Source: Mycobacterium sp. 3519A
GTDB lineage: Bacteria; Actinomycetota; Actinomycetes; Mycobacteriales; Mycobacteriaceae
Length of the DNA: 64,000 nucleotides
Assembly (NCBI RefSeq): GCF_900240945.1
Contig: NZ_OESG01000013.1
Span: forward strand, 1,178,001 to 1,242,000
Direction of reading: 5' to 3'
The first letter of the stretch is position 1. Each line of letters begins with the position of its first letter. This document shows, one piece after another, positions 1 to 64,000 of this stretch. The notes beneath the pieces were generated by a model. That model saw only the letters and a program-made list of their open reading frames with translations. It had not been told where the DNA came from and made no database searches. A program made the position numbers and the translations under genes.

Positions 1-1314
1 GCGGTGCAGGAGATCACGGGTGTGCCCGCCGCGGAGGTACGCGCCGCGGCGCGGTTGTACGCGCAGGCCCCCAATGGCGCCATCTACTACGGCCTCGGTG
101 TGACCGAGCACAGCCAGGGCTCGACCATGGTGATGGGCATGGCGAACCTGGCGATGGCGTGCGGCAACATCGGCCGTGACGGCGTCGGGGTCAACCCGTT
201 GCGCGGTCAGAACAACGTGCAGGGCTCCTGTGACATGGGGTCGTTCCCGCACGAATTCAGCGGGTACCGGCATGTGGCCGACGACGCGGTGCGTGAGGTC
301 TTCGAAAACCTCTGGGGCACAGCCCTGTTGCCGGAGCCCGGGCTTCGCATCCCGAACATGTTCGACGCCGCGATCGAGGGCAGCTTCCGCGGCCTGTTCG
401 TGCACGGCGAGGACATCGCGCAGTCGGACCCGAACGTCGGACACGTCACCGCCGCGCTTGGCGCGATGGAGTTGGTGATCGTCCAGGACCTGTTCCTCAA
501 CGAGACCGCCAAGTTCGCGCACGTGTTCCTGCCCGGCGCCTCGTTCCTGGAGAAGGACGGCACATTCACCAACGCCGAACGACGGATCAACCGCGTGCGC
601 GCGGTGATGAAACCGAAGAGTGGCAAGCACGAGTGGGACATCGTCTGCGAGATCGCGACGGCGATGGGCTACCCCATGCACTACGACCACCCCAGCCAGA
701 TCATGGACGAGATCGCTTCGGTGACACCGACCTTCGCCGGCGTGACGTTCGACCGGATCGATGAGATGGGCAGCATCCAGTGGCCCTGCGACGGCGACGC
801 GCCCGACGGCACGCCGATCATGCACGTGGAGGAATTCACCAGGGGCAAGGGCAGATTCATGCCGACGCCGTTCGTGCCTACCGACGAGCGCAGCACCCGC
901 CGCTTCCCGCTGATCTTGACGACCGGCCGGATTCTGAGCCAGTACAACGTCGGCGCCCAGACCCGCCGCACGGCCAACATCGCCTGGCATCAGGAAGATG
1001 TGCTCGAGATTCATCCGCACGACGCCGAGGATCGCGGCATCACCGATGGCGACGAGGTGACTGTCGCCAGTCGCGTCGGCAAGACGAAACTGCGGGCCAG
1101 GATCTCCGACCGGATGCCGACGGGAGTCGTGTACACCACGTTCCACTATCCGGTGACGGGGGCGAACGTGGTGACCACCGACAACTCGGACTGGGCCACG
1201 AACTGCCCGGAGTACAAGGTGACCGCGGTTCAGGTGACGCTGGCCCATCCGGTCGTCACCGAGCACGCGGAGCGCGCGTTCGACGGCGTGCTGACCGCGG
1301 AACTGGTGGACTGA
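1..1314 (+). CDS. fdsA: Formate dehydrogenase alpha subunit (molybdopterin oxidoreductase), 3' part
   Basis: This is the C-terminal 437 residues of a formate dehydrogenase catalytic subunit, which oxidises formate to CO2 at a bis-MGD molybdenum centre. The frame is open from base 1, so the gene starts before the window and its FeS domain and catalytic Cys/Sec are not visible. Seen here are the MGD-domain stretch NNVQGSCDMGSFP, the substrate-pocket region LPGASFLEKDGTFTNAERR, and the C-terminal MGD-binding domain from about residue 300 (SQYNVGAQTRR). An fdsD-like gene follows after 2 nt and fdhD lies 2 kb on, which favours the soluble NAD-dependent Fds type over a membrane-bound type. The electron-transfer subunits FdsB and FdsG would be expected upstream. 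Confidence 0.85.
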   Translation, partial: AVQEITGVPAAEVRAAARLYAQAPNGAIYYGLGVTEHSQGSTMVMGMANLAMACGNIGRDGVGVNPLRGQNNVQGSCDMGSFPHEFSGYRHVADDAVREVFENLWGTALLPEPGLRIPNMFDAAIEGSFRGLFVHGEDIAQSDPNVGHVTAALGAMELVIVQDLFLNETAKFAHVFLPGASFLEKDGTFTNAERRINRVRAVMKPKSGKHEWDIVCEIATAMGYPMHYDHPSQIMDEIASVTPTFAGVTFDRIDEMGSIQWPCDGDAPDGTPIMHVEEFTRGKGRFMPTPFVPTDERSTRRFPLILTTGRILSQYNVGAQTRRTANIAWHQEDVLEIHPHDAEDRGITDGDEVTVASRVGKTKLRARISDRMPTGVVYTTFHYPVTGANVVTTDNSDWATNCPEYKVTAVQVTLAHPVVTEHAERAFDGVLTAELVD

Positions 1315-1316
1315 TC

Positions 1317-1529
1317 ATGGCGGCCAACGCTCCCGCGGAGATCAAGATGATCAACAACATCGCCGCGCATTTCGGCTATCTGCGCGACGAGCAGGCCGCC
1401 AATGCGGTGGCCGATCACATCCGGCGGTTCTGGGATCCGCGCATGAAGCAGCGACTGCTATTGCTCGCTGCCTCGGACACAGAGGATCTCGATCCGATCG
1501 CGGCAACTGCGGCGGGCCTGCTGCGCTGA
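1317..1529 (+). CDS. fdsD: Formate dehydrogenase delta subunit
   Basis: This 70-residue protein starts at ATG two bases after the alpha-subunit stop. Its sequence (KMINNIAAHFGYL, then a core ending RRFWDPRMKQRLLLL) matches the small FdsD family: an N-terminal helix followed by the signature F-W-D/E-P-R-M. FdsD accompanies FdsA in NAD-dependent formate dehydrogenases and is needed for active enzyme, although its exact role is not settled. It is easily missed because a longer open frame overlaps it. A strong hairpin follows directly, so the fds transcript probably ends here. Confidence 0.85.
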   Translation: MAANAPAEIKMINNIAAHFGYLRDEQAANAVADHIRRFWDPRMKQRLLLLAASDTEDLDPIAATAAGLLR

Positions 1530-1537
1530 GGTTGAAA

Positions 1538-1578
1538 AGTCGAGGCCGGGTGATCGTCGCGATCACCCGGCCTCGACT
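1538..1578. terminator. Bidirectional hairpin terminator
   Basis: A perfect 19-bp inverted repeat (1538-1556 with 1560-1578) with a 3-nt loop lies between the converging fdsD and the minus-strand gene ending at 1586. There is no long T-tract, as is common for mycobacterial hairpins. AAAA precedes the stem on the plus strand and would give a short U run for minus-strand transcripts. Confidence 0.8.
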
Positions 1579-1585
1579 GCTCGCT

Positions 1586-1891
1586 TCAGGCTATCCGCGT
1601 CTGCCCGCCGATACCCTCGTGGTCGACATCTCGCCAGAAGTCGATGTCGTACTGCGTGTCCGGGATCTGGATCATCTGCCACGATCCAGCGGGGCGGGGC
1701 TGTCCACCCGCCAATTCCAGTTCCTCGATGTCGATCTCGAGTCGGTGGATGCCGTTGAGGATGCACTCGACGTCGTTCACGACGCGACGGTTGGCGTGGC
1801 ACTGCGGATACGTCGCGACAAGCGACGTCACGCACCCTCGCAGATTCGCGATCAGATGCCGCAGCTCGTTGACTTCAGGCTTGATGGACAT
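1586..1891 (-). CDS. Small conserved-looking protein of unknown function
   Basis: This 101-residue protein has no family I recognise. It has a clear ribosome-binding site (AAGGAG, 5 nt before ATG), a helical N-terminal half with two cysteines (GCVTSL and YPQCHANRR) and a third in VECILNG, and an acidic, aromatic tail (DTQYDIDFWRDVDHE). It lies 30 nt downstream of the first MFS transporter on the same strand, so they are probably co-transcribed. It ends just before a bidirectional terminator. There is no signal peptide or membrane segment, so it is likely cytoplasmic. A role linked to formate or oxalate transport is only inferred from position. Confidence 0.6.
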   Translation of the reverse strand: MSIKPEVNELRHLIANLRGCVTSLVATYPQCHANRRVVNDVECILNGIHRLEIDIEELELAGGQPRPAGSWQMIQIPDTQYDIDFWRDVDHEGIGGQTRIA

Positions 1892-1921
1892 GAATCTCCT
1901 TGTCGTGATGAGGAATCGGTG

Positions 1922-3262
1922 TTAGCGCGGCAACCGCGAGATGAGGTGGCCAGGCTGATGGAGCAGACGCGTGGTGACCGCGGCGCACAGTCCGATCAGC
2001 CCAGCCGCGACGAACACGTTCATCAGCGCGGGGGAGTGCACCAGGAAGGCGGGCAGCCCGATACCGATCAGCCCACCGAACACCTTGGCGCTGTAGACCA
2101 GGCCGAAGTTGCGCACGGCGTTGTGCTCACCGAAGTAATCCGCCACCAGGCTCGCCAGCAGCGGGTAGCAGGCACCGCCCGCCAATCCGCTGAGCCCGGC
2201 GAAGATGACGAACGGCGCCGCCTGATGGACGACGGCGGAATACACCAGGCCCAACTGGGCGCAGCCCGCGAGCAGCAGTGCCCCGGTCAGTGTCTGACGT
2301 CGCCCGAACCGGTCAGAGACGTCGCTGGCCACCGCGCGCCCGCCGCCGCTGACGACAGCGAGCAGGCCGATGGCCGCCGCGGCGACGACCGCGCTGAAAC
2401 CGTTGGAAATAGCGGCGATCGGCACGTAGGCGACCGCCAGCAGGAACGTCGCGGCGGCGAACACCATGATCAGGTACATCACCACGAACGCGGTCGTGCG
2501 CACCGCCTGGCCTGGCGCGTATTGTCGGGCGGCCGGCGCATTGCTGCGCAGACTGCGGTTCAGTCGCTTGTCGACAGCCCACAGCCGCGGATCGACATCG
2601 GCGGGCCACCAGCCCGCGGGCGGATCCCGAAAGAACAAGCCGCACAGGGCCACCACGGCCAAGACGACGACGCCGACGCCGGTCAAGATCGCGGTGTGGT
2701 TGGTCTCCGAGAGGCCTGCCGCGAACAAGATGATGAACGGAACGGCGCCGTAGCCGAATGCGCCGGTGACCACGCCGATTCGCGATCCTCGAGCCTCGGG
2801 GTACCACTTCGCGACTGTGGAAGCACATGTGGCGTAGACGATTCCGGCACCGCTGCCGCACAGCACCGAATAGCCGAGGACGGCGCCGGCGAGACTGCCG
2901 GTGTAGGCCAGGCTGAACGGGCCTGCGGCGCACAGCAGCGCGCCGACGAGCATCGCGTGCGACGGGGCGACGACCGAGTGATGGCGCAGTGCCGCGGTCA
3001 GCGCCGCCGCGCCTGCTTGGAACATCACCCACAAGGCCAGCACCCAGAACGCCGCTGTCAGGTCCCTCGCCGTCGTCGCGACGGCGGCGAGACCGTACCC
3101 GTACTGCAACACGCTGATGGCTGCCATGGCCGCCCATGGCAGCCACAGCATCCATTTGCGGGACCGGCCCATGATGTCCTGCGGTCGTTCACCGACTCGA
3201 TAGGAAAGGCCGTGAAAATCGCGAACTTCGGCGACTGCGACTCCGTGAGTGTTGCCGTTCAT
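1922..3262 (-). CDS. OxlT-like MFS transporter 1
   Basis: A 446-residue major facilitator with about 12 membrane segments. It is a paralogue of the two transporters at 5101 and 9967, sharing the N-terminal block YRVGE..DIMGRSR.WMLWLPW and the loop FFRDPPAGWWP. The family includes oxalate/formate antiporters (OxlT), so a small carboxylate is the likely substrate, though substrate cannot be read from sequence alone. The central loop carries ARQYAPGQAVRT, equivalent to RQYTPMEAIKT in the paralogues. The start has a GGAGG site 6 nt upstream. It is transcribed divergently from fdhD with a palindromic operator between them. It is the most diverged of the three paralogues. Confidence 0.8.
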   Translation of the reverse strand: MNGNTHGVAVAEVRDFHGLSYRVGERPQDIMGRSRKWMLWLPWAAMAAISVLQYGYGLAAVATTARDLTAAFWVLALWVMFQAGAAALTAALRHHSVVAPSHAMLVGALLCAAGPFSLAYTGSLAGAVLGYSVLCGSGAGIVYATCASTVAKWYPEARGSRIGVVTGAFGYGAVPFIILFAAGLSETNHTAILTGVGVVVLAVVALCGLFFRDPPAGWWPADVDPRLWAVDKRLNRSLRSNAPAARQYAPGQAVRTTAFVVMYLIMVFAAATFLLAVAYVPIAAISNGFSAVVAAAAIGLLAVVSGGGRAVASDVSDRFGRRQTLTGALLLAGCAQLGLVYSAVVHQAAPFVIFAGLSGLAGGACYPLLASLVADYFGEHNAVRNFGLVYSAKVFGGLIGIGLPAFLVHSPALMNVFVAAGLIGLCAAVTTRLLHQPGHLISRLPR

Positions 3263-3292
3263 GGTCGGCCTCCGAACAGTTCTAGTACGATT

Positions 3293-3305
3293 GCATACAG
3301 TATGC
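3293..3305. promoter_or_regulatory. GntR-type operator palindrome
   Basis: GCATAC-A-GTATGC is a perfect 13-bp palindrome in the divergent region between MFS transporter 1 and fdhD. The same core, CATAC-G-GTATG, occurs at 8376 upstream of frc, and a half site lies upstream of each GntR gene. The size and centre fit a FadR-subfamily GntR dimer. That one of the two local GntR proteins binds here is inferred. Confidence 0.6.
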
Positions 3306-3371
3306 GACTAGCATAACTATGACGTGGATCACTTGTCCACCGTTAGTTCAAACCGAGAATGGAGCGCCGTC

Positions 3372-4223
3372 ATGGGACGGGTAACCAGCAGATATCGCAT
3401 CGTCCGCGTCGCCGATGGAGTGGCAAGCTCCAGGCCCGACTCGCTGGCCGCCGAGGAACCGTTGGAGATCCGGGTCTCAGGCCGACCGCTGACGGTGACG
3501 ATGCGCACGCCCGGTAACGACTTCGACCTCGCGCGCGGATTTCTGGTCAGCGAGGGCGTGGTGGCCACCGAGTCGGACGTCGCCGCGATTCGCTACTGCG
3601 CAGGTGCCACCGCTGACGGGGTCAACACCTACAACGTGCTCGACGTGGTGCTCGCCGCCGGCGTTCCGTTGCCCGACGTCTCTGTCGAGCGCAACTTCTA
3701 CACGACGTCCTCGTGCGGCCTGTGCGGGAAGGCCAGCCTCGACGCGGTGCGCACCATCAGCAGGTGGCGGGTGGCCGATGATCCGGTGCGACTCAACGCC
3801 GGCACGATCGCCACGCTGCCGGACAAGCTGCGGTCTGCTCAGCGCGTCTTCGACCGCACCGGCGGACTGCACGCGGCAGCACTCTTCGACGAGGCGGGTG
3901 AACTGCTGTGCGTGCGGGAGGATGTCGGGCGGCACAACGCGGTGGACAAGGTCATCGGGTGGGCATTCGATGACCGGCGGCTGCCGCTGACCGGCACCAC
4001 GCTGATGGTCAGCGGTCGCGCCTCGTTCGAACTGGTGCAGAAGGCGGTGATGGCCGGAATCCCTGCTCTGACAGCGGTATCCGCGCCGTCGTCACTCGCG
4101 GTCGATCTCGCCCGAGAGATGGGCCTGACGTTGATCGGGTTTCTGCGCGGGTCGTCGATGAACATCTACTCCGGCGCTGACCGGGTCTGTGCCGACAATA
4201 CCGAGGAGCTACTCAGCCTCTGA
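3372..4223 (+). CDS. fdhD: Formate dehydrogenase accessory sulfurtransferase FdhD
   Basis: This 283-residue protein transfers sulfur from a cysteine desulfurase to the molybdenum cofactor of formate dehydrogenase, which is required for activity. The essential C-x-x-C motif is visible as [10 protein letters not shown] (Cys115 and Cys118). The C-terminal cofactor-binding half has [15 protein letters not shown] and [14 protein letters not shown] chose the ATG at 3372 because GGAG lies 7 nt upstream; a GTG at 3324 in the same frame would add 16 poorly conserved residues. The gene is divergent from MFS transporter 1 and its end overlaps the converging GntR gene by 15 nt. Confidence 0.93.
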
Positions 4224-4922
4224 TTTCGCCTGCCGCTGATCGTGATACACCTGCTGGGTGTGCTCCGTGTGGCGCTGCATGATGCTGCTGGCCAGGTCGG
4301 CGTCACCGGCGGCGATCGCCTTGATCAGTTCGGCATGCTCGGTCCAGGCGGCCTGCCCGCGCGGCTGCGCGATCGGCAGGTAATACCAGTGCCATCGCCG
4401 TTCGACCAAACCAATGTGCTTGGCCAGCACCACGTTTCCCGCGATCTCGGTGATCGCCGCGTGCAGGTTGACGTTCGCCTCGACCAAGGCCTCCGAATCG
4501 TTGGCCGCGAGCGCGTTGAGGCCGTCCTGCTGTAACTCCCACAGCCGGTTGACGTCTTCCGGCGTGGCGTTCTCGGCGGCCAGTCGCGCCGAATAGGTTT
4601 CGAGCACCGTGCGGACGCCCAGCAGCTGGTCCACCTCGTCCTCGGAGGGCGTGTGCACGAAAGCGCCCTGGGCGGGCCGCAGATCGATCCAGCCGTCCGT
4701 CTGCAACCGCTGCAGCGCCTCGCGCACCGGTTGTCTGCTGACGCCGAGGTACTCGGCGAGTTCGTTCTCCACCAGGTGCTGCCCCCGCTGAAGTGTGCCC
4801 TGCACGATCAGGTCCACGATCGCGTCGTAGACGGCCTGGCGCAGGGGCGCGGGGCGCTGTACTCGCCGTGCAGCGGCGTCGCTCAACGTGTGGGCGCGCT
4901 TACGCGGAGTGGGAAGTGACAT
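4209..4922 (-). CDS. GntR-family (FadR subfamily) transcriptional regulator 1
   Basis: A 237-residue regulator. A winged helix near residues 25-95 contains the GntR signature [20 protein letters not shown], followed by an all-helical FCD ligand domain with a likely metal-binding His set ([19 protein letters not shown]). FCD regulators typically sense small organic acids. The start at 4922 has GGAGG 7 nt upstream. A half operator GTATGC (4974-4979) lies about 50 nt upstream, suggesting autoregulation. A strong hairpin separates it from the transporter upstream on the same strand. It is a paralogue of the regulator at 11387; both share the phrase YYLPIAQ in the ligand domain. Confidence 0.88.
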
Positions 4923-5030
4923 CGCGCATCCTCCAACCAGTTGTTGTCCTGCGGCCACAGATTACAGGCTTTCGTATGCAATAAACTTCGTTCGCCGCGA
5001 CACGCCCTCGCGTACCCCGATCCGCGGCAA

Positions 5031-5087
5031 CAGAACACCCCGGGTGCGGACGTCCGGTCCGGACGCCTCCTCACCCGGGGTGTTCTG
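5031..5087 (-). terminator. Hairpin terminator after MFS transporter 2
   Basis: Perfect 16-bp arms (5031-5046 and 5072-5087) enclose a 25-nt loop that itself contains a short GTCCG/CGGAC hairpin. It lies 14 nt beyond the stop of the minus-strand transporter and upstream of GntR 1, so it probably ends the frc-transporter transcript. Confidence 0.75.
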
Positions 5088-5100
5088 TGTGGGCAGCCGG

Positions 5101-6489
5101 CTAGTCGACCGCGAGCACCTTCTCGGACTGCGTCGGATCGCCGGGCCGCGTCGGCGTGGACGCCTTGAGCTTGGGCTGACGCAGCAGGATCGACAGGAAG
5201 GCGCAGGCGATGCCGACCGAACCCGCGATCCCGAATGCGGCGCCGTAACCCCAGCTGTCCACCACGACCGCGCCCAGTCCGGACCCGACCAGACCGGACA
5301 CCAGCTTCGAGCTGTAGACCAGGCCGTAGTTGGTGGCGTTGTTGTTCTCACCGAAGTAGTCCGCGGTCATGGCCGCGAACAGCGGGAAGATCGCACCGCC
5401 GCCGAAGCCGGACACCATGGACGCGAGCAGGAACAGCGGCATGCTGCCGATCGACCCGGAGAAGTACACGGCGAACTGAGCCAGGCCCAGCACCACGCAC
5501 ACGATGATCAGCGTGTCCCTACGGCCGACCCGGTCCGAGATCCAGCCGATCACGCCGCGGCCGGTGCCGTTGACGATCGCCTTGAAGCTCATGGCCAGGG
5601 CCACGATGCCGCCTGCGAAGCCCATTTCCTTGCCGAACGGCACCTGCATCGCGATACCGAAGATGTTGATCCCAGCGGTGCACAGCAGCACGAACCACAT
5701 CAGCGGCAGGATGCCCGTCTTGATGGCCTCCATCGGCGTGTACTGCCTGACCGCGGGCGGGTTCTTGGCGAGCGCGCGACGGATCTTCGGATCGTCGTTG
5801 ACCTTCAGCGGATCGACATGCGGCGGCCACCAGTTCTTCGGTGGGTCGATGAAGAAGAAGCCACACAGTGCGACCAAACCGGCCAGGAAGATGCCGACGG
5901 CCAGCAGGATGCCCTCGTAGTTCTCCAGGTTCATGTAGCTGGTGAACAGGAAGATGAACGGCACCGAGCCATAGGCGAATCCGCCGTTGACGAAGCCGGT
6001 CTTGCCGCCCTTACGTTCCGGATACCACTTGCCCACCATGTTGATGCAGGTGGCGTACACGAAGCCGGCGCCGCCGCCACCGAACAACCCGAAGCCCAGG
6101 TACGCCAGCAGGACATGCGGAGCATAGGCCAGCGACAGGTATCCGAGCAGTGCCCCAACGGCACCCAGCATCATCGCCGCGCGCGCCGACAGCTTGCCAC
6201 TCTCCCGCATCTGGCCGACGGGGAAGGCCACCGCTGCCTGGAACATCACCCACACGCCGAGCAACCAGAAGATGTGGCCGCCGTGCCAGTTGTGTGCCTC
6301 CGAGAGCGTGTCCTCCGCGGAGGTGAAGGCATATTCGGACGAGCTGACGGCCATCATCGCAATCCACGGGAGCCACACCATCCAGGCCCGTGATCGTCCC
6401 AGGATGTCGCGGTCGGTCTCACCGATCCGGTACACCCTGCCGTTATCGTCGACTACCTCGCGGTATGTCGGCTGAGCTGACGCGTTCAT
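5101..6489 (-). CDS. OxlT-like MFS transporter 2
   Basis: A 462-residue, 12-segment MFS permease close to the one at 9967. Shared landmarks are the N-terminal YREVVDDNGRVYRIGETDR, the first segment WMVWLPWIAMMAVS, GKWYPER in the loop after segment 4, FVNGGFAYG, the central loop PPKNWWPP and RQYTPMEAIKTG, and ADYFGENNNATNYGLVYSSK in the C-terminal half. This is the oxalate:formate antiporter family; the substrate is inferred from the frc gene immediately upstream (65-nt gap). I placed the start at the ATG at 6489, with GAGGAG 11 nt upstream. The same frame stays open far upstream but that extension lies inside frc. Confidence 0.85.
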   Translation of the reverse strand: MNASAQPTYREVVDDNGRVYRIGETDRDILGRSRAWMVWLPWIAMMAVSSSEYAFTSAEDTLSEAHNWHGGHIFWLLGVWVMFQAAVAFPVGQMRESGKLSARAAMMLGAVGALLGYLSLAYAPHVLLAYLGFGLFGGGGAGFVYATCINMVGKWYPERKGGKTGFVNGGFAYGSVPFIFLFTSYMNLENYEGILLAVGIFLAGLVALCGFFFIDPPKNWWPPHVDPLKVNDDPKIRRALAKNPPAVRQYTPMEAIKTGILPLMWFVLLCTAGINIFGIAMQVPFGKEMGFAGGIVALAMSFKAIVNGTGRGVIGWISDRVGRRDTLIIVCVVLGLAQFAVYFSGSIGSMPLFLLASMVSGFGGGAIFPLFAAMTADYFGENNNATNYGLVYSSKLVSGLVGSGLGAVVVDSWGYGAAFGIAGSVGIACAFLSILLRQPKLKASTPTRPGDPTQSEKVLAVD

Positions 6490-6554
6490 GCGTGTCGAAT
6501 CTCCTCTTGGTCTCTGTATACTGCCGACTGTCTGCTTTTCATGTGGCGGAATCG

Positions 6555-7781
6555 CTAGATGACTCCCTTCGCCTTGAGCGCGGTGAGCTGGCCGCCAAGC
6601 CCTAGCTCGTCGCCGTAGATGTCGGAGTTGTGCTCGCCCAGCAAAGGGGAGCGGACGATTTCGACGGGGGAGTCGGACAGCTTGATCGGGCAGCCGACCG
6701 TGGTGAACTCGCCCCGCTCGGGGTGATCGACCCGGACCACCATCTCGTTGGCCGCCAGCGACGCGTCCTCGAAGATCTCCTTGGTGGAAAGGATTGGGCC
6801 GCAGGGGATGTTGTGCTCGGTCAGCAAGTCGAGCGCCCGCCACTTGCCCAGGCCCATCGTCCATTCCTCGATGAGCTGGAACATCTTGTCCAACTTGTTC
6901 AGCCGTGCCTGCGGCGTGCTCCACTCCGGATCTGTGACGAGTTCCGGCCTGCCGATCAGATTCGCGATCGGTTCCCACCCGACGGGCTGGACGACGACGT
7001 AGATGTAGTCGTTGGGGCCGCCGGGTGCGCACTTCACGGCCCACCCGGGCTGGCCGCCGCCGGAGGCATTGCCCGATCGCGGGACACAGTCGCCGAAGTC
7101 GTCGTTGGGGTACTCGCCGAGCGGCCCGTGTTCCAGCCGCTGGTGGTCGCGCAGCTTGACGCGGCACAGGTTCAGCACCGCGTGCTGCATCGCGACCGTC
7201 ACCCGCTGTCCGCGACCGGTGTGCTCACGTTGGTAGAGCGCGGCCAAGATGCCGGCCACGGTGTGGATGCCGGTGCCGGAATCGCCGATCTGCGCGCCGG
7301 TGGCCAGCGGTGGACCGTCCTCGAATCCCGTCGTGCTCATGGATCCGCCCATGGCCTGAGCGATCACCTCGTAGGCCTTGTAGTGGGTGTAGGGGCCGTC
7401 GCCGAAACCCTTGATGGAGGCGAAGATCAGCCGCGGGTTGATGCGCTGCAACTCTTCCCAACCGAAGCCCATCCGCTCGATGGCGCCAGGGCCGAAGTTC
7501 TCGGCGAGGATGTCGAAGCGGGGGAGCAGTTCGGTGAAGATCCGCTTGCCCTCGGGCGACTTCATGTTCAGCGTGATGCTGCGCTTGTTGCAGTTCAGCA
7601 TCGTGAAGTAGAGGCTGTCCGCGCCGGGGACGTCCCGCAGCTGCTTGCGGGTGACATCGCCGGCCGGCGCTTCGAGTTTCACGACGTCCGCGCCCAACCA
7701 GGCGAGGATCTGAGTGCACGATGGGCCGGACTGGACATGCGTCATATCCAGGACGCGCACGCCATCGAGTGCCTTTCTCAA
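6555..7781 (-). CDS. frc: Formyl-CoA:oxalate CoA-transferase homologue 1 (family III)
   Basis: A 408-residue family III CoA-transferase that would move CoA between formyl-CoA (or succinyl-CoA) and oxalate in the cytoplasm. It aligns from its first residues with E. coli Frc: [46 protein letters not shown] and the catalytic aspartate in QIGDSGTG (Asp167, equivalent to Asp169 in Frc). The glycine loop [12 protein letters not shown] is also present, which separates true Frc from generic CaiB/BaiF enzymes. I chose a TTG start because an AAAGGGGA site precedes it by 5 nt and family similarity begins there; upstream residues look non-coding. It is followed by MFS transporter 2. Confidence 0.88.
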
Positions 7782-8451
7782 GACAGTCCCCTTTAGTGGT
7801 GTTTTTGGTTCACGGCCGCCGCGGCAGATACAGCCCGCGTGGGGGTGGAACCACACGTTGATCAGTGAGCGCTTGCCGGACCCGGCACAGCTCGCCCGCT
7901 GAGATTCGAATACTCATGCGTTAGTGGTTGTGAAGGCAGTCACTCGTCTCGTCAGGAAGTAACGGACATCACACGGCGTACGGTATACCTCATACAATCT
8001 GCGCGCAAGCCCCGAGTTTTCTGGCAGGTTCCTGGTGGTACTTCCCTAGGAGAGGGCAAACGCGTAGTCTCCGCCCGATTCAGCGTTGTCGGCGGGCTGT
8101 CGACCCGGCAGCCGGACCGTGTCACCGGTGCAGACGATTCTCCCCGAATTTCACGTAAATGCTTGGGAGACAACGATTTAACGAGTCATACGAACACTCG
8201 TCATCTCCGACCGGATAGGCGAGGGGAGGTGCTGCGGCAGGGTGCGGCGCGGCAGTCGAGTTTCCTGTGGATCTGCTTCGGGCAAGCGGATTTTCAGGTA
8301 CCTGACAGGAAAGTCAACGAGTACTGATCGATCGCTGGACAACCCGTGTTGCGTCCACCACACTGTTGTCTACCTCATACGGTATGCAATCTTGTGACCA
8401 GCTTTTCGTCCCGAGAAAGCAAACCGGCTCGAGTTAAGGAAGTCTCCGAAT
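7782..8451. promoter_or_regulatory. 670-nt intergenic control region between divergent frc genes
   Basis: No convincing gene is present; the short open frames here lack ribosome-binding sites and family features. Structures seen are a near-palindrome CGTAC-G-GTATA at 7977-7987 with another ATAC half site just after it, an inverted repeat ACGAGT-N9-ACTCGT at 8181-8201 whose centre also contains CATACG, a perfect 12-bp palindrome TCAGGTACCTGA at 8294-8305, and the full operator at 8376-8386. It presumably carries both frc promoters. The length is unusual for this compact region. Confidence 0.6.
8376..8386. promoter_or_regulatory. GntR-type operator upstream of frc 2
   Basis: CATAC-G-GTATG is a perfect 11-bp palindrome 65 nt before the ATG of the plus-strand frc. 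It is the same core as the site at 3293-3305. The surrounding TACCTCATAC string is partly repeated near 7985, next to the opposite frc promoter. Confidence 0.6.
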
Positions 8452-9729
8452 ATGGTTCAGGTCCCTCCGGTCAACGACGAGGTGGAATCGGATCCGCCGA
8501 CAGGCAAGGCGCTCTCCGGCGTCCGCGTGCTCGACATGACGCACGTCCAGTCGGGCCCGTCGGCCACCCAACTGCTCGGCTGGCTGGGCGCCGACGTCAT
8601 CAAGCTGGAAGCGCCCGGCACCGGTGACGTCACGCGCGGCCAACTCCGCGACGTCCCAGGAGCCGACAGCCTCTACTTCACGATGCTCAACTGCAACAAG
8701 CGCAGCATCACGTTGAACATGAAGAGCGAGGACGGCAAGCGGATCTTCACCGATCTGGTGTCTCGCGTCGACATCCTCGTGGAGAACTTCGGCCCCGGCG
8801 TCGTCGACCGGTTCGGCTTCACCTGGGACCGGCTGCGCGAAATCAACCCACGCCTGATCTACGCGTCCATCAAGGGCTTCGGTCCGGGTAAGTACTTCGA
8901 CTACAAGGCCTACGAGGTGATCGCCCAGGCGATGGGCGGCTCGATGGCCACCACGGGTTTCGAGGACGGCCCGCCCGTGGCGACCGGTGCGCAGATCGGC
9001 GACTCCGGCACCGGAATCCACTTGGTGTCCGGCATTTTGGCCGCGCTCTATCAGCGCACGAACAGCGGTCGCGGGCAGCGCGTTGAGGTCGCGATGCAGG
9101 AGGCGGTGCTCAACCTGTGCCGGGTGAAGCTGCGTGACCAACAACGGTTGGCCAGCGGGCCGCTTCGCGAGTACCCGAATCAGAGCTTCGGGGACGAGGT
9201 GCCCCGGTCGGGCAACGCCTCCGGCGGCGGCCAGCCGGGGTGGGCGGTCAAGACCAAGGGTGGCGGACCCAACGACTACATCTATGTGATCGTGCAGCCC
9301 CAGGGTTGGGCGCCGCTGGCCGAGCTGATCGGCAGGCCCGATCTGTCCGACCATCCGGACTGGGCGCGGCCAGAGGACCGGCTTCCCAAGCTCGACAAGG
9401 TCTTCGCGCTGATCGAGGACTGGTCGGAGCGGCACAGCAAATGGGAGGCGCTCGAGGCGCTCAACGCGATCAACATCCCTTGCGGGCCAGTGCTTTCCAC
9501 CAAGGAACTGATCGAGGACGAAACGCTGAACGAACTCGGGGCGATCGTCACGGTGGAGCACCCCGAGCGTGGCGCGTTCAAGACCGTCGGCTCTCCGCTC
9601 CGGTTGTCGGACTCACCGGTCGACATCGTCCGCTCACCACTGCTGGGTGAGCACACCGACGAGATCTGCACGGAGCTCGGCTACACGCCTGAACAGCTCG
9701 AACTGTTCAGGAACGCCGGCGTCATCTGA
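8452..9729 (+). CDS. frc: Formyl-CoA:oxalate CoA-transferase homologue 2 (family III)
   Basis: A 425-residue paralogue of the divergent gene at 6555, with the same Frc landmarks: [37 protein letters not shown], the catalytic Asp184 in QIGDSGTG, and the glycine loop [12 protein letters not shown]. It has about 17 extra N-terminal residues ([15 protein letters not shown]), which look like a flexible leader. AAGGA lies about 10 nt before the ATG. An MFS transporter of the OxlT type follows 237 nt downstream on the same strand. With oxalyl-CoA decarboxylase or oxalyl-CoA reductase encoded elsewhere, it would start oxalate breakdown. Direction and acyl partner cannot be decided from sequence. Confidence 0.88.
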
Positions 9730-9778
9730 GTCAGTGGCTCTGCGACGAAAGGACAAAACCGTCATGCCATAAACCGGG

Positions 9779-9798
9779 CGGCGGCGCTTGCGCCGCCG
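9779..9798 (+). terminator. GC-rich hairpin between frc 2 and MFS transporter 3
   Basis: A perfect 9-bp stem (9779-9787 and 9790-9798) with a 2-nt loop lies 50 nt after the frc stop. With no T-tract and the transporter on the same strand, it may only attenuate or stabilise the upstream message. Confidence 0.5.
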
Positions 9799-9966
9799 AC
9801 GCCAAGAACCGCGTGCCCACGAAAAACGCTGCGGCGGTACGCAATTGCTTCATAGGGCTGCCACCCGAGTGAAGCCAAGCGCGCGCTGGGAAATTCTGTC
9901 GCAAAACGCCACGCGACAGGCCCTCGATGCGCGAGCCTTCAACCATTCGTAGAAAGAGAATCAAGC

Positions 9967-11355
9967 ATGTCGTCAACTTTCGCAAGTTATCGCGAGGTCA
10001 TCGACGCGAACGGCCGGGTATACCGCGTCGGGGAGACCGACCGCGAACTCCTCGGCAGGTCCCGTGTGTGGATGGTCTGGCTGCCGTGGATCGCCATGAT
10101 GGCCGTGAGCGTGTACGAGTACGGCTACGGCGCCGCGGAGGAGGCGCTGCGCGAGGCGCACCACTGGAGCATGGGCGAAACATTCTGGCTGTTGTCGATC
10201 TGGGCGTTCTTCCAGGCAGGCATCGCATTTCCCGCCGGGAAGCTGCGCGAGAAGGGCATCGTCTCCGCGCGGACCGCGATGGTCGCGGGCGCGGCCCTGT
10301 CAGCGGTCGGCTTCGTCAGCATCACCCAGAGCAACCTGGTGCTTGCCTACCTCGGATTCGCTGTATGCGGCGGCATCGGGGCGGGCCTGGTGTACGCCAC
10401 CTGCATCAACCTCGTCGGCAAGTGGTACCCCGAGCGTCGCGGTGCCAAGACCGGCTTCGTCAACGGCGGATTCGCGTACGGCGCAATCCCGTTCATCTTC
10501 ATCTTCAGCTACGCCTTGCACCCGAACACCTATGTATGGGTGCTCGACCTGGTGGCCGCCTACATGTTGATCGTCTGCGCGGTCTGTGGCTGGCTGTTCC
10601 GCGACCCGCCGAAGAACTGGTGGCCGTCGGAGATCGACCCGGTCAAGTGGGCGGACAGCAAGAGCGGTGCGGAGAGCCTGAAGAAGAACCCGCCCGCCGC
10701 TCGGCAGTACACACCCATGGAAGCAATCAAGACCGGCATGCTGCCCCTGATGTGGCTGTCATTGGGAATCAGCGCAGGCGTCTCGCTCTTCGGCATCAGC
10801 TACATGGTGCCGTTCGCCAAGGAACTCGGGTTCGGTCCGCTGATCGCCGCCTCGTCGGCCGGCGTGCTGTCCGTCATCAACGGCACCGGTCGCACCGTAA
10901 CCGGTTGGCTCTCAGACAAGTTCGGGCGCAAGCAGACGCTGCTTGTGGTGCTGTTGATCGAGGCGCTGTCCCTGGTGGGTCTGCTCTACGCGGGTAAGGC
11001 CCACAGCGAAGTCGCGTTCCTGGCCTTCGCGTTCCTGGTCGGCTTCGGCGGCGGCGCCTTCTACCCGATGTTCGCCTCGCTGACTCCGGACTACTTCGGC
11101 GAGAACAACAACGCCAGCAACTACGGGCTGGTCTACAGCTCCAAGCTGCTGGGGTCGGTCGTCGGAATCGGCGTCGGCGCCAGCGTGATTGACGCATGGG
11201 GCTACACCGGTGCCTACTGGCTCGCCGCGGTGAGCGCTCTGGTCTCGGCGGTGTTGGCGGCCTTCCTGCGCCAGCCCGGTCGCGACCGAGTACCTGCGGC
11301 ACAGTCGAGCACCTCGGCTGCCGAGAAGTCGCTGACGCCAACGTTGGCCGACTGA
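9967..11355 (+). CDS. OxlT-like MFS transporter 3
   Basis: A 462-residue, 12-segment MFS permease and the closest relative of transporter 2. They share YREVIDANGRVYRVGETDR, WMVWLPWIAMMAVS, GKWYPERRGAKTGFVNGG, PPKNWWPSEIDP, RQYTPMEAIKTGMLPL and DYFGENNNASNYGLVYSSK. It probably exchanges a small carboxylate such as oxalate for formate across the cytoplasmic membrane. The assignment rests on family and on the frc gene upstream. It ends 31 nt before the converging GntR 2, and a shared hairpin covers the junction. Confidence 0.85.
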   Translation: MSSTFASYREVIDANGRVYRVGETDRELLGRSRVWMVWLPWIAMMAVSVYEYGYGAAEEALREAHHWSMGETFWLLSIWAFFQAGIAFPAGKLREKGIVSARTAMVAGAALSAVGFVSITQSNLVLAYLGFAVCGGIGAGLVYATCINLVGKWYPERRGAKTGFVNGGFAYGAIPFIFIFSYALHPNTYVWVLDLVAAYMLIVCAVCGWLFRDPPKNWWPSEIDPVKWADSKSGAESLKKNPPAARQYTPMEAIKTGMLPLMWLSLGISAGVSLFGISYMVPFAKELGFGPLIAASSAGVLSVINGTGRTVTGWLSDKFGRKQTLLVVLLIEALSLVGLLYAGKAHSEVAFLAFAFLVGFGGGAFYPMFASLTPDYFGENNNASNYGLVYSSKLLGSVVGIGVGASVIDAWGYTGAYWLAAVSALVSAVLAAFLRQPGRDRVPAAQSSTSAAEKSLTPTLAD

Positions 11356-11365
11356 CCGAAGTCGA

Positions 11366-11409
11366 AAGGCGGCCAAGGGCGAACGATCAGTCGTTCCCCT
11401 TGGCCGCTT
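11366..11409. terminator. Hairpin shared by converging MFS 3 and GntR 2
   Basis: Imperfect arms of about 20 bp (11366-11386 and 11391-11409) surround a 4-nt loop that holds most of the GntR stop codon. The last codons of the regulator therefore form one arm of the terminator for the opposing transporter. Confidence 0.65.
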
Positions 11410-12118
11410 CTTGGCGTCGCTGTTCCTGGTAGATCTCCCTGGTGCGCTCGGTGTGCAGTCGCATCAGGGCGCACGCCCGCCCGGCGTCCCGCTTGGCGAT
11501 CGCGTCGATCAACTCGGCGTGCTCCTCCCAGGCGGCCTTCGACCGCACCTGGGCGATGGGCAGGTAGTACCACCGCACGCGGTGCTCGACCGACGCCCGC
11601 AGGTCGGCGAGCACCTTGTTGGCCGACATCGTCACGATGTGGGTGTGCAGCTTGGCGTTCGCGGAGACGAGCACTTCCTCGTCGTCGACGGCAAGCGCTT
11701 CCTCGCCGATGCGTTGCAGCTCGTGCAGGTGCTCGATCTGTTCGGGCGTCGCATGCTCGGCGGCCAGCCTCGCCGACTCCGCCTCCAGCAGGCTGCGCGC
11801 GGCAAGAAGCTGATCTGCCTCGGACTCGGTGGGGATGTGGACGTATGCGCCGAGCGCGGGGCGCAGGTCCACCCAGCCTTCAGTGTGCATGCGCTGCAAC
11901 GCTTCTCGGACAGGCTGCCGGCTGACGCCGAGCGCGTCCGCCAGATCTTTCTCGACCAGGTGCTGTCCCGGCTCCAGCTCGCGAGTGATGATCATCTCCA
12001 CGAGAGCCTCGAAGACCGCCTCGCGCAGCGGTGCGGGGCGCTCGACGACCGGCGCCCGTTTCCGCGTCGCGCCGCCGGAAAGGAGGCCGGTGGCCGTGGG
12101 GGTTACTGGATGGGTCAT
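11387..12118 (-). CDS. GntR-family (FadR subfamily) transcriptional regulator 2
   Basis: A 243-residue paralogue of GntR 1. The winged helix contains [22 protein letters not shown] and the helical FCD domain has KLHTHIVTMSAN and RLHTERTREIYQEQ, which keep the His/Asp-rich pocket. It shares RPAPLREAV and YYLPIAQ with GntR 1. I chose ATG 12118, preceded by AAGGG; a further in-frame ATG at 12175 would overlap a likely operator. GCATAC at 12154-12159, followed by A and a weak right arm, is a half site for the palindrome seen near frc and fdhD, so autoregulation is likely. Confidence 0.87.
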   Translation of the reverse strand: MTHPVTPTATGLLSGGATRKRAPVVERPAPLREAVFEALVEMIITRELEPGQHLVEKDLADALGVSRQPVREALQRMHTEGWVDLRPALGAYVHIPTESEADQLLAARSLLEAESARLAAEHATPEQIEHLHELQRIGEEALAVDDEEVLVSANAKLHTHIVTMSANKVLADLRASVEHRVRWYYLPIAQVRSKAAWEEHAELIDAIAKRDAGRACALMRLHTERTREIYQEQRRQEAAKGND

Positions 12119-12153
12119 GGACTGCCCTTCTGGTTTGCGGCAGGGTGCCCCCA

Positions 12154-12166
12154 GCATACAGTCGTC
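12154..12166. promoter_or_regulatory. Half operator upstream of GntR 2
   Basis: GCATACAGTCGTC keeps a perfect left arm (GCATAC) and centre of the GCATAC-N-GTATGC palindrome, with a degraded right arm, 36 nt before the regulator start. The site is weak and was assigned only because full copies occur nearby. Confidence 0.35.
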
Positions 12167-12229
12167 AGGATCCAATCAACGGACATCCTCGCTGAGAGGT
12201 GTGGCACACGCGCGCCCAGTACTTCGGTT

Positions 12230-12246
12230 GTTTCGTAATACGGAAT
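12230..12246. promoter_or_regulatory. IclR operator copy 1 (autoregulatory)
   Basis: The right arm CGGAAT is perfect and the left arm GTTTCG is degenerate, with the same 5-nt spacer as the perfect copies at 16668 and 16824. It lies 53 nt before the iclR start codon. Confidence 0.5.
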
Positions 12247-12298
12247 AAACTAGTCGTCAAGCGGAGCGCTTGGGAAGTCGACGATCGGGAGGTTTGCC

Positions 12299-13051
12299 GT
12301 GGCGGACGGTGTCCAATCGGTCGAGCGCGCCTTCGAGCTGCTGGAGATCATGGCAAGCGCAGGCGGCAGCATCGCGCTGGGCGAGCTGGCCACCCGCGCC
12401 GAGCTGCCCCAACCGACGATCCACCGGCTGGTAAGGACGCTGCTGGCCATGGGCTACGTCCGACAGCTCGAGAATCGTCGATATGCGCTGGGGCCCAAGC
12501 TAATTCGGTTAGGAGAAAGCGCCGCTCAACTCATCGGCGCGTGGTCGCGCCCGCACCTCACCGAACTGGTGGAGCGGACGGGCGAAAGCGCCAACATGGC
12601 CGCACTGGACAACGACATGGCCGTCTACGTCGCCCAGGTGCCGTCCCCCCACGCGATGCGGATGTTCACCGAAGTCGGCCGCCGCGTGCATCTGCACTGC
12701 ACCGGGGTGGGCAAGGCGCTGCTCATGCAGTTGCCCAACGACAGCGTGGAGGCGCTGCTCAAACGTGCCGGGATGCCGGCCTCCAACGAGAACTCGTTCA
12801 CCACCCCGGAGGCGCTGATCCGGGACATCGAACTGAGCAGGGCCCGCGGCTACGCCATCGACGAGGGTGAGCAGGAGATCGGCGTGCGGTGTTTCGCGGT
12901 GCCGGTGCCCGATGCTCCCACGCTGACCGCGATCTCCATCTCAGGGCCCGCGACCCGCCTGACACTGAAGTCGGCGACCAAGGTGGCCCCGCTGCTGAAA
13001 CGCGTTGCGCGCGATATCGCTTCGGAGTTCGACCGCGAGACCGCGGTCTGA
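12299..13051 (+). CDS. IclR-family transcriptional regulator of the glyoxylate genes
   Basis: A 250-residue IclR protein. The N-terminal winged helix is near residues 5-65 (SVERAFELLEIM, LPQPTIHRLVRTL, with the recognition helix in QPTIHR). The C-terminal GAF-like effector domain has GKALLMQLP, EGEQEIGVRCFAVPV and the closing ISISGPATRL. Relatives AllR and GclR bind glyoxylate. The GTG start has GGGAGG 6 nt upstream. The gene is convergent with the gcl operon and separated from it by a 22-bp hairpin. Operators of one type lie before this gene, hyi and the glycerate kinase gene, so it probably controls all three transcripts. Confidence 0.9.
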   Translation: MADGVQSVERAFELLEIMASAGGSIALGELATRAELPQPTIHRLVRTLLAMGYVRQLENRRYALGPKLIRLGESAAQLIGAWSRPHLTELVERTGESANMAALDNDMAVYVAQVPSPHAMRMFTEVGRRVHLHCTGVGKALLMQLPNDSVEALLKRAGMPASNENSFTTPEALIRDIELSRARGYAIDEGEQEIGVRCFAVPVPDAPTLTAISISGPATRLTLKSATKVAPLLKRVARDIASEFDRETAV

Positions 13052-13067
13052 ACGGGCCTAGAAACGC

Positions 13068-13124
13068 CGAAATGCACGTTTTGTAGCGGAACTTCGAGAA
13101 GACCGCTACAAAACGTGCATTTCG
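13068..13124. terminator. 22-bp perfect hairpin between iclR and gcl
   Basis: Perfect 22-nt arms (13068-13089 and 13103-13124) with a 13-nt loop. The site sits exactly between two converging stops and so can serve both strands. The arms contain AAAACGTGCATTT, giving a partial U-rich flank on either strand. Confidence 0.8.
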
Positions 13125-13137
13125 CGGAACCGAGCTA

Positions 13138-14937
13138 CTAGTCCACCAGGAGCAGCGCCGCGGCGGTCGGCGCGTCTTCGAGTGTCTCGGCGAGATCGTT
13201 GAACTCGGTGATGTTGTCGATCTCGGTGCCCATCGCGATGTTGGTGATCTTCTCCAGGAAGATCTCGACCACCACCGGCACCTTGTGCTCCTGGGCCAAC
13301 TGCTGAGCCCGTTTCAGCGACGGACCGATGTCGGCCGGCTCGGACACCTGAATTGCCTTGCAGCCCAGGCCCTCCGCCACGCGCAGGTGGTCGACGCCGT
13401 AGCCCTTCGGGACGGTGCTCTCGTCGCTTTCCTGCGCATTGATGTTGTCGAAGCCCAGCGACACGTGGTAGTTCATGTCGAAGCCGCGCTGCGCCTGCCG
13501 GATCAGGCCCAGGTACGAATTGTTCACCACCACATGGACATACGGCAGGTTGAACTGCGCGCCGACCGCCAACTCCTCGATCAGGAACTGGAAGTCGTAG
13601 TCACCCGACAACCCGACCACGGTGGCAGTCGGATCCGCTGCGACGACACCCAACGCGGCGGGCACCGTCCATCCGAGCGGCCCTGCCTGCCCACAGTTGA
13701 TCCAGTTCCGCGGGCCGAACACCTGCAGGAACTGACCGCCTGCGATCTGCGACAGTCCGATCGCGGTGACGTAGCGGACATCGCGGCCGAAGGCGCGGTT
13801 CATCTCCTCGTAGACCCGCTGCGGCTTGATCGGCACATCGTCGAAGTGGGTCTTGCGGTGCATGGTGCGCTTGCGCTCTGTGCATTCGTCGACCCACGCG
13901 CTGTAGTCGGGCAGCGTGCCTGCCGCGCGCCGGTCCTTGGCGACGGCCACGAACTGCTCCAGCGCCGCCTTCGCGTCCGAGACGATACCGAAGTCAGGGG
14001 CGAAGACCCGGCCGATCTGGGTCGGCTCGATGTCGACGTGGACGAAACGCCTGCCGCGACGGTAGGTCTCCAGCCCACCGGTGTGGCGGTTGGCCCACCG
14101 GTTGCCGATGCCCAGCACGAAGTCCGACGCCAGCATCGTCGCGTTGCCGTACCGCTGCGACGTCTGGAGTCCGACCATGCCCGCCGCCAACCGGTGGTCG
14201 TCGGGAATGGTGCCCCAGCCCATCAGCGTCGGCACCACAGGCACATTGAGGATCTCGGCGAGTTCGACCAGCAGACCCGACGCGTCGGCGTTGATGACGC
14301 CGCCACCCGAGATGAGCAGCGGACGCTCGGCGGACACCAGCATGTCGATGGCCTTCTCGGCCTGCGCGCGCGACGCCGCAGGCTTGTAGACCGGCAACGG
14401 TTGGTACGCCTCGGGGTCGAAGTCGATCTCCGCCAGTTGGACGTCGATGGGCAGATCGATGAGCACCGGCCCCGGCCGTCCCGACCGCATCAGGTGAAAC
14501 GCCTGCGCGAATGCACCTGGCACTTGGCCTGGTTCGAGCACCGTCATCGCCATCTTGGTCACCGGTGCGGCGATCGAGGCGATGTCGACGGCCTGGAAAT
14601 CCTCTTTGTGGAGCTTGCTCACCGGTGCCTGCCCGGTGATCGCGAGGATCGGAATGGAGTCCGCCGACGCCGAATACAACCCGGTGATCATGTCGGTGCC
14701 CGCCGGACCCGACGTGCCGATGCACACGCCGATGTTGCCCGCGGCGGCGCGCGTGAAGCCCTCGGCCATGTGGCTGGCGGCTTCGACATGCCGGGCCAGC
14801 ACGTGCTTGATGCCCCCGTGCGCGCGCATCGCCGAGTAGAACGGGTTGATCGCCGCGCCGGGGAGTCCGAATGCCTGTGTGGCGCCCTCGATTTCGAGGA
14901 TCCGGACCGCAGCATCGACCGTTCGCATCCGCGCCAT
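13138..14937 (-). CDS. gcl: Glyoxylate carboligase (tartronate-semialdehyde synthase)
   Basis: This 599-residue ThDP enzyme condenses two glyoxylates to tartronate semialdehyde plus CO2. The decisive residue is Val51 in [14 protein letters not shown]: most ThDP enzymes have Glu there, and the valine at this same number is the hallmark of E. coli Gcl. The acceptor domain starts [17 protein letters not shown], and the ThDP/Mg site is [10 protein letters not shown] with [14 protein letters not shown]. The ATG overlaps the glxR stop by one base (TGATG) and AAGGAG precedes it inside glxR, so the two are translationally coupled. It is the last gene of hyi-glxR-gcl. Confidence 0.96.
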
Positions 14938-15818
14938 CAGATCTCCTTGCCGGAGAGCCGCTCGACACCCCGCAGCAGCGCGGAGTGGTCGAGCCCGCCG
15001 TCGCCGTTTGCCATTGCGGAAGCCATCAGCTGGGCAACCAGCGAGCCCAGCGGCGTGACCACACCGGCCTCGCGTGCCGCGGCGGTCACGATGCCCATGT
15101 CCTTGTGGTGCAACGCGATCCGGAAACCGGGGTCGAAGTTGCGCTCCAGCATCTTGCCCGCCTTCTGGTCGAGCACGGCCGAACCGGCCAGCCCGCCACC
15201 GAGCACCTTGACGGCGGCATCGATGTCGACGTCGTAGGCCTTCAGGAAGGTGATCGCCTCGGCGAGCAACTCGATGTTGCCCGCGACGATCAGCTGGTTG
15301 GCCGCCTTGACGGTCTGGCCCGCGCCGTTGGCGCCGACGTGCACGATGGTCTTGCCGACCGTGTCCAGAATCGGCTTGGCCGCGGCGAAGTCCTCGTCGG
15401 AGCCGCCGACCATGATCGACAGCGTGGCGTTCTTCGCGCCCGGCTCGCCGCCGGACACCGGTGCGTCGAGGATGCGCAGACCGCGCTCGATGCCGATCTT
15501 GGCGAACTCGGCGGTGACGTCGGGCCGGATCGACGAGAAGTCGATCACCAGCGTGCCGGGCTCAGCGTGCGCGAAGACGCCGTCGTCACCCAGCAGCACG
15601 GCCTGCACCTGCGGCGAGTCGGGCACCATCACGGCCACCACGTCGGCGCCTTTGACGGCCTGCTCGATGGTTTCGGCTGCGCTACCGCCAGCTTCGACCA
15701 ACGCGGCGGTGCGTTCCGGTGTGGTGTCGACGCCGACGACGGTGTGGCCAGCCTTGACCAGGTGGGCCGCCATCGGGCTGCCCATGATGCCAAGTCCGAT
15801 GAATGCGATGGTGCTCAT
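14937..15818 (-). CDS. glxR: 2-hydroxy-3-oxopropionate (tartronate semialdehyde) reductase
   Basis: A 293-residue member of the beta-hydroxyacid dehydrogenase family that reduces tartronate semialdehyde to D-glycerate with NAD(P)H. The N-terminal Rossmann motif is [12 protein letters not shown], the substrate motif is [11 protein letters not shown], and the catalytic lysine is Lys171 in [12 protein letters not shown]. Its length matches E. coli GlxR and GarR. The ATG at 15818 overlaps the hyi stop as ATGA and is preceded by a GAGGA site; an in-frame ATG 60 nt upstream lies inside hyi and would add unrelated residues. Its position between hyi and gcl fixes the role. Confidence 0.95.
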
Positions 15819-16651
15819 GAGATCCTCGTTTCTGCTTGTGATTCCAGGGTTGCGACGCGGTCTTCGCGCGGCAGCCATTCGAAGGTGTCCGGTTTGGTCG
15901 CCTTGTACTCGAGGCCGACGTATCCCTCGTAGCCCTGTGCGGCGAGTTGCTCGAGGTAGGTGCGGATCGGGATCTCGCCGGTGCCCGGCTCACCGCGGCC
16001 GGGGGCGTCGGCGATCTGTACGTGGCCGATCCTGCTGCCGTACTTGGTGATTGCGGCGGTGATGTCGTCGCCGTTGACGTGCAGGTGGTAGAAGTCGGCG
16101 AGCAGTCGCAGGTTCTCTGCGCCGTGTTCGTCGTGCACCCGGTCGATCACGCCGATGGCGTCGGCCGCCGTCAGAAGCGGGTACTTCGGTGCCCCGCTGA
16201 CGGGTTCGATGAGTACCGTGGCGCCGATGCGATCCGCCGCGCGGGCGGCGTAGCCGAGGTTGCCGACGGCGACGTCATCCTGGGTCTCCGGCGAGTGCTC
16301 GTCGATGCGATTGCCGTACAGCGCGTTGAAGGCGCGCGTGCCGAGGGTTTCGGCGATGCCGACGGCGATCTCGACGTTGTCGCGGAAGTCCTGCGTCAGG
16401 GCGGGGTTGGACAGGATGCCGCGGTCGCCTGCGGGCATGTCGCCTGCGGCGAAGTTGAGACCGGTCAACTGGACACCCGCATCCTGAATGGCGCGGACGA
16501 ACGCGTCGACGTCCGCGTCGGCCGGCGTCGGGGTGTCGAACGGCCACCAGAACTCGACCGCCTCGAAGCCCGCGTTACGGGTTGCGCGCGGCCGATCCAG
16601 CAGTGGCAGATCGGTCAGCAGGATCGAGCAGTTGACCGTATAGGCCGTCAT
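15815..16651 (-). CDS. hyi: Hydroxypyruvate isomerase
   Basis: A 278-residue TIM-barrel enzyme (AP-endonuclease 2 fold) that interconverts hydroxypyruvate and tartronate semialdehyde. Visible family motifs are NCSILLTDLPLLDRPRATRNAGFEAVEFWWPF at the N-terminus (quoted here only as NCSILLTDLPLL and AVEFWWPF for use in searching), LTGLNFAAGDMPAGDRG, VLIEPVSG, LLADFYHLHVNGDD, and GHVQIADAPGRGEPGTGEI, which carry the metal-binding Glu, Asp, His and Glu. It is the first gene of hyi-glxR-gcl and is preceded by a perfect IclR operator 17 nt upstream of its ATG. In the glyoxylate pathway it gives a side route rather than the main flux. Confidence 0.93.
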   Translation of the reverse strand: MTAYTVNCSILLTDLPLLDRPRATRNAGFEAVEFWWPFDTPTPADADVDAFVRAIQDAGVQLTGLNFAAGDMPAGDRGILSNPALTQDFRDNVEIAVGIAETLGTRAFNALYGNRIDEHSPETQDDVAVGNLGYAARAADRIGATVLIEPVSGAPKYPLLTAADAIGVIDRVHDEHGAENLRLLADFYHLHVNGDDITAAITKYGSRIGHVQIADAPGRGEPGTGEIPIRTYLEQLAAQGYEGYVGLEYKATKPDTFEWLPREDRVATLESQAETRIS

Positions 16652-16667
16652 TCCGCGTTCCTTTCGT

Positions 16668-16684
16668 ATTCCGCGATACGGAAT
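16668..16684. promoter_or_regulatory. IclR operator copy 2 (hyi-glxR-gcl promoter)
   Basis: ATTCCG-CGATA-CGGAAT has perfect 6-bp arms and a 5-nt spacer. It lies 17 nt before the hyi start codon, so a bound repressor would block the promoter or early elongation. Confidence 0.7.
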
Positions 16685-16821
16685 TTAATAATCACAATGC
16701 AAAATAGTGAACGCTGCCGCTGGTCGTGTTGTCAAGGGCGTACCGCTGGTAACGCGCTTTGAGCGGCCTGAAAGCGTTGACGGCGGCGCGCAACGCGTGC
16801 AACGGTGTAGCTTTGGAATAG

Positions 16822-16842
16822 CAATTCCGTATAGCGGAATTG
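16822..16842. promoter_or_regulatory. IclR operator copy 3 (glycerate kinase promoter)
   Basis: CAATTCCG-TATAG-CGGAATTG has perfect 8-bp arms and the same 5-nt spacer. It lies 30 nt before the GTG of the glycerate kinase gene, on the other side of the divergent region from copy 2. Confidence 0.7.
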
Positions 16843-16871
16843 TTTGCTGGTTAGAGATGGAGGGGTGGTCA

Positions 16872-17999
16872 GTGACTGGCCATGTCGTGATCGCGCCCGA
16901 CAAATTCAAGGGCTCCTTGACGGCCGCGGAGGCGGCCGAAGCCCTCTCGGCGGGACTCAAACGCAGCGATCCCACCCTGGTGACGGTGCTTCGCCCGGTC
17001 GCCGACGGCGGCGACGGAACGCTGGACACCGTGCTCGCGGCGGGCTTTGAGCGAGTTCCCGTCTACGGCAAGGGGCCGACGGGACAGGTGGTGCACACGG
17101 CATATGCCCGCAGCGGCGGCACCGCGGTCGTCGAAATGGCCGAAATCTGTGGCCTGCAACGACTTCCGGGCGGTGAAAAGGCTCCGATGACGGCCTCCAG
17201 CTACGGTCTCGGCGCGGTGGTGGCCCAAGCGCTCGAGCACGGCTGTCGTGACATCATCATCGGCGTCGGGGGCAGCGCCAGCACCGACGGCGGAGCAGGC
17301 TTGCTCGCCGCACTCGGTGCCGTCGCGCGCGATCGCGACGGCTCGCGGATCGACCCGACCGGCCAGGGAATCGGTGCGGCGGCGACGCTCGATCTGACCG
17401 GACTGCATCCCGGGATCGTTTCTGCCACATTCACTCTCGCCAGCGACGTGGACAACCCGCTCTGCGGTCCGCTGGGTGCTGCCAGCGTCTACGCCCCGCA
17501 GAAGGGGGCCGACGCCGATCAGGTCGAGGAGCTCGACCGCTCGCTTCGCCGCTGGGCCGAAGTGGTGGAGCGCGAAACGGGATCGGTCTACAGCTCCGCC
17601 GCGGGCGCCGGCGCGGCAGGTGGTGTCGGCTTCGCCGCGCTGGCCGTGCTGCGCGCGAAAATGCAGCCCGGCATCGACGTGATCATCGACCGCATCGAGC
17701 TCGACCGGCAGCTGTCGGGGGCGCGGGCGGTCGTCACCGGCGAGGGCTCACTCGACCGGCAGTCGTTGCGCGGCAAGGCCGCAGTCGGCGTGTGCAGGCG
17801 CGCCGCCGCGCACCTGGTGCCGACGTTCGCCGTCGCGGGCGTGTCGGCGTTGACGTCCGACGAGGCGGCCGAGGCGGGGTTCGCAGGTGTGTACGCGCTC
17901 AGCGACCTGGAACCGGATCAGGCACAGTCGATGGCGCGGGCCGCCGAACTGCTCACCGCGGTGGGCGAGCAGCTCGGCCGGTCGCTCACCGCACCTTGA
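16872..17999 (+). CDS. glxK: Glycerate kinase (GarK/GlxK type)
   Basis: A 375-residue kinase that phosphorylates D-glycerate, in this family usually to 2-phosphoglycerate, feeding lower glycolysis. Signatures are IAPDKFKGSLTAAEAAEA at the N-terminus, the glycine-rich RPVADGGDGTLD, GVGGSASTDGGAG, and VVTGEGSLDRQSLRGK near the C-terminus. I chose the GTG at 16872 (GGAGGGG 6 nt upstream); an in-frame ATG five codons earlier has no good site. It is divergent from hyi-glxR-gcl, has its own IclR operator, and overlaps the converging oxidoreductase gene by 14 nt. Confidence 0.93.
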   Translation: MTGHVVIAPDKFKGSLTAAEAAEALSAGLKRSDPTLVTVLRPVADGGDGTLDTVLAAGFERVPVYGKGPTGQVVHTAYARSGGTAVVEMAEICGLQRLPGGEKAPMTASSYGLGAVVAQALEHGCRDIIIGVGGSASTDGGAGLLAALGAVARDRDGSRIDPTGQGIGAAATLDLTGLHPGIVSATFTLASDVDNPLCGPLGAASVYAPQKGADADQVEELDRSLRRWAEVVERETGSVYSSAAGAGAAGGVGFAALAVLRAKMQPGIDVIIDRIELDRQLSGARAVVTGEGSLDRQSLRGKAAVGVCRRAAAHLVPTFAVAGVSALTSDEAAEAGFAGVYALSDLEPDQAQSMARAAELLTAVGEQLGRSLTAP

Positions 18000-18960
18000 C
18001 GACAACTTTGCCCTTCGCGGTTCTGTCCTCGAGTGAGGCGATCGCGTCGGCGGCCCTCTCGAGCGGGTAGACGATCGGCTCCGGGGCCGACACCCTCCCG
18101 GACGCAAGTAGCGGCTCGAGCTCTGTCCACTGCTCGTGCAGATAGCCGGGATGGGTCAGGCTCCAGGCGCCCCACCCGACACCGACCGCGTCGACGTTGT
18201 TCAGCAGCAGTCGATTCACCTTGACCGTCGGAATGTCGCCGCCGGTGAAGCCGATGACCAGCAGCCTGCCGCCGGGGGCGAGGGAACGCAGGGAGTCGGT
18301 GAACCGGTCACCGCCGACGGGATCGACGACGATGTCCACGCCGCGCCCGCCGGTCAACTCCTTGACCGCGTCCTTGAACCCCTCGGCCAGCACCACATCG
18401 GACGCCCCCGCCGCCTTGGCCACCGCAATCTTGTCCTCGGTGCTGACCACCGCGATGGTGCGCGCCGCACCCCACGCCGGCGCCAGTCGCAACGTCGACG
18501 TCCCGATGCCGCCCGCCGCGCCGTGCACCAGCACCGTCTCACCTTCCGCGAGACGGCCACGCGTGCGCAGCGCATGATGCATGGTCAGGTCGTTGAACAG
18601 CAGGCCGGCGCCGGCTTCGAACGACACCGAATCCGGTAGCTTGAACACCCGATCTGCCTGCAGCGCAACCACTTCCGCCATCGCGCCGCACAGCATCGTC
18701 AACCCGGCGACCCGATCGCCCGCAGCGACGTGCGCGTCGGCGGGCGCACTGCGCACCACCCCGGCGATCTCCGCGCCCGGCGTGTACGGCAGCTGCGGCT
18801 TGTACTGATAGAGCCCCCGCGACTGCAGGGCATCGGGAAACGCCACACCGGCGGCGTGAACATCGATCAGGACGTCGCCGTCGCCCGCGTCCGGTTCGTC
18901 GATCTCGACGACCTTCGCGGCTTGTGGTCCGTCGAGGCTGGCTATCTGAATCGCACGCAT
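17986..18960 (-). CDS. Zinc-independent quinone oxidoreductase-like MDR protein
   Basis: A 324-residue medium-chain dehydrogenase/reductase of the NADPH:quinone oxidoreductase class. It has the GroES-like N-terminal domain (VHAAGVAFPDALQSRGLY, PGAEIAGVV) and the NADPH fold with HGAAGGIGTSTLRLA, but no zinc-ligand cysteines. Such enzymes reduce quinones or alpha,beta-unsaturated carbonyls. I placed the start at ATG 18960, where family similarity begins (MRAIQIASLDGPQ); AGGAG lies about 12 nt upstream. It is divergent from the alpha/beta hydrolase and is not obviously part of the glyoxylate module. Confidence 0.85.
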   Translation of the reverse strand: MRAIQIASLDGPQAAKVVEIDEPDAGDGDVLIDVHAAGVAFPDALQSRGLYQYKPQLPYTPGAEIAGVVRSAPADAHVAAGDRVAGLTMLCGAMAEVVALQADRVFKLPDSVSFEAGAGLLFNDLTMHHALRTRGRLAEGETVLVHGAAGGIGTSTLRLAPAWGAARTIAVVSTEDKIAVAKAAGASDVVLAEGFKDAVKELTGGRGVDIVVDPVGGDRFTDSLRSLAPGGRLLVIGFTGGDIPTVKVNRLLLNNVDAVGVGWGAWSLTHPGYLHEQWTELEPLLASGRVSAPEPIVYPLERAADAIASLEDRTAKGKVVVKVR

Positions 18961-19048
18961 CGCACTATTTAACTCCTGCGCCGACCGCGCCCAACCGACC
19001 GGTAGGCTGGTGTTGACGGCAGCGTTGCCGAACTCGATGGGAGCACGT

Positions 19049-20011
19049 ATGGGGCGTGGCCAGGAGGCCGGTTCGCCGGCCAGAAGATTCGCCGCGGCCG
19101 AGGCATTGCCTAAAGGCCGCGTCGTTCCCGTTCGGTCCGAGGACGGCATCCGTCTGCACGCCGAGGTGTTCGGGCCGGAAGACGGCTATCCGATCGTGCT
19201 GGCCCACGGCATCACGTGTGCTCTGCGCGTATGGGCCTACCAGATCGCAGACCTGTCGCGGGATTACCGCGTCATCGCGTTCGATCACCGCGGCCACGGT
19301 AAGAGCGCGGTGCCGCCGCGGCACACCCGGTACAGCCTCGACATCCTGGCCGCCGACCTGGACGCGGTGCTGGCGGCGACGGTGTCGCCGAGCGAGCGGG
19401 CAGTCATCGCCGGGCATTCCATGGGTGGCATCGCGATCACGTCGTGGGCCGACCGGTTCCCCGATCGGGTGACGCAGCGCGCGGACGCCGTCGCACTGAT
19501 CAACACCACCACCGGCAACCTGCTGCGAAATGTGAAGCTGCTGCCCGTCCCCGAGCCGTTGGCGCAGGCGCGGGTGCGCGCCGCGGGCACCCTGCTCAAA
19601 ACGTTCGGGGCCGCACCGCTTTTGCGCGCGGTGGACCGGCCGAGCAGGCGGTTCGTTTCGACCATCGCGGTGGGTCGCGACGCCGATCCCTCGGTCGTCG
19701 ATTTCATCTACGAGTTGTTCATGTCGACACCGCCCGCCGGGCGTGGCGGCTGGGCTCGCACGCTGGTCGACGCGCTGGGCCCCGAGCACATCGGCATGAC
19801 CAATCTGACCGTGCCGACGCTCGTCATCGGGAGCACCAAAGATCGTCTGCTGCCCATGGTTTCGTCGCAGCACATCGCGAAGATGGCCCCCAATCTGGCG
19901 TCGTTCGTCGAGTTGCCCGGCGGCCACTGCGCCATCGTCGAGCGGCCCGACGACGTCAACAAACACCTGCGTCTGCTGGTCGAGTCCGTGAGCCGGCAGC
20001 GCAGCGCCTGA
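19049..20011 (+). CDS. Alpha/beta hydrolase
   Basis: A 320-residue alpha/beta hydrolase. The oxyanion region is VLAHGITCALRVW, the nucleophile elbow is GHSMGG with Ser124, and the acid and histidine are in GSTKDRLLP and LPGGHCAIVE. FDHRGHGKS is typical of the esterase/epoxide-hydrolase branch. The substrate is unknown. The start at ATG 19049 has GGGAG 5 nt upstream. Its stop codon abuts the stop of the converging creatininase-like gene, the two stops forming the centre of a 12-bp palindrome. Confidence 0.83.
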   Translation: MGRGQEAGSPARRFAAAEALPKGRVVPVRSEDGIRLHAEVFGPEDGYPIVLAHGITCALRVWAYQIADLSRDYRVIAFDHRGHGKSAVPPRHTRYSLDILAADLDAVLAATVSPSERAVIAGHSMGGIAITSWADRFPDRVTQRADAVALINTTTGNLLRNVKLLPVPEPLAQARVRAAGTLLKTFGAAPLLRAVDRPSRRFVSTIAVGRDADPSVVDFIYELFMSTPPAGRGGWARTLVDALGPEHIGMTNLTVPTLVIGSTKDRLLPMVSSQHIAKMAPNLASFVELPGGHCAIVERPDDVNKHLRLLVESVSRQRSA

Positions 20012-20824
20012 TCAGGCTCTCGAGCTTTCGCGCTCACCGTTGCTATTGGTCGCCGCGCGGTTCGCCGCGGGGAATTCCTCGTCGAGTACGTCGACCAGCC
20101 GGTCCACCAGCCATTCGGTGAGCAGCCTGCCCTTCTCTGCAGTGGCCTCCACCGGCGACGACAACGATCCGCTGGCCGTCGACATGCGGGTGTCGATCGG
20201 GACGACGTCATGGTTGACGACCCGCTGCGGGCGGTCGGGTGCCATCCGGTCGTGCCGCACCGCCGAGGGGTCGAAGTGCATCCACAACGAGGTCTCGATG
20301 ACAGCGGCGTGTTCGAGCGCCAGCCCGGGAAATTCGCCGGGCCAGATGAGCTGCTGACGTTCCGCGGTGAACTCTGGGAAGACGTCCTCGACCACCACGA
20401 TCTTGAGTTCCGGGTTCTGTTCGGAGACAAGGTAAGCCGGTTCGTAGACGAAGCCGGCGTTCTCGTAATGCCAGTTGTACAGCATGATGTTGCGGAACCC
20501 GGTGCGTTTGAGCTCACTGAGCACATCCTCCAGCACACTCATGAACGTGGTTGCCCGCAGCGAGACGGTGCCCGGAAATTGTTGCCCGCCACCGCTTCCC
20601 GGACGGCTGCGGTAGCCGAACGGGATGAAGGGGCCGACGACCAGGTCGCGGGTGCGACCGGCTTCGCGCAGAACGTTCTCCGGCAACACCCAGTCCGTGC
20701 ACACCGGCAGGTGGCGTCCGTGCTGCTCGGTGGCCCCGACCGGGATGGCGATCGGGATGTCGGCGCGCGCCGCATCGGCGATTTCTTCCCACGTCATGTG
20801 GCGGTACACCCGGGGCGGTGTCAT
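20012..20824 (-). CDS. Creatininase-family amidohydrolase
   Basis: A 270-residue metal-dependent amidohydrolase. The metal ligands line up with Pseudomonas creatininase, each one number lower: Glu33, His35 and Asp44 in GATEQHGRHLPVCTD, then His119 and Glu121 in YNWHYENAG. HAAVIETSLWMHFDP and SGSLSSPVEATAEKG also match. Creatininase opens the cyclic amide of creatinine to creatine, but the family includes MftE-like and other cyclic-amide or formamide hydrolases. It is the last gene of a run with an APC permease, an SDR and an epimerase. No creatinase or sarcosine oxidase gene is visible, so creatinine as substrate is uncertain. Confidence 0.8.
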   Translation of the reverse strand: MTPPRVYRHMTWEEIADAARADIPIAIPVGATEQHGRHLPVCTDWVLPENVLREAGRTRDLVVGPFIPFGYRSRPGSGGGQQFPGTVSLRATTFMSVLEDVLSELKRTGFRNIMLYNWHYENAGFVYEPAYLVSEQNPELKIVVVEDVFPEFTAERQQLIWPGEFPGLALEHAAVIETSLWMHFDPSAVRHDRMAPDRPQRVVNHDVVPIDTRMSTASGSLSSPVEATAEKGRLLTEWLVDRLVDVLDEEFPAANRAATNSNGERESSRA

Positions 20825-20870
20825 AGCGAACTCCTGTTTCGGCTCAATGGTTTTCGGGATTTGGCTTTCG

Positions 20871-22286
20871 TCATGGGATCGGATCCAGGCCGCGGACCTG
20901 GGTTTCGGTCGCGACGGCCGGAGGCTGCGGGGCCGACCACTTCTTCGAGCCGAGCCATGCTGCCAGCGCCAGGCAGATGAGCACCACCTCGGCGATCAGG
21001 TATTGCCGCTCCTGGGTGGCCAGCGCGATTCCGGTGAACCCGATCACCACGAGCGGAGGCAGCGGCCACAGCGGCATCTTGTACGGCCGTGGCTCGTTCG
21101 GCATGCTGCGGCGACTCCACAATGCGGCCAGGCCGACGCAGAAGTACACGGCGGCGATCACGGTGCCCGCGAAGATGATCAGGAAGTTGAGCGCCGAGGT
21201 GAAGATCAGCACCGCCGCCGGGATGGCCAGCAGCATGACGCCGGCTCCTGGCGCACGGAACCTGTTGATCGAGCCGAGGATTCGGTTCACCGACGTCGGC
21301 CAGACACCGTCGCGACCGGTGGTGTAGACACCGCGGCCGAAATACATCAGCAGCGACAACATCGCGTTGAACAAGGCGATGATCACCCCGACGTCGATGA
21401 TGATCCTGGCCTTGTCGCCGAGCGAGGCCTCCACCGAGTAGATGACCGGCGCCGGGGCGTTGAAGAACTCCTTCAGATCCGGTGCGGCGACGACCGCGGA
21501 GATCAGCGGAATCATGATCAGCAGGCAGGCGAGCACGGCGGAGATGATCACCGCCTTGGCGATGTTGCGTTCGCCGCCTTTGAGTTCCTCGGAGAAGCCA
21601 AGCGCCGCGTCGTAGCCGTTGATCACGTTGAATGCCGGTGCCAGGGTGGCCAACATGACGGCGCCGCCGACCGCCACCAGCTCTCCGTTGCTCAGCACGG
21701 TCGGGTGGAAGGTCACCTCGGCCAACTGCTGGTGTGGGTGCAGAAGCGCTGCGACGGTGATGATGCCGAGCACGACGCATTCGACGACGACCATCGCGGC
21801 GGTGGCCCACGCACCCACCTCGACCTTGGTCAGGGCCAGGCCGGTGGCCAGCGCCAACAGCACGACGGCGGCGGCGGTGTCGGGAATTCCGAACGACGGG
21901 AACAGGTCTCGTAGATAGCCGGGTATTCCCAATGCGATGCTGGCCGGGATCACGATGCCCTGAATGAGGTAGTTGAACATCGTGATCCAGGACAGCGGCC
22001 CTGGCAGGACGCGCCGGACAAGCGAGTACATGCCGCCTGCGATCGGGAACATCCCGGCCAGTTCGCCGAGACACAAGGCGATCAACACGACGACGACAGA
22101 CAGCAGCAGGCCTGCGCCGATGGAGAACGTGCCACCGACGACGAAGACTCCGGCGGACAAGAACAGCACTGCCATGGTGGGGGAGACGTCGGCCATGGCC
22201 AGGCCGACGACTTCGGGGATGTTCAGCCTGCGCTCGAGTTGCTGGGAATAGCCGAGCTGCTCGAGCCGAGAACGGGTTTCGGACAT
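20871..22286 (-). CDS. APC-superfamily amino acid/amine permease
   Basis: A 471-residue permease with about 12 membrane segments. It starts with a cytoplasmic leader (ETRSRLEQLGYSQQLERRL), followed by the APC signature segment where GLAMADVSPTMAVLF and ALCLGELAGMFPIAGGMYSLV contain the substrate-binding break. Length and layout fit an amino acid or polyamine importer. The start at ATG 22286 has GGAG 6 nt upstream; the frame stays open further upstream, but that part is the opposite-phase shadow of the SDR gene. It lies between SDR and creatininase genes on one strand, suggesting import of the compound they degrade. Confidence 0.85.
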   Translation of the reverse strand: MSETRSRLEQLGYSQQLERRLNIPEVVGLAMADVSPTMAVLFLSAGVFVVGGTFSIGAGLLLSVVVVLIALCLGELAGMFPIAGGMYSLVRRVLPGPLSWITMFNYLIQGIVIPASIALGIPGYLRDLFPSFGIPDTAAAVVLLALATGLALTKVEVGAWATAAMVVVECVVLGIITVAALLHPHQQLAEVTFHPTVLSNGELVAVGGAVMLATLAPAFNVINGYDAALGFSEELKGGERNIAKAVIISAVLACLLIMIPLISAVVAAPDLKEFFNAPAPVIYSVEASLGDKARIIIDVGVIIALFNAMLSLLMYFGRGVYTTGRDGVWPTSVNRILGSINRFRAPGAGVMLLAIPAAVLIFTSALNFLIIFAGTVIAAVYFCVGLAALWSRRSMPNEPRPYKMPLWPLPPLVVIGFTGIALATQERQYLIAEVVLICLALAAWLGSKKWSAPQPPAVATETQVRGLDPIP

Positions 22287-22309
22287 GCGGGTCTCCGTGA
22301 TGAATGGTT

Positions 22310-23107
22310 TCAGGGGGTTGCGACGCCGATGGAACCGGCCGGCACGCATTCGGTGCGACCGCCGTCGGCGATCAGATGTGTGCCGGTGATGTAGCTCGCG
22401 CGCTGCGACAGCAGGAAGACCACCGCTTCGGCGATCTCCTCGGGTTCGGCGATGCGCTTCATTGCGACGCTCGCGGCGTTGTCGGCGAGTTCGGCGGCCG
22501 GGTCGACGGCGCCGTCGAACTCGGCCAGGAACATCGGCGTCTTGGTGGTGCCGGGGCAGACCGCGTTGACCCGGATCTGCCATGACGACAGTTCGGCGGC
22601 CGCGCTCCTGGTCATCGCCAGGATCGCGCCCTTGGTGGCGGTGTACGCGACATATCCGGTCTGGCCGATGATCGCCAGTTCGGATGCGGTGTTGACGATC
22701 GCGCCCACGCGGCGGCCCTGCATGACGCGGGCGGCCTCGCGCAGTACATAGAACGAGCCGGCCAGGTTGACGTCGACGAGTCGTCGAAAGACGTCGTCGG
22801 TGGTTTCGGTGAGCGGGCACGCCACCGAGATCCCGGCGTTGTTGTGCACCGCGTCGACGGGACCGAGTTCGGCTTCCACGCGTTCGAATGCGGCGCGCAC
22901 CGCGGCCGGGTCTGCGACATCGGCGGCGATGGTGAGCACGCGCCCGCCGTGCTGTTTGACCCGCTCCCGCGCGCCGTCGAGGTTGTCCCCGGGACGCGAC
23001 AGCAACGCGACGTCGGCGCCTTCCCTGGCCAGCGCTTCGGCGGTGGCCAATCCGATCCCGGAGGCCGCGCCGGTGACCAGCGCGATGCGGTCGGCCATCT
23101 CGTTCAT
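22310..23107 (-). CDS. Short-chain dehydrogenase/reductase
   Basis: A 265-residue classical SDR. The cofactor motif is VTGAASGIGLA (residues 11-21), NNAG is at 89-92, and the catalytic triad is Ser142 with Tyr155 and Lys159 in AYTATKGA. It lacks signal or membrane segments. The substrate is unknown but is probably a hydroxy or oxo intermediate of the same pathway as its neighbours. Its ATG overlaps the stop of the upstream epimerase gene as ATGA, so both are made from one transcript. Confidence 0.87.
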   Translation of the reverse strand: MNEMADRIALVTGAASGIGLATAEALAREGADVALLSRPGDNLDGARERVKQHGGRVLTIAADVADPAAVRAAFERVEAELGPVDAVHNNAGISVACPLTETTDDVFRRLVDVNLAGSFYVLREAARVMQGRRVGAIVNTASELAIIGQTGYVAYTATKGAILAMTRSAAAELSSWQIRVNAVCPGTTKTPMFLAEFDGAVDPAAELADNAASVAMKRIAEPEEIAEAVVFLLSQRASYITGTHLIADGGRTECVPAGSIGVATP

Positions 23108-24024
23108 GCGGCCGCTTCCTGGGCACGCAGCCAGGCGATCTGGCTGTCCAGGCCGCGCTCCAACGACCAGGCGGGGCGGTAGCCGAGGTCGCGCGTGGTT
23201 GCGGAGAGATCAAAGGGGCCAAGACGATCCCAGTCGGGTAGGAAGCCGGGACCGATCTCGTAACGGCTGCCCGGGATGCGCCCGGCGAGCAGGCGCGCCG
23301 TCTCGGCGACGGTGATGTGCCGGTCACCGGAGACGTGGTACACCGCCTGCGCGGGTGCCGCAGCGGTGGCGGCCAGACCGGCCGCGGTGGCGACGTCGGC
23401 CACGTAGACGAATTGGAAGGGGTGATCCCCACCCCGTTCGAGTTCGAAAGTCTCGCCACGGATTCCGGCGCGGATCATGTCGCCGAGCAGACTGGGCATC
23501 CACAACCCTGGGCCGTAGACCTCGGTCACCCGCAGGGAGACGATCTCCATGCCGTACAGCGAGTTGTACACGGAGCCGAACAGTTCACCGCTGACCTTGG
23601 TGACGCCGTAGGGCGTCGTCGGTTGCGGGGTGACGGTCTCATCGACGGGCACCGCCGGGTCGACAGTGCCGATGGCGCACTCCGAGGAGAAGTTCACGAT
23701 GCGGCGCACACCGGTGGCGCGGGCCGCTTCGTAGACCGCCAGGGTGCCCTCCGCGTTGGCCTTGAATGTGGTCCACGGCAGCTCGATCGACACGCCGGGG
23801 TGGCTTTGGCCCGCGGTGTGGATGATGCGATCGACGCTGTGCCTGCGCAGCGTCTCGGTGAGGCGCGGGATGTCGAACAGCTCGCCCTGCACGACGGTCA
23901 GCCCGTCGCGGGGGTCGACGGCGAAATCGCGGTTGTAGCTGACGACCTTGTCGCCGTCGGCCAGAAGTTGATTGACCAGGTGACGCCCGACAAAGCCGAG
24001 GCCGCCGGTCACCAGAGTGCTCAT
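23104..24024 (-). CDS. NAD-dependent epimerase/dehydratase family protein
   Basis: A 306-residue extended SDR with TGGLGFVGRHL at residues 6-16, a serine pair in VNFSSECAIG and Tyr139/Lys143 in TPYGVTKVSGE. The C-terminal half (GGDHPFQFVYVADVA, YHVSGDR) is the substrate domain. The family includes sugar-nucleotide epimerases and hydroxyacid dehydrogenases, and nothing here selects one. It is the first gene of epimerase-SDR-permease-creatininase, transcribed divergently from the PucR regulator 90 nt away. Confidence 0.83.
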   Translation of the reverse strand: MSTLVTGGLGFVGRHLVNQLLADGDKVVSYNRDFAVDPRDGLTVVQGELFDIPRLTETLRRHSVDRIIHTAGQSHPGVSIELPWTTFKANAEGTLAVYEAARATGVRRIVNFSSECAIGTVDPAVPVDETVTPQPTTPYGVTKVSGELFGSVYNSLYGMEIVSLRVTEVYGPGLWMPSLLGDMIRAGIRGETFELERGGDHPFQFVYVADVATAAGLAATAAAPAQAVYHVSGDRHITVAETARLLAGRIPGSRYEIGPGFLPDWDRLGPFDLSATTRDLGYRPAWSLERGLDSQIAWLRAQEAAA

Positions 24025-24114
24025 GGATGATCAGCATGCGACCCGCTCCGGAGTGCGGCAACGGACGGATTGTCAGAACTTTCGCCGGTTTTGTGGGACA
24101 TACTGTCGGTTGTG

Positions 24115-25611
24115 ATGCTGCGCCAGGTTCTCGGCCATCCGGTGCTGCAGCCGGCCAGGCCGGTGCTGCTCAGCGGCGCCGATCAGCTGGACCACGCGGT
24201 GCGCTGGGTGCACACGGCAGACCTCTATGACATCGCCCCGCTGTTGCGCGGTGACGAAGTGCTGCTCACCAACGGGGTCGGGCTCATCGGGGTCGACGAG
24301 GTCGGCCGCCGACTGTATGTGCGACGGTTGGCCGAAAGCGGCGTCGCCGGACTGCTCTTCGAGGTCGGCAGGACGTTCGCCGAGGTGCCTGCCGACATGG
24401 TGGCCGAAGGCCGCGACGTCGGGTTGCCGATCGTCGAACTGCAACCGGTGCTGCGCTTCACCGAAGTGGCGGAAGCGGTCAACAGCGAGCTGATCGACCG
24501 TTCCGTCGCCCGCCTGCGGCACGCCGACGAGATTTCTCGGACGTTGTCGGAGCGGCTGGCCCGCGGCGCGTCGCTGCGCGAGCTGATCGAGCACATCGGC
24601 TTCGCGCTGGGAACCTGGGCGCGGCTCAGTGACTATGCCGGACGAATCGTCGTCACCGCCGATCGCTTCGAGCCGGACGACGGTCCCAGCTCGGAAGCCC
24701 CCGTCCTCGTCGAAGGCACCGCGTGGGGCCGCCTGACGGTCGGCGCACATGGCGTGCCCGAGGTGCTCATCGAGGCGGTGATGGAGCGCGCGCCAACGGT
24801 TTTGGGCCTGTGTCTGATTCGCGAGCAACAAGACGTCGCAGGCGCCTTGCGCGCCCAGCAGCTGCTGCTCGACCAGCTCGCCACCAATCAGGCCGTCGAG
24901 CGGCGTCTGCTGGAGGCGCGCATGCGGGCGGCGGGCGTGGCCACCGCGGATCACGAGTATGCGTGCATCGCAGTGGATCCCCGCCGGGTCGAGTCGGCGG
25001 CGAAAATCGTCGACGGGCTCATCCGGCGAGCGGGACACGGGATCTTCGGACTGGTCGAGGGGACGCTGTGCGCGCTGGTGGCCGGCCAGATCGACGATGC
25101 GACACCGAACCTCGCGCACGTGGTGCGGTCGGCGGCGCGAGATGCGCTGCCCCGCCAGGCGCGGTTGTGCGCCGCGGTCGGACGAGCGGTGCGTGATCCG
25201 TCGGACCTACCGAGAGCCATGTCGGAGACGAGGGAGACGCTGGCCCTTGGCCAGGACTTGCACGTGAAACACCCGGTCGTCAGTGTGCAGACGCTGGCGC
25301 TTGAACGCATGCTGACCGCGCACGGAAACCTCGACGCCACAAGGCGCTTCGTCGACGACCAGATCGGCATCCTGGAGCGCACCGATTCCGCGAAGAGCGG
25401 TCAGCTGTCACACACGTTGGAGGTGTTGGCCGCGTGCGGGGGCAACAAGGCGGAAGCGGCCAAACGGCTGCACATGCGGCGGCAGTCGCTGTACTACCGG
25501 CTCGAGCAGATCGCCAAACTTCTCGACGTCGACCTCGACGACCCCAAGCAGCTGATCACGCTCGCGGTGGCAGTCACCGCACGGCGAATCCTGTCGCCGG
25601 ACAACGCCTAA
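24115..25611 (+). CDS. PucR-family transcriptional regulator
   Basis: A 498-residue regulator. The N-terminal PucR domain reads [18 protein letters not shown] and continues [18 protein letters not shown] and [11 protein letters not shown]; the C-terminus has a CdaR/PucR helix-turn-helix with [19 protein letters not shown] and [12 protein letters not shown]. PucR proteins control catabolism of purines, amines and amides. I prefer ATG 24115, where domain similarity begins; a TTG at 24070 would add 15 residues. No strong ribosome site precedes either. It is divergent from the epimerase-creatininase operon and overlaps the converging amine oxidase by 4 nt (CTAA). Confidence 0.88.
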
Positions 25612-26960
25612 CCGGTCAACGCCCGGTGCGCCTCGTCGGCCGCCCGTTTACCCGACCGCACCGCGCCGTCGAGGAAACCGGTCCACTCGTCGGCGGTTTC
25701 GGTGCCCGCCCAGAAGATGCCGTCGATCGGCTTGCGCAGCCACGGCCCGTACGTCGTCCACGATCCGGGCGGAACCGCGGCGGTCGGCCCACCGGGGGCG
25801 AATTCCTCGGCGCCCCAACAGTGGTCGAGGTAGTCGATGGGATTTCTGGCGGCGTCACCGAACAGGGTGGCGAAGCCGTCCAGCGCCTTCGCGCGCCGCT
25901 GTTCGGCAGGCAACGGGTCGAACGTGCGAGCATCGGTGAAGCCCAACAGGATGCCGGGTCCGGCGTCGCTCGGGCTGACGTCGAACGTGATGAACACCGG
26001 GCCCTCATCGGACAGCGCCTCACCGGAGCAGCCGTTGGCCCGCCAGAACGGCGTTTCGTAGGCCACGTACGCCTTGCTCAGGTTGCCTTGCGGCCAATGC
26101 GCGGTGAGCTTTTCGTATTCCGGCGGCAGCGGCGGGTCGAACGCGATGCCCGCGCGGTGCTGCGGCGGCACCGCCACGATGACGGCCTTGGCCGCGACGT
26201 CACCGTGGTCGGAACCGACGACCAGCGTGCCGTCGGCGCGTCGGGAGATGCTGCGCACCACCGCATTGAGCGCAACGGCGTCGCCGAGCTGTTCGGCCAT
26301 CCGTAGCGCGATCTGTTGTGTGCCAGCGGGAAAGCGGTCCTGCTGCGCGCCGCCTTCGACGTCGAGCATGCGGCCAAGCCCGCCCGCCGCCTTGACGTAG
26401 CGGATCGCGTGCAGCAGCGACACCTCCTCCGGTTCGCAGCCCCATGTCACCCGGGCCATGATCGCCATCAGATCCCGCGCCGACGCGCCGGCGTGCACAT
26501 AGCGCAGCCACTCGTCGAGCGTCTTCGAGTCGGCTTTCTCGGCGATCGACGACGTCCACGGCTCGTGCACCGGCACCCGCCGCGAGACGCGATCGAACCG
26601 CCACTGAATCCGGGATACGTCGAGCAGTTCGATGATCGACAACTTCGGAATCGTGCTGCGGTAAGACCTGACCTTGCCGCGCCAGCGGATCAGGTTCTTG
26701 CCGCGGCTGTGTGTCCGCACCATCTCGCAGCCCAGTTCGTTCGCCAACGCGATGACGGCGTCCTGCGTCGGCCCGACGAATGTGCCGCCGAGATCGACCG
26801 GCGCACCCGCGATCGTCGCCGTCGACGAGCGTCCCCCGACCCGATCGCGGCCTTCGAGAACGACGACGTCATACCCGAGCCGGGCCAGGTCGCGGGCGGC
26901 TGACAGTCCTGCGAATCCGGCGCCGACCACGACGACGTCGGCATGGGGTGGAATGGTCAC
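25608..26960 (-). CDS. Flavin-containing monoamine oxidase
   Basis: A 450-residue FAD amine oxidase. FAD-binding motifs are [13 protein letters not shown] (residues 11-23), [14 protein letters not shown], and the C-terminal FAD clamp [19 protein letters not shown] followed by [22 protein letters not shown] marks the second dinucleotide contact. Relatives include putrescine and monoamine oxidases that turn amines into aldehydes, NH3 and H2O2. There is no signal peptide, so it is cytoplasmic. Being close to PucR and the APC permease, it may act on an imported amine. It is transcribed divergently from the LLM oxidoreductase. Confidence 0.9.
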
Positions 26961-26979
26961 ACAACTAGGCTCTCACGCC

Positions 26980-27960
26980 GTGAAGGTGATGACAGCGTTG
27001 TTCGGGCCGACCGATGCGATCGCACGCGCACACGCGCTTCGTGAGGCCGGTGCCAGCGGGGTGTTCACCTTCGAGGGGCCGCATGACGTCTTCACCCCGC
27101 TCGCCCTGGCGGCGGCGGTGGAAGGTCTCGACCTGATGACCAACGTGGCGATCGCGTTTCCCCGCAACCCGATTCACCTCGCGCACCAAGCCAACGACTT
27201 GCAGTTGCTGACGAAAGGGCGGTTCACCCTCGGGCTCGGCACGCAGGTGCGCACGCAGATCGAGAAGCGGTTCGGTGCGGAGTTCGACCGGCCGGTCGCC
27301 AGGATGACCGAACTGGTGCGCGCGCTGCGCGCCATCTTCGCCGCATGGCAGTCCGGCGAGCGCCTCGACTTCCGCGGCGAGTACTACCGCCACACATTGA
27401 TGACGCCGACCTTCAATCCCGGCGCCAACCCGTACGGCCCGCCGCCCATCTATGTCGGCGCGCTCGGCCCGCGGTTGACCCGGGCCACCGCCGAGGTCGC
27501 CGACGGCCTGCTGGTGATGCCGTTCTCGTCGAAGCGGTTCCTGCACGAGGCGACCATGCCCGCCGTGCAGAAGGGCCTGGCGGCCGCGCGTCGCGCCGAG
27601 GCCGACTTCGCGGTCGTCCCGGAGATCATCGTCTCCGCCGGGGACGACCACACCGCCACCCGCAGGTTGCTGGCGTTCTACGGGTCGACGCCGGCGTACC
27701 GGCCGGTGCTCGACGCGCACGGTTGGGGCGATCTGCAACCCGAACTCAACACGTTGTCCAAACAGGGCCGCTGGGAGGACATGGCCAAGCTCATCGACGA
27801 CGACGTGCTGCACACCATCGCGGCCTGCGGCAGCCCCGCCGAAATCGCCGCGCACATCCGCGACCGGGTGGCGGGCGTCTCCGACCGAATCTGCATCTAC
27901 CAGCCAGGACCGATCGCGGTGGAATCGCTGGCTGCGATCGTTGACGCGCTCGACAGGTGA
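26980..27960 (+). CDS. LLM-class (probable F420-dependent) oxidoreductase
   Basis: A 326-residue TIM-barrel protein of the luciferase-like monooxygenase family. Typical stretches are LMTNVAIAFPRNPIHLAHQA, LLTKGRFTLGLGTQVRTQIE, GEYYRHTLMTPTFNPG and PPIYVGALGPRLTRATAEVAD. This subgroup in mycobacteria usually uses coenzyme F420. I chose GTG 26980 because family similarity begins VKVMTALFGP; ATG 26953 in the same frame would overlap the first codons of the divergent amine oxidase. No Shine-Dalgarno is visible, so leaderless translation is possible. The substrate is unknown. Confidence 0.85.
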   Translation: MKVMTALFGPTDAIARAHALREAGASGVFTFEGPHDVFTPLALAAAVEGLDLMTNVAIAFPRNPIHLAHQANDLQLLTKGRFTLGLGTQVRTQIEKRFGAEFDRPVARMTELVRALRAIFAAWQSGERLDFRGEYYRHTLMTPTFNPGANPYGPPPIYVGALGPRLTRATAEVADGLLVMPFSSKRFLHEATMPAVQKGLAAARRAEADFAVVPEIIVSAGDDHTATRRLLAFYGSTPAYRPVLDAHGWGDLQPELNTLSKQGRWEDMAKLIDDDVLHTIAACGSPAEIAAHIRDRVAGVSDRICIYQPGPIAVESLAAIVDALDR

Positions 27961-28000
27961 GCCCTTAAGGTGGTACTCGGGCGGACCAAAGGAGGTTCTC

Positions 28001-29485
28001 TTGAGCGCTCCCGAGTACTCGGACGTGCTGATCATCGGCGCCGGGATATCCGGAATCGGTGCCGCCTACCGCATCCACGAGAAGAACCCCGGGCTGTCCT
28101 ACACGGTGCTGGAACGCCGCGCCCGCATCGGCGGCACATGGGATCTGTTTCGCTATCCGGGCATCCGGTCCGACAGCGACATCTTCACGCTCAGCTTCCC
28201 CTTTGAGCCGTGGCGCAGGCCGGAGAACGTCGCCGACGGCCACGACATCAGGGAGTACCTGACCGAGACCGCCCGCAAGCACGGCATCACCGAGCACATC
28301 CGGTTCAACACCGAGGTCGTCTCCGCCGACTGGGACTCGGCCACCGACACCTGGACGGTGCAGACCGAACATGACGGCGAGCCGAGAACCTACCGCGGTC
28401 GGTTCGTGTTCTTCGGCACCGGCTACTACGACTACGACGAGCCCTACCGGCCCGAGTTCCCTGGCATCGAGAGCTTCACGGGGGACGTCGTGCACCCGCA
28501 GTTCTGGCCGGAGTCGCTGGACTATTCGGGTAAGCGGGTCGTGGTGATCGGAAGCGGCGCTACCGCGGTCAGCATGATCCCGTCGCTGACCGAGAAAGCC
28601 GCTCACGTGACCATGCTGCAGCGCTCGCCCACCTACATGCTGTCGATGCCGCGCATTCACCCCGTGGTGCAGGCCATCCGGAAGGTGTTGCCGACGCGGG
28701 CCGCCAACCACGTCGTCCGGTTGTACAACACGTTCTTCACCGTGATGACGTATGTCGTCGCGCGCAAGGCGCCGAAGTTCAGCAGGTGGCTGATCCGGGC
28801 GATGGCGAAAAAGAGTCTGCCGCAAGGCTATCCGGTCGACGTCCACTTCAAGCCCCGCTACGACCCGTGGGATCAGCGCATGTGTCTGATCCTGGACAAC
28901 GACCTGTACGCAGCGGTGGGCGACGGGCGCGCCGAGGTGGTCACCGACACCATCGACCACATCGACAGCACGGGGATCGTGTTGAATTCGGGGCGTCACA
29001 TCGAGGCCGACGTGATCGTCACCGCGACGGGTCTGCAGTTGCAGGCGCTGGGCGGGGTGGCCATCAGCATCGACGGCGCCGAGGTCAAACCGCAGGAGCG
29101 CTTCGTCTACAAGGAGCACATGCTCGAAGACATCCCGAACCTGGCGTGGTGCGTCGGCTACATCAACGCGTCGTGGACGTTACGCGCCGACCTCACGGCA
29201 CGTTCGGTGGCGAAGCTGTTGTCCTACATGGACAGTCACGGTTACACGCATGCGTATCCGCATCTCGGCGACGTGCCGATGCCGGAGAAGCCGGCGTGGA
29301 ACATCAACGCCGGTTACGTGCAGCGCGCGTTGCACGCCCTGCCGAAGTCGGGTACCCGCCGGCCGTGGAACGTGCGGCACAACTACGTGCTCGACGCCAT
29401 CGACCACCGCTTCGACCGCATCGAGGAGTCGATGGTGTTCGGCCGCGCGGACGCCGGGACGGCCGAGGGGGCCAAGTCGGCCTAG
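28001..29485 (+). CDS. EthA-like flavin monooxygenase (Baeyer-Villiger type) 1
   Basis: A 494-residue FAD/NADPH monooxygenase closely similar along its length to mycobacterial EthA. It has the FAD site IIGAGISGIGAAYR (from residue 11), GGTWDLFRYPGIRSDSD, the Baeyer-Villiger fingerprint FTGDVVHPQFWP (159-170), and the NADPH site VVVIGSGATAVSM. Such enzymes turn ketones into esters and oxidise thioamides. I chose a TTG start with a perfect GGAGG five bases upstream; upstream in-frame codons overlap the LLM gene. It is followed by a paralogue after 22 nt. Confidence 0.9.
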   Translation: MSAPEYSDVLIIGAGISGIGAAYRIHEKNPGLSYTVLERRARIGGTWDLFRYPGIRSDSDIFTLSFPFEPWRRPENVADGHDIREYLTETARKHGITEHIRFNTEVVSADWDSATDTWTVQTEHDGEPRTYRGRFVFFGTGYYDYDEPYRPEFPGIESFTGDVVHPQFWPESLDYSGKRVVVIGSGATAVSMIPSLTEKAAHVTMLQRSPTYMLSMPRIHPVVQAIRKVLPTRAANHVVRLYNTFFTVMTYVVARKAPKFSRWLIRAMAKKSLPQGYPVDVHFKPRYDPWDQRMCLILDNDLYAAVGDGRAEVVTDTIDHIDSTGIVLNSGRHIEADVIVTATGLQLQALGGVAISIDGAEVKPQERFVYKEHMLEDIPNLAWCVGYINASWTLRADLTARSVAKLLSYMDSHGYTHAYPHLGDVPMPEKPAWNINAGYVQRALHALPKSGTRRPWNVRHNYVLDAIDHRFDRIEESMVFGRADAGTAEGAKSA

Positions 29486-29507
29486 TGGGCGCGAAGGAGG
29501 TAAGCCC

Positions 29508-31007
29508 GTGAGTTCCACCGAACCCACCTACTGCGACGTGTTGATCGTCGGTGCAGGGATTTCCGGGATCGGCGCCGCGTACCGCATCCACGAGAAGAAT
29601 CCGGCGCTGTCGTACACAATTCTGGAACAGCGACAGCGATTGGGCGGTACCTGGGACCTGTTCCGCTATCCGGGGGTGCGGTCCGACAGCGACATCTTCA
29701 CGTTGAGCTTCCCGTTCGAACCGTGGCGGCGTGAGGAGACCATCGCCGACGGGTCCGACATCTGGCGGTATCTCGACGAAACGGCGCGTAAACACCACAT
29801 CGACAAGCACATTGCGCTGAACACCCGTGTCGAATCGGCTGATTGGGACTCGGAGACCGACACCTGGACGGTTCGGGCGCAACAGGACGGCGTCGACAAG
29901 ACGTATCGCTGCCGCTTCCTGTTCTTCGGCACCGGCTACTACAACTACGACCACCCGCACGATCCGGACCTGCCCGGTATCGAGAACTTCGGTGGCGTCG
30001 TGGCCCACCCCCAGCATTGGCCAGAGTCGCTCGACTACACCGGTAAGCGGGTCGTGGTGGTCGGGTCCGGCGCCACCGCGATCAGCATGATTCCCACGGT
30101 GGCCGCGGAGGCCGCCCACGTGACCATGCTGCAGCGGTCACCGTCCTACCTGTTCTCGATGCCGCGCATCGAACCGATGGCCAGGGCGATACAGAAGGTG
30201 TTGCCGGAGAAGGTCGCACATTCGATCATCCGGTGGCGCAACGCGTTGTTCTTCTGGTCGATGTTCCTGCTCGCCCGCAAGTTGCCACGCGTGATGAAGT
30301 GGGTGATCCGGCAGCGCGCCATCCGCAACCTGCCCGAGGGTTACGACGTCGACACGCATTTCAAGCCGCAGTACAACCCGTGGGATCAGCGGATGTGCGT
30401 GATATTGAATTCCGATTTGTACAAGTCGATCAGCGACGGTCGGGTCGAGGTCGTCACCGATCACATCGATCACATCGATGCTGCGGGAATCGTGCTGAGG
30501 TCCGGTCGCCGCCTCGACGCCGACGTCATCGTCACCGCAACCGGTTTGCGACTGCAGGCGCTCGGCGGCATCACCGTCAGCGTCGACGGCGAGAAGATCG
30601 ACCCTGCTGACCGGTTCGTGTACAAGGAGCACATGCTCGAGGACCTGCCGAACATGGCGTGGTGCATCGGGTACACGAACAACTCGTGGACGTTGCGGGC
30701 GGACATGACGGCGCGCTCGGTGGCCAAACTGCTGTCCTACATGGACTCTCACGGCTACACCCACGCGTACCCGCATCGTGGCGGCAAGCCGCTGGCCGAG
30801 AAGCCGCTGTGGGATCTGCAGGCGGGCTACGTCCGGCGGGCCGCCCACGTGCTGCCGAAGTCCAGTACGCACCGGCCGTGGCATGTGCGGCACAACTATG
30901 TGCTCGACGCCATCGATCACCGCTTCGACCGCATCGAGGAGTCGGTGGTGTTCGGGCGGGCTGCTATCGGATCCGCAGCTGCAGACCGGTCCCGAGCAGT
31001 TGGGTAG
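29508..31007 (+). CDS. EthA-like flavin monooxygenase (Baeyer-Villiger type) 2
   Basis: A 499-residue tandem paralogue of the preceding gene. It shares IVGAGISGIGAAYRIHEKNP, GGTWDLFRYPGVRSDSD and GSGATAISMIP, and its fingerprint is FGGVVAHPQHWP. The GTG start has AAGGAGG with a 6-nt gap. The pair probably arose by tandem duplication and may have split substrate ranges. The end overlaps the converging AraC regulator by 44 nt, which links expression of the two in a convergent arrangement. Confidence 0.9.
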   Translation: MSSTEPTYCDVLIVGAGISGIGAAYRIHEKNPALSYTILEQRQRLGGTWDLFRYPGVRSDSDIFTLSFPFEPWRREETIADGSDIWRYLDETARKHHIDKHIALNTRVESADWDSETDTWTVRAQQDGVDKTYRCRFLFFGTGYYNYDHPHDPDLPGIENFGGVVAHPQHWPESLDYTGKRVVVVGSGATAISMIPTVAAEAAHVTMLQRSPSYLFSMPRIEPMARAIQKVLPEKVAHSIIRWRNALFFWSMFLLARKLPRVMKWVIRQRAIRNLPEGYDVDTHFKPQYNPWDQRMCVILNSDLYKSISDGRVEVVTDHIDHIDAAGIVLRSGRRLDADVIVTATGLRLQALGGITVSVDGEKIDPADRFVYKEHMLEDLPNMAWCIGYTNNSWTLRADMTARSVAKLLSYMDSHGYTHAYPHRGGKPLAEKPLWDLQAGYVRRAAHVLPKSSTHRPWHVRHNYVLDAIDHRFDRIEESVVFGRAAIGSAAADRSRAVG

Positions 31008-31725
31008 CCGATAAGCCGAAGGTCGACTTGAACCTGTCGGCGAGGTGCGACGGGCTGGCGAACCCCGCCTTCATCGCCGCCGCGGTGAGGTTGTCGCCCG
31101 CCGCGATGGCCGCGCCCGCATGGGTCAACCGAACCCACAGCCGATAGCGGCGCACACTGGTGCCGAGTTCGTCGCGGAACAGGTGCAGGAAACGCGACTC
31201 CGAGAGTTCCGCCTCGGCGGCCAGGTCCTCGACCGAGATTGCGGCAGTGGGTTCGGCGCGGATTCTGGCCGCCGCCTTCGCGATCCGCGGATCCATTCGT
31301 CGAGGTGCCGCCGGCGCGGCCAAATCAAGCCAGTGCGAGGCACTTTCGTCGTCGACCGGGGTGAACTGCAGGCGGTCTTCGTCGATGTGGCCGACGCCGA
31401 CCAGGTGCTGCCAGTCGTTGAACTTCTGCCTGCCCGCGTCGGCACGCTCCGATGTCGGCTCCAGATAGCAGGACACCAAACTGGTGCCGCGGCAGGTCAG
31501 TTGGTGCGTCAACCGCGGCGGGATCAGAACGCTGCGGCCGTGGCGCTCGACGCCGTCCGCGGTCGCGACCGTCAGCGGGCCGTCGATGCCGACGGCCAGG
31601 CACCACACCGACCCGGAGTGGGGCGAGAGGGGCAGGGAAGGCCCGGCATACAGCGCGTGGCCGGGCCACAGCCACACCGACGGATAGCAGGTTTGTGGAA
31701 GCGCGGGCGTGACGTCTGCCGTCAT
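30964..31725 (-). CDS. AraC-family transcriptional regulator
   Basis: A 253-residue regulator. The N-terminal cupin-like sensing half (residues 1-130, with RHGRSVLIPPRLTHQL) precedes two helix-turn-helix units: ISVEDLAAEAELSESRFLHL and NLTAAAMKAGFASPSHLADR, then FKSTFGLSATQLLG. The start has AGGAGG 5-6 nt upstream. Its gene overlaps the second monooxygenase at the 3' end and faces the small membrane-protein gene with only 35 nt between starts. It is a candidate regulator of the monooxygenase pair. Confidence 0.88.
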   Translation of the reverse strand: MTADVTPALPQTCYPSVWLWPGHALYAGPSLPLSPHSGSVWCLAVGIDGPLTVATADGVERHGRSVLIPPRLTHQLTCRGTSLVSCYLEPTSERADAGRQKFNDWQHLVGVGHIDEDRLQFTPVDDESASHWLDLAAPAAPRRMDPRIAKAAARIRAEPTAAISVEDLAAEAELSESRFLHLFRDELGTSVRRYRLWVRLTHAGAAIAAGDNLTAAAMKAGFASPSHLADRFKSTFGLSATQLLGTGLQLRIR

Positions 31726-31760
31726 GCTGGCCTCCTACGTCAACTTGTCAGGAGGTTACC

Positions 31761-32126
31761 GTGACGGTCGCGGTCATCGGCGTGATCGCCGTGTTCTTCG
31801 TCGGCATGGGCCTCTATGCGCTTGCCGCCCCGGCCGCGCTGGTGCGTCCGTTCGGGATCACGCTGGCGCAGGCCGCGTCGCGGTCGGAGGTGCGCGCGGT
31901 CTACGGCGGTTTCGGCCTGGCGATCGCGGCGGTGCTGGCGTACGCCGTGGTCGCAGACGGTGAGGTGCGGAAAGGCATCCTGCTCGCGGTGGCGGCGGCG
32001 TTGGCGGGCATGGCGTTCGGCCGCCTGGCCGCCGCGGTGTTGGGCGACCGGACGGCGTTCTATCCGAACTGGCTCTACTTCCTGGTCGAGGCGATTGCCG
32101 CCGCCGCGTTGTTCGGGGTCACCTAA
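31761..32126 (+). CDS. Small four-helix membrane protein (DUF4345-like)
   Basis: A 121-residue protein made almost entirely of four hydrophobic helices (starting VAVIGVIAVFFVGMGLYAL), with SEVRAVYGGFGLAIA between helices one and two. This pattern fits the DUF4345 family, whose function is unknown. The GTG start has GGAGG with a 5-nt gap. It is divergent from the AraC gene. A hairpin-like repeat follows its stop. Confidence 0.65.
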   Translation: MTVAVIGVIAVFFVGMGLYALAAPAALVRPFGITLAQAASRSEVRAVYGGFGLAIAAVLAYAVVADGEVRKGILLAVAAALAGMAFGRLAAAVLGDRTAFYPNWLYFLVEAIAAAALFGVT

Positions 32127-32129
32127 CCG

Positions 32130-32189
32130 GCGAGCAGACGCGAAGTGTTCCATTTCGTCGGCGTGTCGGGACTTTTTGCGTCTGCTCGC
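32130..32189. repeat. Long-loop inverted repeat, CGAGCAGACGC family copy 1
   Basis: 12-bp perfect arms (32130-32141 and 32178-32189) enclose 36 nt. The arms are the same word, CGAGCAGACGC, as the copy at 48116-48173 inside the nuo operon. Here it lies between two converging genes and probably ends transcription on both strands. Confidence 0.6.
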
Positions 32190-32208
32190 GGAGGGGGAGC
32201 AGTGGGAG

Positions 32209-33323
32209 TTACGGCGCGACGGTCAGCCAGTCGGCGAACCCGGACGGGTCGTGCCTGCCGAGTGCGCCGTGCTCGAACAGCCCCCACCCTTCACGCTCGA
32301 CGCCGTCGGCATCCCGGCACACGGCGCGCCCGACGTGGTCGATCACGCCGAAACCCGCGCGCCCGACGATGGCCGGATCGGTCATGTCGTAGCTCAGGCG
32401 CTCGGTGAAGTTGTCGCCCTTCCACATGCCGTGCAGCCAGTCCGAGTCGCCGCCGTATCCGCCGCCGACATGGATCGGCACGGGCAGCTTGGACTCGACG
32501 TCGAAATGCACTGGGGTGCCGTCGAATGCGGTGGCATCGATGGTCGCGCCGGTGGGGATGCGGGTGCCGGAGCGGTAGTGGATCTTCACTCTGGGCCAGC
32601 CGAGTTGCTCGACGCGGCCGTCCTTCCAGATGCGGGTGCAGTCGTTGAGCGACCGGAAGCCCAGGTGGTCCTCCTGCATGATCACGACGATGCCGAAGTC
32701 GTCGAACGCCATCGGCACGTACAACCACCACATGCCCTCGAAGGGCGGATCGTCGGGGCGCCCCGGCGGCTCGGCTTCGCCGATCGGCCGGATACCCCAG
32801 GACCGGTCGCGGGTGCCGATCCAGCGGGACGGGTCGACGGCGATCTCCTGGCCGTCGATCACCAGCTGACCGCTCCACGCGCCCACCTGGGCGAAACGCT
32901 GCGCATCGAGCGTGACATGGTTGCCGCGCCGCATGATGTGGGGTTGCTCCTGTACGACGTCGAACAGGCCCTCCCACGTCAAATCCGCAGCGATGCCTTC
33001 GGTTTCGTCGAGCACGATGCGCAGCTTGTGCAGCGGCTCGACGACCTCCACGCGATAGTTCCCGACGTGCTGGTTCAGCCGGTCCTGGTCGATGGCGCCG
33101 CTCAGGTGCACGGCCGTCTGCTCATCGCCGCGGCGGACCAGTACGAACGCGTCCTTCACCCCGAGGTTCGGGTAGTAGCCGATGCCCGAGATCACGAAGA
33201 TGTCGCCGGTGCGGTCGTGTGCGTTGAAATACGAGCGGTCATAGAAGTTGCGGTCACTGGACTCGGGCCAGGCGATCGGCTGCGGAACCTGGTGCACCGG
33301 GAATTCGTCCATGGGGCCGAGCA

Positions 33324-33324
<1 letters not shown>
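32209..33324 (-). CDS. Conserved-looking protein of unknown function
   Basis: A 371-residue soluble protein without a recognised catalytic motif. Notable stretches are FVISGIGYYPNLGVKDAFVL, the RDRSWGIRPIGE motif near residue 190, and WWLYVPMAFDDFGIVVIMQE. Alternating beta-rich segments suggest a lipocalin- or AttH-like barrel, but this is only a pattern judgement. Its ATG overlaps the stop of the kinase-like gene by one base (TAATG), so it is translationally coupled to it and they are likely partners. No membrane or signal segment is seen. Confidence 0.65.
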
Positions 33325-34463
<1,139 letters not shown>

Positions 34464-34486
34464 TTACGATACGGTGGGTAGCGTTA
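34464..34486. promoter_or_regulatory. Probable TetR operator between kinase-like and tetR genes
   Basis: TTACGATAC and GTAGCGTTA form an inverted repeat (7 of 9 positions) with a 5-nt spacer. The site ends on the first base of the tetR start codon. Its position between divergent genes is typical of TetR autoregulation. Confidence 0.5.
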
Positions 34487-35082
34487 TGAAAGCAGACCCG
34501 CCTTTGGTTGACAAGAGCCGCGGGCGGCCACGGGATGCGCGCATCGACGCTGCCATTCTGCGGGCCGCGGCGGATCTGCTTGTGGAAATCGGATATTCGA
34601 ACCTGACCATGGCTGCGGTGGCCGAGCGCGCAGGGACCACCAAGACCGCGCTGTATCGGCGCTGGTCGAGTAAGGCCGAATTGGTGCACGAGGCCGCGTT
34701 TCCGGCCGCGCCGACCGCGATCGAGACGCCGCCGGGCAACATCGCCGCCGATATCCACGCCATGATCGCCGCCGCCCGCGACGTGTTCACCAGCGCCCTG
34801 GTGCGTGCCGCGCTGCCCGGGCTGATCGCCGACATGGCCGCCGATGCCGACCTCAACGCGCGGGTGATGAGCCGCTTCACCGACGTGTTCGTCGCCGTGC
34901 GGACCCGATTGGCCGACGCCGTCCGGCGGGGCGAGGTGCACGCCGACGTCGACCCGGACCGCCTGGTCGAGGTGATCGGCGGCGCTACGCTGTTGCGCGT
35001 GCTGCTGATGCCCGACGAACCGCTCGGTGAGGAATGGGTAGCGCAGACGACCGCCATCGTGGTGCACGGGGTGGTGGCCTAG
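34486..35082 (+). CDS. TetR-family transcriptional regulator
   Basis: A 198-residue TetR protein. The DNA-binding domain covers residues 15-65 (LLVEIGYSNLTMAAVAERAG, then TTKTALYRRWSSKAELV). The C-terminal domain resembles the TetR_C_11/AcrR type (RADAVRRGEVHADVDPDRL-like; the visible part is RRGEVHADVDPDRLVEVIGG). I chose ATG 34486, where the first residues are MKADPP; the open frame extends far upstream on the antisense of the kinase gene. It probably represses the divergent kinase-like operon and itself. Confidence 0.87.
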   Translation: MKADPPLVDKSRGRPRDARIDAAILRAAADLLVEIGYSNLTMAAVAERAGTTKTALYRRWSSKAELVHEAAFPAAPTAIETPPGNIAADIHAMIAAARDVFTSALVRAALPGLIADMAADADLNARVMSRFTDVFVAVRTRLADAVRRGEVHADVDPDRLVEVIGGATLLRVLLMPDEPLGEEWVAQTTAIVVHGVVA

Positions 35083-35089
35083 AAAAACG

Positions 35090-35764
35090 ATGCTGGAGCC
35101 CTTCCCGACGAACTGGCGGACTGCACTGCTCCTCGTCCCGCATCCCGACGACCCCGAATACGGCTGCGCGGCGGCGGTTGCGAAGTGGACAGCGCAGGGC
35201 AAAGCCGTGCACTACGCACTGGCGTGCCGGGGCGAAATGGGCATCGAGGGCATGCCGCCCGAGCAGGCGGGGCCGCTGAGGGAGATCGAGCAGCGCCGGT
35301 CAGCCGCCGTCGTCGGGGTCGGCGACGTGCAGTTCTGGGACTTCCCCGACAGCCAGATCCGCAATACGCCCGAACTACGCGAGAAGATCGCCGAGACGAT
35401 CAGCAGGCTGCGGCCCGACGTGGTGCTAACGATCTACAGCGGTCCGGAGTGGGCGCCGGGGCAGCCGAACCAGCGCGACCACATCGAGTTCTCGAATGCC
35501 GTTGCGGCAGCTTACGATTCGCTGCACGACCCGCCTCGGTGGTTGTTCGAGAATGGCCCCGCGGTGACCCATGCCGAGGTGATCGACGACGACTGTTTCG
35601 AGCGCGCCGTCACGTCGCTCGCGGCCCACGACGTGTACCTGTCGGTGCTCGACCCCTCGACGCCGGTTGTGGAGCAGGCCCGTGCGCAGGTGGACATGAC
35701 GACAACGCCGCGGCCCGAGTTCGACGGCAGGCGGACCGTCGAGTTCAGGTTGCTCCGGGACTGA
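35090..35764 (+). CDS. PIG-L/LmbE-family zinc deacetylase
   Basis: A 224-residue zinc-dependent N-deacetylase-like protein. The zinc/catalytic motif is VPHPDDPEYG (His18, Asp20, Asp21) and the third ligand is the His in NQRDHIEFSNAV. In actinobacteria this fold includes MshB and Mca of mycothiol metabolism and GlcNAc deacetylases; this protein is shorter than MshB, so its substrate is open. The ATG is 7 nt after the tetR stop, so the two are probably co-transcribed. Confidence 0.82.
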   Translation: MLEPFPTNWRTALLLVPHPDDPEYGCAAAVAKWTAQGKAVHYALACRGEMGIEGMPPEQAGPLREIEQRRSAAVVGVGDVQFWDFPDSQIRNTPELREKIAETISRLRPDVVLTIYSGPEWAPGQPNQRDHIEFSNAVAAAYDSLHDPPRWLFENGPAVTHAEVIDDDCFERAVTSLAAHDVYLSVLDPSTPVVEQARAQVDMTTTPRPEFDGRRTVEFRLLRD

Positions 35765-35996
35765 AGCCGTACCCCGTAGCTAATGGTCGCGGCTTTCGCT
35801 GGCCGGATATCTGTTCGCTTCGCACGGACCGCAAACGGCCATTGGAGGTCGAATTCCCACGTCGGAAATTTACGTTCGGGTCCACAGCATTTCTTGAACA
35901 ATCACACAGCATTTGCAAAGCCACGCACTAGCGAACTTCATGTGCGTACTATTACCAACAATCTGCATCAATGTACGGGGCGAGGGGGCATGCAGG

Positions 35997-37019
35997 GTGG
36001 GTGGACGGTACCAGGGGAACGCTGCCTCCGGCAGAAGAGCGCTGATCACCGGTATCACCGGGCAGGACGGCGGTTACCTGACCGAGTTGCTGTTGAGCAA
36101 GGGTTACGAGGTGTACGGCCTGGTCCGCGGCCAGAACAACCCGAAAGAACCCGCCCTTCGCGCCGAATTTCCCGAAGTCCACATTCTGCACGGTGATCTG
36201 CTCGACATGTCCAGCCTGGTGTCGGCCATGCATGTGGCGCAGCCCGACGAGGTGTACAACCTCGCAGCCGTGACCTTCGTGGCGTACTCGTGGCAAAACC
36301 CGCGGTTGACGTTCGACGTCACCGGCGGCGGTGTGCTCAACATGCTCGAGGCGGTGCGGCTGTACCAGCAGGTGTCCGGCCACGACGTGCGCTACTACCA
36401 GGCGTCGAGCGCTGAGATGTTCGGCAACGCGCAAGAGATCCCGTTGCGGGAATCGAGTCCGTTCTATCCCCGGTCCCCGTACGGCGCGGCCAAGGCGTAC
36501 GGGCACTACATGACGGTGAACTACCGCGAGTCCTATGGCATGCATGCCAGCTCGGCGATGTTGTTCAACCATGAATCACCGCGCCGCGGAACGGAGTTCG
36601 TGACGCGGCGGATCAGCCAGGCGGTGGCGCGAATTTCGCTCGGGCTGCAGGACACCATCTCGCTGGGCAATCTGCAGGCGCAACGCGACTGGGGCTTCGC
36701 GGGCGACTACGTCGAGGCCATGCACCTGATGCTGCAGCAGGACAAGCCCGACGATTACGTGTTGGCCACCGGCGAAGCCCATTCCGTCGCCGAATTCCTC
36801 GACGTCGCGTTCGCGGTCATCGGTATCGACGACTGGTCGCCGCACGTCAGGGTCGACGCGGCCCAACTACGACCCGCCGACGTCAACGTGCTGATCGGAG
36901 ACGCGGCCAAGGCGCGGTCGGTGTTGGGCTGGAAGCCACGCATGTCGTTCGTCGAACTCGTGGCATTGATGGTCGAGAGCGACATCGAGGCCCAGTCGAT
37001 GGCCGCGTTGCGGCGCTAG
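35997..37019 (+). CDS. gmd: GDP-mannose 4,6-dehydratase
   Basis: A 340-residue extended SDR that converts GDP-mannose to GDP-4-keto-6-deoxymannose, the first step to GDP-fucose or GDP-rhamnose. Motifs are ALITGITGQDGGYLTELLL, SSAEMFGNAQEIPLRE, the catalytic Tyr/Lys in SPYGAAKAYGHYM, NHESPRRGTEFVTRRI and LATGEAHSVAEF. The usual AQSHV segment is replaced by AVTFVAYSW. I chose GTG 35997; the open frame upstream of it is AT-richer and not family-like. No reductase gene is adjacent. The 230-nt upstream region is AT-richer than its surroundings. Confidence 0.88.
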   Translation: MGGRYQGNAASGRRALITGITGQDGGYLTELLLSKGYEVYGLVRGQNNPKEPALRAEFPEVHILHGDLLDMSSLVSAMHVAQPDEVYNLAAVTFVAYSWQNPRLTFDVTGGGVLNMLEAVRLYQQVSGHDVRYYQASSAEMFGNAQEIPLRESSPFYPRSPYGAAKAYGHYMTVNYRESYGMHASSAMLFNHESPRRGTEFVTRRISQAVARISLGLQDTISLGNLQAQRDWGFAGDYVEAMHLMLQQDKPDDYVLATGEAHSVAEFLDVAFAVIGIDDWSPHVRVDAAQLRPADVNVLIGDAAKARSVLGWKPRMSFVELVALMVESDIEAQSMAALRR

Positions 37020-37789
37020 CCGTCGATCTGGCGCTTGTTGCGCTCACTCACGGCGCGGAACGTATCACCAAGACCGTCGAAATCCCGGTGCTGTGCGAAC
37101 GCGATCGCCGCTTCGGCGGCGAGCGCGGGGTCGACCACCGCGGCCGCCCCGGTCGTGTAGATCTCCTTGAGCCCCAACATGGTTGGTCTTGGCACCTCGG
37201 TGATCTGGGTCGCCAACTGCAACGCCCGCTCGAGCAGTTGACCGTGCGGCACCACCTCGGTCACCAGGCCGATGCGCTCAGCGCGGGCGGCGTCGACCAC
37301 CTCGCCTGTCATGGACAGTCGCCGTGCCATCGCCATTCCGACCACCTGGGGTAGCCGCGCGGTCATTCCGCCCCCAGGCAGGATGCCGACGCGGGCATGC
37401 GTATCGGCGAACACCGCGCGGTCCGACGCCACCAGGAAGTCGCAGCCGAGCGCCATCTCGAGCCCGCCAGTGAACGTCGCCCCGTTGATCGCTCCGATGA
37501 TCGGAGTGCGCATGTTGGCCACCGCGGCGATGCAGCTCTGTGACCGGAACTCCTCGAAGTACTTCAGCCCGTCGCGCTGCGCCTCCTTGAGGTCGACGCC
37601 CGCGCAGAACGCCGGATCCGACCCCGTCAGCACCACGGCGCGCACCGCCTCGTCGGCATCGGCGTCGGTCAGCGCGGTGTACGTGGCCTTGATCAGATCG
37701 CGGCTCAGCGCGTTCCTGGCGCCGGGCCGGTTGAGCGTCAGCAGTCTGACCGCGCCGTGGTCAGCGGTCAGGACAAGCGGTTCGGACAT
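37016..37789 (-). CDS. Enoyl-CoA hydratase/isomerase family protein
   Basis: A 257-residue crotonase-fold protein. Oxyanion-hole parts are AFCAGVDLKEAQ and NGATFTGGLEMALGCDFLVA, where the first catalytic Glu is kept. The position of the second Glu (usually PE-x-x-LG) reads THARVGILPGGG, so it appears to be lost; hydratase activity is therefore doubtful and isomerase or other crotonase chemistry is possible. The start at ATG 37789 has GGGGAG upstream. It lies downstream of nuoN behind a hairpin and overlaps the converging gmd gene by 4 nt (CTAG). Confidence 0.82.
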   Translation of the reverse strand: MSEPLVLTADHGAVRLLTLNRPGARNALSRDLIKATYTALTDADADEAVRAVVLTGSDPAFCAGVDLKEAQRDGLKYFEEFRSQSCIAAVANMRTPIIGAINGATFTGGLEMALGCDFLVASDRAVFADTHARVGILPGGGMTARLPQVVGMAMARRLSMTGEVVDAARAERIGLVTEVVPHGQLLERALQLATQITEVPRPTMLGLKEIYTTGAAAVVDPALAAEAAIAFAQHRDFDGLGDTFRAVSERNKRQIDG

Positions 37790-37841
37790 GGCTCCCCTTC
37801 CGCCGAGATCGACGTATTGGCGGAATCCTCTCGCACTTTCC

Positions 37842-37863
37842 CGCCCAAACGTCCGTTTGGGCG
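37842..37863 (-). terminator. Hairpin between nuoN and the crotonase gene
   Basis: A perfect 10-bp palindrome stem (37842-37851 and 37854-37863) with a 2-nt loop lies 12 nt past the nuoN stop. It would end the nuo transcript. Its short symmetrical AAACG..CGTTT core could equally be a TetR-type operator 53 nt before the crotonase gene. Confidence 0.55.
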
Positions 37864-37874
37864 CAGCAGAGGGG

Positions 37875-39449
37875 TTACGGCAGGAACTGGTTGGCGGTAT
37901 TGGCCAGGTCCAACAGCGGCTGAGGCAAGGCACCGAGGGCGAAGGTGACGGCCGCGGTGACGGTGACGACCGCCGTGCTCAACATGCTGGGCACCACCAC
38001 TATTGGCGCGTCGTCGGGCGGGTCGGTGAAGAACATCAGCACGATGACCCGAACGTAGAAGTACGCGGCCACGGCGCTGGCGATGACGCCGATCACGACG
38101 AGCGGGATCGCACCGCCTTCGCCTGCGGCCTTGAACACCGCGAACTTGCTGACGAAGCCGCTTGTCAGCGGGATGCCGGCGAACGCCAGCAGGAACAGCG
38201 AAAACACTATGCCGACAACGGGATACCGGCGGCCGAGGCCGGCCCACCGCGCCAACGCGGTGTCCTCCTCGCCGTCGGGGGTGCGCACCAAACCGACCAC
38301 CGCGAACGCGCCGACGGTGCTGAACCCGTAGGCGAACAGATAGAACAGCGTCGACGACACGCCTGCCTCGTTCTGGGCGATGACACCGGTCAGGATGAAA
38401 CCGGTATGCGCCACAGCCGAATACGCCAACATGCGCTTGACGTCGTTCTGCGTCACCGCTGTCACCGTGCCGACCACCATCGTGAGAATGGCGATCGCCC
38501 ACATCACCGGTCGCCAGTCCTGGTGCAGACCGGGCACCGCGATGTAGAAGATGCGCAGCATCGCGCCGAACGCCGCGATCTTCGTCGCCGCCGCCATGAA
38601 CGCGGTCACCGGCGTCGGAGCACCCTGGTACACATCCGGAATCCACGAATGGAACGGCACGGCGCCGACCTTGAACAGCACACCGACGAGCAGCAACCCG
38701 GTGCCGAGCAGCGCCAGCGACGTCTTACCCGTGCCCGCCGTCACCGCATCGGCGATGCCACCGAGGTTCAGTGTGCCTGCGTAGCCGTACAACATCGCGG
38801 CGCCATACAGGAAGAACGCCGATGAAAACGCGCCAAGCAGAAAGTATTTCACCGAGGCTTCCTGCGAGAGCAGTCGCCGCCTGCGGGCCAGGCCGCAGAG
38901 CAGATACAGCGGCAGCGAGAGCACCTCGAGCGAGATGAACATGGTGAGCAGATCGTCGGAGGCGGGGAACAACAGCATGCCGCCGATGGCGAACATGGTC
39001 AGCGGGAACACCTCGGTCTGGATGACACCTGCCTTGGTGGCCAGTTTCTCCACGACGCTGCCCGCCACCGCCGACGCCTGCGGGGTGAACGCATCAAGGC
39101 CGGGGCCGATCTCGTCGTCCGCGGATGCGGGGCGTCGCCGTTCGGCGATCAGCAGGATGCCCAGCACACCGACGAGCAGGATGGTGGCCTGAAGGAACAG
39201 GGTCGGCGCGTCGACCGCGATGGCACCCATCACGGCCGTGCGTCCGACGCCGCCGCCCAGATCGCGCGCGAGCCCGACGACCGCGACGAACGCGGCGGCC
39301 AGTCCGCCGAGGCTGAGCACCAACTGCGCGGCGTAGCGCCGCTGGCGGGGCAGGAACGCCTCGACAAGAACTCCGAGCACGGCCACCCCGAGCACGATCA
39401 GCATGGGTGACAGCAGGCCGTATTCGACGGTGGGGGTGGGGACGTTCAT
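37875..39449 (-). CDS. nuoN: NADH-quinone oxidoreductase subunit N
   Basis: A 524-residue antiporter-like membrane subunit of complex I with about 14 helices, one of the proton channels. The proton-antiporter core is visible in YLLCGLARRR, KYFLLGAFSSAFFLYGAAM, LLVGVLFKVGAVPFHSWIPDVY (conserved channel Lys) and KRMLAYSAVAHTGFIL. It starts by ATGA overlap with the nuoM stop and is the last nuo gene. Confidence 0.96.
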   Translation of the reverse strand: MNVPTPTVEYGLLSPMLIVLGVAVLGVLVEAFLPRQRRYAAQLVLSLGGLAAAFVAVVGLARDLGGGVGRTAVMGAIAVDAPTLFLQATILLVGVLGILLIAERRRPASADDEIGPGLDAFTPQASAVAGSVVEKLATKAGVIQTEVFPLTMFAIGGMLLFPASDDLLTMFISLEVLSLPLYLLCGLARRRRLLSQEASVKYFLLGAFSSAFFLYGAAMLYGYAGTLNLGGIADAVTAGTGKTSLALLGTGLLLVGVLFKVGAVPFHSWIPDVYQGAPTPVTAFMAAATKIAAFGAMLRIFYIAVPGLHQDWRPVMWAIAILTMVVGTVTAVTQNDVKRMLAYSAVAHTGFILTGVIAQNEAGVSSTLFYLFAYGFSTVGAFAVVGLVRTPDGEEDTALARWAGLGRRYPVVGIVFSLFLLAFAGIPLTSGFVSKFAVFKAAGEGGAIPLVVIGVIASAVAAYFYVRVIVLMFFTDPPDDAPIVVVPSMLSTAVVTVTAAVTFALGALPQPLLDLANTANQFLP

Positions 39450-41011
39450 CGGACCGGCCCTTCTGCCATCCGTGGCGCCGGGTCAGGCTGGTTGACGGTG
39501 GTCAGTGTGTGGCTGACGGCGGGATTGATCACGTCGAGCGCGGGTTTGGGATACACCCCAAGCAACAGCAACAACGCGATGAGTGGTGCGACGACGGCGA
39601 GTTCGCGTGGCACCAGGTCGCGCAGGCCGTGGTTGTCCTCCTTGACCGGGCCGGTCATCATTCGCTGGTACATCCACAGGATGTAGATCGCAGACAACAC
39701 CAGCGCCAACGACGCGAACACCGCGAACGCCGGGTACCGCGTGAATGTTCCGATCAACACCAGGAATTCACTGATGAACGGCGCAAGGCCCGGCAGGGAC
39801 AACGTAGCAAGGCCGGCGACCAGGAAGGTGCCCGCCAGGATCGGTGCCACTTTCTGCACCCCGCCATAGGCGGCGATGAGGCGAGTACCCCTGCGCGACA
39901 CCAGGAATCCGGCGATCAGGAAGAGCGCAGCGGTGGAGATGCCGTGGTTGACCATGTACAGCGTCGATCCGGATTGGCCCTGGGTGGTCATCACGAAGAT
40001 GCCGAGGATGATGAAGCCGAAGTGGGAGATCGACGTGTAGGCGATCAGCCGCATCACGTCGACCTGGCCGATCGCGACGATCGCACCGTAGACGATTCCG
40101 ATCACGGCCAGCGTGATGATCAGCGGCCGGAAATACATTGAGGCGTCTGGGAACAACTGCAGGCAGTAGCGCAGCATGCCGAATGTGCCGACCTTGTCCA
40201 TCACGGCCATCATCAGCACCGCGCTGGCCGGGGTGGCTTCCACCGCGGCGTCGGGCAGCCAGCGGTGGAACGGCCACAGCGGCGCCTTGACCGCGAAGGC
40301 GAACATGAACCCGCCGAACAACAGGTTCATCACCGCCGGGCTCATCACGAACTGACCGCTGGACACCGCCGCGACGATCGCGCGGAAGTCGAAGGTGCCT
40401 GCGGCGAACGCGTCGCTTTGCGCGGTCACCACGTACAGGCCGATCACCGCGGCGAGCATGATCAGGCCGCCGAAGAGGTTGTACAGCAGGAACTTCACCG
40501 CCGCCTTGGACCGGTTCTCGCCGCCGAATCCGCCGATCAGGAAGTACATCGGGATCAGCATGGCTTCGAAGAACACGTAGAACAGCAGAATGTCGAGCGA
40601 CACCAGGGAGATGAGCACCATGCCCTCGACGGCCAGCGTCAGCGCCAGATAGGTGTGCACCGACCGACCGCGCAGGCCTATCTGGTGGTCAGCGTCGTTC
40701 CAGCCCGCGATGATCAGCAGCGGCACCAGCACGGCCGTCAGCACCACCAGCGCCAGGGCGATGCCATCGACGCCCAGGATGTAACCGGTGCCGAATGACG
40801 GGATCCACCTGTGGGATTCGACGAACTGATACTGCTCACCGCCCGGCTGGAAGCCGACCGCGATCACCAACGTGACCGCGAGCACCGCCAGCGAGATCAG
40901 CAGCGCCAGCCACTTGACAGTGGTGCGTTGCGCCGCCGGCAGCAGCATCAGCAGCGCCGCGCCGAGCGTCGGAATCGCCCACAGGATCGTGAGCCAGGGG
41001 AGCGAGGTCAC
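39446..41011 (-). CDS. nuoM: NADH-quinone oxidoreductase subunit M
   Basis: A 521-residue antiporter-like complex I subunit. Landmarks are [14 protein letters not shown] near residue 80, [18 protein letters not shown] with the conserved channel Glu, [20 protein letters not shown] with the channel Lys, and [17 protein letters not shown]. Two adjacent GTG codons can start it; I took the one at 41011 because it makes a GTGA overlap with the nuoL stop, as seen at several other nuo junctions. Confidence 0.96.
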
Positions 41012-42888
41012 CACAGCTGCACCGCCAGGATGGCGGCGACCACCAGGGCCGCACCGGCCAACATCGACAACGCATACGACCGGGCGAAGCCGGTCTGCAG
41101 TTTCCGGAATGCGTCCGAGACCCGGCCGACGAGCGCGGCCAGACCGTTCGCCGCACCGTCCACCGCGTCGTCGTCGATCTCGACGAGCCCCTCGGTGAGC
41201 AGCGCGCCCGGTCGCATGAACACCCGCTCGTTGAACGCATCGCCGTAAAGGTCGTGTCGCGCAGCGACAGTGAGCGCCGATCCGGCGGGCACCTCTTCAG
41301 GGACGGCCTGCTTGGCGTACATCCGGTACGCGATCACGATGCCCGCGGCCACCACAACCAGGATCACGGTGGTGGCCACCCACACCGGAACGGCGTGCGC
41401 CTCCTCGTGCGCGCCGACGACCGGTTCGAGCCACTTCTGCAAAGTGCCGCCGATCGCGAAAACACCACCGGAGAACACCGATCCGACGGCGAGCAGGATC
41501 ATCGGCCACGTCATGACCGCGGGCGCCTCATGCGGATGAACGCCTTCCGCCCAACGCTTTTCGCCGAAGAACGTCATCAGCATCACCCGGGTCATGTAGA
41601 ACGCGGTGATGCCCGCGCCGAGGATCGCGGCGCCGCCGAGGATCGGGCCCTTGATCCCGCCGGCACCCAACGCGGCCTCGATGATGCCGTCCTTGGAGAA
41701 GAAGCCGGCCAGCGGCGGCACGCCGATGATCGCCAGGTAGCCGAGGCCGAACGTGGCGAAGGTGATCGGCAGCGCCTTGCGCAATCCGCCGTAGCGGCGC
41801 ATGTTCACTTCGTCGTTCATGGCGTGCATGACCGAACCGGCGCCGAGGAACAGTCCGGCCTTGAAGAAGCCGTGGGTGAGCAGATGCATGATCGCGAAGG
41901 CGTAACCGGCAGGGCCGAGACCCGCGGCCAGCACCATGTAGCCGATCTGCGACATGGTCGACGCCGCAAGGGCTTTCTTGATGTCGTCTTTGGCGCAACC
42001 GACGATCGCGCCGAACAGCAGCGTGACCGTGCCCACGATGACGACACCTACTTGGGCGCCGGGCGCCAGGTCGAACACGGGGCCGGACCGCACGATCAGG
42101 TACACACCCGCGGTGACCATGGTGGCGGCGTGGATGAGCGCCGACACCGGCGTGGGACCTTCCATCGCATCGCCCAGCCAGGATTGCAGCGGCACCTGCG
42201 CCGACTTGCCGCACGCCGCGAGTAACAGCAGCAGCCCGATTGCGTTGAGCGTGCCTTCGCTGAGTTGCGGCGCGGCGGCGAACACGCCCGCGTACGAGAT
42301 CGACCCGATGTAGGCGAACATCACCATCAACGCGATGGCCAGCCCCATGTCACCCACGCGGTTGACGACGAACGCCTTCTTGGCCGCGGTGGCCGCTGAC
42401 GGCTTGTGCTGCCAGAACCCGATCAGCAGGTAGGACGCCAGGCCGACGCCTTCCCATCCGACGTAGAGGCCGAGGTAGTTGTCGGCCAACACCAACAGCA
42501 GCATCGCAGACAGGAACAGGTTGAGATAGGCGAAAAACCGTCTGCGCTCAGGGTCTTCGGCCATGTAGCCGATCGAATAGATGTGGATCAGCGACCCCAC
42601 GCCGGTGATCAGCAGCACGAAGCACATGGACAGCGCATCCAGTTGCAGGCCGAAGTCCACATGCAGACCGCCGACCGGCACCCAGGAGAACAGGTTTTGG
42701 TGCACCACACGGTCTTCGGCATGGCGGCCGAGCATGTCGACGAACAACACCACACCGGCAGCGAAGGAGCCCAGCGCCGCCAGGCATCCCAGCAGGTGCC
42801 CCCAGCCGTTGGATCGCCTGCCCGCGAGCAGAAGGATGGCCGCCCCCGCCAGTGGGAGGGCGATCACCAGCCACACCAGAGTTATCAT
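41008..42888 (-). CDS. nuoL: NADH-quinone oxidoreductase subunit L
   Basis: A 626-residue complex I subunit, the distal proton channel, with the long lateral helix at its C-terminal end. Seen are [24 protein letters not shown] (channel Glu, quoted as [15 protein letters not shown]), [22 protein letters not shown] with the channel Lys, and [18 protein letters not shown]. The ATG lies 7 nt after the nuoK stop. Length and order are normal for mycobacteria. Confidence 0.96.
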
Positions 42889-42895
42889 CGCAGCC

Positions 42896-43195
42896 TTAGT
42901 TTTTCAGCAGACTGGCTTCGTCGACGGAAGCCGACCTGCGGGTGCGGAAGACGGTCATGATGATCGCGAGCCCGACCACCACCTCGCATGCGGCGACCAC
43001 CATGGTGAAGAAGGCCACCACCTGGCCGTCCAGATGGCCGTGCATGCGGGAGAACGCGACGAAGGCCAGGTTCGCTGCGTTGAGCATCAACTCCACGCAC
43101 ATGAACATGACAATTGCGTTGCGCCGCAACAACACTCCTGACGCGCCGATGGTGAACAGCAGCGCCGACAAGTAGAGGTAATTATCCGGGTTCAC
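42896..43195 (-). CDS. nuoK: NADH-quinone oxidoreductase subunit K
   Basis: A 99-residue, three-helix complex I membrane subunit. The two functionally important buried glutamates are Glu35 ([14 protein letters not shown]) and Glu71 ([12 protein letters not shown]), one number below E. coli Glu36 and Glu72. The GTG start overlaps the nuoJ stop as GTGA. Confidence 0.96.
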
Positions 43196-43962
43196 GAGTC
43201 ACCGTTCCTGCCGCTGGCCTGACCGACGGTTCGTTTCTGCAAGATGGCGCTGACCGACAGCTCGGCGGGCGAGCCGTCCGGCAGTCGGGCGGCGATGTCG
43301 ACGGCGTTGTTGCGCGCGTACACCCCGGGATTGGGCAGGGTGGTCGGATGTCCACCGGGCTGGAAACGCTCCTGCGCCAGTTCCCGTTGCGACTTACGCC
43401 GCTCGAAGCGTTCGCGGTGCGCCAACACCATCGCCCCAAGGGCGGCGGTGATCAACAGGGCGCCGGTCGACTCGAACGCCCACAGGTACTTCGTGAAGAT
43501 GAGCACCGCGAGGCCGTCGACGTTGCCGCCGGCGTTGGCTTCGGCCAGCCCGGTGAATCCGCTCACCGAGACGCTGCCGATGCCCGCGATGACCAGAACA
43601 CCGAATCCGAGGCCGACGATGATGGCCGCAACCCGTTGCCCCCGAATCGTTTCGACCAACGATTCGGACGAGTCGACACCGATCAGCATCAGCACGAACA
43701 GGAACAGCATCATCACGGCGCCGGTGTAGACCACGACTTGCACCACACCGAGGAACAGCGCGCCCTGGGCGATGTAGAAGATGGCCAGCACGATCATCGT
43801 GGTGGCCAGGAACATCGCCGAATACACCGCTTTCGGCGCGGCCACCACGCCGACGGCGCCAAGCACCGCGACCGTGCCGAGCACCCAGAACAGCGCCGCC
43901 TCCGTCGTCGACGTGTGTCCGACGGTGTCCGCCGAGAGCGCAGCGAGGATCTCGACGCTCAC
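43192..43962 (-). CDS. nuoJ: NADH-quinone oxidoreductase subunit J
   Basis: A 256-residue complex I membrane subunit with five helices followed by a soluble C-terminal extension of about 80 residues (from [15 protein letters not shown]), longer than the E. coli protein. [17 protein letters not shown] contains the conserved kinked helix 3 (pi-bulge). The GTG start overlaps the nuoI stop as GTGA; the open frame further upstream belongs to the other phase of nuoI. Confidence 0.95.
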
Positions 43963-44483
43963 TTCACGTCCTCTGTGACGGGCTTGATATTGCCCCGGTA
44001 GTAGTCCTCGTCGGTGCTGCCCGGCGCCATGTCGTGGGGCGGCGGAATCATGCCGGGCTGCAGCGGGGCAAGCAGCTTGTCCTTGCCCCAGATCAGGTCG
44101 GCGCGGTTGTCGTCGGCCATCTCGTAGTTGTTGGTCATCGTCAGCGCCCTGGTGGGGCACGCCTCGATGCACAGGCCGCACCCGATGCACCGCAGATAGT
44201 TGATCTGGTAGACGCGGCCGTAACGCTCACCGGGCGAATAACGTTCGTCCTCGGTGTTGTCGGCGCCCTCGACGTAGATGGCGTCGGCCGGGCAGGCCCA
44301 CGCGCACAACTCACAGCCGATGCATTTCTCCAGTCCGTCCGGATAGCGATTCAGCTGATGACGGCCGTGGTAGCGCTTGGCCACCGGGCCCGGCTTCTCC
44401 GGATACTGCTCGGTGAGCCGCTTCTTGAACATGGTGCTGAACGTGACGCCGAAGCCGGCGATGGCATCCAGGAATTTAGGCAT
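43959..44483 (-). CDS. nuoI: NADH-quinone oxidoreductase subunit I
   Basis: A 174-residue ferredoxin-like subunit carrying clusters N6a and N6b. The two 4Fe-4S motifs are [12 protein letters not shown] (Cys54, 57, 60, 64) and [12 protein letters not shown] (Cys99, 102, 105, 109). It passes electrons towards NuoB. Its ATG lies inside the end of nuoH, giving an 8-nt overlap (ATGCCTAA). Confidence 0.97.
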
Positions 44484-45705
44484 TCGTCTTCTCCTTTGAA
44501 GCCGTCGGCAGCGGCGGCACCGGGAAAGCCCCTGTGTCGACGGCTTGTTCGGGAACCTCTCGAACCGTTCTCGACCGCAGCGATCTCCACAGCACGAACA
44601 GCAGGATCAGGGCCGCCACGGCGCCGACCGTGATCAGGCCGGTGGTCAACTGGTCCCAGCCTTCGTTGCGCAGCGCCCGGGCGGTGGAGACGATCATGAT
44701 CCACGCCAGCGAGACCGGGATCAGCACCTTCCAGCCCAGCCCCATGAACTGGTCGTAGCGCATCCGCGGCAGCGTGGCGCGCAGCCAGAAGAAGAAGAAC
44801 ATGAAGGTCCACACCTTGGCGACGAACCAAAGCAGCGGCCACCACCCGGAATTCGCGCCGTCCCACATGTTGATCGGCCACGGGGCATGCCACCCGCCGA
44901 GGAACAACGTGGTCGCCAGCGCCGACACCGTCGTCATGTTCACGTACTCAGCGAGCATGAACATCGCGAACTTGATCGAGGAGTACTCGGTGTGGAACCC
45001 GCCGACCAACTCGCCTTCGGCCTCCGGCAGATCGAACGGCGCCCGGTTCGTCTCGCCGACCATCGAGGTGAGGTAGACCAGAAACGACGGCAGCAGCGGG
45101 AAGATGTACCAGAGGCCCTGCTGCGACGCGACGATGCCCGACGTCGACATCGTGCCCGCGTAGATGAAGACCGCCGCGAACGACAACGCCATCGCGATTT
45201 CGTACGAGATCACCTGCGCGCTGGACCTCAGCCCGCCCAGCAGGGGATATGTCGAGCCGGATGCCCAGCCCGCCAACACGATTCCGTACACACCGATCGA
45301 CGTGGCGGCGAGGATGTAGAGCACCGCGACCGGCATATCGGTCAGCTGCAAGGCGGTCCGGTGTCCGAAAATCGACACCTCGCCGCCCATCGGGATCACG
45401 GCGAACGCGATGAATGCGGGCACCACCGAGATGACCGGCGCGGCAAGGTAGATGAACTTGTCCACCCCGGCGGGAATCAGGCCCTCTTTGAGTGCCAGCT
45501 TGACGCCGTCCACCAGAGACTGCAGCAGCCCCCACGGTCCGACGCGGTTGGGGCCTGGCCGGTTCTGCATCCACCCGAGGAGTTTGCGTTCGATCAGGAT
45601 CGCGATCAGGACGGACAGCATCAGGTACACGAAGATGGCGAGCGCCTTGATGATGACCAGCCACCAGGGATCGTGGCCGAACAGTGTGGGGTCGGGATAT
45701 GTCAT
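44476..45705 (-). CDS. nuoH: NADH-quinone oxidoreductase subunit H
   Basis: A 409-residue membrane subunit forming much of the quinone entry site. Conserved loops are [19 protein letters not shown] and [20 protein letters not shown], with HTEYSS after it. The ATG overlaps the nuoG stop as ATGA. The C-terminal tail ([20 protein letters not shown]) is a proline-rich actinobacterial addition. Confidence 0.96.
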
Positions 45706-48089
45706 GAGGTGGACCGTCCGATCGATACCACGGCACCTGCCGTCACGCCGAGTTGCGGATACACCGCCGAACCGGGGGAGTTGACCGGCACCCACACGGT
45801 GCCGTCGACCATGTCGGTGATGGCCAGCGGCAGAGTGATGGCGCCGCGCTCGGTGCTCACCGTCACCGGATCGCCCTCGGCTGCACCGATTCCGGCCGCA
45901 GTCGCCGCCGACAACCGCACGACCGGCGGCCGCGCGGTGCCCGCGAGATACGGTTCCCCGTCCTGCAGTCGACCCGCGTCGAGCAGCATGCGCCACCCGG
46001 CCAGCAGGGCCTGACCCTGACCCGGTGTCGGCGGTTTGACCGCCGCCTGCTGCGGGGAGGCGGGACGCTGTCCTGCCCACAGACCCAGGCGCGCCATCTC
46101 GTCGCCGGCGACGGCGGCGGACTGCATGTTCAGGTCGATGCCGAGTTCGTCGGCGAGGAAGGCCAGCACACGCAGATCGGGCAGCGCGTTGGTCTGCAGC
46201 GACGGCGCGAAGGGCCGAATCCGGCCCTCCCAGTTCATGAACGAGCCAGCCTTCTCCACGACCGGCGCGATGGGGAACACGACGTCGGCGAGGGCGGTGA
46301 CGGCACTTTCCCGCAACTCCAGGCTCACGACGAATGGCGCCGCGTCGATCGCGGCCAGTGCGGCGTCCGGGTCGGGCAGATCGGCGAGTTCGACACCGCC
46401 GACGAGCAGCGCACCCAGTTCGCCGGTTCGCGCCGCATCGAGGATGCCCGCGGTGTCCCGGCCCGGAGTCGACGGCAGCTCACCGAAATTCCAACCGGCG
46501 GCGGTCTGTTCGCGGGCCGAGGCGTCATCCACGGGGCGGCCGCCGGGCAACAGTCCTGGCAGCGCGCCCGCCTCCAGCGCACCGCGCTCACCGGCCCGTC
46601 GCGGTATCCACGCCAGCCGGGCGCCGGTCGCTGCGGCCAATCTCGCCGCCGCAGAGAGCGCTCCGGGGGAGCCGGCCAGCCGCTCGCCGACGATGATCAC
46701 GGCGCCAGGCATCTTCAGGTGCGCGTCGTCGGAGAGGCCGTCGAGCGCGGCGGCCTCGTCGCCGGGAGCCGTCGCGATCAACTCGCCCCGCAGCTTGGCC
46801 AGCGCGCGGGTGCCCAACGGCGCAATCGACTTGACCTGCAAGCCGTTCTTGCGGACCGCCTTCCGCAGCCGGAGGAAGACAATGGGCGATTCCTCTTCTG
46901 GTTCGAACCCGGCGAGCAGCACCGACGGTGCGGTCTCCAGGTCGGCGTAGGTGACCGCCATCGGCTGGCCCGCAACGTGGGCGGCCAGGAAGTCGGCTTC
47001 CTCCACGCTGTGCGGACGGGCGCGGAAGTCGATGTCGTTGGTGCCCAACACCATGCGAGCGAACTTCGAATATGCGTAGGCATCTTCGACGGTGACCCGG
47101 CCGCCGACCAGCACCCCGGCGCTGCCGTAGGCCGCGGCCAGGCCTGCGCTGGCCACACCGAGCGCTTCCGACCACGACGCGGGGCGCAGCTTGCCGTCTT
47201 CGCGGACCAGTGGGGTGGTGATGCGGTCGCCCTGGGTGGTGTAGGTGAACGCCCACCGACCCTTGTCGCAGTTCCACTCCTCGTTGACCTGCGGATCGTC
47301 ACCGGCCAACCGGCGCAGCACTTTCCCGCGGCGATGGTCGGTGCGCTGGGCGCAGCCTGACGAGCAGTGCTCGCATACGCTCGGGCTCGACACCAGGTCG
47401 AACGGCCTGGCGCGGAATCGGTATGCGGCACCGGTCAGCGCGCCGACCGGACAGATCTGCACGGTATTGCCGGAGTAGTACGACTGGAACGGTTCGCCTG
47501 GCGCGATGCCTACCTGTTGCAGCGCGCCGCGTTCGAGCAGTTCGATGAAGGGGTCGCCGGCGATCTGTTCGGAGAACCGGGTGCAGCGCGCGCACAACAC
47601 GCAGCGCTCGCGGTCCAGCAGGACTTCCGAGGAGATGTTGATCGGCTTGGGGTAGGTGCGTTTGACGTCTTCGAACCGGGTCTCGGGCCTGCCGTTGGAC
47701 ATCGCCTGGTTCTGCAGCGGACACTCGCCGCCCTTGTCGCACACCGGGCAGTCCAACGGGTGGTTGATGAGCAGGAGTTCCATCACCCCCTGCTGGGCCT
47801 TATCCGCGGCCTCCGAGGTGAACTGGGTGTGCACCACCATGTCCGGTGTGCAGGTCGTGGTGCACGACGCCATCGGCTTGCGCTGGCCTTCGACCTCGAC
47901 CAGGCACTGCCTGCAGGCGCCGACAGGGTCGAGCAGCGGATGGTCGCAGAACCGCGGGATCTGAACGCCGATCAACTCGGCGGCCCGAATCACCAAGGTG
48001 CCCTTGGGCACACTGACCTCGACACCGTCGATGGTGAGGTTCACCATCTCAACGGCGGAGGTGGTCCCCGTGTCGGCGGTCTGCGTCAT
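45702..48089 (-). CDS. nuoG: NADH-quinone oxidoreductase subunit G
   Basis: A 795-residue iron-sulfur subunit. Cluster N1b ligands are Cys48, 59, 62 and 76; [14 protein letters not shown] is the N5 His/Cys site; [10 protein letters not shown] begins N4. The C-x2-C-x3-C-x27-C set (CEHCSSGC, then [10 protein letters not shown]) shows that the extra cluster N7, lost in many lineages, is present. The C-terminal molybdopterin-enzyme-like domain is degenerate. The gene is separated from nuoF by 101 nt containing an inverted repeat, the only wide gap in the operon. Confidence 0.96.
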
Positions 48090-48115
48090 CTAGCCTGCCA
48101 CCCCATTTCTTCTGC

Positions 48116-48173
48116 CGAGCAGACGCAAACTCGCACATTTCTCGCGAGTTTCATGCGACTTTGCGTCTGCTCG
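48116..48173. repeat. Long-loop inverted repeat, CGAGCAGACGC family copy 2 (inside nuo)
   Basis: 14-bp perfect arms (48116-48129 and 48160-48173) enclose a loop that can form a second, competing hairpin (AAACTCGC at 48127-48134 with GCGAGTTT at 48144-48151). The arms share the word CGAGCAGACGC with the copy at 32130. It fills the nuoF-nuoG gap and may affect transcript stability or partial termination. Confidence 0.6.
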
Positions 48174-48190
48174 CGCCCAGAAACGTGCCA

Positions 48191-49507
48191 TCACACACCC
48201 ACCCCTTCCGTGGCCATCAGCGTCGAGGCATGCGGATCGAACGGACAACCGCCCGACAGATGCTCGAGGTATTCGTCGCGGAAGAACTTGATCGACGACA
48301 TGATCGGCGCGGCCGCGCCGTCGCCCAAGGCGCAGAACGACTTTCCGAAGATGTTGTCGGAGATGTCCAGCAGCTTCTGGATGTCCTCTTCGGTGCCTCT
48401 ACCCGTTTCGAGGCGTTCGTAGATCTGCGCCAGCCAGTAGGTGCCCTCGCGGCACGGCGTGCACTTACCGCAGGATTCGTGTGCGTAGAACTGGGTCCAC
48501 CGGCGCACCGCCCGCACGACACAGGTGGTTTCGTCGAAGATCTGCAGCGCCTTGGTGCCCAGCATGGTGCCGACGCCCGCCATGCCTTCGTAATCCAGCG
48601 GCACGTCGAGATGCTCTTCGGTCAGCAGCGGGGTGGACGATCCGCCGGGCGTCCAGAACTTCAGCGAGTGCCCGGCCCGGATCCCGCCCGCGTACTCGAG
48701 TAGCTCGCGCAGCGTGATGCCAAGCGGCGCTTCGTATTGTCCGGGATTGGTGACGTGACCGGACAGCGAGTACAGCGTGAACCCCGGTGACTTCTCGGTG
48801 CCCATCGAGCGGAACCAGTCCACCCCGTTGAGCAGAACCGGCGGCACACTGGCGATGGATTCCACGTTGTTGACGACGGTCGGGGAGGCGTACAGGCCGG
48901 CCACGGCCGGGAACGGCGGTCGCAGTCTGGGCTGACCGCGCCTGCCCTCCAGCGAGTCGAGCAGCGCGGTCTCCTCACCGCAGATGTAGGCGCCCGCGCC
49001 TGCGTGCACGATCAACTCCAGGTCGAAGCCGGACCCGAGAATGTTCGTGCCCAGGTAACCGGCCTCGTAGGCCTCGGCGACGGCGGCCTGCAGTCGGCGC
49101 AGCACCGGCACCACCTCGCCGCGCACGTAGATGAACGCGTGGTGCGCCCGGATCGCGTAGGACGCGATGATGATGCCCTCGACGAGGAAGTGCGGCGTGG
49201 TCAGCATCAACGGAATGTCTTTGCACGTACCGGGTTCCGACTCGTCGGCATTCACCACCAGGTAGTGCGGCTTGGCGCCGGCACCGGTGTCGTCCTGCGG
49301 GATGAACGACCATTTGGTGCCGGTCGGGAACCCGGCCCCGCCGCGTCCGCGCAGGCCGGAATCCTTCATGGTGGTGATCACGTCGTCGGGTGCCATGCCC
49401 AGCGCGCGCTCGAGGGCCTGGTAGCCGTCGTGGCGGCGGTAGGTGTCCATCGACCACGATTCGGGTTCATCCCAGAACCGGCTCAACACAGGAGTCAGTT
49501 GCGTCAT
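48191..49507 (-). CDS. nuoF: NADH-quinone oxidoreductase subunit F
   Basis: A 438-residue NADH-oxidising subunit. The FMN/NADH site includes GLRGRGGAGFPTGTKW (from residue 51) and AGAGAYICGEETALLDSLEG, and cluster N3 is bound by ESCGKCTPCREGT with a later Cys. The ATG overlaps the nuoE stop (ATGA). It is where NADH, for example from formate dehydrogenase, enters complex I. Confidence 0.97.
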   Translation of the reverse strand: MTQLTPVLSRFWDEPESWSMDTYRRHDGYQALERALGMAPDDVITTMKDSGLRGRGGAGFPTGTKWSFIPQDDTGAGAKPHYLVVNADESEPGTCKDIPLMLTTPHFLVEGIIIASYAIRAHHAFIYVRGEVVPVLRRLQAAVAEAYEAGYLGTNILGSGFDLELIVHAGAGAYICGEETALLDSLEGRRGQPRLRPPFPAVAGLYASPTVVNNVESIASVPPVLLNGVDWFRSMGTEKSPGFTLYSLSGHVTNPGQYEAPLGITLRELLEYAGGIRAGHSLKFWTPGGSSTPLLTEEHLDVPLDYEGMAGVGTMLGTKALQIFDETTCVVRAVRRWTQFYAHESCGKCTPCREGTYWLAQIYERLETGRGTEEDIQKLLDISDNIFGKSFCALGDGAAAPIMSSIKFFRDEYLEHLSGGCPFDPHASTLMATEGVGV

Positions 49508-50358
49508 GTCCTCGGATCCGTTTCGGGCTTCTCGGGTTTCGGTGGCACGGTGGCGGACGGACCAGGCGCGGCCTGGTCCTTGGTGGCCTCGGTCGCCACT
49601 TCGGCATCGTTGGGCCCGCCGTGTGAATCTGTCACGGCCTCGACGTCGGGCGCCGTCATGCCCCGCTCCCTGGCGACGCGCAACCCGGCGAGGGTCGCGT
49701 CGCCAGGCCCGCCTTGCGCGGCGGCCCGTTCGGGATCCGGCAGCCCGGCAAGGACTCTCGCGGTCTCTTTGAAGGTGCACAGCGGCGCACCGCGCGTCGG
49801 CGACGGCGGCTGGCCCGCCCGCAGTCCGTCGACGAGGTCGCGGGCCGAGGACGGCGTCTGGTTGTCGAAGAACTCCCAGTTGACCATCACGACGGGCGCG
49901 TAATCGCAGGCGGCGTTGCACTCGACATGTTCGAGGGTCACGCGGCCGTCGGCGGTGGTCTCACCGGCGTGGATGCCCAGATGTTCTTGCAGCGCATCGA
50001 GAATCGCGTCGCCACCCATGATCGCGCACAGGGTGTTCGTGCAGACGCCCACCAGGTAGTCGCCGGTCGGTGTGCGCCGGTACATCGAGTAGAAGGTGGC
50101 GACGGCGGTCACCTCGGCGTCGGTCAATCCCAGCTGGGCTGCGCAAAACGCGATGCCCGCCGAGGTGAGACAGCCGTCCTCGGACTGCACGAGATGCAGC
50201 AGCGGCAGCAGCGCCGAGCGCCCCTGCGGGTACTTCGCGATCACTTTCGCGGCGTCGGCGGCCAACCGTGCTTCGACGTCGGCCGGGTAGGTCTTGGCGC
50301 CGTGGATCGGTGGGCCTGGCTCGTCTGGCCGCTGGCCCAGTTCGAGGAAGACACTCAC
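49504..50358 (-). CDS. nuoE: NADH-quinone oxidoreductase subunit E
   Basis: A 284-residue thioredoxin-like subunit with cluster N1a. The four ligands are Cys106 and Cys111 (CTNTLC) and Cys147 and Cys151 (CNAAC). The core ends near residue 200; the remaining roughly 85 residues are low-complexity, rich in Ala, Pro, Asp and Glu, and probably disordered, making it longer than usual. The GTG start overlaps the nuoD stop (GTGA); the upstream open frame has no family similarity. Confidence 0.95.
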
Positions 50359-51674
50359 CTGTCCACGCCTCCCATCACCGGGTCGATGGACGCCACCGCG
50401 GTGATCGCATCGGCCACCATGCCGCCTTCGCACATGGCGGCCACCGCCTGCAGGTTGTTGAACGACGGGTCCCTGTAGTGCACCCGGTACGGCCGGGTGC
50501 CGCCGTCGGAGACCATGTGCACGCCGAGTTCACCGCGTGGCGACTCGATCGCGACGTACACCTGGCCTGCCGGCACGCGAATGCCTTCGGTGACGAGTTT
50601 GAAGTGGTGAATGAGTCCCTCCATCGAGTGGCCCATGATCTTGGCGATGTGCTCCGGCGAGTTGCCGAGACCGTCGGGCCCGAGCTTGAGATCGGCGGGC
50701 CATGCCAGCTTCTTGTCCTGGATCATCACCGGGCCGGGCTGCAGTTTGTCCAGACACTGCTCGATGATCTTCAGGGATTCGTGCATCTCCTTGACCCGAA
50801 TCAGGTAGCGGCCGTAGGAGTCACAGGCGTCGTCGGTGATGACGTCGAATTCGTAATTCTCGTAGCCGCAATAGGGTTGGGCTCTGCGCAGATCGTGGGG
50901 CAGCCCGGTGGACCGCAGGCAGGGGCCGGTGATGCCAAGCGCCATGCAGCCGGTCAGGTCCAGGTAACCGATGCCCTGTGTGCGGGCCTTCCAGATGTAG
51001 TTCTCGCTGAGTAGATCCTCGAGATCCTTGAGCCGCTTCGGCATCAGCTTGAGCATGTCGCGGATCTGCGGGATTGCTTCGTCGGGCAGATCCATTGCCA
51101 CCCCGCCCGGCCGGATGTAGGCATTGTTCATCCGCAGCCCGGTGATGGTCTCGAAGATCAACAGGATCTGCTCGCGTTCTCGGAACCCGTAGAACATCGC
51201 ACCCATCGAGCCCAGTTCCATGCCGCCGGTGGCCAGCGCCACCAGATGGGAGGAGATCCGGTTGAGTTCCATCATCATCACCCGGATGACGCTGGCCCGC
51301 TCGGGAATGTCGTCGGTGACGCCGAGCAGTTTCTCGACGCCGAGGCAGTACACCGTCTCGTTGAAAAGCGGTGAGAGATAGTCCATTCGGGTGACGAACG
51401 TGACGCCCTGGGTCCAGTTTCGGAATTCGAGGTTCTTCTCGATGCCGGTGTGCAGATACCCGATACCGGCACGGGCTTCGACGATGGTCTCGCCCTCGAT
51501 CTCCAGGATCAACCGCAGCACTCCGTGGGTGGAGGGGTGCTGCGGTCCCATGTTCACCACGATCCGCTCGCCGGCGTGCGAAGCGGCGTTTTCCCTTGCG
51601 GCAGCGACGACTTGGTCCCAGTCCTGGCCGCCGACGACGACCACCCGTTCGGGCGGGTTGGTGGATGCGCTCAT
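50355..51674 (-). CDS. nuoD: NADH-quinone oxidoreductase subunit D
   Basis: A 439-residue 49-kDa-type subunit, related to hydrogenase large subunits, forming the quinone pocket with Nuo[15 protein letters not shown] (His46, His50) and [12 protein letters not shown] carry the quinone-binding His and Tyr. The ATG overlaps the nuoC stop by one base (TGATG). Confidence 0.97.
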
Positions 51675-52375
51675 CAGTTGTAGGCCCTCCGCTGATCGGG
51701 CGGTGGTATCTCCGCGCCGTGGTACTCCACCGGGATGCCGCCCAACGGATAGTCCTTGCGCTGCGGGTGCCCGACCCAGTCGTCGGGCATTTCGATGCGG
51801 GTCAGGGCGGGATGGCCGTCGAAGATGATGCCGAAGAAGTCGTAGGTCTCCCGCTCGTGCCAGTCGACCGTCGGATACACCGAATAGAGCGAGGGGATGT
51901 GCGGGTCGGCGTCCGGGGCGGTGACCTCGAGTTGCATTCGACGGTTGTGGGTGATCGACATCAACGGGTAGACCGCGTGCAGTTCGCGTCCGCTGTCGTC
52001 GGGGTAGTGCACCCCGCTGACTCCGAGGGACAGTTCGAACCGCAGCCCGGGGTCGTCGCGCAGCGCGCGGGCCACCAGCGGCAGCTGGCCGCGGTCGATC
52101 TCGAGGGTCAGCTGGTCCCGATACACAACGACGCGTTCGACCGACTCGGCGAAGTCGGCCGCCCCGAGGGCGGCCTCCAGCTTGTCGACGACGTCGTCGA
52201 AGTACCCGCCGTAGGGGCGCGGTGAGCTGCCCGGCAGGGTGACCGGACGCACCAGACGCCCGTAACCCGAGGTGTCGCCGGTGTCGGTGTTGCCGAACAT
52301 GCCGCGTCGGATCTTGATGACCTCCGGTGGCGCGACGTAGGCCCGCGGCCCGGATCCGTTGCCGTTCTCGCTCAC
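51674..52375 (-). CDS. nuoC: NADH-quinone oxidoreductase subunit C
   Basis: A 233-residue 30-kDa-type subunit that joins NuoD to the peripheral arm. The signature is [20 protein letters not shown] followed by [20 protein letters not shown]. The first 50 residues ([19 protein letters not shown]) are the actinobacterial leader. The GTG start overlaps the nuoB stop (GTGA). It is separate from nuoD, unlike in E. coli where C and D are fused. Confidence 0.96.
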
Positions 52376-52926
52376 CTGAGCAAACCCTTGAGCTCGATGG
52401 TCGGTGTGACAGCCAATGCGGCCTTCTCGGCTTCCCGGATCGCCTCCTCGCGGTGTACGCCGAGCGGCATCTCCTGAATCTTGTCGTGCAGCTTGAGGAT
52501 TGCGTGCAACAACATCTCGGGTCGCGGTGGGCACCCGGGCAGATAGATGTCGACGGGCACGACGTGGTCGACGCCCTGCACGATCGCATAGTTATTGAAC
52601 ATCCCGCCCGAGGACGCGCACACGCCCATCGCCAGCACCCACTTGGGTTCGACCATCTGGTCGTAGATCTGGCGTAGCACCGGCGCCATCTTCTGGCTGA
52701 CCCTGCCCGCGACGATCATCAGGTCGGCCTGCCGGGGCGTCGCCGAGAACCGTTCCATGCCGAACCGGGAGATGTCGAAGCGCGGCCCCGCTGTCGCCAT
52801 CATCTCGATGGCACAGCAGGCCAGCCCGAACGTCGCAGGCCACAGCGATCCCTTGCGGATGTAGCCGGCCACCTTTTCGACGGTGGACAGCAGGATGCCG
52901 CCGGGCAGCTTTTCCTCTAGTCCCAT
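52372..52926 (-). CDS. nuoB: NADH-quinone oxidoreductase subunit B
   Basis: A 184-residue subunit with the terminal cluster N2, the immediate electron donor to quinone. Ligands are the vicinal Cys37-Cys38 ([10 protein letters not shown]), Cys103 (GVCASSGG) and Cys132 (PGCPPRPE). Its ATG overlaps the end of nuoA by 10 nt. Confidence 0.97.
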
Positions 52927-53288
52927 GTCAAGCCTCCCCGTCGCCAGACGTACGCATAGGCCACGAACACCACGACCATGAACAGCAGCATCTCTATCAG
53001 CGCAAACAGGCCGAGGTTGTCGAACGCGACCGCCCATGGGTACAGGAACACGATCTCGATGTCGAAGATGATGAACAACATCGCGGTCAGGTAGTACTTG
53101 ATCGGAAATCGCTGGCCTGATGCGTGGGCCGATGCCAGTTCCGGCACCGGTTCGATGCCGCACTCGTAGGCCTCTAGTTTCGACTGGTTGTAGCGCCTCG
53201 GTCCGACCAGCAGCGCAATGCCGACCGAACCGATTGCGAACGCAGCCGCAATGGCACCGAGAACCAGTATTGGCGTGTACAAATCCAT
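52917..53288 (-). CDS. nuoA: NADH-quinone oxidoreductase subunit A
   Basis: A 123-residue, three-helix subunit opening the operon. The loop [14 protein letters not shown] has the conserved cysteine near the quinone site, and [18 protein letters not shown] is the conserved second helix. I chose ATG 53288; upstream in-frame codons would add a non-hydrophobic, basic leader. The operon promoter should lie in the 163 nt before it, downstream of the response regulator. Confidence 0.95.
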
Positions 53289-53451
53289 ACCGCGCAAACG
53301 CTCCCTCGTGGGCTGTCGATGTGAGCTTACCCACACCCTAGCGAGCTTTGAGACGGGTGCCACGCATTTTGGTTAGAGTCGCTACTAGCTGCCTGCGGCC
53401 ATGTTGTCGTGCCTCGAAAAGGCAAGGGCAACAGAGCGATTGGTGCGTTGT

Positions 53452-53847
53452 CTACTGCACCGGCGCGCGCAGCAGAGACACCACGGCGTCGCTCAGCCGG
53501 ATCGGGTCGATCGGGTGGGGGACGGCTGCCTCGGCGCGCGACCAGTTGGCCAGCCAGGCGTCATCCGGGCGGCCGGTCAGCACCAGGATCGGTGGGCAGT
53601 CGGCGATCTCGTCCTTCAACTGCTTGGCGATCCCCATCCCGCCGGTGGGCGTGGCCTCGCCGTCCAGGATCACCAGATCGAAGCCGCCCTCGTCCATCTG
53701 GCGGATGACCATCGGACCGGTGGCGACCTCGACGTAGGTCAACTCGGGCAGGTCGGGGTGCACCCGCTTGCCGAGCGCCAACTGCACCTGCTCACGGGTT
53801 CTGGGGTTGTCGCTGTAGACCAGGATCCGCAGTGCACGTTCCGCCAT
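53452..53847 (-). CDS. Orphan receiver-domain response regulator upstream of nuo
   Basis: A 131-residue single receiver domain with no output domain. Asp13 (YSDN), the likely phospho-acceptor Asp62 (LVILDGEA) and Thr91 (LVLTGRPDD) are in place, but the usual Lys-Pro after strand 5 reads His111-Pro (AVPHPIDP). A single-domain regulator lies upstream of nuoA in M. tuberculosis (Rv3143), which has been linked to the Nuo complex by protein contact. Here it is on the same strand as nuoA with a 163-nt gap. Control may be through protein contact rather than DNA binding, since no DNA-binding domain exists. Confidence 0.85.
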   Translation of the reverse strand: MAERALRILVYSDNPRTREQVQLALGKRVHPDLPELTYVEVATGPMVIRQMDEGGFDLVILDGEATPTGGMGIAKQLKDEIADCPPILVLTGRPDDAWLANWSRAEAAVPHPIDPIRLSDAVVSLLRAPVQ

Positions 53848-53856
53848 GCGGAAGAT

Positions 53857-54012
53857 CGTACGGCTAGACCTGATTGCCGTACTCCTCAACGCGGCTTTCC
53901 GCCGCTTGATCGTCGTACGGCTAGTGCCGATTGCCGCACTCTCCCCCTTCGCTTCGCGTGGGAGGTGCCCCCACAACGCGGCTTTCCGCCGCTTGATCGG
54001 CGTACGGCTAGT
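53857..54012. repeat. Short direct-repeat cluster downstream of YceI
   Basis: A 39-nt unit at 53887-53925 recurs at 53974-54012 with one mismatch. The word CGTACGGCTAG occurs three times (from 53857, 53914 and 54001), and GATTGCCG twice. Between the copies lies an inverted CTCCC..GGGAG element of a kind that is common between mycobacterial genes. The last copy includes the yceI stop codon. Confidence 0.7.
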
Positions 54013-54541
54013 ACTGGCGGCGGAGCACGACCTCTCCGGAAATCGTCACCTCGTCGGAGAGCATGCCCATCAGGTTGCCGTCGACACCGAAGTCATTGCG
54101 GTCAACGGTCGCCTGCGTGCTCAGCCGCACCGCATGCTCGTCGATGACTTCGACCGTGGCGCGCAGCGGCAGCAGCGCGGCGGTGCCCTTTATGGTGAGT
54201 TCGGCCTTCAGGTCGACGGTGTCGGCGTCGACGGGCTCGGCGCCGGTGACGGCAACGCTGATCGTGGGAAACCTCTGCACGTCGAAGTATTCGGCCGAGC
54301 GCAGATGCCTGTCGCGGATGCGCAACCTGGTGTCCAGCGACGCCGCCTGAATCTCGATGCGGCCGAGTATCTTTCGCTGGTCTGTGATTTGGCCGTCGCC
54401 GATGAACCCGGTGAATCGGCCCGCGACGGTGGCGAGGCCCCACATCGACTTGGTCGAGAAACCGATCGTCGAGTGGCCCGGGTCAACTTCCCAGACTCCG
54501 ACAGTCGCCGGGTTGCTGAGAAGTCGTTGTGTGCTTGACAT
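54008..54541 (-). CDS. YceI-family lipocalin-like protein
   Basis: A 177-residue YceI-domain protein, a beta-barrel that binds isoprenoid-like lipids in characterised members. The pattern begins WEVDPGHSTIGFSTKSMWGL, with GRIEIQAASLDTRLRIRDRH, LRSAEYFDV.RFPTI and ITIKGT-like LTIKGTAALLPL. There is no signal peptide, so it would be cytoplasmic. GGAGG precedes the ATG by 4 nt. It lies 10 nt after a SnoaL-like gene on the same strand. Confidence 0.88.
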   Translation of the reverse strand: MSSTQRLLSNPATVGVWEVDPGHSTIGFSTKSMWGLATVAGRFTGFIGDGQITDQRKILGRIEIQAASLDTRLRIRDRHLRSAEYFDVQRFPTISVAVTGAEPVDADTVDLKAELTIKGTAALLPLRATVEVIDEHAVRLSTQATVDRNDFGVDGNLMGMLSDEVTISGEVVLRRQY

Positions 54542-54551
54542 GTCACCTCCG

Positions 54552-54929
54552 CTACTCCAGCAGCGGGGCGATCTCTGCTGGGTCGAAGTACTCGTCGATC
54601 CGACTGATCAAACCGTCGTCGCCCACCTTGATCACGATGCAGACCCGCATCGAGATCAATCCGCCGGTGTGGCCGCGGGCGTGCAGGATGTGCTGCTGGA
54701 CGAAACCGCCCTCGAAGAACTTGCGCTCGAGAATTTCGTAGCGGCGCTCGGTCGTCGCGCCGACGAACCAGTCGATGACCCGCAGCGCCCGAGCTTTGTC
54801 GCGCTCGCGGTCAGCCACCTTCCACACGACGACGTCGGGCGCCCAAAGCTGCTCCACCGCGGCGATGTCACCGTTCTGGATGGCGCCGAACAACCGGTCG
54901 GCGACGTCGGCAATCGTTTCGGCAATCAT
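54552..54929 (-). CDS. SnoaL/NTF2-like protein
   Basis: A 125-residue small cone-shaped fold protein, similar in layout to limonene-epoxide-hydrolase/SnoaL proteins: an N-terminal helix pair (DRLFGAIQNGDIAAVEQLWAP, quoted as AIQNGDIAAVEQLWAP), strand WKVADRERDK, and the C-terminal ISRIDEYFDPAEIAPLL. The family binds small hydrophobic ligands or catalyses hydration or isomerisation; the activity here is unknown. It precedes yceI on one transcript and is divergent from the methyltransferase. Confidence 0.78.
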   Translation of the reverse strand: MIAETIADVADRLFGAIQNGDIAAVEQLWAPDVVVWKVADRERDKARALRVIDWFVGATTERRYEILERKFFEGGFVQQHILHARGHTGGLISMRVCIVIKVGDDGLISRIDEYFDPAEIAPLLE

Positions 54930-54982
54930 CTTTCGTTCGTCTCCTTGACCTCAAGTTGGGTTGAGGGAGAACCCTTGTCTTC

Positions 54983-55612
54983 ATGGATTCAACACCAACC
55001 TTGTCCCGCTTTGACGACGCCTATCGGACCAAGACCGCGCCATGGGTCATCGGCGAGCCGCAGCCGGCCGTCGTCGAGCTGCAACGTGCCGGCTGGATCC
55101 GCAGCAAGGTGCTCGATATCGGCTGTGGCACAGGTGAACACACCATCCTGCTCACCCGGCTGGGCTACGACGTGGTTGGTATCGACTTCTCGTCGAACGC
55201 GATCGAGCAAGCCAGAGCCAACGCCGCGGACAACGGCGTGGATGCTCGTTTCCAGGTTGCCGACGCGATGAACCTCGCCCCCGATGCCACCTACCAGACC
55301 ATTCTCGACAGCGCGCTTTTCCACATCTTCGACCAGGCCGACCGGGTGCGATACGTGCACAGCCTGCACGGTGCGCTCCGCCGCGATGGGCTGGTCCACG
55401 TGCTCGCCCTGTCCGACGCGGGTCGCGGCTTCGGCCCGCAGGTCAGCGAGGCCGATATCCGCGGGGCGTTCGCAGAGGGCTGGGCGCTGGAGGCGCTGCA
55501 CACCACCACCTACCGCGGCGTGGTGAACGAGGCGCAGGCCGACGCCATCCGACTGCCCGCCGGAACGCGCGTCGACGAGCCGGCCTGGCTGGCCCGCGCT
55601 CGTCGCCTCTGA
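54983..55612 (+). CDS. Class I SAM-dependent methyltransferase
   Basis: A 209-residue methyltransferase. The SAM motif I is VLDIGCGTGEHTILL (Asp45 to Gly51 region), the acidic residue after strand 2 is in VVGIDFSSNAIEQA, and motif post-II is in VADAMNL. The N-terminal RTKTAPWVIGEPQPAVVELQ resembles thiopurine-/small-molecule methyltransferases of actinobacteria. The substrate is unknown. It stands alone between divergent and convergent neighbours. Confidence 0.87.
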   Translation: MDSTPTLSRFDDAYRTKTAPWVIGEPQPAVVELQRAGWIRSKVLDIGCGTGEHTILLTRLGYDVVGIDFSSNAIEQARANAADNGVDARFQVADAMNLAPDATYQTILDSALFHIFDQADRVRYVHSLHGALRRDGLVHVLALSDAGRGFGPQVSEADIRGAFAEGWALEALHTTTYRGVVNEAQADAIRLPAGTRVDEPAWLARARRL

Positions 55613-55624
55613 GTGGTTTCTGCA

Positions 55625-55653
55625 CGTTCTAGCGCGCTGAGCGCTCGGGAACG
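55625..55653. terminator. Interrupted hairpin between methyltransferase and DinB-like gene
   Basis: Inner arms AGCGC/GCGCT (55631-55635, 55641-55645) and outer arms CGTTC/GAACG (55625-55629, 55649-55653) are separated by a small asymmetric bulge. It lies between two converging genes. Confidence 0.45.
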
Positions 55654-55671
55654 CACACAAATCGTTATTTC

Positions 55672-56277
55672 CTAAGCCGGTGACCGGCCGAGGTGCGCCA
55701 GTGCCCGGTCGAGGTCGCTGAGCCCGTCGGCGACCTCGACGGCCGGAGCGAACGGCGAGCCCGGCGTGGTACGGAAGTCGCCGTCGGGAACTGCGAAAAC
55801 CATCGGCAGAACAGCCGCGATCACGTCATCGGGCAGCGTGAACGGCACCCCGATCGTGCGCGCCACATCCCAACCGTGCGCGACGTAGTCGACGAAGTGG
55901 AAGCCGATCGCTTGAGCGCCGGGGAACACGGCGCCCGGCCCGAACTCAGGAAGAGCGAACGAGCCCGTCAGTACACCGTCGTCGGCGAAGGCGTCGAGGA
56001 CGGCGGCCGCGGCGGTGGCGTAGGTGGCTGCCGGATCGGCAGCCACGGCGTCGGCCACCGTACCGGCGTCCCACTGAGCGAGGTCAGCGCCGTCACCGCG
56101 GGCGGCCGCTGCGAATCCGCGGTGCTGCACGGTCATGTGTGCCAACAACTGGCCCAGGTCCCAGCCGGCACACGGTGTGGGGCGCTGCAAATCCGTGGAG
56201 GCGACGTTGTTTACGACGTCGACAGAGGCCAGGACCGCAGTTCGGTGCAACGCGCGAATATCGCTATCAATAAGCAT
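55672..56277 (-). CDS. DinB-like metal-binding protein (maleylpyruvate isomerase type)
   Basis: A 201-residue four-helix protein of the TIGR03086-like group. Probable metal-binding His residues are in PCAGWDLGQLLAHM and FHFVDYVAHGWDVARTIG. Related actinobacterial proteins include mycothiol-dependent maleylpyruvate isomerase, suggesting a mycothiol S-transferase role. It is divergent from a MarR gene, and its first codons lie within a strong inverted repeat, so MarR probably represses it. Confidence 0.8.
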   Translation of the reverse strand: MLIDSDIRALHRTAVLASVDVVNNVASTDLQRPTPCAGWDLGQLLAHMTVQHRGFAAAARGDGADLAQWDAGTVADAVAADPAATYATAAAAVLDAFADDGVLTGSFALPEFGPGAVFPGAQAIGFHFVDYVAHGWDVARTIGVPFTLPDDVIAAVLPMVFAVPDGDFRTTPGSPFAPAVEVADGLSDLDRALAHLGRSPA

Positions 56278-56303
56278 GTGCAGATCGTATGCGCATGCTT
56301 ATT
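56269..56303. promoter_or_regulatory. MarR operator inverted repeat
   Basis: 13-bp arms (AATAAGCATGTGC at 56269-56281; GCGCATGCTTATT at 56291-56303, 12 of 13 matching) with a 9-nt spacer. It covers the start of the DinB-like gene and ends 25 nt before the marR start. Confidence 0.65.
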
Positions 56304-56328
56304 ATTGGTCAATGTTTAGTATCCCGGT

Positions 56329-56760
56329 GTGACCCCCAGGCGCAAGCGACCCGACCTCGCCGCCATGCTCGCGCCGCTGGTCCGGGACATGATGGCTGCC
56401 GAACTGCCGGTGCTCGCGGAAAACGGCCTGTCGATGTGGGGTTACAGCGTGCTGGTCGCACTCGACCGGTCGTCGATACGCACCCAGGCGGCGCTCGCGG
56501 AGGCGATCGGCGCGGACAAGACTCGCATCATCGCCGTCCTCGACGAACTCCAGGAGAAGGGACTGATCGAGCGTGTCCCTGATCCGGACGATCGGCGGGT
56601 GCGCTTACTGGCCATCACCGAAGCCGGGCGCAGAGTGAAAAACCGTACGCAGACGGCGATTCAACGCGGGGAGGAGCGGTGGCTCGGCACGCTGTCGCCA
56701 AGCGATCGCACCACGTTCCTGCGCGTGCTTCAGGAGCTGTCGGGCGTCGACTGGTCGTAA
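56329..56760 (+). CDS. MarR-family transcriptional regulator
   Basis: A 143-residue winged-helix regulator. The recognition region is TQAALAEAIGADKTRIIAVL followed by the wing VPDPDDRRVRLLAITEAGRR. MarR proteins typically repress a neighbouring detoxification gene and release DNA on binding a phenolic or oxidant. GTG start; no clear Shine-Dalgarno, so it may be leaderless. It overlaps the converging DUF6285-like gene by 31 nt. Confidence 0.88.
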   Translation: MTPRRKRPDLAAMLAPLVRDMMAAELPVLAENGLSMWGYSVLVALDRSSIRTQAALAEAIGADKTRIIAVLDELQEKGLIERVPDPDDRRVRLLAITEAGRRVKNRTQTAIQRGEERWLGTLSPSDRTTFLRVLQELSGVDWS

Positions 56761-57083
56761 CCCGGATGGGCGACGGCCAACCGGTGACGGATCAGGCTGC
56801 GCAGGACGGGCAGCACCTCGCCGGTCCGGTCGTCCAATGACCCGGCGCGGATGGCCGCCGCCAGAGCGGGCTCGTCGGCGAAGCCGAGGGCGGCCAGCGC
56901 CTTGGTGACCTCGGCGGCAGAGTCGTCGGTCAGTTCGCGCTCGACGATGCGCAGCACGTTGGCGGCGACGCGGGCGTGGAAGTTGACCTGTCCGTCGATG
57001 TTGGACCGGACGTCGTTGTCGAGGAAGTCGGCGACCGCGGCGACCAGTTCGGCCGCGGTGGGCCGTCCGTAGAGCCAGTTCAC
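56730..57083 (-). CDS. Small DUF6285-like protein, LvaB-type partner
   Basis: A 117-residue helical protein (NWLYGRPTAAELVAAVADFL, then NFHARVAANVLRIVEREL). Proteins of this size and pattern regularly follow APH-fold kinases in acyl-CoA gene clusters; in Pseudomonas levulinate metabolism the equivalent LvaB is needed for LvaA kinase function. The GTG overlaps the kinase stop as GTGA, so the stoichiometry is probably coupled. It is the last gene of the operon. Confidence 0.72.
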   Translation of the reverse strand: MNWLYGRPTAAELVAAVADFLDNDVRSNIDGQVNFHARVAANVLRIVERELTDDSAAEVTKALAALGFADEPALAAAIRAGSLDDRTGEVLPVLRSLIRHRLAVAHPGYDQSTPDSS

Positions 57084-58027
57084 TTCGCCTCCAACAGGTC
57101 GAGCACATCCCACTCGGTTTCGGCGACGCGGCGGCCGATCGCCGCCAGTTCCACCGACGGCGTCTGCCCCGACAGGTGCCGCTCTGCCTGGAACCGGCAG
57201 ATGACGCCCCAGCTCAGCGTGGCGGCGACCAGCCACCAGCGGAAGGCGTCGCGATCAAGCGCGACACCGGCCGCCGCCTCGTACGCGGACAGGAACGCCT
57301 CGACGCTGCCCAGCCCGCCCGCGCCGAGCGACTCGGGCGCGCCGAACCGCCATGCCCGGATGCAGAACCACGCGAGATCCTCGTACACCTCGCCGGTGTG
57401 CACCAGTTCCCAATCCAGCACGGCGGCGAGCCCATCGCCGTCGACGATCAGGTTGCCCATCCGGAAGTCCCCGTGCACGAGAACTCTCTGCGACGGCGGC
57501 CGCCGGTGGCGGTCCAGCCAGCGGAACGCCCATTCGAATGTCGCTGTGGTATCGCCCATTTCGTCGAGGCGCTGCCGCCACCCGGCCAGCTGGTCGGCCT
57601 CGGCCAGCCCAATGCCGTCGGGGTCGGCGCGGTGAATCGCGGCGAGGGCCTCGGCGCACTGCCGCAGCAGTCGCGCCCGGCCCGCGTCGTCGAGGCTGCG
57701 GTGGATTTTCCTGACGATCGTCTCGCCTGCGATCGCGTCGCAGATGAGATACGGATTACCCAGTGCGGCAACCGAATTGTCGGCGGCCAGGATGTGGGGG
57801 ACGGGTGCGCCGGCCGCGGCCGCGCGCTGTTGCACCGCGGCCTCCAACTCCATGCCGGCGTGCACGTCATCGGGTGGCCCGGTCCGCAGGATCAACGGGC
57901 GGCGTTGATCGCCGACGGCGTCGAACGCCCATGTGGTGCGGCTGGCACCGCCGGTCAGCGCGCGCAGGTTCTCGACGCTGACATCGCCGAGCACCGGTCG
58001 CAGCACCGCCGCCAGCTGATCTCTCAC
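57080..58027 (-). CDS. APH-fold acyl-CoA kinase, LvaA-like
   Basis: A 315-residue APH-fold kinase. It has the N-lobe LTGGASRTTWAFDAV, the intact catalytic loop VLVHGDFRMGNLIV and metal motif AVLDWELVHTG. Together with an acyl-CoA dehydrogenase upstream and a DUF6285-like protein downstream it matches LvaA, which phosphorylates the 4-hydroxyl of 4-hydroxyacyl-CoA; the fused mammalian forms are ACAD10 and ACAD11. Substrate is inferred from this gene set. The GTG start overlaps the dehydrogenase stop (GTGA). Confidence 0.82.
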   Translation of the reverse strand: MRDQLAAVLRPVLGDVSVENLRALTGGASRTTWAFDAVGDQRRPLILRTGPPDDVHAGMELEAAVQQRAAAAGAPVPHILAADNSVAALGNPYLICDAIAGETIVRKIHRSLDDAGRARLLRQCAEALAAIHRADPDGIGLAEADQLAGWRQRLDEMGDTTATFEWAFRWLDRHRRPPSQRVLVHGDFRMGNLIVDGDGLAAVLDWELVHTGEVYEDLAWFCIRAWRFGAPESLGAGGLGSVEAFLSAYEAAAGVALDRDAFRWWLVAATLSWGVICRFQAERHLSGQTPSVELAAIGRRVAETEWDVLDLLEAK

Positions 58028-59262
58028 TTGCGCCCGAACCCGAAGAGCCGCTGGGCCACCCGACGGATCTGGATCTCCTCGGCGCCTTCGGTGATGCGGT
58101 AGCGCCGGTGGTGCCGGTAGATGTGTTCGAACGGTTCGTGTCTGCTGTAGCCGACGCCCCCGAACACCTGCATGGCCCGGTCGGCGGCCTCACAGACCAG
58201 CCGGTTGGCCCGGTAGTTGGCCATCGACACCTTGTCGGAGACCTCCATGTGGTGATTGGCGTCGAGTTGGGTTGCCGCGTAATACACCAACAGCCGCACC
58301 ATCTGGGCTTCGGTCTGCAGTTCGACGAGCGGCCATTGCACGGCCTGGTTGACCGAGAGCGGCTTGCCGAACACCGATCGGTCGTTGGCGTAGCCGACGG
58401 CGCGGTCGATGCAGTACTGCGCGGCGCCGAGGCTGCTGGCGGCCTGCCGGATCCGGTTCTCGTGCAGGAAGGTCTGGCCGACCTCCAGGCCGCGGTCGAC
58501 TTCGCCGAGTACCGCGTCGCCTGCCACGCGGACGTCGGTCAGTTCCACTTCGCCGTGGTCGGTCGGCATGTTGAACGTCCACCAGTAGTACGGCACCGTG
58601 AAGCCGGGGCTGTCGGTGGGCACGAGGAACGCGGTGATGCCACGGGCCTGACCTGGCTCACCGGAGGTGCGCGCGAACACCAGATCGTGCGTCGCCCGGT
58701 GGACACCGGTGTTGAACCGCTTGGCGCCGTTGATCACCCACTCGTCGCCGTCGAGGACGGCGTGGGTTTCCAGCCAGGTCGCGTCCGATCCGTGGTTCGG
58801 TTCGGTCAGCCCGAACGCCATCGACCGCTCACCGGTGATCAGCGCCTCGGTCCATTCCGCCTTCTGCGCCTCGGTACCGAACCGGTCCATCATGATCACC
58901 TGCGGGAAGTTCCCGACGATCGAGGACTCGTCCTGCAGGTCGTTGTGCAGTCCGAGGCCCTTGTGCGCCAGGTGTTCCCGGATCACCGCCATGTCGATGT
59001 TGGTGCCGTCGCGGCCGCCGAACCGCGACGGCAGCCCGTAGCGCAACCAACCCGCCTTGTCTGCCCGCTTGCGCATCTCGCCGAGCAGGTCCTCCCATTC
59101 CCGTCGCGGGATGCCGCCGTTGTCCCAGTCGGTGCGGGCATGCTCGCGGCGCTGGTCGAAGTACTGGATGTGCTCACGCTCCAGCGGTTTGATCTCGGCC
59201 TCGATGAACGCGTCCATCTCGGCAAGCAACCCCGGAAGGTGCTCTGGTAGGGCGAAATCCAC
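58024..59262 (-). CDS. Acyl-CoA dehydrogenase family protein, LvaC-like
   Basis: A 412-residue FAD acyl-CoA dehydrogenase. FAD-binding AFGLTEPNHGSDATWLET and the C-terminal YRITEGAEEIQIRRVAQ with the likely catalytic Glu392 are present. In LvaC and ACAD11-type proteins this fold eliminates phosphate from 4-phosphoacyl-CoA to form an enoyl-CoA instead of simple dehydrogenation. Whether it does so here depends on its kinase partner. The GTG start has GAGGAG upstream. Confidence 0.85.
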   Translation of the reverse strand: MDFALPEHLPGLLAEMDAFIEAEIKPLEREHIQYFDQRREHARTDWDNGGIPRREWEDLLGEMRKRADKAGWLRYGLPSRFGGRDGTNIDMAVIREHLAHKGLGLHNDLQDESSIVGNFPQVIMMDRFGTEAQKAEWTEALITGERSMAFGLTEPNHGSDATWLETHAVLDGDEWVINGAKRFNTGVHRATHDLVFARTSGEPGQARGITAFLVPTDSPGFTVPYYWWTFNMPTDHGEVELTDVRVAGDAVLGEVDRGLEVGQTFLHENRIRQAASSLGAAQYCIDRAVGYANDRSVFGKPLSVNQAVQWPLVELQTEAQMVRLLVYYAATQLDANHHMEVSDKVSMANYRANRLVCEAADRAMQVFGGVGYSRHEPFEHIYRHHRRYRITEGAEEIQIRRVAQRLFGFGRK

Positions 59263-59280
59263 GGTGATTCTCCTCTGTTG

Positions 59281-59892
59281 TCAGAACCCGTACAACGTCT
59301 TCTTCCAAATCCTCGCCAGTGTGGCGACGGCGTCCTCGTCGGTGATCTCCAACCCAAGGCCAGGGGTGCCGACGAAGACGGTGGTGAAGTTCTCGAACAG
59401 CAGCGCGATCGCGGCGGCGGTGTGTTCGGGGACGAGTTCGGCCCCGTAGCCCTGCTCCTGAGCGCGCCGCACCGACGCGGCCACGATGTCGATCCCGAAG
59501 CGGCGAAATTCATTCTGCACAGCGGCGAATCGCGGCTGAGTGGCGGCAAGTTGAGCGACGGCGATCATTACGCCGATGTTCTGCTTGAAGATGGTCCAGT
59601 AGCCGGTCACGACGGAGGTGAAGAACGCGTCGTCGTCGGGGGAGTCGGGCAGATCGAGATCCACCCCCAGTGGCGCGACGGTGTCGTGCAGGAACGACTC
59701 GGCCAGCGCGGCGAGCAGATCCTCCTTGTCGCCGAAGTAGCGGTAGAACACGGCGGGCGACTTGCCCGCCGCCGACGTGATGTCGGCCAGCGTTGTGCCG
59801 TGAAACCCACGCTCGGCAAACAGCTTCCGCGCCGCCTGCTCGATGGCGTCCCGGGTTTGGCGACCCTTGGCGCTCAGGGCTTCGACGGGCAC
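59281..59892 (-). CDS. TetR-family regulator inside the catabolic operon
   Basis: A 203-residue TetR protein with the HTH around residues 15-60 (AERGFHGTTLADITSAAG, KSPAVFYRYFGDKEDLLAAL) and a helical ligand domain (GYWTIFKQNIGVMIAVAQLA). The GTG start is one base after the lyase stop (TAG-C-GTG). Being embedded in the operon, it probably senses a CoA-ester intermediate and controls the whole unit. Confidence 0.86.
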   Translation of the reverse strand: MPVEALSAKGRQTRDAIEQAARKLFAERGFHGTTLADITSAAGKSPAVFYRYFGDKEDLLAALAESFLHDTVAPLGVDLDLPDSPDDDAFFTSVVTGYWTIFKQNIGVMIAVAQLAATQPRFAAVQNEFRRFGIDIVAASVRRAQEQGYGAELVPEHTAAAIALLFENFTTVFVGTPGLGLEITDEDAVATLARIWKKTLYGF

Positions 59893-59893
59893 G

Positions 59894-60802
59894 CTAGCCG
59901 CCGAGGATGCGGTCGCCCGCGCGCAGCAGCGAACTCGGCAGGTCGTGGCCGACCACGCGTTGTGCCACCTCGGCGGCGGCGATCGCGGCCTGCAGGTCGA
60001 CGTCGACGTGAATGCCGCTGTCCCGCAACAGGTACACCAGGTCTTCGGTGGCGATGTTGCCGCTGGCGCCGGGGGCGAACGGGCAACCGCCGAGGCCGCC
60101 GACCGAGGCGTCCAGTCGGGTGACGCCCGCGCTGACCGCCGCGTAGGCGCTGGCAAGTCCAGCGCCGCGGGTGTTGTGGAAGTGTGCGCCGAGCGGAATA
60201 TGGCCGATTCGCGGTCGGATTCGCTCGATCAGGTCGACGACCCGCCGCGGGGTGGTGGTGCCGATGGTGTCGGCGATCGCGAGCCTGTCGGCACCGGCGT
60301 CGCACGCCGCGCTGATCACGTCGACCACGCGCTCGGCCGGGGTGGGCCCGTCGAACGGGCAGTCCCACGCCGTGGCGATGATGACCTCGACCGACGCCCC
60401 GCTGTCGTGGGCGATCGCGAGGATCTCCGGAATCTGTGCGGTGGCTTCGGCCGTGGACCGGCCGACGTTGGCGCGGCTGTGGCCGTCGGCGGCCGACACC
60501 ACGTATTCGATCGAGCCCAGGCCCGCCGCGATCGCACGCTTGGCGCCGTTGGGGCTGGCGACCAGCGCCGAGAACTCGATGCCGGGAAACGACGGTAGTT
60601 CCGCTGCCAGTTCCGCGGCGTCGGCCAGCGCGGGCACCTTCGACGGTGACACGAACGCCGTCGCCTCCATCTCCCGAACTCCCGTGGCGGCGACCGCCGC
60701 GAGCAGTTCGAGCTTCGCGGACAACGGAATCGGCGCCTCGATCTGCAGGCCGTCGCGCATCGACACGTCGCGGATGTCGACGGCCTCAGGTAATCCCGTC
60801 AC
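59894..60802 (-). CDS. HMG-CoA lyase-like aldolase
   Basis: A 302-residue TIM-barrel lyase of the HMGL family, which cleaves 3-hydroxy-3-methylacyl-CoA to acetyl-CoA and a ketone or keto acid. Active-site parts are VSMRDGLQIE (Arg16, Asp17), AHFHNTRG (metal His207 and His209) and GGLGGCPFAPGASGN with the catalytic Cys240. All key residues are kept. The GTG start overlaps the CoA-transferase stop (GTGA). In leucine catabolism the substrate is HMG-CoA; in this operon it may be a pathway-specific 3-hydroxyacyl-CoA. Confidence 0.9.
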   Translation of the reverse strand: MTGLPEAVDIRDVSMRDGLQIEAPIPLSAKLELLAAVAATGVREMEATAFVSPSKVPALADAAELAAELPSFPGIEFSALVASPNGAKRAIAAGLGSIEYVVSAADGHSRANVGRSTAEATAQIPEILAIAHDSGASVEVIIATAWDCPFDGPTPAERVVDVISAACDAGADRLAIADTIGTTTPRRVVDLIERIRPRIGHIPLGAHFHNTRGAGLASAYAAVSAGVTRLDASVGGLGGCPFAPGASGNIATEDLVYLLRDSGIHVDVDLQAAIAAAEVAQRVVGHDLPSSLLRAGDRILGG

Positions 60803-62001
60803 AGCACACCCTTTCCTCGCAGCGTCTCCAGTTCCTCCGCGGTCTTGCCGAGCAGGCCCTGATAGATCTCGTCGTTGTGCTGTCCCGGGCTGGCCGGGCC
60901 AGCGTTGCGGATGGTTCCCGGGGTCTGCGACAGCACCGGCACGACGCCGGGGCCCTTGACGTTTCGCCCGATCCGGTCGTCCCAGTGGTCGGCGATCATG
61001 CCGCGGGCATTCAGCTGCGGATCGTTGACCACCTCGGCGACGGTGTTGATCGGGCCGCTGATCACACCGGCGTCGCTGAGCGTGGCGATGATGTCGGCCG
61101 GCTGGCGCTGCGCGGCCCACGCGCCGATGATCTTGTCCAGCTCGTCCTGATTGCGGCCCCTGGCAACGTGATTGGCGAACCGCTCGTCGGTCGCCAGCTC
61201 CGGTTGGTCCATCGCGGCGCACAGCCTGCGGAACACCGTGTCCTGGTTGGCGGCGATCACCACCCAACTGCCGTCGGCCGTCGGGTAGATGTTCGACGGT
61301 GCGATGCCCTCCAACCGGGTGCCCGACGGGCCGCGCACCACACCGCCGACGTCATAGTCGGGAATCGTGGATTCCTGTACCGCCAAACATGATTCGGTCA
61401 GCGCCGCGTCGACGATCTGACCTTCACCGGACACCGTGCGGCGATACAGCGCCGCCAGCGCACCCTGCGCGGCGAACATCCCGGCCAGGCTGTCGCCCAG
61501 TGACAGGGCCAACCGGGGGGGAGGGCCGCCGGGGAAACCGTTCATGTGCCTCAGCCCGCTCGCCGCCTCGGCGACGGACGCATAGCCGGCCTTGTGCGCC
61601 TCGGGTCCGGTCTGACCGTAGCCGGACACGCGGACCAGGATGATGCCCCGATTGCGTTCGCGCAGCACGTCGTAACCGAGGTTCCACTTCTCCAGCGTGC
61701 CGGGCCGGAAGTTCTCCACGATGATGTCGGAGCGTTCGACGAGGTCGAGGAACAGCGCGCGACCCGCCTCCTCGCGGAGGTTCAGCGTGACGGCTTTCTT
61801 GTTGCGGGCGTGCACGGTCCAGAAGAAGTGATGACCGTCCAGTTCGGCCTGACCCCAGGTGCGCAGCGGGTCGGGCGCCCCCGGCGGTTCGATCTTGATG
61901 ACTTCGGCACCCATGTCGCCGAGCAGCCGGCCCGCGAAGGGCCCGGAGATCAGCGTGCCGACCTCGATGACCCGAATGCCGTCCAGCGGGCCGACTGTCA
62001 T
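60799..62001 (-). CDS. Family III (CaiB/BaiF) CoA-transferase
   Basis: A 400-residue family III CoA-transferase. It begins GPLDGIRVIEVGTLISGPF, has the catalytic Asp170 in LSLGDSLAGM, and lacks the Frc-type GGGQPGW loop. It differs clearly from the two Frc homologues in this window. Donor and acceptor are unknown; related enzymes act on succinate, glutarate and citramalate-type acids. Placed before the lyase gene and overlapping its neighbours by 4 nt on both sides, it probably activates the organic acid that the lyase or dehydrogenase uses. Confidence 0.87.
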   Translation of the reverse strand: MTVGPLDGIRVIEVGTLISGPFAGRLLGDMGAEVIKIEPPGAPDPLRTWGQAELDGHHFFWTVHARNKKAVTLNLREEAGRALFLDLVERSDIIVENFRPGTLEKWNLGYDVLRERNRGIILVRVSGYGQTGPEAHKAGYASVAEAASGLRHMNGFPGGPPPRLALSLGDSLAGMFAAQGALAALYRRTVSGEGQIVDAALTESCLAVQESTIPDYDVGGVVRGPSGTRLEGIAPSNIYPTADGSWVVIAANQDTVFRRLCAAMDQPELATDERFANHVARGRNQDELDKIIGAWAAQRQPADIIATLSDAGVISGPINTVAEVVNDPQLNARGMIADHWDDRIGRNVKGPGVVPVLSQTPGTIRNAGPASPGQHNDEIYQGLLGKTAEELETLRGKGVL

Positions 62002-63182
62002 AGCGAGAATCCGTGCCGGTGCAGCCAGTCCGTGCAGATGCCGACCGCCTCGCGCAGCGTGTCGCGCTGGCCCGGGCCGGAGTAGTAGTGGTTGGCGCGG
62101 TGTATTTCGTGCATTTCCTTATCAGGATGCCCGATGGCGTCGAAGATGCGGCGGGTGTGGCTGGGTGTGCACGCGTTGTCGGCCAGGTTGCCGATCACCA
62201 GCGTGGGCACGTCGATGCCCGGGCCGGCCTTGACGGCGTCGCCGTTGGCGTCGTCGTAACTCCACTGCGACAGCCAGCTGCGCAGCGTGCAGAACCGGGC
62301 GAGGCCGAACGGTCCCATGTTGACCACCTGCGGGTCGCCCAGGTAGGTGCTGCGCGGTTCGCGCTCGTTCGGGTCGACGGTGGGATCCAGCCAGCGGGGG
62401 TCTGCCATCGTGCCGTGCACGACGAAGGCGAACTCGTCATCGGGGCGCCCAGCGGCCTTCAGCTCAGCGAGCTTGTCCTTGACCCACTTGGTGATTCGCC
62501 GGTTGCGCGCCACCTGAGCGGCCCGGTAGCGCTGCAGGAATTCCTCGGTATAGGGCGGCTGATTGGGGTTGTCCGGGTTGTACAGGTCGAGTTCCGGATC
62601 CCGCTTGGACGGGTCCGACTCGTCGAGGATGGACGCGTCCAGCCATTCGGTCAGTGTGCCGTGGCGGCTGATGTGCGCGGCCAGCATCATGATGCCGTCG
62701 GCGGGGATCAGGCCCAGTTTGGTCAGGTCGGGACCGTCGCCGGACGGGCTTGCGGTCACCGTCGGATAGGTGGCCTGCTGTTGGTAGAACGCCGACAGCG
62801 AACCGCCGCCACTCCAGCCGGCCAGCACCACCTTCTGATAGCCCAGCCGGTTCTTGGCGTCCTTGATGCATTCGCCGAGATCCTCGACGACCTTCTCCAT
62901 CAGCAGCGCGGAGTCCGTGCCCCGGAACCGGCTGTTGCAGTAGATGACGTGATGGCCCGCGCGGGCCAGCGCGTTGATCATCGGCAGGTACGCCCCGCCC
63001 CCGATGGGGTGCATGAACACCAGCACCGTGTCCGACGGCTTGATCTTCGGCTTGAGCAGATAGCTCTCGAGGACGATCAGCTCGGAGACGCCGCCGTAGA
63101 CATCCCGGACACCCGAAAGATTCTGGTACGCAATCAAATACGGGATACGGTCATATTCGTACTTCACGACCGTGGACGTCAT
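61998..63182 (-). CDS. Alpha/beta hydrolase (esterase-like)
   Basis: A 394-residue alpha/beta hydrolase. The nucleophile elbow is LAGWSGGGSLSAF with Ser124, the oxyanion region is VFMHPIGGGAYLP, the acid is probably in LVIGNLADNACTP, and the His is in HRANHYYSGPGQR. A large cap insert (about residues 150-300) suggests a bulky or specific substrate. It overlaps both neighbours by 4 nt, and may hydrolyse an ester or lactone that feeds the CoA-transferase. Confidence 0.83.
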   Translation of the reverse strand: MTSTVVKYEYDRIPYLIAYQNLSGVRDVYGGVSELIVLESYLLKPKIKPSDTVLVFMHPIGGGAYLPMINALARAGHHVIYCNSRFRGTDSALLMEKVVEDLGECIKDAKNRLGYQKVVLAGWSGGGSLSAFYQQQATYPTVTASPSGDGPDLTKLGLIPADGIMMLAAHISRHGTLTEWLDASILDESDPSKRDPELDLYNPDNPNQPPYTEEFLQRYRAAQVARNRRITKWVKDKLAELKAAGRPDDEFAFVVHGTMADPRWLDPTVDPNEREPRSTYLGDPQVVNMGPFGLARFCTLRSWLSQWSYDDANGDAVKAGPGIDVPTLVIGNLADNACTPSHTRRIFDAIGHPDKEMHEIHRANHYYSGPGQRDTLREAVGICTDWLHRHGFSL

Positions 63183-64000
63183 GAGTGCTGCCCAAGGTCG
63201 TTGGCGAGGATGTCGGCCGACGGCACCAGCCTGCGCCGGGTGTCCACCGCGATCACCGACCAGTCCACCGAGTCGTACTCGTCGAATTTGCGGCGTGCAC
63301 GCTCGCGAGCCTTCTCCGGCGCGCCGTGGTGAACCCCTTGCGGGGCATGGGAAATGAGTCCGGGCGGCATCGGTATTCCGTACAGCGAACCGCCGTGGAA
63401 GAACGCGATCTCGTCATAGTCGACGTTGCGGTGATACCAGGGTGTGCGCTCGGTTCCCGGCACGCCCTCGGCCGGTTTGGGCAGGAAGTTCATCACATAC
63501 ACGCCGGTCGCCTGCATGAACAGATGCACGGTGGGCGGTAGGTGCACGCTGTCGGACGTCACCACGTTGTAGTCGTCGATGTTGAACGTGAACGCGAAGT
63601 TGTCGCCGCGCCACCCTTCGACGTCGAGCGGATGATGTTGGTAGAACAGCGAAGTCGGCCCGCCGTCATGGATCAGCCGCACCTCGTACTGGTCGCGGCC
63701 GTCGTCGTCTATGGGCGCGGGCTCGGGGATGGTCGCCTGCGACGGGTCGAACGGGAAGTGTCGTCCCAGATAGCCCGGCGGCGGCACCCGGAACTCGTCG
63801 GTGGCCTGGATCATCAACAGCGTGGACTCTTCGTCGGGGACTTGCCGGAACGTGCACGCCTTGGGGATGTAGACCCAATCGCCTTGGCGATAGCGCAGCG
63901 GACCGAACTCGGTCTCCAGAAGACCGGAGCCGCGGTGGACGAAGCTGAGCAGATCGCCGTCGACGTAGCGGACGAAGAACGGCATCGCCTCGCTGCGCCG
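63179..64000 (-). CDS. Homogentisate 1,2-dioxygenase-like cupin protein, 5' end outside window
   Basis: At least 274 residues of a bicupin ring-cleaving dioxygenase-like protein; the frame is open through the window end, so the N-terminus is missing. Seen are FVHRGSGLLETEFGPLRYRQ in the first cupin, then YHRNVDYDE and HAPQGVHHGAPEKA, which supply likely Fe(II) ligands (His, Glu, His). True homogentisate dioxygenase has His-x5-Glu; here the Glu is one residue further, so exact function is not certain. No fumarylacetoacetate hydrolase or maleylacetoacetate isomerase is adjacent. Confidence 0.75.
   Translation of the reverse strand, partial: RRSEAMPFFVRYVDGDLLSFVHRGSGLLETEFGPLRYRQGDWVYIPKACTFRQVPDEESTLLMIQATDEFRVPPPGYLGRHFPFDPSQATIPEPAPIDDDGRDQYEVRLIHDGGPTSLFYQHHPLDVEGWRGDNFAFTFNIDDYNVVTSDSVHLPPTVHLFMQATGVYVMNFLPKPAEGVPGTERTPWYHRNVDYDEIAFFHGGSLYGIPMPPGLISHAPQGVHHGAPEKARERARRKFDEYDSVDWSVIAVDTRRRLVPSADILANDLGQHS

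Follow-up and report, generated by a model that had tools for sequence, protein, structure and literature searches.

The closest described counterparts of the operon analysed here are the lva operon of Pseudomonas putida (LvaA-LvaB-LvaC), with which it has in common an APH-fold kinase, a small putative partner protein and an adjacent acyl-CoA dehydrogenase (ACAD), and mammalian ACAD10/ACAD11, with which it shares the kinase plus ACAD logic for 4-hydroxyacyl-CoA. In PMC12440821, ACAD10/ACAD11 are characterised by a catalytic Asp together with R626, H634 and R637, and PMC6692424 presents a P. citronellolis cluster without lvaB. Unlike the lva operon, the operon studied here is tied to a predicted ring cleavage, a CoA-transferase and a lyase, the latter two resembling the HMG-CoA lyase/succinate-hydroxymethylglutarate CoA-transferase pair, which is here joined to ring cleavage and a kinase module. 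Literature searches for the joint gene set of the operon and for DUF6285 returned no paper.

Eight minus-strand genes lie at the end of the window (the whole stretch of DNA that was analysed, 64,000 nucleotides), and their families and tight spacing, with 4-nt overlaps or gaps of at most 18 nt, were confirmed as given in the first-pass annotation. Five junctions are 4-nt overlaps, the genes for the TetR regulator and the HMG-CoA-lyase-like enzyme (HMGL) are 1 nt apart, and an 18-nt gap separates the ACAD and TetR genes. The extent of the operon had to be revised in two respects. Its first gene, encoding the dioxygenase-like protein, is cut by the window edge, the likely ATG lying beyond this edge at 64273. 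Further upstream the unit includes two more genes (window numbering, own genome, locus L002), one of the deazaflavin-dependent nitroreductase family (64337-64726) and one for an HsaA-like flavin hydroxylase (64738-65904). None of the ten genes read is of the LvaD or LvaE type, and the mycobacterial unit contains neither an LvaD-like reductase nor a hydratase.

The putative ring-cleavage pair

The cupin (PF20510; 63179..64273, window part 63179..64000, minus strand; approximately 365 aa) is, judged by its sequence, a relative of homogentisate dioxygenase in which the metal-site residues are kept. When the PDB was searched with a profile of 29 relatives, homogentisate 1,2-dioxygenases were the only family reached (best 8.4e-29). 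The two His and the Glu that align with the metal ligands were invariant (29/29 rows) and the base-His position was conserved in at least 90% of the rows; we take these residues to act as the His/Glu/His metal site and the base, respectively. The identity to three sequences that presumably resemble the usual actinobacterial HmgA (L188, L194 and L231) was 28-33%. A structure model built from 41 close mycobacterial rows was poor (mean pLDDT 54.8) and was left unused.

Since the cupin is a homogentisate-dioxygenase relative, the substrate would more likely be an aromatic hydroquinone than a lactone, and the pathway likely begins with ring cleavage rather than with the opening of a lactone or organic acid proposed in the first-pass annotation.

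That the operon degrades homogentisate itself in the customary way, an alpha/beta hydrolase substituting for fumarylacetoacetate hydrolase (FAH), is improbable. This reading agrees with the operon dioxygenase being the only such match found in its own genome, which also holds six matches to FAH-fold proteins elsewhere. The window part of the dioxygenase, however, reached only 45.9 bits against the hmgA equivalog cut-off of 510.75, and no 4-hydroxyphenylpyruvate dioxygenase scored over the cut-off in the same genome (best 38.2 vs 277 bits); the usual homogentisate pathway was dropped on these two results. It is also established that no kinase, ACAD or HMGL arm is required for the products of homogentisate cleavage. 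The partner of the window dioxygenase is an alpha/beta hydrolase and not, as for HmgA, an FAH.

This hydrolase (61998..63182, minus strand; PF00561/PF12146) has a GWSGG nucleophile elbow, and S124, D335 and H365 were invariant across 49 rows. No sequence relative was found in the PDB at E 0.01, and a structure model (pLDDT 82.5) matched generic alpha/beta hydrolases only, with a query TM of at most 0.49 among the 50 matches listed, so that a C-C hydrolase and a lactonase are not distinguishable by fold. The hydrolase was located near more distant dioxygenase relatives (29-45%) in just one of 21 fetched loci, and no kinase match was found near weaker hydrolase relatives (41-55%) in the fetched loci L228, L229 and L231.

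Weak matches of the hydrolase to enol-lactonases and one lactonase, as well as the gene set and order as described, speak for the original proposal, in which the hydrolase would open a lactone or organic acid, the CoA-transferase would activate it, and a true LvaABC system would isomerise the product for cleavage by the lyase. We nevertheless give this proposal little credence: it leaves the homogentisate-dioxygenase relative unused, though this relative and the hydrolase occur linked in different genera, and the ACAD fails the LvaC signature (see below).

Lyase, CoA-transferase and kinase genes and their conservation in mycobacteria

The HMGL (59894..60802, minus strand) scored above the curated subfamily cut-off (NF004283; 271.3 vs 246 bits), and among solved structures HMG-CoA lyases are closest to it. 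When it was aligned to human HMG-CoA lyase (2cw6), the RDG, HxH and GGCP...SGN residues, which we take to be catalytic, proved to be kept, as had been stated from the first reading. The adjacent CoA-transferase (60799..62001, minus strand) meets the Family III score (PF02515, 404.7 bits) and has succinate-hydroxymethylglutarate CoA-transferase (9br7) as its best PDB match. The TetR regulator (PF00440) is encoded at 59281..59892 on the minus strand, with a GTG start at 59892.

The kinase gene (57080..58027, minus strand; PF01636) overlaps the ACAD gene by 4 nt, and its product appears intact, as annotated before, with both HGDxxxxN (HGDFRMGN) and LDWE present. Its presumed partner, a DUF6285 protein of 117 aa (56730..57083, minus strand; PF19802, 87.4 bits, cut-off 28.1), is encoded in other genera as a single ORF together with the kinase. 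The window kinase belongs to the DUF6285-linked clade and was placed in the kinase tree on a different supported side from the six LvaA-type kinases sampled, some of which are fragments. The window kinase has a Leu beside the alphaC Glu, where motif reading places R86 of ACAD11, a residue implicated in CoA binding. An Arg was found in this column in all three LvaA-type rows that cover it, in 5/9 kinases beside LvaC-type ACADs and in 5/23 beside Glu-type ACADs (defined below); a recount showed that the groups are not separated by this residue, and it was dropped as a sign against kinship with LvaA.

The eight-gene block is real and its gene order is strongly conserved across many mycobacteria. 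All eight genes were collinear on a single strand in 76 of 80 mycobacterial loci, and the remaining four loci stop at a contig edge. The 80 are those that rank highest among 265 for similarity of the kinase, which biases them to close kin; the expected conservation of the ACAD-kinase-DUF6285 trio with the lyase and the CoA-transferase thus held in this set. A fairer count, which tracks hydrolase and ACAD only, comes from a genus sample: in all 28 sampled congeneric genomes having the hydrolase, the ACAD was located 2.7-4.4 kb from it on the same strand. Genes in relatives were called using a simple frame and GC3 script, so that neighbours lacking a family assignment are to be taken as tentative. 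The HsaA-like gene was present upstream of the operon in 44 of the same 80 best loci by kinase similarity, and in a sister genus (L172) an HsaA-like gene (66%) lies on the strand opposite to the dioxygenase gene, approximately 7 kb away. In one mycobacterial genome (G150) the trio is present although neither the hydrolase nor the dioxygenase has a match; the trio therefore has a use of its own.

Two dehydrogenase lineages

An ACAD10/11-type active site had been expected in the ACAD (58024..59262, minus strand) but is absent. The active-site columns read F/R/Q/S/E, with F/Q/S/E at the positions of R626/H634/R637/D753 (mouse ACAD11 numbering), so that the enzyme lacks both the Arg/His/Arg phosphate clamp and the catalytic Asp of ACAD10/ACAD11 and LvaC. 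By these residues the window ACAD belongs to a type separate from LvaC and ACAD10/11. Glu in the catalytic-Asp column and no clamp were found in 33/33 rows of this Glu type, whereas Asp was found in 31/31 LvaC-type rows, 21 of which had been picked by the RIHHCMR motif and not by Asp, and two of which are the same protein. The LvaABC-like interpretation is supported in part: the intact kinase beside an ACAD fits it; the active site of the ACAD and the tree position of the kinase do not agree with it.

Outside the genus, five genomes encode the dioxygenase (66-69%) and the hydrolase (64-68%) followed by an LvaC-type ACAD with the full LvaC/ACAD11 signature and a kinase-DUF6285 fusion ORF. This arrangement accounts for five of the seven loci that, outside the genus, gave a full-length hydrolase match of at least 64%; the ACAD and fusion genes follow directly in four of the genomes, and in the fifth (L223) several further catabolic genes come in between. 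The other two (G050 and G367) have a Glu-type ACAD-kinase-DUF6285 trio elsewhere in the genome. The putative ring-cleavage pair thus recurs with kinase and DUF6285 and with the ACAD lineage exchanged, and by virtue of these five genomes we infer that the "Lva-like" functional idea survives. Of 22 loci with a Glu-type ACAD outside the genus, 6 had no kinase and DUF6285 genes within the stretch that was fetched. In haloarchaea the ACAD-kinase pair was located beside acetone-carboxylase-type genes, and no sign of ring cleavage was observed there.

It is possible, if short of even odds, that the operon is one for aromatic ring cleavage whose Glu-type ACAD acts as an ordinary dehydrogenase and whose kinase has some other substrate, any 4-phospho elimination being carried out in trans by the separate LvaC-type ACAD of the same genome. 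The Glu base and missing clamp throughout the Glu-type rows argue for this, as does the PDB search, in which the window ACAD was closer to a common acyl-CoA dehydrogenase (5ol2_C, 7.5e-47) than to ACAD11 (8v3u_A, 8.1e-33). A separate LvaC-type ACAD is moreover encoded in the same genome (G000:C14:669389), and the same motif was found in three other congeneric genomes. Against elimination in trans, the ACAD partner switches between the Glu and LvaC types three times on the tree of DUF6285-linked kinases (at least two switches being forced by starred branches), as if the types were interchangeable, and none of the five genomes whose operon carries the LvaC type is among the Glu-type ACAD matches at E 1e-120.

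Predicted pathway

We predict, with a probability of roughly 0.5, that the operon degrades a para-hydroquinone with an acid side chain; the finishing of the ring pieces likely resembles the bacterial use of levulinic acid. Several observations given above count against this prediction, namely the missing phosphate clamp of the Glu-type ACAD, the trio of G150, the Glu-type loci devoid of kinase and DUF6285, the haloarchaeal pair, the lack of an LvaD-like reductase or hydratase, and the sparse linkage among more distant dioxygenase and hydrolase relatives. The hydroquinone would be supplied by the HsaA-like hydroxylase, or by a quinone reductase in another lineage. As with homogentisate, ring opening by the dioxygenase would take place next to the side chain, and the hydrolase would then cleave the beta-diketone so formed. 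Homogentisate, cleaved in this way, yields fumarate and acetoacetate; a side chain longer by one carbon would give fumarate or maleate and levulinate (4-oxopentanoate). The products would be a diacid, entering the arm of CoA-transferase and lyase, and a 4-oxo or 4-hydroxy acid, entering the kinase arm. The latter acid, as its CoA ester, may be processed by the kinase-DUF6285 pair and the dehydrogenase as in the lva route, while the CoA-transferase and the lyase may finish a hydroxylated, probably methyl-branched acid, e.g., citramalate or hydroxymethylglutarate. Tocopherol-, thymol- and coumarin-derived substrates were considered as chemistry only, and no such pathway was found for tocopherol or thymohydroquinone/carvacrol in the literature titles and abstract openings among the matches listed.

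A more specific form of the predicted hydroquinone pathway, in which cleavage is coupled to a levulinate-type module that would make a beta-oxidation substrate of the released 4-oxo acid, and the phospho-eliminating ACAD has in mycobacteria been replaced by the Glu-base, clamp-less lineage as a second catalytic solution, seems rather unlikely to us.

If true, the predicted pathway would add to the known catabolism a hydroquinone-acid route that is widespread in mycobacteria, and DUF6285 would gain a role as a kinase partner. The operon would also provide a natural system for asking if an ACAD devoid of the ACAD10/11 phosphate clamp is still able to remove a 4-phosphate, and the occurrence of two ACAD lineages in otherwise matching operons would make this question directly testable with purified proteins.

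Layout and conservation of the operon

The eight-gene run on the minus strand at the right end of the window was recovered where the first-pass annotation had placed it; neighbouring genes overlap by 4 nt at five junctions and are separated by 1 nt and 18 nt at the other two. The families named there (DUF6285, APH kinase, acyl-CoA dehydrogenase [ACAD], TetR, HMGL, family III CoA-transferase, alpha/beta hydrolase) were borne out by family scans, and the scan of the window gave an N-terminal homogentisate-dioxygenase match for the eighth gene. In the 7.3-Mb genome the window corresponds to G000:C13:1178001-1242000. The genome's own sequence beyond the window edge (L002) puts the likely start of the dioxygenase gene at position 64273 (window numbering) and shows two further genes ahead of it in the same orientation, for a deazaflavin-dependent nitroreductase-family protein and an HsaA-like flavin hydroxylase.

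The operon is real and conserved. In 76 of 80 mycobacterial loci (the best 80 of 265) a single strand carried all eight genes in collinear order over no more than 10 kb, which upholds the proposed conservation of the gene order and of the trio of ACAD, kinase and DUF6285 protein with the lyase and CoA-transferase; the other four loci (L049, L068, L072, L077) lacked genes at contig ends. In an order-wide sample of 249 genomes, 29 of them congeneric (own genome included), the hydrolase was found in 28 and the ACAD in all 29 congeneric genomes, and both genes shared contig and strand, 2.7-4.4 kb apart, in 28/28 genomes with both. Genome G150 encoded the ACAD, kinase and DUF6285 protein and gave no match for the hydrolase or dioxygenase. 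Extra sequence separated HMGL from TetR in 7/80 loci, and the two halves of the operon are therefore separable. The gene starts in these loci (L050, L051, L052, L057, L060, L065, L071) were more than 1.5 kb apart, and the insert in L050 encoded a mycolic-acid-cyclopropane-synthase-family methyltransferase.

By a scripted distance rule the upstream HsaA-like gene was present in 44/80 loci and the deazaflavin-type gene in 42/80, and 66/80 loci had 2.3 kb or more of sequence ahead of the dioxygenase gene; a quinone-reductase-like gene was located upstream instead in eleven loci, and the one scanned scored below the subfamily cut-off. Just downstream of the operon are a gene for a mycothiol-maleylpyruvate-isomerase N-domain protein (window 55672-56277, minus strand) and a divergent MarR regulator gene (56329-56760, plus strand), each clustered in 5/81 loci including L002. 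A SnoaL-like protein gene further downstream (54552-54929, minus strand) was clustered in 60/81 loci, and its product was 33% identical to a SnoaL-like protein in the dioxygenase cluster of genome G322. Respiratory complex I (nuo)-like genes were seen by eye downstream in up to 69 loci (L003-L082, about 12-20 kb).

The acyl-CoA dehydrogenase and its kinase partners

The ACAD10/11/LvaC signature, as described in portions of PMC12440821, comprises the catalytic Asp D753 and a phosphate grip formed by R626, H634 and R637; the catalytic Asp is likewise given in portions of PMC11342911. At these columns (D753, R626, H634, R637) the window ACAD has E, F, Q and S, while R631, a residue common to ACADs, is retained. 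Judged by these residues the enzyme is not an LvaC, and the reading of the genes as an LvaABC-like module fails at this point. Among window-type ACADs F, Q and E were invariant (33/33 rows) and S occupied the R637 column in 31/33. Members at 59-65% identity occurred in Nocardia, Sulfitobacter, a Rhodobacteraceae plasmid and haloarchaea, below which the next plasmid match dropped to 37.5%. One mycobacterial copy of this Glu-type ACAD (G469:C12:71453-72685) contained one internal stop. At a separate place the own genome encodes a true LvaC-type ACAD with RIHHCMR and the Asp.

The phylum search found DUF6285 in 21/198 genomes. Excluding the window's own, a window-like kinase (34-87%) was near DUF6285 in 22 of 23 loci opened as short stretches; the sole exception, L105, had a DUF6285 match under the cut-off. 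Such kinases adjoined LvaC-type ACADs in L162, L170 and Thermus, window-type ACADs in mycobacteria, L166, L169, Nocardia and Sulfitobacter, and a third kind of ACAD in a Variovorax trio. The stretches fetched around 22 window-type ACADs outside the genus contained both kinase and DUF6285 (15 loci), neither (6) or a contig edge (1). In eight plasmid loci with this ACAD the kinase adjoined it in six, L208 and L210 gave no kinase match above 60 bits, and DUF6285 was present in two. The 157-159-aa protein adjoining the kinase in haloarchaea matched no Pfam family (3/3 tested).

On the kinase tree (52 rows) the starred side held the DUF6285-linked kinases, versus six LvaA-type and three haloarchaeal rows. 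The ACAD partner is known for 32 DUF6285-linked rows, of Glu type in 23 and of LvaC type in 9; across these rows the label required three changes, at least two forced by starred branches. Because labels clustered far above chance (0/500 shuffles as low), a swap of the ACAD lineage beside the kinase is rare. On the haloarchaeal plasmids L204, L205 and L211 the Glu-type ACAD and kinase were located by hydantoinase/oxoprolinase-type carboxylase genes. L204 and L205 also have an annotated gene of the acetoacetate decarboxylase family, and L204 one for acetone carboxylase gamma; these neighbours hint at a ketone-related use of the ACAD and kinase.

Matching operons in other genera

Seven loci outside the genus had a full-length hydrolase match of at least 64% (the G520 match is partial). 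Five of them (G306, G318, G322, G327, G335) encoded the dioxygenase, the hydrolase, an ACAD with R/R/H/R/D residues and a single APH-DUF6285 ORF. The ACAD directly followed the hydrolase in four of these five; the exception is G322 (L223), where a thiolase and further genes intervene. The fusion was confirmed by Pfam in 3/3 tested and the frame was open in 5/5; an open frame also joined kinase and DUF6285 beside window-type ACADs in 5/6 checked. By Pfam the G322 cluster further encodes gluconolactonase-like, luciferase-like and SnoaL-like proteins besides the thiolase, other ORFs resembling by eye a ligase, SDRs and an enoyl-CoA hydratase, and a 48% CoA-transferase relative is present.

None of these five genomes was among the 50 matching the window-type ACAD (E 1e-120), a search that covered as many genomes of the order as the hydrolase search. 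The remaining two of the seven, G050 and G367, encoded a window-type ACAD together with kinase and DUF6285 at another place in the genome. The matching operons with an LvaC-type ACAD support a single pathway that draws on two ACAD lineages. Their equivalence is putative because mycobacteria hold the second, LvaC-type ACAD, which could act in trans from outside the operon.

Predicted ring cleavage and the proposed route

A profile of 29 dioxygenase relatives searched against the PDB retrieved three distinct sequences, each of them a homogentisate 1,2-dioxygenase (best E 8.4e-29). H286, E293 and H321 (numbered on the 369-aa reading; minus 5 if the ATG at 64273 is used) align with the metal ligands of these enzymes, are invariant in 29/29 rows and occupy positions that we take to be iron-binding; H249 is at least 90% conserved (29 rows). 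The own genome yielded one match to this dioxygenase and a best 4-HPPD match of 38.2 bits versus a cut-off of 277, which makes the usual tyrosine-homogentisate route unlikely; it also encodes FAH-fold proteins away from the operon. On a Mycobacterium avium plasmid (L199) a 49% dioxygenase relative is found among two P450s, ferredoxins, a mycofactocin-coupled SDR and a CoA-transferase.

If its ring were opened as in homogentisate and the product then hydrolysed at a C-C bond, a 2,5-dihydroxyphenyl acid would yield a C4 diacid and a methyl-ketone acid set by side-chain length, acetate giving acetoacetate and propanoate giving levulinate. In the lva route, according to portions of PMC6692424 and PMC9399607, levulinate is activated, reduced to 4-hydroxyvaleryl-CoA, phosphorylated by LvaA with LvaB and converted by LvaC; release of levulinate would thus explain a kinase module after ring cleavage. 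The mycobacterial unit contains no LvaD-type reductase. The nearest solved relatives of the CoA-transferase and lyase are succinate-hydroxymethylglutarate CoA-transferase and HMG-CoA lyase, and the two enzymes may finish a methyl-branched hydroxy acid derived from a methylated ring. The literature searched, mostly without subscription journals, gave nothing for the joint gene set or for DUF6285, and among the papers listed for hydroquinone, levulinate, tocopherol and thymohydroquinone links none was seen to describe such a pathway.

By its predicted ACAD active site the operon is no member of LvaABC, and it likely works similarly. What appears to be new is a kinase-DUF6285 module tied to aromatic ring cleavage.
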